This document shows positions 1-64,000 of a stretch of DNA of 64,000 bases, piece after piece; within the stretch, counting starts at the first letter, position 1, and each line of letters opens with the position of its first letter. The position numbers and the translations under genes were made by a program. The notes beneath the pieces were generated by a model. The model saw nothing but the letters and a program-made list of their open reading frames with translations. It was not told where the DNA came from and searched no databases. The DNA is from Antedon mediterranea (Eukaryota > Echinodermata > Crinoidea > Comatulida > Antedonidae). Where the stretch lies: contig NC_092676.1 in the NCBI RefSeq assembly GCF_964355755.1, positions 26,456,288-26,520,287 of the forward strand. Direction: 5' to 3'.

Positions 1-371
1 TTTAATTTGTATTTCCTTTTATAGCAATTTTCATTGTTTACAAACAATTACAAAAAAAAAAACCGAAAAATAATGCATAAGAATATATAACTTTATATGA
101 TTCCATGTCATATACTTAAAACAAAAACTAAACAACAATATAACCATGGCGGTTATACCCCCTCTTTTGAAAACGGAAGATGTTCTTGTATATAACTTGT
201 TTATTGGAGGACATAATTACGAACCATCCCACATTTTTTTTAAACCAAAAACAATACTGCATAAAAATATATAACTACTACTACATTTCTTGTCTTAATT
301 AGTTTACCCTCTTTTTAAAAAGTGAGTAAAAACAATGAATATGGGCTTCTACTATTTGAGGAAGGACCTCC

Positions 372-590
372 CCAAGGACACCCCCCCCCCCCAAGGACCT
401 CCCCAGGGGCCTCCCCAAGGCCCTCCTCAGAGACCTCCCCAGAGACCTCCCCAGGGACCTCCTCAGGGACCTCCCAAAGGTCCTCCCAGAGACCTCCCCA
501 GGGACCTCCCCAAGGCCCTCCCCAGGGACCTCCCAAATGCCCTCCCCAGAGACCTCCCCAGGGACCTCCCCAAGGCCCTCCCCAGTATCA
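372..590. repeat. CCTCCCCAGGGA-type minisatellite
   Basis: This is a strongly strand-asymmetric tandem array of roughly 12-nt units, CCTCCCC(A/AG)(G/A)... Two frames read as Pro-Gln-Gly repeats, but they lack splice sites or a neighbouring gene, so I treat it as non-coding. It lies downstream of the RERG 3' end. Confidence 0.85.
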
Positions 591-823
591 TTGGTCCACC
601 TCTAAAGATACACCAAAGGTAATCTAACAATAGGACACTGAGCTTGCCTGTTCAAGATAGTAACTCGTAACAGTCCTTTGATCTTATGTCTGGCTGCGAC
701 AAATACCAACAGTACTGTACTATGTACATGCTTATGTACAACTGATCGTATCGAAGCCACATATAAACCACTTTGACCTCCGGAGCTCAGCATCCTGTTC
801 TTAGATTTCCTTGATAGACCTGT

Positions 824-934
824 ACTCCATTTCTCGTCGCACTCTATTTCTCGTCGCACTCTATTTCTCGTCGCACTCTATGTCTCGTCGCACTCTGTTT
901 CTCGTCGCACTCTATTTCTCGTCGCACTCTATTT
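824..934. repeat. 17-bp tandem repeat (CTATTTCTCGTCGCACT), about 6.5 copies
   Basis: Near-perfect head-to-tail copies with a few substitutions (TATGT, TGTTT variants). Confidence 0.92.
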
Positions 935-1683
935 CATCATCGGATGTTGTAGAGCTTTATTTTATTGTACTTTTTCACTTTTGAAAGGAAATCCGGTTTG
1001 TTTAAACAAACCAAATTAGTTTAATAATGGACCTGTAAATCCCTGCATCATCCTCTGCAATACGTATACCATGTTTTTATTCGGCACGTATACGGATACA
1101 TTAGGCCGAAATATAAATATTTCTTACATAAATACATACATAAAAACATGGTGTCGGGAATAAAATGTAAAATATACAACGATTAATTTATTTAACACAG
1201 ACGCGTATATTTTACCAAAATATAATATAATATATATATGCATTCATTAATTACTTCAAGATTATTACAGTATTTTGGTCACACAATTTTCAATAAGTAA
1301 AAAATATTTATAATGCATCTTAACATAAATTCATTAATGAAAAGTTTTTTCTAGAATTGTTTACGGGGCGCCATATGGGACATTGGCAATCGTTCACCCT
1401 CCCACGCCACAATTAGCAAGAAGACAAAATACCGACGACGTCATACAACAAAGATGACGGCCTCAATATGACATCAAAAACATGTCCATATAGTATCAAC
1501 AGTTATAGACTTTAGGCCTAAATACATGACTAAAGATGAAAGAACGTCAACAAAATTGCATTCCTATGGCTCTGTCGTCACTTCCGTTTAAACTTTATAG
1601 TCTTGGTCAATCAAAATATTTACCACAATTCATTGCACAAAAATATTTAAAACTTCCGTTTCAAAATCAAACGTAAACAATCG

Positions 1684-4600
1684 TTAGTGAATGTTGTTTA
1701 TTTTCGTAAACATTCCTTTCAAAACTTGTTTCATTTGCTGTGACGTCGAACTCCTTCTTCTCTGTTTACTATCTACCATTTTCCTCCGCCTGACCTCTCT
1801 GACAAGTTCGTGAAATGCCTCATAAACGTTCCTGTCTCCTAAACAAATAGATGTCTCATAAAAGGCACATGCTAATTCTTCTGAAAGTTTTTCTCCTTCT
1901 TCGTACGATACTTCTCGTTCGTGTTCCAAGTCGGCTTTGTTGCCGAGTATCACAATGGACACGTTACGCGCTTTCTTTACTTCATCTAGAAAAGACTTGA
2001 TTCTAAGAACTTGGTCGAAGCTTTGGCGATCTGTTACACTGTACATGACTAGGAAGCCTTCGCCCCATCGTATTTGGCCCTCTCTGTGGTTATCAGTATC
2101 CTACAAGAAAAGATAAATTGCTTTATACGTTTCTTGGATAATGTGCATAGAAGTACAGTTTGTCTAAAGCTTGGTTCCCACTAGGACGCAACGCAAGGAC
2201 GTAGACGCAACGCAAGCGAGTTGACCAATCACAGGCAACTATTCGAATAATCTATCGCAATGTGATTGGTAAAATCACTTTGCATTACGTTGCGTCCTAG
2301 TGGGAACCAAGCTTAAAGTATGCCTATTTATAATAGAAGCAAAAATATTTACTATGATTCTAATGAAAGCAACCGGCGCCTTCTGAGATTATAACAAAAT
2401 CCATTAAACGTTAATGTAAAATGCAATAATTGAAATAGACTGAATTTCTCATTTTGTTCTAGAAGGCAGATACGCGCAAATGGATAATGTAAACCTACTA
2501 CAAAATAATAAACATACATAATAAAGTAATCGAATGATATGTTATTAGCATAAAACACAAAACTCTCTCTTTATAATATTTTTTTATAATTGATACATTT
2601 CAGAAAAAAAGTCTAAAGCGCATAGATGACAATGATTATCGTAAACGCATTGTGTGCGGGCAAGTGAGACATTGAAAAAAGGGACTTACCCCACCAGCTG
2701 TGTCGAGTATATCTACGGTCATGACGTCATTATCTACAGTTGTTTGATGACGGTATGTGCATTCTAGAAAATAAAAACATAATATAAAATATAAAACATA
2801 TTTAAAATTAATAATACTCGTGGATAAATACCAAACATCGAAAATAAATATCATTTATTAGGCCTATGTTGAACTTAAAACCTCGCGGCGCGGATTTATA
2901 TTGCGTACGACGAAATACTGTTAACTTCGTCACTTATTCATACGCGTCCAAAAGACATATGTTAACAAAGTAATCCGAAGGGGAAAATAATTTTGACAAC
3001 ATAATCCGTTTAAACCAATCGTTGAAATTAATTCTGAATGAAATACTGGAGTCGTAATGTATGGCTCAACTTAATACTCAGAACAGTCTCAGCAATTGAA
3101 GATTGGATTAAAAGAAAATGAAATTAACATTAACGACGTTTGCCACAGCGACCTGCGTAGAATGAAAACCAAGTGCTGCGATAACTTTAGCGAATACGCC
3201 AAATCAGGAAGATGGCGGAAGCTGCAGACTGTTGTCTTTGGAATATTTATTTTGTCTTTAATATAAGTTTATGAACTTTATCTTTTAACAATATATGACA
3301 AAAAAAACATTATCAAACGTCATAGATTAAAAGAATAACATAAAAACCAACGAAAAATAATTGTTTTCCCACAAATGAAATTGTTCCTATTTATTTTTGT
3401 TCAATGTCTGTCACTTGTCTATCATAGCTTCCACATGTCGAAATTTACGCCGTCGGGTGTTATACCAACGCGTTGATGAGTGATAGATCGCGTCAACAAT
3501 GTTTAAAACGCGTCGCCGGCCGGGTGTTGTATCAAACGTGTTTAGTTGAGTGACAGATCGCGTCAACCGACTCATTCTGCACACTCGTCACGTAAACTAC
3601 AAACAGCTAAGTGAATTAAGATAACTGATGAAATAATTTTCTTTCAGGGAAATGTTTGCGTAATACGTAAAGCTTAAATGAGAAATAAGTGATTGAATTG
3701 AATATTCCGTGAATACGTGCGTATTTAAACTACATTAATGGCCGTTATATTTTGTAACCGTGTTGTGAATACTAAATCAGGCGGCAGTGTCAATAGACAC
3801 GGATTTTATTTGTCCCGTGAGTGTTTTTAACAGACTCGTCACACGGCGAATATCAAAGTACATTGCACTTTGTCTGGGTTAAGTAGAGGCGGTTTTAGAA
3901 AGTGAACAATGTATGGTGATTGTGATGATGTTTGACGGAGATAGAAAGCCTGCTTCCCAATATTGAACGCATCAACACGATGGATCATTCGAACTGTCGC
4001 TTGATTGGCCGACTAACTTGCGTTGCGCATACGCACTTGCGATTAATTTGCGATGAGCCGAGAGCTAGTGACAATGGTAATACGAGAGTGTGATTTTTAA
4101 GGCAATGTTTTGAATTATAATCAGAATCTATCAAAATATACTGTTTATCTTAAATATCTGTATTGGAAACAGATAAATTATTGTACATACTATTGTTAAA
4201 ACATTGTTGAAATTGTATTTGTATTTTGTATGTTCATGGCCCCAGGGAAGAACAACCATGGGGCTCCTCGATCCGTGACTAATGTTGAATTGAATTGAAT
4301 TAAACTAGATTGTTACTCACCTAGCGTCGGGTCATATTCCCATATAAATCTATTTGTTAAGAACCTCACAACAGCGGCTGTAAATACAAAGAAACAAATA
4401 CATTACCTTCATACATAGCTTACATACTCAATGTTACATAGATCATGAAAACAGCTGTTATTCCTATATACGTTTGTTCCCTTTACCTGTGTGGGGTATG
4501 TTTTTTCGTATTTAATGTCAAAAAGGGTAACATGATGACTTGACACCCTTTTAATTTATTGTTTTCTGAGACTTAGAAAAGTTAGGCCAACTGGATTAAT

Positions 4601-5207
4601 GGAAGCGGACGGCTAAAAACCCTTCCGTGTAACATTAAAAATATATTTGACTCAGGAGTACAACATTATAAACACGATATTACAAGAAGAATCAATGCTT
4701 TTTTGTGACATAGATAGATTTGAACTTTTAAATAAAAAATATTCCCTGAAATACAGGTTGAAAAAATTCAGATACATTAACAAATGACGTCATAATCACC
4801 CTCAAATCAATCATCATACATTGTTTTTTCATCAACGATAATCTTCATCATCTTCAATAAGCATGTTCCTATCATGCAATTCCAATTGTACACTTAATCG
4901 TCATTATCATCATTATATTTTATTTCATTTATATGTAATTTTTTTACTTTCTATGGGCCAGAGTTTCCGAAATAAAAGATTGAATGAATGAATGAGAAAA
5001 TCCGCAATATTAAATCTATAGTATACGTCACACTTTATTGTTATCATCATCCTTATCAACGTTTTTTCAATAAAATAATTTCATATAATAACTACCTGAT
5101 TTTCCAACGCATGAATTGCCAAGCACTACCAATTTACATTCGGACATTTTACCGTTGCTTCCATTCCCACTTCCAAGATTCTGAGCTGGAACCGTCAGCC
5201 GGATCAT
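1684..5207 (-). CDS. RERG: RERG-like Ras-family small GTPase, complete, 4 coding exons
   Basis: Exons (minus): 5096-5207, 4321-4377, 2690-2763 and 1684-2100, all with GT-AG borders and compatible phases. Starting at the second ATG (5145-5147) gives 199 aa, the length I recall for vertebrate RERG; the upstream ATG (5205-5207) would add 20 residues. In the 199-aa numbering: P-loop GNSCVGKS at 10-17, switch I around [14 protein letters not shown] at 57-60, NKAD at 115-118, and a G5-like ETSIC at 143-147. A basic C-terminal tail (RRRSSTSQQ) follows with no CAAX box, as in RERG, so it is probably not prenylated. RERG is known as an estrogen-regulated growth inhibitor with GTPase activity. Oddities: the switch II region reads DTAGGDT, one residue shorter than the family DTAGQEDT, so Gly sits where Ras has Gln61; positions 12 and 13 are Ser and Cys. 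Other Ras-like families (RASL11, RASL12) fit less well. Confidence 0.9.
2167..2313. mobile_element. MITE with AAGCTTGGTTCCCACTAG terminal inverted repeats, TA-flanked
   Basis: The ends AAGCTTGGTTCCCACTAGGA and its complement (TCCTAGTGGGAACCAAGCT) are flanked by TA, suggesting a Tc1/mariner-type TA target. The interior has inverted GACGCAACGCAAG and TGATTGGT blocks. It lies in RERG intron 3. No transposase. Confidence 0.85.
4237..4303 (+). mobile_element. Retrotransposon 3' tail ending in (TTGAA)n, RERG intron 2/1 region
   Basis: CATGGCCCCAGGGAAGAACA ... GGGGCTCCTCGATCCGTGAC, ending in GAATTGAATTGAATTAA, a pentamer tail typical of non-LTR element 3' ends. Confidence 0.5.
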
Positions 5208-5247
5208 AATGAACGATGATAATATACCTGAGACGGTGATATTGTCC

Positions 5248-5490
5248 CGGTCGGCTATAAAGTGTAGGCTACCCCAAGTCTACCTCAAGAGATACTCAAA
5301 AGTGTTTGGTTTTGACTTGTCCCCGTCGGCTATAAAGCGTACCCCAAGCCTACCTCGAGAGATACTCAAAAGTGTTTGGTTAAGACAATGTACGCTGCCG
5401 AGTGTGCCTCAAGGGGTATCCACGCGAGGGTCTTCCAACGCGTCAGTTGAGCCAAGCGTAGTACCTTTAGGGTATCTTCTATTTGGTTAA
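5248..5490. repeat. Tandem duplication of about 72 bp (2 good copies plus a degenerate third)
   Basis: Each copy has GTCGGCTATAAAG, then CCCCAAG(T/C)CTACCTC, then GAGATACTCAAAAGTGTTTG. The array begins about 40 bp upstream of the RERG first coding exon, so it may lie in its 5' UTR or promoter. CGGCTATAAAG could act as a TATA-like element on plus. Confidence 0.75.
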
Positions 5491-8139
5491 GATAACTTAC
5501 ACTATTGGTTTAGACACACTTGTTCACTCCTGTAAAAATAAAGAAAGAATGGTGGTTATAGAATCGGATGTATTCTAATAGTAATACCCATAAGGGAATT
5601 GACGAGAGAACAATAATTTTGCAGATATTGTAATCATCCGTGAGAAATTTAATAAAATAATCCGCATATTATATTATATCAAAACGTAGTATTACAACAT
5701 AATTATGACATTCCTACGTCATAACTATTTCCAGCATAAATATGATTTATTTATCGTTAAATTATTTAAGAACGGCATGATTTCTATTCGATAAAAATTG
5801 ACAAATTGCGATATAATAAATCATTTCACAAATGATATAAAATCTGTAACTACTAGCCTACTCAGTCATTTCATTAATTTTCTACGAAATTACTATTTCG
5901 GAGAATCGTAATACATCAGAGAGAAGAATAAAGTTTGACAAATGCGTTCAATAAATACCAAATCTGAGTCAGCGATTAACGAATTTCGGTTCTGATCCAA
6001 TGTGTATCAATTCTAATAGATAGCTAAGCCTACAACTTACTTTGTTTCTTGTACAAAATCCACTATGTAAAGGTTAATAAAACGTTTTCTTTCCGTGTAC
6101 AGAAACTTGGATGATGCTGCTTCAATGTCACACACTCGATCGTAAACTGAAAAGATAAAACGAAGAGCAGTGTTAATATACATAATAAGATCGTCGGTCG
6201 TTCACATGGATGAAATGGGATGATCTGATTGGCTGGTAGTAAAGATGGCATGAGATTGGATGGTTTATTTTAACGAAGGCCTATAGTTATGTATTGCCTG
6301 TATTATGATATCTTTGCGTCTGTATGTTGTTCGTATCGTAATATAGACCTATGTTGCGGCTTTGTACGTAGGCCATGTGCGCATTTTTAATGATGTAGCC
6401 TACACACGTAAAGCTTCTAAATCTACGCGAATTTCGTTAAGTTTAATTGTGCAATATTGGTTGATACGAATTCGGCTTTGTCGGAAAACATCTACCATAA
6501 TAATAGACCTTAATACAGGGGAATTTCTATCGTATGAGATTTTATGTTTTTATTTTGTAAATCAACGCAACTGCACCTTCACGTATAAATAAGCGTAATC
6601 GTAAGAAAACGACGCAATCGTAAGCAGATCTTACGTCGACTGGAAACCAGGCTTTAACAAACAACCACACATACTTATTTACATTGGCGTCCATCCATTC
6701 TAACATGTTTGTCTATTAATGTTTGTGATGTGAATGATGAGGACCGTGCGTGTGGCGGGAGTCCATTCTTTCGCGACAAGATCTATTTTACTCTCTCTAA
6801 TCTAAGATTGATATTTAAGCCGTTGACACGTATTCTAGTAAATTTTCAGGCCAGCGAATCTAGTGTAATGTTTCAAGTTCTCATTCAGTAAGTCTTAGAG
6901 CATATCAATGATGTAAAACAATACACATTCCCTATAAACAAGCTCATAATATGTGGTTTTTTAATACAGTGAAACAGTATTTTCCAGCGTGTCGTGTGGT
7001 TTAGACAGACATTAAAGATCGGTTCACATAGAGCGATCTAGATACGCGTCCATGTTACGACTTTAAAAATAAAAGGTATCTACATCCCTCTGTGTAAACG
7101 GTCTAGATACGTCTATTACGACAGACCTAATTAGGACAAAGCGGACGAATTGAAGTCGTAAGGTATCACAACGCTGTTCATTTATGGGCATGCGCGATGG
7201 GAATCTACGATGCTGCGGTGAGCAAGTACGGTTTTACGAAATAAAGGAAAGAAGCTACGCGCACGGAAATGGCTTTTTCCTCTAACAAGCACTTACTGAT
7301 CATCATGTGGTCACGTGATACATCCATCAGATATAAATTGTATACCCAGAACTGAACACAAAATTACTTTCGGCAATTCTTCGAAACATAATTCATTATC
7401 GTTTTATCGACTGTCGCTAAAACTACAACTCTCATTGATTTGAATACGAATAATACCGAAATAGTACAGCAAACGTTGTTTTTAATATATTGTTGAAATC
7501 ACTGGTATATTTTTCACAATATGTGACTGAGTATCGGTATAAAATACATTATTATAATTGCACACTTGCCGAGCAGTCTCATGTCTGAGGCAGCCATGAT
7601 TATTTCTTAAGCGTCCAGAGACAATGTTCTCAAACTAAGGCTTCAAGCTAAGGATTGACAGCATAGTTGGCTGTAGTCTGAGGGTAAATGAACAAACCGC
7701 CTCGGGGTAATTTTCGAACATTATGCTCATTACAATTTGATATATGAGAGTTTCAAATTTGCAGATTAATAAAAGCGAGTGCATTGACTGTCTTTAAATG
7801 TCATAATGGGTAATTCTGATGTAATAAATGTTATTGTTTGTTTATTCCATTGATTTTAATCAAATTACTTCAAAACAGGTGCCGTTTTATTATTTTCCTC
7901 GCGAGGAGCCATGGTCTTCAATTTCTTGGATCTCAATCATTGTTTGGGACCGTTCACCTCTTTGCTTAGGCCAAGTTGTAAGAGTATTGAACTGTTGAGC
8001 TATTAGGACTATTAACCGGCTGAAACTATAGGTTTAGCTCTCGGGGTGAAACAACCTCATCACCGCTGGAAACGCACTGGTGTAGGTCGCTAACAAAAGG
8101 AACGGACGTCCTCAGATTGAACATTTTAGTACGCCTTCG

Positions 8140-8600
8140 TATGGTATACGCCCTGGTATTGGTATACCTCTCGTTTGGTCGTCCTTGTATTGGTATATAC
8201 GCCCTGGTATTGGTATACCTCTCGTTTGGTCGCCCTTGTATTGATATACTCCCTGGTATTGATATACCTCTCGTTTGGTCACTCTGGTATTGTTATACCT
8301 CTCGTATGATCGCCCTGGTATTGGATACCTCTCGACTCGTATGATCGCCCTGGTATTGGTATCCCCGGTGTTGGTATACCACTCGTATGATATACGCCCT
8401 TGGAATCGTATATCACTCGTATGGTATACGTCTATACTACCCCCTGGTATACCCCTCGTATGACATACGCCCTGGTATTGGTATACCCATCGCATGATAT
8501 ACGCCCTGGTATTGGTATACAGCCTCACCTCTAGTGAGATAGACGCCCTGGTATTGCAACTATACCCCTCGAATGATAGCCCTGGTATACCCACTCGAAC
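8140..8600. repeat. GGTATTGGTATACC-rich minisatellite
   Basis: Irregular units of about 30-35 bp combine CCCTGGTATTGGTATAC with CTCGT(A/T)TG(A/G)T. The core GGTATACC is palindromic. A 173-codon frame on minus is a by-product of the array. Confidence 0.85.
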
Positions 8601-9626
8601 ACAAAAAGCTGTCCATAGATTCATATAGTTCATTCATTTTTTACAGCAGTACTCTACTATTTTTCCATTAAATAAATCTTTTACCGCTTGATTAATTACA
8701 GAGCATTCTTGGGGATAATGATACAAAAACATATCATCTTTAATTACAGTGTATTTTAATTGGAAAGGTTTAATTGGCCAGTGACTTGTAATAACATTTT
8801 GTTAGTTGAGAGTGGGCTAGCGAAGACCAACGGAGCGTTACTGTCCCATAGGGTACATCCGACATTATGTCCTTTATTTTCAATACCTCATTCAGGTTAA
8901 ATCAGTTTAAATATAATTAATAAATGTCATTTTAATTTCAATTGCTCCCGCAATTGATGCAAGTGACAAATTATTATTGGATGTAATAAGATGAAATGAA
9001 ACGACTTCGCTTTTTATCACTTTCAAATGAAGATAAAAGATATATTCATCATGGCTTCCGGTTTGATGGTCGTATACACATCCGGGCAATGAACGTGTTT
9101 GAGCGCTGCGTTAACAACATCACGTGACGTATACGGAACGCTCTTTTCTCCAAAAGTTCTGCCAGTTATTTTTGGAAAAATACTCCGACGGTAAAAACAT
9201 TATAATAACAATCGAATTGCTAATTCGATATCAATTTCATCATGTCGTCACAACGAGAGTGTGTGTAGAAAATATTCCTAAACATTGTTAATATTAAGAA
9301 ATATTTTTGTTTCAAAATACTAATCCATTTGAAATAGATTTAGAATCCGTATCATCACGGGAGTAGGTTGTTATGCCCTACGGTTAAGGTCAATAACTGA
9401 TGACAGGATCGAGTCACAAGAATTCAAGCAAAAAAAGAAATGTTTATTTTGAACTTATTATGTCTATATATAGCACAAGGGGACAATTTATCGGGTTGGA
9501 TACAGCCAAATACTCCGTAACCGTAGTTTTTTCCAAAATTAGGAATCTAATACAACAATCACGATATGAAACGAACTTTGACATGCCAAATGAGGAATGC
9601 CGGACATGAACCGAACCGGTGATTTA

Positions 9627-9800
9627 AAGCTCTGTCAACACTATCAAACTTTGTGACATCAAAATGTGTGATGTGCCCATATATGGACATGATGATGTCA
9701 TATCACTACCATATTTAAGCATATTCACTACCATATTTACTACCATATTTGGGCACATCACACTTTTTTTGTCAGAACTAGTTTGATAGTGTATACGAGG
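9627..9800. mobile_element. MITE family 'GCTCTGTCTACACTATCAAAC', copy 1
   Basis: Left end AAGCTCTGTCAACACTATCA and right end TAGTTTGATAGTGTATAC flank tandem sub-repeats of TGATGTGCCCATATATGG / CACTACCATATTTGGGCACAT, a nearly palindromic non-coding element. No transposase. Confidence 0.85.
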
Positions 9801-10587
9801 TTTAGGATCTACCACCGATGTCAAAGATCAAAATACATAACACACAAAATACCGTGCCGAACACGGTAAAACACGACTTGTCTCTGGTCTGTTTCGCTAT
9901 AGCAAATTCAAAATTAAAAGTTTAGAATTTAAACGAAAACTATTATATACACTCAGTAATATTTGTTCTCAATTGTGTCACTAACATGTTTTATTAAAGT
10001 TAGAAGTAGCTAGACGTAATTTATGGAATTTAATAAGAAAATTAATTCCAATCAATAAAACGAACTAATGCAGTTTAAGCCGCAATAAAACTCGAAAGGA
10101 ACTGTCAAACGAACCATGAGATTTATGAAGACTTGAAAATGCCCAAAGTTCACAAATACATAATATATAAATGCCGTGTGTTTAACTTGCACCATCAATA
10201 ACAGCATAACAGCATATATCAGGGAGTTGTAAAATAACTCTGGCATAATCGCTATGTCGAAGCCTGTATAATTTACTCGGCGCTCGTTTACTATATGTAA
10301 TATGCATTGTACACGAATTAATAAATACAATTGTATAGTTGCAAACCCGCGGTGTCATTCACAACGATAAAGTACTTATTGCAGGGGAAATGAAGTTATA
10401 ACGTTAGGTTAGAGTTTTTCAACACACCTGCTGAATTGAAATTTATAAATGCCAAGGGTGAGAAATGTGGCGCACAGATATAATTCATAAATAATATATT
10501 AATGTCTGAACGTCGAGCAGTATTGCTTTACGTAAGTATAGTAGCACATTTTCTGTGTATTGTAGAAGTATATAATATATTTAAGCT

Positions 10588-10662
10588 TAAAGTTTGCGAA
10601 TTTTCTTTTTTCGTTTGTTGATATGGATGAAGTTTTTCTAAAATAAAAGAAATTGAATTGAA
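10588..10662 (+). mobile_element. Non-LTR retrotransposon 3' tail, copy 1
   Basis: The block AGTTTGCGAATTTTC ... GATATGGATGAAGTTTTTCT AAAATAAAAGAAATTGAATTG closely matches 62692-62790. A GGTTCGAATCC B-box-like site follows at about 10703. Confidence 0.55.
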
Positions 10663-10742
10663 AACACCATTTATCAACTACAACACAAAATGCAGCGGTT
10701 ACAGGTTCGAATCCAATCATTGTTTTTTAAAAATCATTATCA

Positions 10743-10860
10743 GTTGGTGGACGCAACACACGGAAGTTAACGCGTCGTAAGTATTGACCAATCACAACGC
10801 GAGGAGTACTCCGAACTGACTTTTGTGATTGGTCAGCTCACCTGTGTTGCGTCCAAGAGG
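10743..10860. mobile_element. Diverged relative of the AAGCTTGG MITE
   Basis: It shows inverted GGACGCAACAC ... GTGTTGCGTCC ends and the shared internal TTGACCAATCACA/TGTGATTGGTCA palindrome. Confidence 0.6.
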
Positions 10861-11423
10861 GTATCGAGTTTTATATAGACGATGCTTTGTTTAATAATGT
10901 ATCAATTTAACATTACATGAACGTTTTTAAAAATATGCTACGAGACAAAACCTCTAAAATATTAGAACTCTTGAAATAAATATTTGCAATATTACAGTAA
11001 ATATTTTGACGGACTAATTGGCAATCAAACGAAATATTTCCAAGATAAAGTCAGCAACGTTAGGCCCCTAATAAGAAGTAGTAATACCAATGCATCGGAT
11101 AAATCTCCTCCAAAGCAAATCCCTATCAGAAATTCTATCGAATCTATTTTAGGAACTAATTAATAAGGATCAGTACAGATATATACGTAAACGTACGATT
11201 TTTACCGGCATAAGAAGGTCTTTATAGTGTAGGAGCTTGAACCTAGAAAAAAAACCATATTAATATGTATGAGACGCTCATTAAGCGGTTAACCGCGACT
11301 TGTTATTGCAAACTCAATTCCTGTTTACCTTTTACTGAAGGCATAAATGTGGACGATGACGTTCCATAATTTAGTCGGGTAACTTTGACAAAAGAAAAAA
11401 AATGTTTTATTTACATTTTCCTA

Positions 11424-11581
11424 AAGCTCTGTCTACACTATCAAACTTTATGTGACACAACAATTTGATGTGCCCATATATAGACATGATGTCATATCAC
11501 CACCATATTTGGGTATATCACTTCCATATTTAGGCACATCAAACATATTTGTCAAACTAGTTTGATAGTGCAGACAGAGCT
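11424..11581. mobile_element. GCTCTGTCTACACTATCAAAC MITE, copy 2 (TA on both sides)
   Basis: Intact inverted ends AAGCTCTGTCTACACTATCA and TTTGATAGTGCAGACAGAGCT sit between TA dinucleotides. The middle carries GTGCCCATATATAGACATGA and ACCATATTTGGGTATATCAC. Confidence 0.88.
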
Positions 11582-12889
11582 TAACGATGATTAGACACGT
11601 GACAACAAGTCTACTTGGGTTTTCTCGTGTACAAAATGTTCTACTCAGAAGACAGCGCTGTTTATCTCATTTTTCTAAAGTTAACGATGAGATTCGGCGA
11701 GTTGCAAATTGCTGCATTCATGATTTAAAGTGTTCTCGTTAGTTGGAAATGTTTCCTATAACGATCGTCCTTTTCTTTTGTTTACAGTTTCATGATGGTT
11801 CGTCACGATGGAAAGTAATAACGATTTCAAACATCGTAAATTACGATGTTGGCGCGTCATACTGATTCGTTAATGATTCTCGACATTTAAATAATGTATC
11901 GATGACGTCGCTATGGAAATCACCGTCTCGTATGATGATGGCAGTTGAACGACGGCGCTTCATACTTTATTGATTCATAATAATTTTCTCCACTTCAAAA
12001 ATGTATCCTTGACGTTCAAATATGACGGTCGTCTGTACATTTCTTTTTATGGTGGCTTAGTGATGCATTCGAACGGCGTTATAAATAATTGATTATTCAA
12101 TTGAATTACGTACAATAACCAAAATTACGAAGAATTTACGTAAGCATACGGTTAAGAAAGTCATGACGTAACGAACAATTTAGAAACGCACATAATGGTA
12201 CGTGAATTTGAAGCATAAACGCGCTAAAATATACTTTTACTATACGTGTAATGTTTCCTACTAATGATACACTGTAGGAATAAGCTAACCACAATCCCAT
12301 TGCAAGGTTACGGGATATCACCCCCAAAATAACAATAGCTATAGCCACTAGCCATGCTGTGCTGGTGCACTGATGTTATTTACATTCGTGTGAACCGATA
12401 GTACAGGATCGTGTCAAGATTCTTTCCAAGTTGGATTATTTTCCCCCAAAGCGATCACCTGAGCTATTATAAACCATTCAGTAACAGACCACACACACAA
12501 TTGGGTTTTGTGATTTACCCAATTCCATGACAGAAGTACAGTCAATGATAATAAGACACTAGAAATGTCATGTATGAATTTATCAATAGATCCGCAGGTG
12601 AAATAGCGCTCCGTTCCTGAACCCGACACACGGAGCACATGCTTAGCGCGTCAATCAGGGCCTAAGACAATAAAGATGTCTGCAAAATACAGCTGTCTGA
12701 CAAAGGACACTTTATTAAAACTTTCTACATTTAGAACTTTTAAGCGAAATCATCTAATTTAAATCAATCTATTTGTGAATCTTCACGGAACCACGTGACA
12801 CAAGTTTCGGGAGTTGATTATGCAGCATACTGCAACTATAAACACGCTCCTGAGAGTGGTTCACTACTGCGCATGCACAAACGCAGTTA

Positions 12890-13290
12890 CTTTGACCTAC
12901 CGAAACACAGTAATCTGATCTATACCACAAGTGTGACCACACACAATTTGACTTACCACAAGTGTGACGACACATAGTTATTTGACAGTAATCTGACCGA
13001 ACACAGTGTAACAACACAGTAAATTTACCAATTTCAAGTGTGACGACACACAGTAATCTGACCTACCAAAAGTGTGGCAACACACAGTAATCTGACCTAT
13101 CACAAGTGTGACGACAAACAGTAAACTGACCTAACACAGGTGTGACGACAAACAGTAAACTGACCTAACACAGATCTGACGACACACAGTAATTTGATGT
13201 ACCACAAGTGTGACGACACACAGTAATTTAACATACCGCAAGTGTGACGACACACAGTAAACTGACTTAACACAACTGTGACGATACGGT
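12890..13290. repeat. 34-bp minisatellite (CACAAGTGTGACGACACACA...)
   Basis: About eleven diverged copies of CACAAGTGTGACGACACACA followed by GTAATCTGACCTAC. Units vary at the AAT/AAA and CTG/TTG positions. Confidence 0.88.
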
Positions 13291-13750
13291 ATGACAATAT
13301 AAAATAGCCATTAAATGCACAAGATCGCAAAAATAAAATCAGTCTTTCTCGTTCAGACAGCAGTAAATAACACTGATTTACTGTTTTATGGCAGTTGTTC
13401 GTTACTTATGTACATACAAACACATACGGTAATGTATTTTAAACATGCCTTTAGAGAACAGCCTTTACAAAATGTACAATCAATTTTATTGAGAGAAATA
13501 AAAAAAGACGATAAACTAAGACAATCATAGACTTACTGACAGATATATTATTGCTAAAACAAATAACAAATAAATTCAAAAGAACAGCTGATAAGAACAA
13601 CTGAAACGAAAAAAAAAGATAAAATGTTCACACAAATGCATTGTAGACATACGATACGCATCAATACTTGTCCCATAATAATGATTACCTATGGCTGGAA
13701 AAACAAGTGCTATCAATGTAATTGAAACAGTTTATTTCTCATCTCAATGA

Positions 13751-13945
13751 CAGTGGCGTAACTGGTTAAACACAGGGGCCCCAGAGCTTATGGGGGTGGG
13801 GGGCTTTGGCCAGGGAGTTGTACTCCCTGTAGCAGTGCCAGGCATTAAAATATGTCGAAAAGGCTAAAAACACTCGAGGCCTCCAACGTTGGAGGACCAC
13901 TTAGGATTCCTAAACCAGAAGCCTCAGGCTACTCTACCAATGATG
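13751..13945. mobile_element. CAGTGGCGTAAC repeat family, copy 1 (right end decayed)
   Basis: Left end CAGTGGCGTAACTGGTTAAA, then GGGGCCCCAGAGCTTATGGG and GGCATTAAAATATGTCGAAA. The right GTTACGCCACTG end is missing. Confidence 0.7.
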
Positions 13946-14165
13946 TAATTGTATTGGGACAGAGGTAAGCACATTCCATGTCTAATTTCAACAGCGCACC
14001 CACTATCCCTACCTAGGAAACATTTGCATACGATATACCTGAAAGAGATCCATTCTTTCGGCACTCCTTGCCTTCTGGTGCTTTTGTAAACTTACTTTTG
14101 AATGGGATGAATTGGACTGGGCTATACCTTCTGACGTTTTGTGAGAATTTAGCTCTGAATGGGAT

Positions 14166-14349
14166 CAGTGGCGTAACGGCTAAAGCAAGGGGCCCCGGAG
14201 CTTATGGGCCCATGACTAGTGCCCAGAGTAAAAAAAAACAAGCATTAAATGATATGCGGAAAACGCCCGAAGCCTCCAGCGTTGGAACTTGGAGAGCCAC
14301 TAGGTTTCCTAAACCAGGGGCCTCATGCCTCTGCGTTGGTACGCCACTG
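14166..14349. mobile_element. CAGTGGCGTAAC repeat family, copy 2
   Basis: Left CAGTGGCGTAACGGCTAAAG and right GGTACGCCACTG inverted ends; internal GGGGCCCCGGAGCTTATGGG and CCTAAACCAGGGGCCTCATG. Non-autonomous; CAGTG-type ends are typical of hAT elements. Confidence 0.8.
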
Positions 14350-15021
14350 AATGAAAGGGGACCTAAATCCACAGCACGTCTGGGTATTTAAAATCTAAGT
14401 ATTACACCTATATCATAATTATAACAAACACATTACACAATCTAGTATCAGATAATCAATTTCAGTTACAAATAGTTATTAAAATATAAAGAAGATGAAT
14501 AGGGCGAATATTAAGCTAAAGATTGTAAACGTATAACACTATAACAACACCGTATTTAGTTTCTGATTTGATTATTATTGTTTGATAATTGTTTAGTTTA
14601 ACGATGAGATATCAGTTCTCCATGGTTTCATTTCCATGTTTGGATTATGGTAGTGCGCGTGCGTGTAACGTCAGTCACACTTTCATGGGCAAGTCGTAGG
14701 CGGAAGGAATTTAACACATCGATACGAGTGCTAATCCCAATTGATCTTACGTACGTAAAGATGAGAATATTAATATCGCCTCAAACAAACAATTGTTGAA
14801 AGGCAATGATACCAAAGAATTTTACTCTTGGAATTTTACCCTGGTCATACTGTTGGTCAGTTAATTTTTAACCTTACAAATACTTTACTAATGGTCAAGT
14901 AGTTATAAAATTATATCAACAAGATGTAAAATTATGTCGAGTGAAATGTCATCACAAAATGTACGCGCGAAAGTGTTTTCCCACACTTCGCAGAATTTAC
15001 CGCATTGTACGTCGTAAGTAC

Positions 15022-15245
15022 AAAGCTTGGTTCACACTAGAAACGCAACGCAAGGAAGTAGACGCAACGCAAGTGAGTTGACCAATGACAAGCGACTGCG
15101 AATAATCCATTGCTTATGATTGGTCCTTGCGTACCTAGTGGGAACCAAGCTTAACGCAAGCGGGGTGATCCATAGCGCCGTGATTGGTCGAATTAGTTGC
15201 GGTGCGCTTACGTATTTGCGTTACGTTCAGGGAACCCTGCAGCTT
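15022..15245. mobile_element. Same MITE family as 2167-2313, one full copy plus adjoining degenerate copy
   Basis: A full copy (15022-15151) has the CAAAGCTTGG...CCAAGCTT ends. A second, decayed copy shares GCAAGCG, TGATTGGTC and GGGAACCCTGCAGCTTA to about 15245. Confidence 0.75.
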
Positions 15246-16185
15246 ATAAAGCCGATTTTTCACTAGGCGAATTTGTTCGCGCAAATAAAAAGCGTCAGCT
15301 TATACCCATGCGTAGAGAGGGATTTGGAAGAAAGAAACATGAATACGCATACGTGTAAGCTGACATTACTATAACAATGCAATAATGGGCCTCAGCTCCA
15401 TTGAAACCCTCCTCGCGTACCATGTCCATCAACTCACTATTAACACAGACTGCCTAACCAAACAAGACCATGCTAAAGGTTGACATGGTTCAAATGCGAA
15501 AAGATAGTAGTTACTGGAAACGTGACTAGTGGCACATTCTCACTTGTCATGATTGTCCATTCGACATTAATTATTACGATAATGTCCTGAAATGTGTTGC
15601 CAGTACCGACCGACTATCAGACCAAAGAATTGTGAACATAAATTGAACGCGATGAAAACAAAATGCTTCCTTGCACTTTGACGCTGAACATTTGCAGCTC
15701 AAATTTATTATACGCTATATTTACAAAGGGCATAACTTTCACACTATACCGCCCAACATTTCGGGTTAAAATAAATATACGATTGAGGTTCAAATTGTAT
15801 ATTAAGTGCAGATTTTGAACCATTTTCTGTAAACGTGTACATACCTAACAACCTATACAAGACCCTCGGACACCGCAATGGGTCTGGTTGTAGAAACTGC
15901 CGTCAATAACAACCAAATGCAAAATCCAGTTTGTTTGAATTGTACACTAAAAACGTAAAAACATCTTTAGATAATAAATAAGTTATAATGAGTTCATACG
16001 AGAAGGATTAAGGAGGTCCTTCAATGATACATCATTAATCCTGATAATGTCATAATTTTAGAGCGAAAGAAAGAGCTATATAAACAAACATACAAAATCT
16101 TTTACCGAAAAGGGGCGATGTAAAAAATAGCAACATAAAATACTGTTTTCTACTATCTGTGTTCACTAGAGTTAAGCGTGCATTA

Positions 16186-16338
16186 AGCCCTGTCTACACT
16201 ATCAAACGTTATGTGATGTGCCCATATATGAACATGATGATGTCATATCACTACCATATTTGAGCATATCACTATACCATTATTTGAGCACATCACATTT
16301 TGTTGTCAAACTAGTTCGATATAGTGTAGACAGAGCGT
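16186..16338. mobile_element. GCTCTGTCTACACTATCAAAC MITE, copy 3
   Basis: Left end AAGCCCTGTCTACACTATCA; right end CGATATAGTGTAGACAGAGCG. Preceded by TA and followed by TTA. Confidence 0.85.
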
Positions 16339-17901
16339 TATGATGGAGTTAAACTCCGATTCACATGCATTATGTTTTATTAAAGGTAGGCCTACATCCG
16401 ATCATGGAAGTATAGAATATTTTCGTATATTTTATACCTCTATAATCCGATATGTAACTTTAACTCCCGATAGATGTCACTTTTGCTTTTTTTTATTTGA
16501 TGTGAAATTGGGTAGTTTTCTGTACGCTAAAGATGCATAATTTACACGATTAACTATGTACGCCCTAGGCCTCACTCCTAGGCTAACGACGAAAACATGA
16601 ACACACAATTGACGAGCCCTCCTGTTGGCGATATGACTTATTGCATCATCTCATTGCACTAGCACAACTGCGCTTTTTATCAAAATACCAACCATTTCGC
16701 GGCATTTTAAAACAACAAACGTTACAGAGAAAAATCACCTGGCCAGGTGTATCGGCAACCAGTTTATCTGCACAGGTAACTACATTACCCCCGTTTTAGC
16801 CCATTAACGAAGCGATGATGAGGGACATTAAGTAGGTGTTAAAAAGCAGAGTGAATTTCAAAACAATTTTGTCGGACGGTGAACTCGCTGTCGTTGAGAT
16901 GGGACGTATTGATGGACATCGTATGGTGTTGTATTTGTGCTAGTATTGAAGAAAATTGTTGTTTTCTTTAATTTAATTAAATTGCCAGTCTGAAGAAATG
17001 TTATTTGTTTACGTTGCAAATCTGATTTGTGTTGGGTCAGTCTATCAAGGCAATTTAACAACAGAATGCTAAGCTTCGGAGATCAACGGGTTTATCTGTT
17101 GCTGCGACACGATCATTTCCACGTCCCTTAACAACAGACACCGGAGAATATGTGCATTACAGCCGTACGGCAGTTGTTATTTGTCGCAGCCAGACATAGG
17201 CCTAAGATTAAAGGACGGTCTATCCAGCAACTCCCTGGTCTGTCTCAAATGCTCGACTGCGCATGTCATTTGTAATAATGTTTTAGTACAAAGATAGAAT
17301 GTGGAAACTAAATAGTGCATTTCATTTTCATTCACTTTAAGTCGGGTGGTTATTTATCTTAGCAGGCAGCAGGCAGGGTGCGTGGCGTTTATTTATTCAG
17401 TAAAATGTATTCAATTGTTTCCCTTCTGGCGTCCCATACCTCTGACAGTAAAGTCTAACAAATCGCGTTTAATTACTACAATATTTGAAATCGTGTTTAA
17501 TTCAAACACCGGGGATAACGACCTTGATTTTTCCGAATTGTCTGGGATAACTGTATAACATCAATGCGCATTACGGTGACGCAGTTGTAACGCAGTGAAA
17601 ACGTATTAGTGACGCAGTCGGAGATGTGCGTTACTGAATGACGTAGCATATCACGTGCATAATGTGTACCATTGATACACTGACGAGCAGTGTCTTGTAT
17701 CATGGGGAGGCTTGTCCAATTATTGCCCTTCCAACTGGGAGTTTAATTCCAAAATAGATGGAATATCCTAAAATAAACTGGTCATTCCCAACGCCGACAA
17801 AGGAACCATCTTTGTCGGTACGGATGTCGGGAGTGAGAAAATAGATAGGCCTACATTGAAGAGATATTGGATATATAGCTGATAATAATATGCATTCAAT
17901 G

Positions 17902-18078
17902 CAGTGGCATAACGTCTATGAGCGCTCACTGGCTAACCCAGGGGCCCCGGAGCTTATAGGGTCCCTGAGCAGTACCCAGCAGGCATTAAAATATGCCGAA
18001 AAAAGGCTAAAAACGCCCGAGGCTTCTACTCAGGGTTCCTAAACCAGGGGCCTCATGCCTCTCTGCGTTACGCCACTG
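17902..18078. mobile_element. CAGTGGCGTAAC repeat family, copy 3
   Basis: Ends CAGTGGCATAACGTCTATGA and GCGTTACGCCACTG, with the same internal blocks as the copy at 14166. Confidence 0.82.
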
Positions 18079-20498
18079 AATAAAGGTTTAAGCAAAGAAT
18101 ATATATCACAAGAATGAGTATTCCGCGATTTTTGCATGAGAAATTTGTAACAGAGAGCTCCAGAGAGTGATGCCCGCCCTCATAAGGGCGGATGTATACA
18201 TATTAAATAAGACTTGATTTAATAGATATTATACATGTCACATTAAATAGAATTATGATAATAGTTTTGCAATTGTAAACTATTTTATAATACATATTTA
18301 TTAACAAACTAGTGTACATTCACTTTTACAGACAATTATTTACTAACATGCTAAGTTAGTTCACAAAAAAGGCCTAACACAGCAACACCAAAAGTCAACG
18401 AATCGTTACTCAGCACGGCCTATTCTTTACCATTGCCCGTGTACTACTCTACGCCCGGTAAATTAAGTATTGTTTTTATGATATAAATCAGTATAAAATA
18501 CATGTTATTAATAGGAGAAAATGTTAAATGTCATTAACATTTATTTGTTTTACCAGAAACAAGTTAAATATAGGAATATTATTAAACTATCCTACGTGAA
18601 AACGCGTAAACACCAACACGCCCGGTCACGCTATTGTAGCGCCCGGTTGATAAAGCAAACTGTTTATACGGCAGTTTTTACTAAATAAATTGCATAAAGC
18701 GAACAATTAAATATCCAAATAGTATTTAACATGATGTTGGCATGTAGTTGATAACATTTTTTATCATGAAAATACTACCGGTGGTCCAGCCTTTGATTAG
18801 TGAAACCGTCACAAAAAGTTGTATACATCCCAGATACATCCACACTTATGGCGGCGCCCTACCACATGGACAATATTACTGTTACAGGGAAAATCGCGGA
18901 TTACTCATTCTTGTGATATATATTCTTTGGTTTAAGTCCTTGCTGATCTTATACAAAAGTCTGTAACGACACAAACCCGCGCGTTCAACTTGATGAAAAT
19001 TGACCATACGGCCTTTGTACGCATGCGTGCCGAATGGTATTTTTTTTTAAAATTATGTTTCATCACCAAGGTAATGTTCGCATTTATTCCAAATAAACAT
19101 GGTTAATGAATGATTTATTGTTAGTAATCTCCAAAAATATCCTGAAGGGTCCAAGTTTGCGGTTGAACTCTACTTACAACTTAATCCTATCAAGTGGATT
19201 AATGTAAATAGTCTTCAAACTTCACCTATTGACTTCGTTAATGAAGGTCTGTCCTCATTAAACGCGCAAACCAAAGAAAAACAGCTCTATATAAATAACG
19301 AAAAGCTATTTTAAAACGATATGATACGAAAATATATACAATGTTAATTGACTGATATGATAGTACGGAAATATATACAATGTCAATTGACGGTTATTTT
19401 CGTGTATATTCAACTTCTGTGACAGTGGAGGGGTTAATGAAATTGTATAGTATAAATAATAATACACATTTCTCTGCAGAGTGGCAATATGAATACTACG
19501 AAGAGTGCTATTTACGATGGTAGGCCTATTTTAAAACGGTATAAAGGCCTTATTGGAGGGTTTCGAGTATAGGGCTTGATATTTGTATTTATGGGGAGGT
19601 TTTCTCTCTCTTAACATTTTGGAGACATGACTTTTTCTAACGAAAATGACGTCAGAAATTGGGTACATTTCATAATGATGGTCGTCAGCCTTATAACAAA
19701 ACAAATTATCTAAAATGAAAAGGTCAAATTCGTTTTTTAAAAAAATCTTCAAATTTTCCATCGAACTTTATTATCGCGACTGGAATTGAAGACTATAATT
19801 ATCCTTTATGTTCGAAGAAAAAACTCACCAAAAAAAAAATTAATAAAAATATTTGGACTGGGCCTAATGTGCACTAAAAATGTAAATAAATTGTACCGTT
19901 TTTGTCTAGGGCTTCCAACATTTACAGATATACAAATATCATGTATAAAGTAGGCCTACAGTGTTTATTCCTGTACATATCCTTTAATTAATATCAGGCC
20001 GATGATTTAAAGTGTCTCGTATACACAACTCTCTAACACCTGGCTAAAAATAGCATCTGTATAATAAACCAATATCTTGTTTTAGTGTTGTGTTACTTGT
20101 AACTCAATGGCCTGTCATCCACTTATGTAAATATACATGTACATATTTTGCGTAACCTAACAAGATTTAGGACTTTTGAAAAACAATATACATAGAAACG
20201 AGATGTATATGCTGAATTAATTGTACTATAACTAGGGCATGTTTTTGCTTAACATATGTATACGGATTTAAGATCTCGAAATAAACCTTGTCGAACTTAT
20301 AAATATCATTTCACAAAGGTAATGTAATACAGTAACGAATTGAGTGTAAACCAAAGATTACGAATTTATGCAAATTTGAACAACCTTATCTATCGTGATA
20401 CACTAGTGTTATCACGTCGATTACCGGATAAGGGGAACTGCTGCCATGACTAAAAAAAACAGTATTGTCAAGTGATATTTTGCCAAAGTAGCGACGCT

Positions 20499-20689
20499 TA
20501 CGGGGCGCCGTTCGGGACATTAATTATGTTATTATAATAAAATTATGTGACATAGAAATGATTCTATTCGGACATACACAATTATTTACAGATATATAAA
20601 TGTAACTCCTCATATATACAATTGTTGAGGTAAAAACATAAATGTATTATGTTGCAAACATTAGCAATGCTCCGAACGGCGCCCCGTAA
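20499..20689. mobile_element. MITE with TTACGGGGCGCCGTTCGG inverted ends
   Basis: TTACGGGGCGCCGTTCGG and its complement CCGAACGGCGCCCCGTAA bound an AT-rich centre. A lone TTACGGGGCGCC end also occurs at about 1360. Confidence 0.8.
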
Positions 20690-22770
20690 TAATGGTAACG
20701 TTACCCCAGTGACACTTGTGCAATAAACTGAACCGTAACATGATGAATGTACACCACGTGACAAGTGACAGTACGTTAACATAACCACACAAGCACCGCC
20801 GCCTATAGATATACCACAACTATACCTTGGTGCAACATCTGCTAACATACACAAACATTAAACATTATGGGAAGATTTTCTCATAACATTAGCAGCTCAA
20901 ATAACAACGCATGTGGTAATCAAAATAAAAACATTCATCTGATATGCTTGTAGCTTCCTCACTTTCATTATTTCGATACGAGTACGTTACTAGGGTTTAA
21001 AATATACAATTGATTTCAGGGTTTTCTCGGCCTCGTTTGGAGTGGCTTATACTAAACGTTAAAGATTTCAATGTAAAGGCTTCTGTGTAGAAAAAAGCAA
21101 ATTGTTGAAAAATATTCAAATAACCTGTCCTGATTGCCTATCTATTCATATGGGAATGGCATCTCGATTTACACAGTAGTAAAAGTACCAACCCCTTTTG
21201 CAGTTAAGGGGGGAAATGGAAAAATCAGCACTGTGGTCATGTTAATACTACAATAGTTGTCAAAACATAGATTATCTGATAAAACTTCTAGAAAGTAGAA
21301 AGCCTTTTGCCATTTTCCCCTGACTGTTTGATGGTAAATGATAACCTTTTTAACTCAGGCAGAGCAGAATGAATGGCTTTAAATGCGCCGACTATATAGT
21401 ATAGTTTGTAAAATCATGTTGGGTTTTTTTTCACGATTGGAATCACATATCTTAACTTCCACCACAAAACCCATGTTATACGACATATACTGTAGTAGGA
21501 AACCGATAGGAAATAATCAAAGATGCTTTACTCACCGTAAATTCCTGCACCTGTCGTCGTCTTTTGAAGTATAGTAGCGATGTTATTAATTACTGAAAAA
21601 CTTCCGCAATTGCTGCCTTTTTGTCGTCTGATGCTGTTCCTGCTGTCAGTTGCAGGCGGTAAGTGAAGCCCAACAAACCGCTTCTGACATTAACCTTGTA
21701 CCTTATCCTATCAAATTGCCCGGTGACCTTAACATTTCTGCGCACGATCAGTGAGTTTAATACGTAATACTATACTGGACTGCTTGCCAAATACCCTGTG
21801 ATAATGATGAGAAAATATGATAATGACGTAGATAATTGTGATGTCATCTATATAATTTGTGATAATGATTGATTAGACAATATGATAATGACGTAAGATG
21901 ATTTTGATGTCATCTATGATTGATAATTACCATTGATGAGTTCAGGAGAAAATTATCGTTAAAAACAATTTCTATTAATAATAATAATATAAATCAAAGC
22001 CGGGTCACCTAAAATCGGGCCAATTTATATCTAGGCCTAGTAGGCCCCTACTCTACTGAGTAACTCAACAAAAAATATCCTAAAAGTGTACTTTATCACA
22101 TAAATGATAGGCCAATATATAATAAATGAAGATATAATAAATAAATAAATAATATGGTAAACATTTTTGGAAAAATAATTTAAAGCGAAATAGAATACCC
22201 GTTGGCTTTAATTGTAACAAAACAAAAGCCAAATCACCTTAAAAATATTACGTTAATTAGGCCTAAGGCTACTGAAGTAATAATACTTCTATTTAACGAA
22301 TAAGAATAAAAGTGAAAGAAACTAGCAATATATTTATCTTTTATTGAGATTGGTATCAAGTTGTCTCTTCAATTATCGCTACGATCACCCGCGGCGGTTG
22401 CCGTAGCGATTGCAACATGTCGTAGTTAGGAAATTTACAACAGTGAACGTCTTCAGTATCTTCTTTGTACAGCTGAGTCGCACTTCTTTAACCTTGATAT
22501 ATGACTTGACCTTGTGTTTTCGAAGAAACATTGACAACGATTTTATCAATCGCAGTTACGATGATTATTAATACAGTTTTGATACTTAGGATCACGTAGG
22601 CCGACTATACTAACGGCTTCAAAACACCGCATTGCAAAACACGATCGTTTTTGGATTAAAAATAAATGGAGCGATTGAATGAAATTGGCATAATACGTAG
22701 GCCTACTTTGCTAGATGACGCAACGCGAACGAACTCCGTACTGGCCGAGAAAAACGCATCGCACTTCCTA

Positions 22771-22865
22771 AAGCTCGGTCTACACTATCAAACTTTATGC
22801 ACAAAAAATGATTGATGTGCCCATATATAGAAACGATGACGTCATATCACTACCATATTTTTAAG
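22771..22865. mobile_element. GCTCTGTCTACACTATCAAAC MITE, copy 4, 3'-truncated
   Basis: The left end AAGCTCGGTCTACACTATCA and first half are present. Similarity stops after ACCATATTTTTAAGCG, so the right inverted repeat is missing. Confidence 0.75.
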
Positions 22866-24553
22866 CGAAAAGCTTGTCTACCACTTCGAACCATGAGGTA
22901 GCCTACAAGCGCAACTAAGTAAGACGCATCGCAGTCGCGTGCAACAAATCACCCACCGTAGACGATTAATTAGCGCAGCATTCATTCTTGTAAGATTACC
23001 TCAACACACAGCTCCTATTGAATTATGCTAATTAATTAAAAACGCAAACGAAAAAACGCGGCATTGAATGACCAGTAGGCCTAAATAATAAGTTCTAAAT
23101 TGACTCATCTGAATCAGGTGTCTGTTGAAATTAATGATTTCCTCAATCGATTAATATAATAAAAAATAGTGTAGTAAATTAGTATTACATGCTACTTGGC
23201 TATTATAATACTATTTTTCAAGTACTTAGGGCGAAAAGGTTGCTATTAAACTATCGAGTAGTTTACTGGTAAGACGTCCTCACAATCTTCTAATCTCAAA
23301 ATCAGATTATCATCACAAACGTCATCCGCAACGTCACTTACGTCTGTCATAATTGTAACGACCCTGTAACTTTAACATAATTATACAATTGACGTTTTGT
23401 ATTAGTAACAGCACAGGCGTCTCCACGGCACATCGTGCGCGTATGTGTTGGCCACAGGAACCAATTGATAATTTTTAACCTTTGACTTGAAGGAAAAATT
23501 GTTGCGTTGTGATTGGGCACTTGGTTGCTCGGTAATGTCTGATCATGAGCACTTTTAAACCAATTACAGACTAACTTCACGTTAATGAAGTCTTTTGGCC
23601 ACTAAGTACTGTGCATTATAACACATAGTAGTATGTTGCTATTCACGTTCTAGTGTATTGTATTACTAAATTGTACATGATGTATTAATTCTTATCTATA
23701 AAATGTAAAGGTTTCCTATGAAATTAATGTATCTATCAACGACATTCAAGGCCCTGTAATTGATTTGATTTAAATGTATGTTACATCAATGCCTTGCAAT
23801 ACAAGGTTTTCAAAGCACTTAATTATATGAAATTACAAAAACATGATAGTGGGCATAACAACATACTGTACAAACATTCGAGTCACGATTTTTGCACTGT
23901 ACGTACATGTGATACGTTAGAACACCTCCGCTGGGACACCGTAATATTTCCGTGAAGCAAATGAGGGGAAATATATGTTTTAACACTAAGGCCAATATCT
24001 ATTCAGAGAACACTCATTTTAACACTAACTATTCAGGGGACACTCCTATTAAGGAGTTGTTGGGTCCCAAAGGTGTCCTCTTAATAGGGATTCATGTAGG
24101 TTAATGTGCATATCTGGCTTCAACTAATGTTGCTAATACTTGCAACGAAATCGTCTGCCAAGTAGCAGTATCCAAATTTAGCTTTAATGGTTTTAAATGT
24201 TATTCTAGTAATGTTAACGGATTGGAAAGATAAACAAAATGTTTAAGAAGAAATTTACAACATCGTAAGACACCAATTAGAATCTGTTCATATAAACTTC
24301 TTCTTGTTATTGCTGTTAACAGCCTATAAAAAACTAGCACACATCATAACAAGTTATTTATATACCTGGCTCTTGTATTCATAACTCGCAAAGCAAGAAG
24401 TGTGTTATGTAATAAATATCAGTCATGTATTATGTAACAGTGTGTTTGTGCGGAAAGTGATCAACTATCCAACGTATGCGCATGGTCACAATTTAAATTG
24501 CTTTCCGCATTCGAAGAAAATGAACCGTCCCTCAGAAAACCTAATACAATGAT

Positions 24554-24692
24554 CATGTCTTTCCGACCATGTCTCTGCGAACATGTCGCTGCAAACATGT
24601 CGCTGCAAACATGTCTCTGCGATCATGTCTCTGCGATCATGTCGCTGCGATCATGTCTCTGCGATCATGTCACTGCGAACATGTCTCTTTGA
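24554..24692. repeat. 14-bp minisatellite (CATGTCTCTGCGAT), about 10 copies
   Basis: Head-to-tail 14-mers with variants GCTGCAAA and GCTGCGAT. It resembles a codon repeat in one frame but has no gene context. Confidence 0.9.
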
Positions 24693-24810
24693 TAGTATAC
24701 AATATAGTGTTCTTTTGAAATGTTTCCTTCCTTGACAATTTTGAAAAAACATACGGTAGATCAATCTTGTATCTTACAAATAGTTATCTAACCAGATCAC
24801 TATTAAAATT

Positions 24811-24886
24811 ACCTAGCCAATTCACACAGGTCAAATAGTGACCTAGACAATTCACACAGGTCAAATAGTGACCTAGCCAATTCACA
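24811..24886. repeat. 30-bp tandem repeat, 2.5 copies
   Basis: The unit is ACCTAGCCAATTCACACAGG then TCAAATAGTG. It lies about 320 bp downstream of the THYN1 stop codon. Confidence 0.88.
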
Positions 24887-25207
24887 AATCTCTCATAATG
24901 TATGTTTATGTGTCTGTGAGCTGTAAAATGCTAAATGCTATGATTCACCTTGGATCAAGAACTCATAAATCAATACAAATGTCAAAAATACATAAATTAT
25001 TATTTAATTTTCTAAATAATATTTTATGTACAGTTGCAGGGATGGTGATACACACCAAAAATGTGAAATATATAAATAAAGGTCATAGTTATTTACCATA
25101 CATAAGTTTGATTATATAATTTTGTTGCGGACAATGGTATATATTGGCATCTTCTGTTACTATATCACAAACTTCTTAGGAATAGGTGTGGCTATGTACA
25201 GTAGTCA

Positions 25208-27008
25208 TTAGGTGTCACTAGGTGTAGTCTCTGGGGTGCAGCTTTTGTCCACTGGGTCAGTATTTTCAAGTTCGAGTATAAAATCATACTCAGCTAGGGA
25301 TGAAAAGAAATAAAAATAATTCAGTCACTTTGTCTGTAAAATATCATGGGTCAGGGTTCAAAGGTCAGAAAAATAATTGAACTTGACAAAATATTCTTTT
25401 TTGTTGATTTATAGAGTATTAAGTGCTATTTTATCAACGATTAAAAATAATAAACAAATGTTGGATAAAACCCTACATACCTTCTGTTAGTGGCATTACT
25501 GAGAGCCTAGCTTTTGTGAATAATGATACGTTAGCAAGAGGGCCTCCTTCAGTTTTGTGTTTCAAATGTATTGTTTTCAGTTCTGGTAGAGATATGAAAC
25601 GCTTCGTCATACGAACAAACTTCACATCTACCATGAACCATTTAGGCTTATCGACCTTTGAAGAACTTAAAAAGAAAATAACATAAAGTCAGTAATAAAA
25701 AGAGGATTCTAATCGCTTTAGGTTTCAATATTTCCTTTTAAAATTTAAATTACACTGTAGCTTGTTGGTTGCTCAATATTGTAATTTATATATGTTACTT
25801 CGAAGTGTACTAAAAGAAAAACGATAAAATAATTACCTATCAAAATGAAGTTCTTTCTTATCAAACTGGGTGTGGTCAGCATAGCCCTCTTTGACAATCT
25901 GTCATGGGAAAAATTATAGGTCAGGTCATTGATAGGTCATGTCATTTCAGAGATAGGTTAGATAAATGGAGATACCATAGTCCATACTGTATTATAAGGA
26001 GTACACTTCTGAATTGAAAAGGAGAAACACAGTGGTCTATGAGTACAACCATGGAGAATTTTTCTATTAAGAATAATTCCCAATATTTCCAAACAATATT
26101 TACCTCAATTATTCCTGCAATTCCAGGCACTTTACAGTTGCTGTGATAGAAGAACGCTTTGTGCCCTTTCTTCATTTTATCTCTCATGAAATTGCGTGCC
26201 TGATAGTTTCTTACGCCATCCCAGCATGCAGTCTGATTTGTTTCTTTTTTAAGGTCCTCAATACCAAACTAAAATAACAGAAAAACATAAATTAGAAAAC
26301 AGCGGTAAAAAAAAATCAATGAAAAATCGATAAACTTTCAAACAAGGATTGTTGAACCTTGACATCAATTCCATTCTCTATCCTAGAGTCTGGCTCAGAC
26401 TTCATCAGCCATCTTGTGTAGGTTGAGTTTTCTTCTTTCTTTTCTGCGACTTTTGATTTCTTTGCAGCACTTTCTCCTGCTTCTGGAGAACCGTTGACTT
26501 CTTTTTTGGCTTTTGATTTCCTGGCTGCGAAATACAAGGAAAAAAGAAATATTAAGTATACAATACAGGTAACAACAGTACGAGTTTTCTGCATCAACAC
26601 TAATAAAATGATTTTATATTAACTTAATTAATTATAAATTGACATTACCTCTCTTGATACAGTATCAAGGCTATTAAATAGATCTCATGCAATTAATAAT
26701 AGGCCTATATGTGAGTAATGTTTTATACAAATTTTAAAAAATAGGTGATGAGGATGGTGTAGGTCTAGGCCAACAAAAGCCCACGTGTACGACAGGGAGG
26801 AAAGACTTGCTTCTTGTTCCATCCATCATGCCCTATGCATGGAGGTATACCTCCATGCCCTATCTAGTATGTCATGGGATGGCTGAGCCTAGCCTCTAGG
26901 CCTAAGCCTATGTAACATAGTCACCACAAAAACCCGCATTTAGTTCAGAAGTCATATTGAATACTCCCTAATACTACAGTACTAACCTGTTTTTCTATCA
27001 CGAGCCAT
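25208..27008 (-). CDS. THYN1: THYN1 (thymocyte nuclear protein 1), EVE-domain protein, complete, 6 exons
   Basis: Exons (minus): 26987-27008, 26358-26524, 26104-26268, 25837-25898, 25481-25665 and 25208-25293, total 687 nt (228 aa; family about 225). Residues 1-40 are a Lys-rich, Ser/Ala tail with runs such as KSKAKK and AAKKSK, probably a nuclear localisation region. The EVE domain (PUA-like fold) runs from about residue 45 to 213: it opens with RWLMKSEPDSR, then CWDGVRNYQARNF and FFYHSNCKVPGIAG, and closes with PLTEAEYDFILELE. EVE domains are known or predicted to bind modified bases in nucleic acid; THYN1 is nuclear and conserved from bacteria-like YTH/EVE ancestors to vertebrates. The short Thr/Ser/Pro tail after the domain is lineage-specific. 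No frameshift or truncation is seen. The first exon encodes only seven residues, which explains why simple ORF searches miss the true start. Confidence 0.93.
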
Positions 27009-27897
27009 TATATTTTTTTACTGTATGTTTAAAAACTTTACAAGCAGAGAGTCGGAGAGATTGAACGTTCGCGCGACTTGGATAAAAACTTAGATTGGTC
27101 TCATTTTTCATATAGAGGGCAGCATGTTGTATCGTGTGTTCATATATTTTAATAAGACTTCTTGTTAGTTGTTACAATGTTTATTACTTACGTAATCGCT
27201 ATTATACCGGTGATTATTTTACTAAAAAATTATATTTAAAAATTCGGAATTTGCGTATAAATGTATATGATTTTACAAAATAATAACTTTATAAACTTAT
27301 TGTAAACAGAAATAAAATAAAGCACATTTTATTAGATGATAAAAAAACATTAATGCTAAATTAGAATTTTAGATATTTCTCTGTCTAAATGAAATTATTC
27401 ATTACTATTTGGAATATATTATTGGCCACCCTGCAACTAACGCTCACTTAATTTAAAGATACCAGCATATTATCAATATATTTGTTAATTTCATTATATA
27501 TTGTTCACTATAGTGACCACATACCTTTTTATAAATAACACAAAAATCCCTGAACAAATCTGTTTATATTAGTTAATCCAAATATCCTTACACTTAATAT
27601 ATAAATAATTAAGTATTTATATAATATTAATGAATTATTATTATTATTTATTCCTATATTAATAAAATTGTTAATGTATTACCCATGGAGGTATACAAAA
27701 TGTATAACTTCCATCGTATTACCTGTTACTATAGTGCAGAATGAAAAAAAAAAGTGTGAGAAATACACGTTATTTTTACAAAGCATTTTTGAATACAGTA
27801 GACACTTATCATGCCATTTCCAGATGTTCTGAATGTTTAAAATGTACACAGAAAAAAACATCATGGGCAGGGTGTGATCTCACCATAAAGCTCTGTC

Positions 27898-28022
27898 TAC
27901 ACTATCAAACTTTATGTGACAAAAAAAAATGTGATGTGCCCATAAATGGACATGATGATATCATATCAGTACCATATTTTGGCACATCACACTTGTTTTG
28001 TCAATCTAGTTTGATAGTTTAG
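27898..28022. mobile_element. GCTCTGTCTACACTATCAAAC MITE, copy 5, between THYN1 and TMEM41B
   Basis: Left end AAGCTCTGTCTACACTATCA after TA. The right arm is intact to TAGTTTGATAG, then decayed. It lies about 120 bp from the TMEM41B stop codon. Confidence 0.82.
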
Positions 28023-28142
28023 TTTGCCTCGTTAGACAAATTCACAATTCAATTCACTAAATACACCACCCAATCATTCTATTTTTAATCAAATATTAAA
28101 GTTTGGTCTTTTAATATTGTTTATGTATTTTGTTTCATATGT

Positions 28143-30773
28143 CTATTCATATTTTTCTCTCAATTTGTTTTTTAATAAAACTGGTAAAATAGATAATATT
28201 GCAAAGAACGCTAGTACAAGTATTGATGTCCATGAAACTGCTTCGCCGTAATATGTCAACTGGTAGAGGGTTGTTCCAGCTTGAATCGCAACAAACGAGG
28301 GCGGTGCAACTCCTAAAAAACAAGACATAGTCAAATAATTGATAATAAAAAATAAAAGAAAAATTGCTAAAAATATAAATCTATAACAAACTGGTGAGGT
28401 GATATTAATGAACCAATTTGATAAACTTAACACATACCTAAAAAAGTTCCTATGAAGAATGGTGTAAGAGACACCTTTAGAACTGGTGAGGTGATATTGA
28501 TAAACCAATTTGGTAGGAATGGTGTTATCCTCAAAAAGATGATGTAGTTCAGTATATCATCTTTATGTTTCTCAACCTGCAAAAAAAGTAATTGTTCAAA
28601 AATAAAGTGAATTTTATTCATGCTAATTATATTTGTGGCAAAAACTAATTCAGATTCAAGTTTTATAATAGGAAATCCCATATGTGTAGTTCACTCAGCT
28701 TATATTAAAATATAATTGTTAAATTTAAACATACAGCAAATTTCAATTTGTAATACTTACAGTACTTGCCCATTTATCCACCCTATCGGGAATGTATTTT
28801 CTGACCAGTCGAACCCCAACAAGATCCGATAACAAATAACAAAAAGATGCACCTAATGAAGAACACTGTCAATCAAACAAATGATTAAAAAAATATATGC
28901 AATATTGTTTTAACCAAATTTTTTTAGTACACTTAATTATTTTTCTTACAGCACCTAAAATGAATTGATTATTGATAATGTTTATTATTAACTTACCAAA
29001 CAGACAAGGAATAGTGCAATTGGAAAGTAGAAAAGAAATCCTGACAAAATACTTAAAAATATAGAACCAGGAATTGCGAATGTTTGAAGGCTAGAAAAAA
29101 GTTAAGAAAAAGAAAATCTGCTGCGATAGTAGAGGACATAACCCTTGCAACATCTACAAAAGCTCCTTATAATATGTTGTATCTTTCCTAGCCTCACATT
29201 TCAAAAAGTCAAGAACACAGAAAAACAAATTAAAATGTTTTAAATGTCTGTAAACTGTCATATCTCTTTGACAGGAGAACAGCTCACATCTTAAATTTGC
29301 AAAGCGAATATCCAAGACTGGCCATTCTGCTGATCTATTATCTTTAACGAGGTTTGAGAGTCACAGGAGATTGCTCCCTAATAGGAACCAAGTATCACAG
29401 GAGATTGCTCCCTATAGGAACCAAGTATCACAATTACCATCTGGAACTGCCAGCTTTAGCAACAGCCCAATCCCCTACTTCATCCGCCTGATCCCATTGT
29501 ATTTTTTTAAATTTTTCATCTTTTTATGTATTTTATATATTTGTGTGTTTTTTATATAAGAGGTTACACAAAATTTGAATAAAAGTATATGATAACATGG
29601 TGAACATTGGCTACATATTTTGAGTGTAAAATCAGGTATTAAAAAGGGTAACTCTGTCTGAAGTTAGTTTGAGTCTAGATGCCAATCATCGCTGTTTGTA
29701 ATAACACTGCCTTTCAATAAAACATATTCAGAAACTGAAACAAAAAGGATACAATACGTAAGTGGTAAAGAAGCCAGCAGTGACGGCAAATAGATTGTTC
29801 TCTCTGTAACGAGATAAAACACGACCCAAATCCTTCGCATCATCAAGACTCTTGGGTAATTTAATATATTGATACTCATCTCTGAAATTAAAAAAAGATC
29901 ATCAAAATACAAAACTGTTAAATTGATAGTCACATCAGTTTAAACACAGTATAACTGTAATAATAGTTAATAGTATAACTATAACTTGTTATTGATACTT
30001 ATAACTTATCATAGACAATAACATACAGTATGTCATATTATTTATATCACATATAAACAAAACAGGAAAAAGACGACTTACGGTTCTATTTCTGGAAAAT
30101 TGTAATAAACTAACGCCATCATTATTGTAGAAGAAGCAAATATAAGTGCAAGAAGAATAAAAGATTTTCTTGTTGAACGCATTTCTTTTTTCTCGTCTTC
30201 TATTTTACAAAAAAGATAAATTTAAAAATACATATAGTGTACATGGATACAATTTATTTGAATACATTTTATGTAAATTAATATAATATGTTTACTCCTG
30301 CAATATGTAAAAAAGTAAGGTAAATTAATAAAATATTATTCATTACATTTAGTTACTCGGAAATCAACTACGTCGTACGATTAATAATGATTAAGAGTAA
30401 ATTGAAACGCGATGCTTGCCATGAATTTTTTCTTTTAAACAACAATTACAAACCTAGCTATAAGTATAATATTAATAATATATATTTTTTTAACAACCCA
30501 TAAAAAAATGTCTAGGCCTGGGCCTATCACATCATCTTCTACTTACTAGACTACAACAACCACACAACAAAGCCTGAGTAAGGCGGCCTCTAGTAGTATT
30601 ATTACATAACATGGTCTCATCATTTAGTAATAGTATTAGTAGGCCTAGGCCTAGCCTTTATGACTTGGTGGTCATTTTGTTCTTAAAAAAAACATGTTAT
30701 AGTTACCATTTTCATTTAAATTTCGTATACTTTCTCTTGCTTGTGGTCTCTGTACAACATCCGGAGTACTCAT
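28143..30773 (-). CDS. TMEM41B: TMEM41B, ER multi-pass VTT-domain (DedA-family) protein, complete, 7 exons
   Basis: Exons (minus): 30707-30773, 30082-30199, 29753-29881, 28997-29090, 28761-28865, 28438-28576 and 28143-28312; 822 nt, 273 aa (human about 291). TMEM41B is an ER lipid scramblase with roles in autophagosome formation and lipid mobilisation. Visible features: a polar N-terminus; a first membrane segment at about residues 35-55; then the VTT domain, with the family stretches FLQTFAIPGSIFLSILSGF, the GASFCYLLSDLVG block, IIFLRITPFLPNWFINITSP and GVAPPSFVAIQAGTTLYQL; and a final hydrophobic segment ending in a basic tail (KNKLREKYE). For exon 3 the donor after ...TTYV gives YVFLQ, matching the family better than the donor 5 nt upstream. 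The start codon lies about 370 bp from the TTLL1 start on the other strand. Intron 6 holds a short copy of part of exon 6 (see 28390-28421). Confidence 0.95.
28390..28421 (-). repeat. Intronic copy of a TMEM41B exon 6 segment (NWFINITSPV)
   Basis: 32 bp in intron 6, 17 nt past the exon 6 donor, duplicates exon 6 positions 28482-28513. On minus both read NWFINITSPV, and the two base differences in that stretch (TTT/TTC and ATC/ATT) are synonymous. I see no good donor to make it a working alternative exon. Confidence 0.8.
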
Positions 30774-35721
<4,948 letters not shown>

Positions 35722-36183
35722 TGACGAAAATGTGTTTTGCTAAAAAATATAGTTGAATTACTGAACACAAAACTGAAAAGAACTGAAGTCAACTGAAAAG
35801 AACTGGTTGACATAAGCTCTTGAAGTAAGTGAACGCAATTGACATCAATGGAACGCAACTTATATTTCACTTGGAATAACTAGGCCAGTTATTTTCATTT
35901 TATAGTGGAAATAAAACAAGTAGTTCCTTTTAATTGCACCCAGTTACTTTAATCTTACTACTAATGTTTTTGTATTGTACTGTAAATAGTAATTCTATAA
36001 TATATTCTATATATAAAGTAAGTTGTTAATTATTATTAAACAAAATTTGTACTAAAATCGAAAGTGGTTTCATATTTTTGTGTGTACATTTATGAATTTT
36101 GTAAAGATAAACTTATTCAAATATATCTTTCACTTTAAGGATTAAAGATTTTAAGTACCTTTTCCTTGACCCTTTAATTCCTA

Positions 36184-36320
36184 AGGCTCTGTCTACACTA
36201 TGAAACTTCATGTGACAAAAAATGTGATGTGCTCAAATATGGTAGTGATTGCACAAACATAGTAGTGATATGACAACATCACATTTTTTTGACACAAAGT
36301 TTCATAGTGTAGACAGAGCC
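36184..36320. mobile_element. GCTCTGTCTACACTATCAAAC MITE, copy 7, downstream of TTLL1
   Basis: Ends AGGCTCTGTCTACACTATGA and TTTCATAGTGTAGACAGAGCC are flanked by TA (36182-36183 and 36321-36322), the clearest target duplication in the family here. Confidence 0.88.
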
Positions 36321-37984
36321 TAGGATCCTTATAGAAATAGAGATACTGTATTTTCGTAATATTCTTTTAACAAAGTTGAATGACTAGGTTTACCTTACTT
36401 AACCTTTTGTAACACATTGTACTTTTCCCCCAATCACATGTCCACAAATAATTGCTTAAAACCACAATGTTTGTTGATGTGACCTTGCCTGTTTCACGAT
36501 CAGATTTGGTATGTTAATATGCCAGTATCTTCAACTGTAATACGATTTTAAACGGAATATGCTTCATATACACAACTTATTATAGTCACAGGGGTATGAA
36601 TTGGCAAAAAGGTATGGGCTGGGATTACACTCAGATTGCAATCAAGTCTTGAGGCCAAATTTAGGGAATGGGACAATACTTGAACATGGGATTATTTTCG
36701 GTCATACTGCAACTATAAAGTCTATAGAGTCCATCAATCGAGATTTGTTTATTATTATATTCAAGCATATTGGATCATAATGGTATAACATTATATGTAC
36801 TGTAATGCCTTATTTTAGTTTCAACCCGAGTTGCTATAAATCTTACACACTGTATGATAGTAATTCTAACATTGTTAAAACTTTTAACCGGAATTATAAA
36901 TACTGTACGAATATTATTATTTTACTTCCAGGAGATATTAACTGTAAATCCTGGAGATTTCGCGCCAGGGAAATCCTGGAGATTCCAGGGAAATCCTGAA
37001 TTTTGGAATAAATAATTAGATGCTAACCTCAAAATGTAAGGTCTCACGATGGTACAGTATGAGTTTCTGGAATGATGTGGGTGTAGTTGGTGGAATGATT
37101 CTCTCAACTATTCCAGAATTGACATATCAGAGCTATTTTTTTCAAAACCCTGTATCTCAACAAAATATAATTTTACACGGCTTAAAGATGTATTGTCCCC
37201 CTAAAAAAAATAATTCTTAACAACGTTTTTGTTGAATATGCCATTTTAATGTAACATAATAGTTATCCACTTTGACCAAAAAATGGATTGAAAAAAAATG
37301 TATTTACCTGAAAAAACTGTAATTTATAGCAAAAAAAACGGTCAAAGGTTCAATTTAACCATTTACTTTGTCATTGTATAAGTGAAAACATTATTTTTTT
37401 TCTACTGAAGTGGATTAACTTTATTGAAACTACAAAATAACATTAAAAGTCTGATTTAATTAATCTTCATGTTTTTGGGGGACAATACATCTTTAAAGTT
37501 GATCTGGCTTTGTAAATAACATAAGAAACTGTTGACATAATCTTGTTGACATTCATTATACTGTATAATATACCTCTTTTATTGATCTCTACTCAAGTCG
37601 GGGTGAAATTTCTTTACGTCTGGTTGATTTCTACAATAGCTTTAAGAATGTGTCTTGCTATACATTAAACTGTCTTTTTAAATAATAATGAATTGTGAAA
37701 AAAAAAACCTGTTGTTGCTGATGAAATATCTGACTCATGTTGGAAATTCCTGATTTCTTGGTAATGTTGACAGTAGGCCTATAGTCTATCATACTTAATT
37801 GACACACCCCATAAGTGCGACAGGAATGACAAAACAAAAGCATGGATTTTTTATTAGGAATTTCTACAATTGTTCTTATTTCAAAGGCATCCAACAGCGA
37901 GAAACCCACCGATTAGAGGATGGATAAATTATTTTATAATTTATCGTGCTTATAAACTAATCGATTGAGGCTTAGGAAGTGGAT

Positions 37985-38055
37985 TTGAAAGCGTTGTGAG
38001 TTACAACTCTGGCACTTGGGATTGGAAGGCAGGTTAACCAAACTGCACTCTGGAT
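37985..38055 (-). mobile_element. tRNA-derived SINE remnant with the B-box deleted
   Basis: It matches the 34535-34632 SINE on both sides (GAGTTACAACTCTGGCACTT, GGGATTGGAAGGCAGGTTAA), but the roughly 24 nt holding the B-box are missing. Confidence 0.6.
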
Positions 38056-39009
38056 TTGAACAAATAACATTTTTATTCTGTCAAAAATAAATATAAAAAA
38101 AAATAGTTCTTAATGTCATTTTAACTGTCAAAAGGGGAAAGCATGACCTGAGGATTACCCCTGGATCCGCCCCTGGTATATCTTTACAGACTATGGGTCA
38201 GATGTTATGATTTAAAATTAGTTTAAAGCCATTCTACACTCATTGAACATGATTACCAAGAATTTGGTTTGAGTCATTCATTTGAGTTTCAGAATAGAGC
38301 ATGTGCCTTTACTTTTTCTGTCTGATTTTTTTTTTTTAATTGATAAACCAGCACACAGATTTATTTTTAAATCAACATAAATCATTCAAGTAGACACGCG
38401 TGTCAAAACTGTCAACATTGTATTAAGCCATTGAACAAAATGATAAATATGATGATGATAAAACAAATATCAGATAAAGAGATTATTTCTACTTAGGAAT
38501 TCCAATGTCAGAGTTCAGCTACTTTGTATAATGGAGGGTGAAAGTTCAGGTGCAAGAAAGTAGATTGGTCAGGGGAAATGAAAGGGAATTCCCCTACTTG
38601 AGTTGGCTGTTATTAGCACTATAATACATTTGTCTGCCTAAAGCCTAATGAAAACCTACAATAAAGTAGCAATGAGCTGTTACACTGTCAATAAAAATAA
38701 AGAATTGAGAATTGATACACGCTATTTATAATAGTTAATTGAAACACTACTGTAGACCTATATTTATATTAAAGTAGCTATATTGGAATAATATATAAAA
38801 ATACACTATTTCATTTGAGATGGAATGGCAAATTCAGTGTATAATATAAGTTTTATAAATTTCGTTGTCTTCAGTAAAAAATGTAGAAAAAAGTAATATA
38901 TTAATTTTTCAGAGCAGATTTCACTCAGTTTATAAACAAGTTCAATGCAATTGCGCTAATGTATGATAAACTCAACAAAATAATACTTAGAACCTATCAA
39001 ATCAAATTT

Positions 39010-39435
39010 ACAGAGGACCGTCCCTTATCACACTGATCGCAAGAACCTTAAATGGAGGACAATCCCTTATCACAAGAACCTTATATGGAGGACCGTCCCT
39101 TATCACATTGATCGCAAGAACTTTAAATGGAGGACCATTCCTTATCTTACAGATCGCAAGAACCTTAAGTGGAAAACCGTTCGTTATCACACTGATCGCA
39201 AGAACCTTGAGTGGAGGACCGTCCCTTATACTACTGATCACAAGAACCTAAGTGGAGGACCGTCCCTTATTACACTGATCACAAGAACCTAAGTGGAGGA
39301 CTGTCCCTTATTACACTGATCGCAAGAACCTTAAGTGGAGGACCGTCCCTTATACTACTGATCACAAGAACCTAAGTGGAGGACCGTCCCTTATTACACT
39401 GATCGCAAGAACCTTAAGTGTTGGACTGTCCCTTA
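39010..39435. repeat. 42-bp minisatellite (GGAGGACCGTCCCTTAT... unit), about 10 copies
   Basis: Units contain AAGAACCTTAAGTGGAGGAC, CGTCCCTTAT and CACTGATCGC, with 38-42 bp variants. GGACCGTCC within it is near-palindromic. Confidence 0.9.
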
Positions 39436-39633
39436 TTAACATTAGATAGCCATATTAGGAAGATAAGCATTTCCCATCTTATACAACTTGAAATGATTGC
39501 CAACTAGGAAATTCATTTGAAGTAGGTATCCTGTGCAGGGTTGAGAAATACTATAATGTATCATTATTCTACCTTGTTACTAGATACCTAAGTAGGGTGG
39601 GAGAACTGTACTTGCCAAATTTAAAGACTATAG

Positions 39634-39990
39634 GCAGGCCCGTAGCCAGAATGCATCAGAGGGGGGTTTCCTTGACACCACTTATTTTGGGAGCGCAGCG
39701 AGCAACTGTAGGGTGGGGGCCAGGGGACCAACCGAGCAATTTCGGTTGTTTTAATCAGCTTACAGAGACATTTTTTACCTACTAAAATCTGAGTTATGCA
39801 GAAATTATATAGTACGTACACTACAGTATTATGGAAGTTAGTAGTCAATAGAAGTAAAATGACCCAAAAATCTGCTATAATTGATAATTAATTGCATGAT
39901 TTTGGAAGTGGGGCCTTTGTTTTTCAAGGGGGATTCGCTGGTAAAAGGGGGGGGGGGGTTCTCGCAAAAGGAACCCTGGCTACAGGCCTG
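39634..39990. mobile_element. hAT-like non-autonomous element with CAGGCC(C/T)GTAGCCAG ends
   Basis: The left end CAGGCCCGTAGCCAGAATGC pairs with right CCCTGGCTACAGGCCTG. The interior has G-runs (GGGGGGTTT and a long G tract near 39950). No transposase frame. Confidence 0.7.
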
Positions 39991-41444
39991 TGCAGTATGT
40001 AGCAATTTTAATATTAAATTATTAATATTAACTTATCTACATTTAAAAAACATCAACGAATTGTTCAATGAATTTTAAAATTTCAGCATGGGTTAAAAAT
40101 GTGCCCAGTCGTGAGATTGCTCAGTTATATCGACTTCCATTTCGCATCTCCCGACACTTTGTCATAATATTCTTTCGGGAAATGCACTGATAATTTGTAT
40201 AAACAAAATGCACGTTATTCACTAATTGCCATGAATTCATTCCTCTGTACATTACCTACATTATTTACGAGTTTGGAATTCACAATGGGAGTTACACAAT
40301 TCGTTCGTTGACCTCTGTGTGTGTACGTTATTTGCTAGGATAGGATAACACGTTTCGATTCAGAATGAAAACAAACACATATTTCTTCCTACTCTTTAGA
40401 GTAAGAAAACATCAACCTACAACATTTTCGCATCAACCTTGTAAAAGTTGTAAGATTGTTTGGAAAATAATCGATGACTTTTATTACACTGTAAATGACG
40501 GAACATTTCATCATCTAAATGTTAATTCCCAATGATGATGTACCACCTGATTAATAACAACACATATACATATAGCGTGCCAATTCAAACGTTTATCAAA
40601 GGCTGAGACTGAGCAAAATCAGTAACAATTCTGAATTAAGTTCTTCTTTTCCCAGAGTAATTTGAAATAAATCAAATAATTTTATATAAAGATAATATAA
40701 TTTACTGTTAAGGATTAATCGATTTTCAACGACCGACAAACAAAATGTCACGTTAGTACATTGTGCACATGTGGGAATATTAGGACGTGTGTCCTCGCTC
40801 CTCACCTCGACACAGGTTTGATGGTTTCTAGAATCAGGCAACGACTGACGACATATCAATTGACTTGACCTAGGTTTCGGTCGCGCAAATCGAAAGCTTC
40901 CTAGGATTACCTATTCAGTTCAAAAGTGCCAGAGCTGATTGCTTAGTGGAACGAAAAACTTACTAATGCTACGGATTAGACAAAGGAACAAATTAAAGAA
41001 ATATATAAAAATAGTATAATTATGTTTCGTGAACCTTTATTTTTACATCGTAAGGCCAGGATAGTAATTAGTAATTAATATTCTAAAACCAGTAAGTTGA
41101 TTCTTAATATTAAATATATACAATTATTCATTTACATATTTACATATTTTATGTCCTAAATCACAATTATGCTGGTACATTTTAAAAACGGGGAATTTTT
41201 TAAACAAAGAATATTATCTATAAAAATTTAATTTTTTTTCAATTTCAAATTTCTAGTGCAAAACATCCCTGTGAAGCAATCTGGAAACTACATATTGGAA
41301 TACTGAATACAATAATACAGTGTAATTTCTCATTTGAGAATCCAGGTCTAACAATTATTTTCTTCTTGCTCTAAAATCTTGACAATTTTGATATATTTTG
41401 AAAAATGGAATTTTTAATCAATCTCCTCTTTTGCAAATCACAAT

Positions 41445-41510
41445 AACATGGCATATGGCACAATGTCTATACAAGACATGGCATATGGCACAATGTCTAT
41501 ACAAGACAGG
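41445..41510. repeat. Direct duplication of about 30 bp
   Basis: The block CATGGCATATGGCACAATGT then CTATACAAGA occurs twice back to back, with a partial third (GACAGGGCATAGTGTC). Confidence 0.85.
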
Positions 41511-42495
41511 GCATAGTGTCCATTAAAGGCATGGCAAAACAACTCATATCATTTTCTAATCTATGACATTTTTACCATTGATTTTGATTCATTATAAACA
41601 ATTGTATAAAAATTTAAAATGATCGATTGCAAAATAAATAAAATTGTAGGATAAAAATTGGTTCACATTGTTAACGTATTATTTACAATCAATGCTTATA
41701 CACAAAACAGAAAATCTCTGAGTATGCGATACCCTGGATGTTCACCAGGAACGTAACTGAAACTGTGTCACAACAGCAAAACAAAACTACTCTATATTTG
41801 TATCATCTAATGTATATATTATTTAGAATAGAAACAACCTTTTTAGATACCGTAAAAATATTTCTTTTTTATTAACGAAAATTACCAATAAATGCACTGA
41901 TTATTAATATTATGAACTCAATTATTTTTATTATAAAAAAAGACTAATATTTTATATACAGTATATATAATTTAGAAAAACCTTCAAATAATGACAAGGA
42001 CAGCATGATTCAACATTCGATCTTATAATCATTATTTGAGTACAGTATATTAATCACAAAATCAATTTATGTTTTGCAGAAAATAAATTATGAATTTTAT
42101 AAAATTATTAATAATTATTTAGACTTGCAATAAAAAACACAAGTATACTGAATGTGTTGCCTCTCCCCAATTTATTTTCTTGATTAATATCTGATCCTTT
42201 TCGACCCTATTGTTGTAAATTAATGTCCACTATTACAAGGAATTTTACTGGTTTGAAAGATCTTACAATTCTAGCCAAGAACTCCTAATTTAGAAATAAA
42301 AATTTCCCAATCTAAAAATAGAGTGCTTGTACTGTAGTGGATCAAAGCAATGACATCACAGGACCATTTGTTGCCAACAGACAACACAAAAAAAAAATGT
42401 AATTTACAACTCAAAATTTAAATAAATAGCATTTCCGGTAGGTATTAGTATCAATAACACATGCTATTGTGATGACATCATTTTTAATGATTCTC

Positions 42496-42882
42496 GCCAC
42501 AAAGGGAGTTATAATCTGAAAGTAGCAACGAAAACATTTTTTTCGGGGTAAATACTCAGCCTAAAAAATGTAAATTTCAGAAAAAAGTTCTAAATACTCA
42601 CAAATCCTTTTTGAATAAACGACGTATTTTAAACTTTTTTTTATGTTCAACCTTGTATATAACAAGGTCCGATTTTTCCTTGCCACAAAGGGAGTTACTT
42701 ACAATCTCAAAGTAGCAACAAAAACAATTTTTTGCAAAGTAAATACTCAGCCTAAAAAATGTAAATTTCAGAAAAAAAGTTCTAAATACTCACAAATCCT
42801 TCTTAAGACTTTTTGAATAAACGACTTATTTTAGACTTTTTTTTATGTTCAACCTTGTATATGACAAGGTCCGATTTTTCCC
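42496..42882 (-). repeat. Tandem duplication (about 190 bp) of the gene A 3' end
   Basis: Copy 2 (42682-42882) contains the stop and last roughly 26 codons of gene A plus flank. Copy 1 (42496-42680) lies just downstream. Copy 1 keeps the frame KSDLVIYKVEHKKK followed by a slightly different tail (FKIRRLFKKDL) and a stop. Confidence 0.85.
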
Positions 42883-45511
42883 GGCCAAGTGCCTTATTAA
42901 TGACGGTAACAAACTTGTCCTGTAACTCCGATGGAAAATTCACAAGGTACGGCGGCAGAGACGAGACAGACATGGACTCGCTCAAGCATATCGGAATGAA
43001 ACGTTTGTTCTGCTTGCCATTTTCCTTGAACTCGCTATCCAGCAAGCAATTGATAAATCTAGAAAACACAATAAACAATTATTGAACATTTACTTAAAAT
43101 AGGGTGTTAATATGATAGTCGGCAAGGTTGGCAGGCTTTGATAAAAATTAATTTAGTATCTTACTGAATATTCATGAGAGCCTTCGACTGATCGTGTCCT
43201 TTTAATTCACGCATGTAATCTTCGCACAGCAAACACAAAATGTAATCACACTATAAAAAATGACAAAGAAATTAAATATAATTATTAAATTAACCCATAA
43301 TTATGTACCTTTTATTAATGTTTGTCTTTAGTTATTTAAAATGGTAACATGTGACAAACCAAAAGTTTCTGCATGTCGCTTTATACCTGGATAAACCAAC
43401 AATAACCTAGTATTCTCACAGAGTGGAGCACCAAAATTCGAATATATATAAATAATTAAACACCCCTATCAGAAAATGGCACACATCATCATATATGTAT
43501 CCTAATTGTAGCACTCTTCTCTGATAGAAACAAGCCAATGTTGGTTTATCTGAGTAAGCTAGATTTCAAATGGTGTGTACAACATACGTTTTCAATGCCC
43601 TTTTTCAGCATGTTTTGAAAATCTTCTTTTGTGGTATGTGTTTTATCTTGCTGTACAACTGAGCTTTTGACGTCCGTCAACACGCAGTATCCCTCCTCTT
43701 TTAAAGCCTTGTGGATCCGTGGGATATACTTGCTGCAGTCAGCCGAATATGTAATAAACACAGTACCTTGGTATACTGAAATAATTTCATTAAGACTTAC
43801 ATATCCATAACAAGATAAATAAACTGTAATTCATATGCATACAACAGCCAAAGACTCGCTAATTACATGAAAAATAAATTTATCTTTTTTATCATGCAAT
43901 ATAAATAAAGTCTTGTTATACAGGTCAGGATTGAACCCTAGACCTTGGGCTTGGAAGGCATGTTAATCACCAAGCTACCACATTATATAACAATCTATTT
44001 ACCTGGTTCAACTGAACGAAGGCCTTCTCCCCTGTAATGATAGACATTATGTTCGATTGAGTTTGATTGTGCTGGTACTTCATGGGTTGGTGGCGACCTT
44101 AGTGCATTTTGGTTTGAAGATGGCCAAGTCCTAATTGTATTAGAGCTCAACCTATCATTCATTTTAGGCCAAGTCAAGAACTGGTTTGAACCACAACTGT
44201 TATCTGTTACCTTGTCCAAAAACGTTGACTGTGTCTGCGGGTCGTTTCGTCTTGGAGAAGACTCTGAATGTGGGTTGGTAGGTCTGGAAGCGTCTTGAGA
44301 ACTTGTCCGACTCCATGAGGGCGCTGCACATGGATTGGCAGACTCGCCTCCAGTTAGAGAAGACATATGTTGGTTTTTTGTTAAGTCTACTGAGCAGACA
44401 TTACTGGTAAAACTTAAACTGCTTTCTGTGTACAAGTTAGGCCTATAATGAGGCGTGTTCATATAGCTGCTTTCACTCGTGCGATCTGTGGAGCCATCTA
44501 GTATCTTTGGAGACCTGTTGAAATTCATAGGTTGTACACTCAGCCAAGAACTAGAACCTGGACCAGGTAATGCTTGCCAATCCATTGGCTGTGCAGGGGG
44601 TTCCATACTGGGTCTATGACTCTGCTTAGAAGCATGACCCAGTAAACCGCCTAAAAAGAATCGCATTCATTAGTTTTTATTGCACAGAAAGAGAGGCATA
44701 ACTAATGGGATACTATGACCTACTATTGTACCTCGATCCAGTGACAGATCTAGCAGGGGCCCCCTGGTCTCCAGTCATCAATGGACCCGCTTTGGAGCAA
44801 ACCGACTGGATCTGCCCCTGCTATCGTAAACACATTACCAGAACAGCATAATTTGATTTTTAATCAACATTAATTCATAAGTGAGTCTAGCCCCAGTGGT
44901 AAAGGCGAATGCTTCGTTTTCCGTACCTAAAGAGCCAACAATATCAGCATAGGTTAGATGGCCTACTCGCTCCTAGTTCTGGTGGTGGAACAAGACTTCT
45001 TAGATAAGGACTATAAACCATAGGTTTGGTGTACACAGTTACAACCCATGTGCACCCAGTTCATCATTTGTAGGGGGTTACTCCGGTGAACTGATTCACA
45101 AAATAGTCCCTGTATAAAATAAGCTTACCATCCCACAATTCTTTAATTTCTTGAATAATATCATATCTGTTCATCGATTGTAAATGAACAATCAGATCCC
45201 TGACGGTAACAGAGCCTTGATTTTGCATCCACTCAGTCAGTACAATACTCGTCGGCGATGCCTTCTCTCTTTCAGCCTTATATTTAATAGCCTGTGGCAA
45301 AAGATAAACAGGTTTAGTAAATGTAGTTATTGCAGAAGAAATAATTTGACATTGCTCCAAATAAAAAGCATTATTAATATACCTTTGAATCAAAATGACT
45401 TGTTCCATTGCAGTGGTATGCCAGAACTGTCCAGTCTCCGGTGGTCTCTAACTTTGAACCAATTTTGATCACAGCCTGTGGCGAGAGTTTTTTTATTTCT
45501 ATATCATCCAT
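42803..45511 (-). CDS. DEATH-SEFIR adaptor, Act1/CIKS-like (gene A), complete, 6 coding exons
   Basis: Exons (minus): 45383-45511, 45129-45291, 44003-44650, 43588-43775, 43165-43250 and 42803-43058; 1470 nt, 489 aa. Residues 1-97 form a DEATH-type fold resembling the MyD88 death domain: LSPQAVIKIGSKLE, then SPTSIVLTEWMQNQGSVTVR and DLIVHLQSMNRYDIIQEI. Residues 98-313 are a low-complexity Ser/Pro/Asn linker carried on one 648-nt exon. The SEFIR domain starts near 317 with box 1 VFITYSADC, continues through box 2 CDYILCLLCEDYMRELKG, and reaches FKENGKQNKRFIPI, as in TRAF3IP2. A basic tail (HKKKSKISRLFKK) follows. No membrane segment or signal peptide is seen, so it is a cytosolic adaptor rather than an IL-17 receptor. 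SEFIR domains pair IL-17 receptors with Act1; a DEATH domain would allow Toll/IL-1-like partners. An untranslated exon border lies just upstream (acceptor at 45525/45526). Function is inferred from domains. Confidence 0.85.
43920..43985 (-). mobile_element. tRNA-derived SINE fragment, gene A intron 3
   Basis: On minus: GTGGTAGCTTGGTGATTAAC (A-box region), CCTTCCAAGCCCAAGGT, then B-box GGTTCAATCCT. It lies just 3' of the linker exon donor (44003). Confidence 0.65.
44884..45116 (+). mobile_element. tRNA-derived SINE, gene A intron 2, abutting the exon 2 donor
   Basis: Head CCCCAGTGGTAAAGGCGAAT, then the same body as at 35205 (TTCTGGTGGTGGAACAAGAC, AAGGACTATAAACCATAGGT). The 3' end (ACAAAATAGTCCCTGTAT) stops about 13 nt from the donor of exon 2 (45129). 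Confidence 0.68.
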
Positions 45512-46470
45512 GTCTGTTCAAAAATCTGAAAATAACAATAAAAATTACTATGAGACTCTCTGGGTTCAATGAATCAATATGCACTATTCAGGCTTTGTTA
45601 TTTACCCTTGAAGTAAGTTGGTGACCAACCCAGCAATATTAACTATAATTAGGCATGAAAACAACTTTTACTCTGCGCATTTAAAGCCCACTTGACGTTT
45701 CCCTAGATGATGGTGGTTTGTGAGGATGCTCCCAATTGAGGGCATGCATGGACTGTACCATTAATGAAGAGCAGTGTTTAATAAATTTTCTATCGGTTTA
45801 TCCAAGTAAGCTAGGCACAAAATAGACTGTATAAAAAGAATGTACAAAACTAATTTGGTGTTTACTGAAATCATACTTCCAACGATATGCTAATTTGACA
45901 TGACGTATAACGCAATACATGGTTGGTTTTAGAACTTTCATGTATTTCCAATGCACGGCAAACAAACCATCACACAATAGTCTGTGCTGACTTCTGATTG
46001 GTCAAGTGACGACAAATCATTTTTTATGTCCCCTAAAAATGCATGTGACGAAATCTAAGCATTATGAATATGATTATGAATGCGAATATTTGTTACTATG
46101 TTATTTTGTTCCAAAGAACTAATTATTGTCGTTCATACATCTAAACTCACTAGTGTATCTATGATTTTGTATCTGGATCTCTTTGCGCAATTTCAATCAA
46201 ATAGTGATGCTGCAACATTTGTGTTAAAAACAATAAAATGAACGCCTACATGACCTAGTATTTAAAAAGGCACAACAACAACCAATCAAGAAAAGCAAGG
46301 CAAAAAGGCCTTCTTTATAGCTTACTATTATCTAATATACGGTGCCTAAAAGGCCCTCTATATTTAGTAGCAGCAGGCCTAGCCTCCTAGGTCTAGCTTT
46401 TTGTTTGATGTCTATTATAATTTAGTTGGCTTATTTATACTAGGAAAAAAACATTTATTTATTCATTACC

Positions 46471-46850
46471 TTATTATTTATGAGCCACATGCAGAGAGAG
46501 TGTCATGATACTATACGAATGTTAACTAGCCTAGCCCATAGTATAGGGCCCGTTTCGACTTATTAACCCTTTAGGCCTTGTTGCTCTTCTTTTTCTACTT
46601 CTCTACTGAACGAACGGAGAGCAGTTATGGTGCGGTATGTGTTCACACGATTAAGTATTTCGTTCAACCAAAAAGGTTCCAACTTCCGGGTGTGATTGCA
46701 ATGTTATTGTTAGTTTCTGGGTTTTGATTGGCAGAACACTACCACATGATCAGTAAACTGAGTGCGCAATCAACCGTACCAAGTTCAGTTCACACACACA
46801 CACCACCACCATCAATTAAACGTAAACAGCGCGATGGATGACGGACTCAA
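46471..46850. promoter_or_regulatory. Probable divergent promoter region between SEFIR genes A and B
   Basis: Both start codons are preceded closely by splice acceptors (45526 on minus for A; about 47249 on plus for B), so each has an upstream non-coding exon. Good donor sites exist at about 46470 (minus, ...AATAAG|GTAATG) and 46922 (plus, ...AAGTG|GTGAGT). That places both transcription starts in this short interval. It is richer in CpG than its surroundings and contains a CCACATGATCAG block and CA repeats. The exact starts are not visible. Confidence 0.45.
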
Positions 46851-47265
46851 TTTTGCACGGGTGTTGCTTTTTTATTAGAATAAAATTGCAATATTAGTGG
46901 TAAAATATGGGGTTTAACAAGTGGTGAGTAAACATAAATATAATATACAAGAGTATGTTTTGTTTAGCTAGGCCTAGACTTCACTAAGACAAATGGATCT
47001 CCAGACAAACAGAGACAGGCTCAGTTTAGGACTAGGTAGGTAGGTAGTCGCTGTAAATGAAGGTGGTATACATTTTTAAATATGTTTCAATTTACTATGA
47101 GTATATTCGGGCCTCTTTTTAGATAGTGAAAGTAGAGAAAGATATTCCTACAATTTCATTAAAACAATTTTTTTTTAAAATTATAATATTTTAGGCTAGG
47201 CTAGCCCATTATTTTTATTAAAGAATGTGTCTAAATTTTTTTGTTCAGATACCGACGATTAAATT

Positions 47266-50200
47266 ATGGAAGATATACCGATAGATGACTTAAGCCCACT
47301 GGCAATGCAAGAATTGTCAAAACACCTTGACAGGGCAGAGTGCGAAGATAAAACATGGCGGGAATTTGCTGGTTATGCCTATGGCGCTACCTTTGACAAT
47401 ATTCTGGTAAATAAAATAATTATATATTATTATATAGGAATAACTGATGTTTTTACTTGATGGAAGAATTCAAATTCACAGTATCTTATAAATGTAATCA
47501 GTATCACAATGTATTTCATGAAATAAAATGACAAAAAAAGTTTACCATTTAAAGTCTTAAAGTCTCCCAACTTTTTTAAATTCTCTTCCTTTAGATATCC
47601 GACTTGCTTAAAGCCTGTTTTCCTGTCGACGTTGAGTTTAAAATCGTTAAAGTTGAAAATAAAATAGCGATGACGATGATCGAGTCGGACCGCTAATATT
47701 TACACATTTTTACGCGATCGTTCATAGTTTCTTGGTTCTCTCGAGCGTTGCTGGGACACGCGGACGTGAGTGTTGCAAAACTAAGGCCGGCCACGCGCAC
47801 CCGGGACCGCGTGAAAATTGAAAAAGTTACGGGTTTTGATGCTTAAACCCAGCCTAGGACATGCTTTCGTTGATATCTTAATCTAGGCTTACACTAAAGA
47901 CAAACATTAAATTTAATTGGTTTAATATTATAATTTAATTTGACTTACACTTGTTTTTTTTAAATATCAGACCTTAAAAGTGTACAAAAAAGGTGAAAAA
48001 CATCGTCGCGTTGTAAACATTCAGGAATTGTCAGCGCGTACCTTTTTTTCACAAACTGCAATGACGTAATTTGTGGACCATTTGATTGGTCAGTTTTAAC
48101 GATCGTAACGATCGTAATCGTTAAAGTTGAATCGAGTTCAACTTTAACGATTTAAGATTTTAACGATTTTCAACGTTAATTTTTACCCCCTTTTCCTGTT
48201 AAATCGTTGAATATGTCAACTCAACGCAACTCAACGTAACTTAACGTCGACAGGAAAACAGGCTTTAGCTTACTGTTCCTTCAAATTTTTGCTGAAGAAC
48301 CATCTTTTGTTTTGCTTCCTTTTTCCTATCTTTTCTTCTGATATGGCCAATTTAATTTAATTCATTTAATTTTTTATTAATTTTTTATTTATTTATATTT
48401 ATTTTATTTATTTTATTTTTAAACTAATTTGTACTTTATTTTATCTTTAAAATTCTATTTATTTTGATTCAAATTTTTGTTACATGTTTATGTCTCGTCA
48501 TGTTGTATTTTTGTGGGGGTCTTGAATGATCAGCTTTGGCTGGATGGACCACCCTCGTAAAATATTGTTGAAATAAATAAATAAATTGAAGCGATTTTAT
48601 AAATTAAAACAAAAATAATGAATTTGAATTTTTATGAAATCATTTTTGTCAGTTACATTTGGTTGAGTGAGTCTTACAAATTTATTATTCAATGTTCAAT
48701 TCGTAGAAAATTTCAATAGATAATTGCTTTAAATACCACAATACTTAGTCACCTCCTAAATGACAGCAGTACACTATTGTTAAGTGGGTAATATAATAAT
48801 ATAACAATATATCAAAATCAGTTTGTACTGTACCTAATAGTATAATTTTTATTTTTATTTATAAATAAATAGTTTATAACTTAACTTATTATCCCTTGAA
48901 ATTATATATTCATTTAATGAAATGAAATTCATACTTAAATTGCCCTTTTGGAGTTAAAGTTAATAGACATTTTTCTATTAAAAATTAAATCTTTTGTTGC
49001 GAAATTGGTTACACTAATTCTAAAAAATCATCTTTTATGTGAAGTATGTTTTCTTGAATGTACTTACAAATATTAGAGACAAACAGTAGATAACATACAC
49101 AGTACATTTTTTAGAGTTCTGACATACAGGTAGTTGGAAAACAATTTTTATTTAGTTTACGGAAAACAACTTGATTAATCGACCATGAATTACACAACCA
49201 TGATTCTTGCACTTACAGTTACACTTACAAAAATAGATGAAGTTGAACTTTAAACCAACAAACAAAAGCTAACAGACAAACCATGCATTAGTATTCATGA
49301 GACGCATTCAATCAACTGGAACTGAAAAATCAAAGATTTCCGTTGTATAAACAATTCCGGATTTAAAGGAAGACTTTAATTGTCTATCCGCAACTAGCTG
49401 ATAATAAGTCTTAATTTATCTGACAATTATGTAGTAAATCTGTCATTAAATTCTGTCTACATGTTACCTGTATGCATTTCTCTGCTTTAAAAGCATACAG
49501 AGTTCATTAACAGTTATTTCTCTATTTTAAAAGCCGTTATAACTGAAACGCAGTATTTTCAGTGAGTCCAACATACAGTTCAAGTTATTTTACATTACCG
49601 TGTATAGTGTATCCTAGAAAATTGTTCCCAAATCCCGAAACAGGGGGAGTGCAAACATAATAATATTAATACTCTGTAAAAAATAGATATCAAAAAAGTA
49701 GTTCATAATCTCGTTTTAGCTGTCAAAAGACGAGCGCACACCTAACGCTATCCCCCCCCCCCTCCCCCCAAAAAAAACAGAATTATAAATGTATACTGTC
49801 GTTTAAAATAGTACTGTTGCTGTACTGTATGTCATTTGATTTAGTTTTTGGTAATTGGAAGGGGAGCAGAATTACTGTTTACTTTACTTTTTACTTTATT
49901 CATTTAGCAATACATTTTAAATACATAAAGAATTAATACAAAAAATTTGGATTTAAAAAAGAATGAAATCAAAGTGAATGGATGCAAGGACGACGCATAA
50001 AATCAACAAGTCAATTTATTTCTAATTTCCATTGTTAATAATAAAGTAAACACTCAACTCCCCCAAAACCAGACCGACCAAATTGTCTAGTTATCAGTTG
50101 GAGAATTATGGGGGATTTGAACCATAACCACACAAACTTTTCTTTTTTTCAGGAGATTGAAAGTAAACCGTCTTCACCGACCTCGATTGTGTTTGATAAA

Positions 50201-53200
50201 TGGCGTGATTTTCATTCTGATATAACAACTGGTCATCTTATTAAAATTCTGAAGAAAATTGGATGTGTTCGTGCAATTCATGGACTTCAAAGATTATATC
50301 AAGGTAAAAAAAATACACTAATCATGTCAATATATCCACAAAAGAAGCTGCAGGGATCGCAACCCAAATCAATCAGAATAACCAAGAAACTGATTGAGCT
50401 GGTTGAAAACGGCTTGTTGTATGTTTTTTACACTAATCCGTATCAAGATCTGGACCTACTGTATACAGCTATAAATCATTAGTAGTTACATATAGTATAT
50501 TGTCTTTTATGTGAAGAAAATATCACAATTTTCCTTTATCCTATGTTTCAATATTAATCAGTAAACAACTATTAATTTAAGTATTATAAGTATGTAACAA
50601 ATTTCAAACTTTATTTTTTTTTAAATGGAAAGTGCTTGATCTGATTATACTTTATATATAGCTGTACATTTACATTTTACTTCCGTTTTTTGATACTGTA
50701 CTGTATATACTTAAATTGCTTCCTCATACAGTCAGTAAATACTGAAATCTGACACTTTATTATGCCGATAATTTTAGCTATGTAAGCAAATAAAAATGTT
50801 AACAGCACAACTACAGGTGGTGTTTAGGTTTCATAGTATGGTAAGTTATTCTTCGTCTCACCAAATGTACATTTTGTGACTTTCTTAATGTTGTTTGAAG
50901 ATATAGTTATGATCAAAAGGAAAGTTATTAAGTAAAAAAAACATAACAATTTGTAAGTAGCTAGGTCAGAAATAAGGAGAGTGAAATGTCAAGATGTGTA
51001 TATAAATATATCCATGTTTTTGTTTTGTTTTTTTTTGGTTGCATAATTCATAATATTTTTCTAAGAGTAAATCTGTATACCGCATTTGTAGTTTTAAGGA
51101 AATAGAAACCAGTTTTTATACTATGGCCTTGGAATTTACAATAGTACAGTACTAGTATTTTTTATTTACTATTTTTTATATACCTATATACCAAATAGAC
51201 TACTGACTACAGAGTGGAATGAACCCTTCACTTTAGGATTAGAAAGCATGAGCCAAACTCAAGTTCCACTAGGTTACTGACTAGTACATTATGTACAGTT
51301 GCATGTTATTATGACGACATGTACAGTAATATTTAAATTTTATTTTTTAAATGTAGAAAAACAGTTGGGTGCACCGAGTAAGAATGCTATCACTCCGTCA
51401 ACCTCAACTTGTTCTTCACCAATCGCATCATTGTATTCTTCGGGTCAATCCTCTCAACCAATCACACCATCATCAAACTCGTATTCACCATCGACAAGTC
51501 TAAGTAGTTATTCCAGCATATATCAAGGTAAGTAATATTACATAAATTTATTAATAATATGCTATACTGCTATGTACATATACCTATTTCTCACCCAAAC
51601 AGTAGTGTAACGGCTATGAGCTCATTAAACCCAGGGGCCAGAGCTTAAGGGCCCCAGAGCATGATTAGTCCAATGCAACTACACAATGATGGAGGGCCCT
51701 TAGGAGTGCTAAACCAGGAGCCTTTTCCCACTGCGTTACGCCCCTACACTCGCGTGAGTGATAAAAGAACACCTGATAAGTAAATAAAAACAGTTGTAAC
51801 TGGACATAAACTTAAACATTTGTTTATCTTCTTTTATTAGATCCGACAATCTTATTGTCATACTCCAGTTCAATGTTGCATGACAGTCGGATAAATGATT
51901 TTACTGCTTGTCTTCAAAACAACAGTGTTTACAGAGTTCAACTCGACCAAATTAAAGCATCGGCTTGGAATATGAATGCAAAACAAGCACAGTTGTACGA
52001 AAAGTTTAAAGATGTGAGTAATAATCTGCTGCTCTTATATAATATCACCCTACAGAGGTTAAATTTATAAAAAAAATTGGTTTTAAAGCTCTGTCTACAC
52101 TATCAAACAAGTGTGATATGTCATCATGACATTTTTTGTCACAAAGTTTGATAGTGTAGACAAGCCTTAGGTAAGTTTTGAAAATAAGCAAATATTGTTG
52201 TCTATTTTTTTTTCTTTGATGTCGAGGTTCATTTCTATGACAAAACGAATTGTAAGTTTTTTACATTTTTGTCGACAACAGAAAAAACATTTTCGTTCAA
52301 ATAGTAAAAGTTAACTAACACAAGCTTTTTCGTATACTAAAACTAACTAAATTCTCAAAATATTCTGTTAAATGTTCAACGTCCAAATAAAATACTCCAA
52401 ATATTATATTAATATTTTACATGATGTACCACGAGTGTTTTTTATTTGGTATGTAAATAAATACAGGAAGTTCTATATTTTGTCAATAAATATTGAATCA
52501 TTTTATATGCATTTCATAGAATCAATCATAGAGATATTATCTCTATGAATCAATGCATAAAAGGATCCAACTTTCATTGGGGCTCATCCACAAAAACATT
52601 TTTAGGATCCTGTACAGATTTACAATAAGGGATCATCTCAATTTCTTTTGAATAACTGAAAAATGAATACATAATGAATTCACCATACTACTGTACTGTA
52701 CATTGAAAACCTATTGTATAAAATAATCCTGAAATATGGATTGTTGTTGATATGATCAACATCCTCAATCAGGGTTAGACATAATCCAATATTATTTCCT
52801 GTAGAATGACATCCTCTTTGTACTACTGTATAATTCTAAAGGTGTGATATGCCCAAATATGGTAGTGATGTGCCCAAATATGGTAGTGATGTGCTCAAAT
52901 ATGGTAGTAATATGACATCATCGTGTCCATATATGGTCATATCACATGTAACATAAAGTTTGATAGTGTAGACAGAGTTTTACTAGTTCACTGAAATTCA
53001 TTAATTGAAAAGTAAAAGTACTTTACACTGGCTAAACATAGCAGTTTTATTGAATATTTTAGCATGAATGAAATGGTAAATATGACAAATTTCAACACAA
53101 ATATTAAACTACTACCTACCCACCCACCACCCCCCGTCGCCCCCCCCCCCCCTTCCTGCCACAAACAATTAACGTACTGTTATCAATAGAAAATCAATTG

Positions 53201-54793
53201 TTAAAAATATACTACATTAATACAAGCTTATCATATCATAAGTGTATGTCAGTATAGTTCCTAATCAAAGGCACAGTAGTGTAAAGGTCAACATCCCCTT
53301 CTCCCACTTCCCACTTAAATAAATATGTTATCAATATTAAATGAGATGTTATATTTATTTTGATTTCCAGGCCGCTTTTGTTATCTGTTTAATCGATGAA
53401 GAATACGTAAAAGAAGCGCAAGGAATGAAACCAAGTACAGAATTGCACACAAATACAAGGTAATTTTTGGTAATTAGTTTTGGGACGGTCAGATAGCGAG
53501 ATGATTGTGACGGTTAGACCAACTAAGCAAATAATGTATGTAATGTACTTTGGTGATAAAGGCTAACGAGATAGTGAATGGATAAAAGGATTGTTGATGA
53601 CATGATGTGGAAAATCAAAAACGAATCTACTTATAAAGAGCATGACGTGAATGGCGGCACGTGTCACAGAACGTGAATTGGAATTTAATGATTGAGCACA
53701 GACAATGTGTTGGACTTTGACTTAACCAAACTTAAATGTTGAAATATTTGTTTTATTTTTTGAGTGTGTCTTTTGTCACGTTCCATACATTTTAATTACC
53801 TTCAATAAATATTCAGATATTACAGACCGATTCATCATGTCTTTGCATCTATACAAATAATTATTAATGTTGCAAGAGCAGCAATAAAAGATTTAAATTG
53901 GGCTATAAAAATACATTATCATTTATTATATTATGTTTAAAATAAGTAGTAGTTTATGTGAACACAAATCAGAAGTGGTGTTGGTATAGTGCTTACCAAT
54001 ATTTAACTATAACTTGAATACATAGATATTTATTGAACACTCCTATCACACAATGGTTTGTTCCATGAAGCCTGCCCCTAAATGGTGGTACTATACCACC
54101 AATCATTTCTTTTCGAGCCTTGGTAGATGTCTCGGAAGGTAAGCTAGGCACAAAATAGACTGTTTAACATGTTGCACATATTAACACATTATGATAAACA
54201 TTTATTTATCTCCTACTCTGCCTAATTTCAATTGATATTTAATAAAAGAAAATTAAATTTTATATTACAGGTTCATTAATGAGCTTATGGCAAAGGAATT
54301 TGCTGAGTCGAGCAACGTAAACTCGCGTTTTCTTCCGTATCTACTTGATGCGAGAATGTCAAAAGTGTTCCCGCCTTATTTGGACAATCCTCCTCTGGGA
54401 CCTTATGAACACTTTCAGGGAGTATTAGCCAAAGAATTGGAAAAGCTGCAGAAGTTGCAACTGGAAAAATTGCAGCTCGAGAATCACATGAGACTGAGAG
54501 AATTGAGGATAAAAGAATCACGTCAACTAAACATTAACAATGCGCACATTGACAATGTCCACGTTGATGACGCTGTTCGTTCAAACTCCGATTCAAGTTC
54601 TCAACCACTTTCCATAATAAGGAGAAACCGTAACTACACACCTGAAACGGAGCAGAGCAATAATGTTGCACATATCAGGACAAATTTGAAAAAGAATCGA
54701 AATTTTGACAAATTTCGAAAATTTATGGGAAATAAACGAAAACCGTGCAAGGCAACAGATACACCGTTAATAGTACACCTGAAAAAACGCTGA
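47266..54793 (+). CDS. DEATH-SEFIR adaptor, Act1/CIKS-like (gene B), complete, 6 coding exons
   Basis: Exons: 47266-47406, 50153-50303, 51357-51527, 51841-52013, 53371-53459 and 54271-54793; 1248 nt, 415 aa. The DEATH-like domain spans residues 1-98: LSPLAMQELSKHLDRAE, WREFAGYAYG, then SPTSIVFDKWRDF and HLIKILKKIGCVRAIHGLQ. The linker (98-154) is short and Ser/Thr/Pro-rich. The SEFIR domain runs from about 156 (TILLSYSSS) through box 2 AAFVICLIDEEYVKEAQG to FINELMAKEFAE and SRFLPYLLD. Unlike gene A it has a C-terminal extension of about 120 residues with a Leu/Glu/Lys heptad-like coiled coil (about 293-330) and a Lys/Arg-rich end. Exons 1+2 total 292 nt in both A and B, with the same intron phases, so they are paralogues. 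AATAAA lies at 54813-54818, about 20 nt after the stop. Introns hold several MITEs, making this the most transposon-laden gene here. Its SEFIR is more divergent than those of A and C. Confidence 0.82.
47611..48265. mobile_element. 655-bp DNA-transposon-derived element with AAGCCTGTTTTCCTGTCGAC ends, gene B intron 1
   Basis: Terminal inverted repeats AAGCCTGTTTTCCTGTCGAC GTT and its complement are bordered by TA on both sides. The interior contains further AACGATCGT palindromes and a GC-richer block at 47740-47820 that differs from the AT-rich surroundings. No transposase frame. A single right end of the same type lies near 6640-6656. Confidence 0.82.
48330..48590 (+). mobile_element. Probable LINE (CR1/L2-type) 3' end with (AAAT)n tail, gene B intron 1
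   Basis: ATGTCTCGTCATGTTGTATT, then TGATCAGCTTTGGCTGGATG GACCACCCTCGTAAAATATT, ending in AAATAAATAAATAAATTG, the usual layout of a CR1/L2-like 3' terminus. No reverse transcriptase is present. Confidence 0.5.
51600..51749. mobile_element. CAGTGGCGTAAC repeat family, copy 4, gene B intron 3
   Basis: Ends CAGTAGTGTAACGGCTATGA and CTGCGTTACGCC, with an internally shortened centre. It fills about half of the intron between exons 3 and 4. Confidence 0.78.
52086..52167. mobile_element. GCTCTGTCTACACTATCAAAC MITE, copy 8, minimal form, gene B intron 4
   Basis: Only 82 bp: both inverted ends (AAGCTCTGTCTACACTATCA and TTTGATAGTGTAGACAAGCC) and a short centre, flanked by TA. It begins about 70 nt after the exon 4 donor. 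Confidence 0.85.
52842..52982. mobile_element. GCTCTGTCTACACTATCAAAC MITE, copy 9, gene B intron 4, 5'-truncated
   Basis: Three tandem GTGCCCAAATATGGTAGTGAT units are followed by the right end AAAGTTTGATAGTGTAGACA GAG. The left end is absent. Confidence 0.78.
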
Positions 54794-56011
54794 TTCTTAT
54801 TCGGTGTAAAATAATAAAGTGCTGATTTTTACAATTGATGGGGGATTACATCATTGAGATATCAAATACATTTATTTCAACATTTTGAAGTAGAGAGGAG
54901 ATTGATCAGAATATTTGGCCTATTCTCTCATGTCCTTGTTACTGTTTTTGTAATAATTCCAGCATAAATATTAAACAATGAATAGGATATACTGTACTAG
55001 AATCTTATTTCACTGGTACATATTATGAAAATTACTGTATTTTTATATTTCCCTGAGAAAGAAATACTATGGTGAGGTGACACGAAATTATTCTCATAAA
55101 AGCAACTTCTAGTAAAAAAAAACCATATATTTAAACTCCATGGTGTTTTGTTTAAACACACATACAGGCACTAGATCATGACCTCCACCGTTAAATTGAA
55201 ATATGTGAGTTAAGAATCATGATAAACTGTAAATATTGAAATTAAAAAACCACAAATCATATCCTAATCTAACTGAAATCAAATATATTATTGTATTATT
55301 TGTAATATATTGTCAATTTTAATAGTCAAAACTACAATTACAAGTAATGATTTGTAGGGAGTTATGATTGAAAATTCATTAAACTTTAAAAAGGTATTGA
55401 AATGTCTATTAGATTGTTGTATTCTGTGTATGTTGTAGGCCTAGTAAAATGTTGTACAGGATTGATATTAGCCAAGGATTGTGAAGTAGATATGATCAGG
55501 AGAGCTAACCATGGAACTATAATATAGGATTATATATTATAGTTCCATGAGCTAACATACAATATTAATCTGTAAACAATTATTTAAACAAATGATTTCT
55601 TGTTAGCAGCCAAAATGGGGGTGGGGGGAGTGCTACCCCTGGATCTGCCCATGATGATCAACAAAAACCAGCACAGTTGAAAACCAAATATTGTTTGTAC
55701 ATAGTAGTATAGCGTGTATAGCTTTTATCATCCAGAACAAAGGATTTGGTTTGCGTCATTGACTGTTTGTCAAATGATATATAGATAACACTAGTGCAAT
55801 GGCCCTGGGTGCATACAGCTTTCTGCTATTTGTGTCTTGGAATTTCCAAAGGACAGATTTGTCATTTCCAATGCCTGAATGGTGCGACGCCTCCATTTTA
55901 GTTTCATTTTGGACATTTGTATGAAGGTAAGTTTATTGAATTTGATTTGAAGTTACTTCAAATTAAACCTCTTTGTGTATTGTGCTTAGTTAGATATTGT
56001 TTGCTTTATAG

Positions 56012-56091
56012 GATTCACAGGCTACAGGCAAACCGCTCAGTTTGAGATTGCTTCAAATTTCAAAGCAGAATTACTACATCACAAACGCAAG
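56012..56091 (+). other. Candidate upstream (5' UTR?) exon of SEFIR gene C
   Basis: The segment is bounded by an acceptor (TTTATAG|G) and a donor (CGCAAG|GTATTT). A second candidate exon ends at 55926 with a strong AAG|GTAAGT donor. Joined to 58053, the 56012 exon stays open in the gene C frame, but a TAG lies upstream with no intervening ATG. Another frame has an ATG near 55921 that would make a short overlapping upstream ORF. Only transcript data could confirm this. Confidence 0.3.
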
Positions 56092-56127
56092 GTATTTATG
56101 ACTTCTTGTAATTCTATATATAACATA

Positions 56128-56519
56128 TATAAACATCACAGGCACAGAATAAATTCTAAACCGCCCGGTAATATACTTAAATTAATTAATTAAAATTGAA
56201 ACAATAAAGATGAGGAAATCTGTGACCATGAGAAAAAGGCACCAAAACTGAGATTCGAACCTGGGACCTTGCGATGATATGCAGATATCCCAACCATTAG
56301 ACCACTGGGGGCTTTCATGGTATTGTTCAGATTTGAATGGACAGTGACTCTTTAACACTCTCCACATGTTATGGCGGAACAGCATTAGTCAATTGTATGC
56401 ATGCGCAACAGAGATCAAATTGATACGCCCTCATCTTTCAGTGTTTTATTCACGAAGCGGGATATTCAAAGAGATACTTTTATATCTATAAACATCACAG
56501 GCACAGAATAAATTCTAAA
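56128..56519 (-). mobile_element. tRNA-derived SINE between 33-bp direct repeats
   Basis: The block TATAAACATCACAGGCACAG AATAAATTCTAAA occurs at 56128-56160 and again at 56487-56519. Between them, on minus, a tRNA-like head GCCCCCAGTGGTCTAATGG (A-box) is followed by CCCAGGTTCGAATCTCAG (B-box). The tRNA fold is too degraded for a working tRNA gene. If the direct repeats are a target duplication they are unusually long. Confidence 0.6.
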
Positions 56520-57579
56520 TGTTGGTATATGTATATTGGCTAATGAATCTGTATAATAAAAACAAGAGAATCAATTTTTATATACAGGTATTATTTTTGT
56601 GGTTTGGTATGTTGCTACATTATTTTGAAATGTTGGGAGTGGTGGGGGAGATCTACTGTTTTACATATTATTTTATCCATCTATGGCATGGCATAAGTTA
56701 CTTTCTTTTTTTCCCTCCTACATTCATTTGCAGAATTGAAAATATATTTGTTCATAATCATGATAAAACAATTTCCGTTTTCGCCTAAATCAGTATATAT
56801 CAATTTATTTGTTGTTTTTTAATATAATTGAAAGATTATTTTGAATATAAATTAGAGTGGCCATCATAAACTAACCATTTTGTTATGTAAGGATTACCGA
56901 AATACCAATGTCTTTGTTACATTTAGCATGCTTTCAGTGGGTAAATACACTACAACCACAAGATAACCTTTAACCCATTGTATCTACATGTATTACTATT
57001 GTTAAATAAAATGATTTGCATATGAATTCTTTATTACCAGAAAAATGACAAGTCACAGTAATTGAAACAGTTTTGTATTATCAACTGAGGCTAGTCAGGC
57101 GTAAATTTAATGTATTTTAAACTTTACAAACAAACTTGGAATTAGTTACCGGTACTACAAATTCCTCCATGATATTTATTATGTTATTGTTACTGTTCTT
57201 GTAGCCGTCTTCTTCTGAAGACACGTGGCCGTCATTGACGGATACTTAATATCAGTTGACTTCACTGCTGGTGTACTCGAGATCTACGTTTATACCATTC
57301 TATAAACTTATTATTATGTAGTTTTATTGTTCTTATCGATCAAATAAATTTAAAAGCTATCTAGTAGACTTGCCCCAAGTCTGTATTATCTTTTTTTTTA
57401 TTTATTTGTTTTTATTTCGACCGCGATTTTTGTCTGAAAATCCAAAATCAAGTAGTATACGTATGAAACGCCATATGTGCCAAAATATTTATCTTTTTAC
57501 TAATATTAAGACAAAACTCCGTCTGGAACCCAGACTAGCTATCTAGTAGCATAATGGGTCTTGGACTATTACCTACATA

Positions 57580-57679
57580 CAGTGGTGTAACAGCTATGAG
57601 CGCTCACTGGCTAAACCCCAGGGCCCAGAGGAAAAAACAGGCATTAAAATATGTCGAAAAGGCGTAGGGAGAGCCACTG
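57580..57679. mobile_element. CAGTGGCGTAAC repeat family, copy 5, shortened
   Basis: Left end CAGTGGTGTAACAGCTATGA and ATTAAAATATGTCGAAAAGG are recognisable. The right side is reduced to GAGAGCCACTG. Confidence 0.72.
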
Positions 57680-58058
57680 CCTACATACAGTTTTATTCTC
57701 CACATTCATAAAATAGAAATACTTGTAATATGAATTTCAATACTATACATAATAATGTATTACTATAACGATTAGTTCAGTATACCTTTTGTGTACCTAT
57801 TCACAAAACAAAAATTAAAGAGCAAATGTTTTGCCTAACTGAAAAAAAACTGAATGGAATGAGAACATGATTGATGAATGAAGAAGTGATAGATTGATGA
57901 ATGAAGGAATGACATTTAGCCATGAAAAGAAAAAACCTGACAATATTTGTTTACTAACTTTACACGTTGAACTTTGTACTATTACAGAAATATGTATAAT
58001 TGTACTGATATATTCCTTAGTGTGATCATATAAATTCTGTGCACTATTTCAGAGTGCA

Positions 58059-60968
58059 ATGGCTTTTGCTAATGGTTGGAGCAGTGGTGAAGGTACTGGT
58101 CATTGGCAGTATATGAGAGAAGAGGTTGCATCTGACGGTGATTTAGAGTACCAATATTCTGGTCTAGGACTTTGTTCAAATCCCTCTGCTGAGCAATTAA
58201 ATTTGCCTGATGGTATGTTTCTATTTAATATGTTTTTTTTCAATATTTCTAATGTATGGTATTTTACGTTATTAATTTTAAACTTTATAATGTTGGTTAC
58301 TGTATTTGTTACATAAATCATGAATGATTCCACCGAACTTTCAAGTTAAAATAACTATGGTGAGACACTTAATGAATAGGCAAACTCCCTTAAAATGTGA
58401 CATGTTACTGTAGTTATAGATCATGGTAGGATGCCAGTGGAAACTTCAGACATTGAATCTGTTCCTGGAAGCTTGTCAAGTAGGCGGTATTACGGAGAAC
58501 TAGAAAACAGGTTCTATGGAAGATTTCCACAAGAAAGTCTAGATAATCCTGTTGACGAACACCAATATCATCCTGTACAGTCATTCTGCCCAAATTGCAG
58601 AGGGGTTTTAAATAATGCCTATTTACCAGAAGACAACCTAGCATTTCAAAGAAACCAACGAGTAGTCAACCACCCGTCATCAGTTGCTAACTCACAACCT
58701 GGATACAATCAAAGAGGACCCAGAACAAAGAGGCAAAAGAGCAGGTTTCGTCCAAGACCAGGGTTGAATGCGGCGGCATCAAACCGAACATCCTCGACAA
58801 TAAGCAGCCTAGACGATAATACAGAAAGCATAACATCTTGCAGCAGTTGCTCGATACTGTCCTCAAAATATCCCAGTGCCGTGTCTCTCTCCCAAGACTC
58901 TCTGCTGCCTACTGATGCAGATAACTTAGTCTCAGGTTTGTCATATAGGCACACTGATAATGAACATAGTTATTTTACAACCTCAGAGAAGGAGAACTAC
59001 AAGTGTGAAGTTCCAAGGTACATATTCAAGTCATCAAGTCAACGATCTAGCAAGTCTAAAAAGTGTAAGTTACTTTCGAAATTAAATTGTACTGGCTAGG
59101 GACGGATACAGGATTTTTGTCAGGGTATAGCTACAATTGCTACTCACGATGACGAAAAGAGGTTGAGCATTCCTTTAGCCTAATCCTGGATCTTCCACTG
59201 GTGTTACTGTCACTCTTGGGTAATGTTTACGTAACAATCTATGGAGGCCTTAGTTCTACTATGGTAGCTGAATTATATTAGTTCTGAAAAGCAATATGCT
59301 TTGATCATCCTCCTGGGTGTACCATCAACATTTTATTTCCCCATGCAAACCTTCAAACAGTAGCTGAATTAACCAAAATATAATCAGTTAAAATTTAAAA
59401 TGCTGTATAGACACACGTTATTGAATAATTCTCATGGTGTTTTTAAATCACAGTTGACTGTTTAATAACCTTTGCATCAGATGCTATACACCAGATTAAA
59501 ACTGCTGCAAACTACATGAAAGCACGTGGTTACAAAGTGATGACGGACATACCCTCACCCAACATTGAACGTCATCAAGCAGTCGACGAGAAGGAAGTTA
59601 TGAGAAAACTGACAAGAGTTTTTCGCAAGGTACTTAATCAAAAAGTTGTTTGAAAATGAAATAAATATATCACATTTTAAGTACATTTAAGTGTTGACAT
59701 ATCAGTTTATATACAAGATGGTAGATGGTAAAAGTTACTAGGTTCAAAAGTTCAATACTAGATGGTAAACTAAGTTACTAGGTGTTGACCTAAACAGTTT
59801 AATTTAATGTGATAGTATGGTAAACTAAGTTACCATTGAAGATTAAGTTTCTAGTCTATGAAAACAGAAAAATGAAATATAGCATCATTAGGTCGGATTC
59901 AAATTATCTACTAAATAATTATATTTGTCTTTTAGTGTTCATACTTGCTGTGCTACTTGTCAAAAGAATACATTAAAGAAGTAACTGAAAGCAAGGCAAA
60001 AAACAAACACTTGCATATAAGGTATGGAAAATATTTCCTTATTCTAGTTGCTCAATGGTCAGTGACATAACGGCTATGAGAGCTCACTGGCTAAACCCAC
60101 CAATGCAACTACCAGGCGTTAGTGGGTCTCTTATGAGTGCTTGGCGCCACCCGCCTCCCCCTCCCCTGCATTACGCCACTGTCTATGTTCATTCTTTAGT
60201 AACTTAATCTATGACTAACCCGATTTTCATTTTAACTCAGTAGAAATGAAAAATAATATGAAAAAACATGGTATAACACACACTTTTTTATAAATACTCT
60301 TACAATTTAAACCTATTAATTTAGTAGTAGCAATATTGTTCACTTCAAATAATGTAAAAAATAAAGATACTTGCATTTTTTAAATGGCAGGTATCCAAGT
60401 ATCCTCCCTCCCGACAAGATCGAATCCTATGGCCACAAGTAAAGTGGTAAATAAATTCCATAAATAAAATACATCAGGCTCTGAGCAACTGGTGACAAAT
60501 AAAGGAGGTCCTTTCTCCATGGCTGCCTCACTGCTAATAAGCAGAACAAAAGACAACCAAGCCCACTGTGTGGTATTTTCCACCTGTTAATATGCAAATT
60601 AGGTCACTAACCTATCAGCAAAACTAAAACTTACTTGGAGTAAATTAAAAAGAACTTTTTGTCCATTTTCAGATGGCATTTTTATTACAAACAAATTCAA
60701 TTTTGTTTCTTGTAGTCTTTTTTGCCCTTTTTACGGATGGTATTTTAATGTTAAAAACAAATTCATTTTAACTTTTTTTGTTTTTCTTAGGGTTTTTGCA
60801 GATCTTATGGAAGATGAATTCAAAAGGAATGGTAAAATAAACAAAAGATTTCTTCCGATTTATGCAGACAAGAATTCTAAATTGAACAATTTGCCAGGCT
60901 ATTTAACAAGCTATCCAAAAAACCAACATTACATCTATCAGGAGTTATTTGGTGAAGCTTTAAGCTGA
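58059..60968 (+). CDS. SEFIR adaptor, Act1/CIKS-like (gene C), 5 coding exons; 5' end uncertain
   Basis: Exons: (58053)58059-58212, 58420-59064, 59454-59629, 59936-60021 and 60791-60968; 1239 nt, 412 aa from the ATG at 58059. Residues 1-266 are a Ser/Asn/Pro-rich region with no DEATH domain. They include PVETSD (57-62) and PQESLD (88-93), both fitting the TRAF6-binding consensus PxExx(acidic/aromatic), and a CPNC pair at 108-111. The SEFIR domain starts near 268: LITFASDAIHQIK, box 2 CSYLLCYLSKEYIKEVTE, then FADLMEDEFKRNGKINKRF. The 645-nt exon matches the 648-nt linker exon of gene A in size and phase, and the 86-nt SEFIR exon has the same length in both. The first exon begins at an acceptor (58052), so at least one upstream exon exists. 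A candidate (56012-56091) joins in frame but offers no start codon, so I take it as 5' UTR. AATAAA is at 61419-61424. Confidence 0.8.
60060..60181. mobile_element. CAGTGGCGTAAC repeat family, copy 6, gene C intron 4
   Basis: Ends CAGTGACATAACGGCTATGA and GCATTACGCCACTG. It begins about 40 nt after the 86-nt SEFIR exon donor. Confidence 0.78.
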
Positions 60969-62178
60969 AGTGAGATTGACAGGACTATGTTACTGCAGTA
61001 CATGACTATAAAGTGCTATGTGCATGCTATGTTTACTACAGCACACGTCTAAAGTACTATGTGCATGCTATGTTTACTACAGCACACGTCTAAACAGTAC
61101 TATGTGCATGCTATGTTTACTACAGCACACGTCTAAAGTACTATGTGCATGCTATGTTTACTACAGCACACGTCTAAACAGTACTATGTGCATGCTATGT
61201 TTACTACAGCACACGTCTAAAGTACTATGTGCATGCTATGTTTACTACAGCACACGTCTAAACAGTACTGTGGTATTTTACAACTGAAGAGTCTGAACTA
61301 ATAACAGTATATAAAAACAAAGTACTATTTTTTACAGTATAATTAGTCGAACATTGGACTGGTTATAAAATTGTTACAACTACTTGACCATTTGGGTTAT
61401 CATAACCTTTGACCCTACAATAAATCTAAAGATATCTATGCATTTTTTTTTAATGAAAATTCAGGTATAAAAAGATTGACAAAACCACAATGACTATAAA
61501 ACAAAGATTGCACACAAACAATAAGGTTTTGCTTTTTATTATCTAAATACAGTATTTACAATTAAGATTTAAAACACACCCGATAACTCTCTCAGCTGTA
61601 GGATTTGCTGACTTGGGTCTAAGCTTGTATCTCTTCAAATTGTGCGACATACAATTTGGTCTTCTAACATGGCAATTTACATAACAATTACCTCAAATGT
61701 TTGTTAGCATGATAGTGCTTACAAATTAAGTTATTCTGTATAATTCGGTGTTAATAGGTATATACTTATAGAACATGCCTATACGAATTCAAGAAAATGT
61801 GTTCATTGATAAATTCATAAATAAAAAAAAATAAAAATCTGTATTCTTTTAAGATAGGCCGAAATATCAACATGCACACTCTGCGTATCTGAGTGCTTTC
61901 ATCTGATTTATTCATTCATTTGCTGTACATGATGGTTTAATAAATAAATGACATGAAATATGAAAGAACGTACATTATTGAATATGTATTATTTTGTATG
62001 AATCTTCATGATTGTTCCCAAAACCAGTATATTATATTCAATAGAGGAAGTTTACCCCTTCAGCTTTCAAATTTTGTTCCTCGCTAGAATACAATTGTGT
62101 TGTAAGTCATACAAAATGTGTAAACAACAATTTTCTCTGAAAATTGCGTTGAGAAGTTAAAAGTATAATAATCTGCTT
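60969..62178. other. Convergent 3' UTRs of gene C and NOSIP
   Basis: This is non-coding. It holds the 84-bp-period minisatellite (61013-61270), the gene C poly(A) signal (61419-61424) and a minus-strand AATAAA candidate near 61537 for NOSIP. Nothing else is recognised. Confidence 0.6.
61013..61270. repeat. 84-bp higher-order tandem repeat (alternating 41- and 43-bp units), 3 dimers
   Basis: The base unit GTACTATGTGCATGCTATGT then TTACTACAGCACACGTCTAAA ends alternately without and with an added CA before the next GTAC. The two forms alternate strictly through six units, giving an 84-bp dimer. Because 84 is a multiple of three, a spurious long ORF results. It lies in the likely gene C 3' UTR. 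Confidence 0.92.
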
Positions 62179-63911
62179 TTATGATGCCATCATGACAGGG
62201 CGAGCCTTCTTTGCTGCCAACTCAACACCTGAGCTTGCAAATCCTGTTCCTCCCTGCAATATAATCATACATCAGTGTTGTAAGTTATACAATATGTAAA
62301 CATCATTTTTCTTGATATTTTAATCAGCTCAATTTTATAGTGTTTTATTCAGCCACTGATACCCACAACATTGTCATTTTTTCATTGCTTACTTTATTTT
62401 GTATCTCCATTGAGATCCAGCCACTGACACTCAAAGAATTGTCATTTTTCAGTAATTTGCCATGGATTTATATTAAACTTGTAAAAGAGGTAAGGATGAT
62501 TAATTTTGTGATTAAAAACATATATTACCCTTTTAAGTGTAATAATATCTGATTCTTCTAGTTTTTCTCCACTTTCTGGGTCCAACATGTCTTTCTTGAC
62601 CAATTTCTCATAGCACTCTTGTGTAACAACTTTACCACTAAAAGAAAATAACATGTTGTTCATTATGTATATATTATATATTTAAGCTCTTAGAGTTTGC
62701 GAATTTGTTTTTTCTTTTTCTGTTTGTAAGTAATTAGAGTTTTTTTGATATGGATGAAATAATTCCAAAATAAAAGAAATTCAATTATGCTGTGAGCAAA
62801 CTTAGGTGATCTTTTAAGCTTGCAGTTTTGCAATATTTGCTGGGTAAATTTATCTAGTATAGCTACGCAGCTAAGTAATTTAATTTAAAAAAACAATACC
62901 TTGGTTTTAAAACAACACATGGCACAGAGTTTGACAAAATGTCATGCGTCACTGCACATTTGTAGCGCACTTTCTTGGCAACCAGAGGTTGACTGTCTTT
63001 TTCGTCAGCAAGTGTAAAATTTACTGTTATCAAATCCTTCATTTTGATTGGCTTCTGGCTCATTGGACAATACACAGTTTTATCCTACAATAGAAAAAGT
63101 TCCAATTTTATTTTTGTAAGGGTATTAGATTTTACTGTCTGCTTACTGAATTACGATGTTATGTCTTGAGGTGGTTTTCTGAATGATTGTAAAATCAAGC
63201 GGTACTGGGTATGACCAACTAGCATTCTTGTCACCAACTAGCCATCCAGTCATAGAGGTACTGATGTAGCAGCCTATCTGTACGGCAACTATAAAATGTG
63301 ATCCGAGACATGACCCACCCTGACTTTTAGTTGATAGACGATTGAAAAATTTGTTATGAAGAGTTGTACTGTACATGGATGTTTAATGAAAGGCCCTACA
63401 TACTAGCCATATTAACAGTAAAGTTTGTTAGTATAAACAATTTTGAGTTAATAAGATACAAGGAAAAAAAGCAAAGAGACTATGGAGTGGCTATTCCTGA
63501 ATATACAATACTAAGTTTCGTAGTTGAAATTATAAATTGTAGGCGAGGTCAAAGGTCAAGCGCCTATAGCCTGCCACGTTTTGATATTCAATATTGGAAT
63601 AAGATAGAATAAGTGGTTGTTTGCTGTTCAGTTTTTAACATTTGAATGCCGCATTGGTGGGAGAGAAAAAGTTGTTTAAAAACATTTTAATACCTAATAT
63701 TGATGTTTCTCCTTACTTACTGGTTTCTTTAGTTTTGTTGCCGTTGCTTGTGGTGTTTGAGAAGGAATCCAAAAGCTGGGTAGTTGTTTTGATCTATCTG
63801 GCTGTACTGTACTAGTGCCTGGAACAGAGTCTACATCATTTTGTAACTTCTGCTTCTTGGCAGATGGTGCTTCAGTAAATGGGTTAATTGGCTTGCTAAC
63901 AATACTGCTTT
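62179..63911 (-). CDS. NOSIP: NOSIP (nitric oxide synthase-interacting protein), 3' part; 5' exons beyond window
   Basis: Four exons on minus: 63721-63911, 62900-63084, 62529-62637 and 62179-62253; the first begins in phase and continues outside the window. NOSIP is an E3 ubiquitin ligase with a split RING/U-box fold that binds eNOS/nNOS and also associates with the spliceosome. The visible half starts with a Lys-rich linker (PSAKKQKLQ), then the family block LPSFWIPSQTPQATATKL. The C-terminal U-box-like part follows: YCPMSQKPIKMKDL, YKCAVTHDILSNSVPCVVLK, GKVVTQECYEKLVKKDMLDP, and the conserved end GGTGFASSGV then KKARPVMMAS. Compared with human NOSIP (301 aa) this covers roughly the last 180 residues. 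Phases join without error, so it is intact as far as seen. It is tail-to-tail with SEFIR gene C, with about 1.2 kb between stops. Confidence 0.95.
62690..62790 (+). mobile_element. Non-LTR retrotransposon 3' tail, copy 2, NOSIP intron
   Basis: AGAGTTTGCGAATTTG ... GATATGGATGAAATAATTCC AAAATAAAAGAAATTCAATT, the same family as 10588-10662. Confidence 0.55.
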
Positions 63912-64000
63912 CTGTGGTTTAAATTAAGCAGAAACACATGATGATAAAGAATAAATAATATTTCATAAACTTCTTAGTTATCAAAATGTAACTCTTCAAT

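Follow-up and report, generated by a model that had tools for sequence, protein, structure and literature searches.

Contact between SEFIR domains brings Act1 to IL-17 receptors. ACT1 orthologues of most lineages carry a DEATH domain (DD), which amniotes have lost, and the DD-SEFIR arrangement has been likened to the DD-TIR arrangement of MyD88 (PMC7190641). In C. elegans, ACTL-1 forms complexes with IRAK and MALT-1, for which the authors proposed the role of the original IL-17 receptor signalling mode (PMC7190641), and DD-SEFIR proteins have also been noted in placozoans and in CIKS/CIKSL (PMC6321704). For echinoderms, a 2017 study reported that no genome of the phylum yielded an Act1 homologue and that sea urchin IL-17 receptors thus work without Act1 (PMC5457136); a later description of echinoderm Act1 was not found in the open-access literature. 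Here we describe three adjoining genes (A, B and C) of the crinoid Antedon mediterranea, located at 42803-60968 of the window, i.e. the whole stretch of 64,000 nucleotides that was analysed. They are very probably tandem-duplicated crinoid Act1/CIKS (TRAF3IP2) genes, of which A and B would signal via their DEATH domains, and C would signal via TRAF6 or act as a competitor. The DEATH-SEFIR combination is neither unusual nor new, being already published as the ancestral form of Act1 (PMC7190641, PMC6321704). New is the host, an echinoderm and crinoid; the third copy without DEATH is likewise of note, while the family is known and its mechanism largely so from relatives.

Gene models

We reassembled each gene one exon at a time from the raw sequence; A is encoded by the minus strand, the other two by the plus strand. 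Gene A (42803-45511) encodes a predicted DEATH-linker-SEFIR adaptor of 489 aa in six exons (45383-45511, 45129-45291, 44003-44650, 43588-43775, 43165-43250 and 42803-43058). Its DEATH domain (45129-45511) is formed by the first two exons, which are separated by a phase 0 intron; the linker exon (44003-44650, 648 nt) is rich in S, T, P, N, Q and G, and the SEFIR domain with a basic tail (42803-43775) occupies the last three exons, the middle one of 86 nt. Gene B (47266-54793) encodes a predicted protein of 415 aa, also in six exons (47266-47406, 50153-50303, 51357-51527, 51841-52013, 53371-53459 and 54271-54793), composed of a DEATH domain (47266-50303, the first two exons and again a phase 0 intron), a short linker and a SEFIR domain with a coiled and basic C-terminal extension (51841-54793, the last three exons, the middle one of 89 nt). 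Gene C (58059-60968) has five exons (58059-58212, 58420 (or 58414)-59064, 59454-59629, 59936-60021 and 60791-60968) and encodes a predicted linker-SEFIR adaptor of 412 aa without DEATH, in which the linker exon (58420-59064) measures 645 nt, or 651 nt with the second acceptor, and the SEFIR domain (59454-60968) was recognized by profile and tree.

All introns of A, B and C have GT-AG borders, and all three predicted frames are open to the stop codon. In line with the initial annotation, the exon start phases are identical in A and B (0,0,1,1,0,2) and the same in C once the first intron, which is absent there, is left out (0,1,1,0,2); C has one first exon in place of the two DEATH exons. Two intron positions within the SEFIR domain are common to the three genes, with first and second SEFIR exons of 188/86 nt in A, 173/89 nt in B and 176/86 nt in C, which confirms the annotated 86 nt exon of A and C. 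The predicted proteins contain no signal peptide and no membrane-type hydrophobic stretch (top 19-aa hydropathy 1.03, 0.89 and 0.67 for A, B and C, respectively), and they are therefore soluble adaptors, not receptors.

The models were built from genomic sequence alone and join exons that lie as much as 2.7 kb apart, so the cluster might in principle be an artefact of assembly by hand in which exons of different genes were wrongly joined. This is extremely improbable, as exon order, phases and the splitting of the SEFIR domain agree across three independent loci, the SEFIR profile aligns with Act1 end to end (2-142 of 147) over all three exons, and the DEATH profile matches run on over the exon border in both A and B.

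Other genes are also present in the window. Exons at 62442-63918 on the minus strand resemble nitric oxide synthase-interacting protein (the middle exon matches NOSIP in the PDB with E 5e-14), a Ras-family GTPase exon lies at 1687-2100 on the minus strand, and an exon of a tubulin-tyrosine-ligase-like protein lies at 32772-33011 on the plus strand.

Type of the SEFIR domain

Comparison with Pfam families bore out the annotated SEFIR domain for B but not for A and C. The SEFIR family (PF08357, cut-off 23 bits) was matched above cut-off only by B (30.6 bits), A reached 16 bits, and the assignment of A and C to the family thus rests on profile, pairwise scores and tree. The best score of A was against TIR_2 (38.7 bits, which passes), and the sole match of C, a weak one, was to the same family (15.5 bits). 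Since a DEATH-TIR build is that of MyD88, these scores would fit a reading in which A and C, perhaps together with B, are MyD88-like adaptors for Toll-like receptors. We regard this as very unlikely, because sister gene B exceeds the SEFIR cut-off and the profile and pairwise comparisons lead to Act1. A profile of the A, B and C SEFIR domains found human Act1 (9ot1) in the PDB with E 3.3e-8, the next match (E 0.43) being unrelated, and a profile of A and C with B left out found Act1 with E 1e-7. With either profile, no TIR chain was obtained from the PDB at E up to 10, and the three-gene profile brought up no IL-17R SEFIR chain either, in a collection that contains IL17RA, IL17RB and many TIR structures. 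In the control, a profile of the genome's own IL-17 receptor SEFIR exons matched IL17RA/RB with 137, 95 and 44 bits and Act1 with 25. Each of the three SEFIR domains scores 11-16 s.d. above shuffles against Act1 and 0.2-1.7 against IL17RA (for C, 15.7 and 1.2, respectively), and the motifs N-x-RF[IL]P and P-x-[YW]L are shared with Act1. A TIR domain closer to MyD88/TLR than to SEFIR, which would mark the MyD88 type, is present in none of the proteins, although A passes TIR_2, and none combines a receptor-type SEFIR with a membrane span as IL-17 receptors do.

Returning to the Act1-type assignment, the maximum-likelihood tree separates A, B, C and human Act1 from all receptors (99/98) and unites A, B and C to the exclusion of Act1 and the receptors (97/94), with the longest branch leading to B; as the tree represents known Act1 by a single sequence, from a vertebrate, it speaks to the family and not to the exact place within it. 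The three genes therefore do not belong to unrelated families. A profile-profile comparison of the A-C SEFIR set with the receptor SEFIR set gave no alignment. Judged by sequence, all three genes thus encode SEFIR domains of the Act1/CIKS type, closer to Act1 than to either TIR or the IL-17 receptors, and the annotated cluster of three adjoining Act1-like genes holds in profile, pairwise scores and tree alike. An exon-wise Pfam search of the genome missed this type of SEFIR domain; as the domain is split by introns and stays below the Pfam cut-off in two of the three genes, such genes could be overlooked.

DEATH domains, descent and copy number

The DEATH domains annotated in A and B only were both recovered by Pfam (PF00531, cut-off 22.6 bits) with 30.4 bits for A and 31.8 bits for B. 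Their nearest counterparts in the PDB are IRAK3 (a weak match, E 0.0055) and UNC5. A DEATH exon other than those of A and B was not found by tblastn or profile in the six frames of the window, so the idea that C has an overlooked DEATH exon further upstream was rejected, and the first exon of C bears no resemblance to the second DEATH exon, though the phases would suit. The predicted A and B proteins thus retain the ancestral DEATH-linker-SEFIR build, and C consists of linker and SEFIR only. Genome-wide there are at least 150 DEATH-domain exons, many in tandem arrays and mainly at 19-26 Mb of contig C3 and 12-14 Mb of contig C5 (G000:C3:19-26 Mb and C5:12-14 Mb); the death-domain repertoire of the genome is very large.

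Tandem duplication, as proposed in the initial annotation, is borne out. The SEFIR pairs A-B, A-C and B-C exceed shuffled sequences by 18-35 s.d., and the DEATH domains of A and B, compared with each other, do so by 13.7 s.d., values that exclude chance, and this similarity, together with equal phases and adjacency and in agreement with the grouping in the tree, identifies the predicted A, B and C proteins as one family that arose by duplication. Two of the exon lengths that had been cited for common descent proved less telling. The 292 nt of the DEATH exons is matched as the sum of two exons, but not by the exons singly (129+163 in A and 141+151 in B). The linker exons of A and C do agree in size (648 and 645 nt), but linker length was dismissed as a sign of duplication because the linkers are dissimilar: none of the similarity sought between A and C was detectable (170 of 1000 shuffles scored as well), the A linker has no detectable likeness to that of B either, and the alternative acceptor of C changes the length.

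The genome searched comprises 18 contigs and 354 Mb, and all family and protein matches fell on C1-C11 (lengths seen, 22-41 Mb), which suggests that the genome is organised in 11 large chromosomes. A tektin exon of this genome scores 290 bits with the sea urchin sperm protein (8snb), compared with 155 for mammalian ones. The peptide GLRFHKGAPF-amide, known from each of three crinoids studied (PMC9793003), is encoded a single time together with the expected Gly-Lys-Arg cleavage site, and a reversed-pattern control had no match; tektin and peptide thus point to an echinoderm and most likely a crinoid. Mitochondrial COX1 had no match in the nuclear contigs. Single-protein searches of the whole genome, exon by exon, found no fourth copy. 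The description of the locus as an expanded adaptor system is thus apt as regards its three copies, but the expansion is modest. Close to gene A, at 42531-42685, lies a partial duplicate (87-89% identical) of the tail of its last exon and the sequence just past it, ∼200 bases away, which looks like a decayed local duplication. Immediately after gene C, 60990-61290 is made up of a tandem repeat of ∼84 bases with sub-units of 43 and 41.

Signalling and comparison with known systems

Both ligand and receptor of the IL-17 system are present in the genome, as indicated by eight matches to IL-17 genes and four receptor-type SEFIR exons. Seven IL-17 exons are clustered in ∼51 kb (G000:C11:4191705-4242851) and the eighth is on C5. 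Two of the receptor-type SEFIR exons, G000:C9:1055032-1055466 and 1087677-1088111, are near-identical and 33 kb apart, the product of a recent receptor duplication. Genome searches for MALT1_Ig and TRAF6_Z2 gave no matches, and as their controls likewise gave none, these searches are uninformative on presence.

Beyond the domain assignments, we infer each step of the pathway, including the partners of A, B and C. An IL-17 dimer would bind its receptor, and the cytoplasmic SEFIR of the receptor would recruit A, B or C through SEFIR-SEFIR contact. The DEATH domain of A or B would then gather IRAK-type death-domain proteins in a Myddosome-like assembly, which would lead via TRAF6 to NF-kappaB. 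The link from DEATH-SEFIR proteins to death-domain signalling drawn in the initial annotation is plausible in this respect, with the ACTL-1-IRAK-MALT-1 complex of C. elegans as a precedent. C, which does not have the DEATH route, may bind TRAF6 directly, like the DEATH-less Act1 of amniotes, by two TRAF6-type PxExxD motifs in its linker (residues 57 and 88; P 0.052 against shuffles, barely beyond chance); such motifs number zero in B and one in A, the latter within the SEFIR fold. Alternatively, C might damp the signal by competing at the receptor with A and B. The motifs hint that C may call TRAF6 directly, but C could equally be a brake.

A related possibility is that C, and possibly B with its short linker, has no signalling output and serves as a decoy or regulator, or that it is a copy in decay. 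The DEATH domain missing from C, linkers diverged past recognition and the long branch of B would be in keeping with this, but frames and splice sites are intact in all three genes, core SEFIR residues are preserved in each of them, and amniote Act1 functions without DEATH (PMC7190641), so we consider this reading rather doubtful. On the favoured interpretation of the cluster as working Act1 genes, C is a second, independent DEATH-less Act1 and useful for learning what DEATH contributes.

As regards the history of the cluster, we lean towards an echinoderm ancestor with a DEATH-SEFIR Act1, which crinoids kept and multiplied to a cluster with division of labour, two copies with DEATH and one that lost it independently of amniotes. 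Urchins would have lost the gene, or it would have gone undetected there, with a SEFIR spread over three exons and below the Pfam cut-off. Genes of this kind may already be present in automatic annotations of crinoid or sea star genomes, and A, B and C can serve as an exon-aware query to retest the absence claimed for urchins, sea stars and sea cucumbers.

When the three predicted proteins are compared with known adaptors, they resemble vertebrate Act1/CIKS as cytoplasmic proteins with a C-terminal SEFIR domain of the same type (9ot1) after a long low-complexity linker, the linkers themselves not being comparable; A and B have a DEATH domain, whereas mammalian Act1 does not. The DEATH-SEFIR order of A and B is that of C. 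elegans ACTL-1, CIKSL and other non-amniote DD-SEFIR Act1 proteins, i.e. the common non-amniote form, from which the crinoid differs, as compared by description, in having three tandem copies, one of them without DEATH. With MyD88, A and B share an N-terminal DEATH domain followed by a domain of the TIR/SEFIR superfamily and, by analogy, likely also the logic of a receptor domain for input and a death-domain assembly for output, but their second domain is an Act1-type SEFIR and not a TIR. The sea urchin, an echinoderm like the crinoid, also possesses both IL-17 ligands and SEFIR receptors, and the SEFIR of SpIL17R2 is reported to be encoded by its last exon (PMC5457136), just as the crinoid receptor SEFIRs are single-exon. 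The three genes of this crinoid genome contradict the published absence of Act1 homologues from the echinoderm genomes (PMC5457136).
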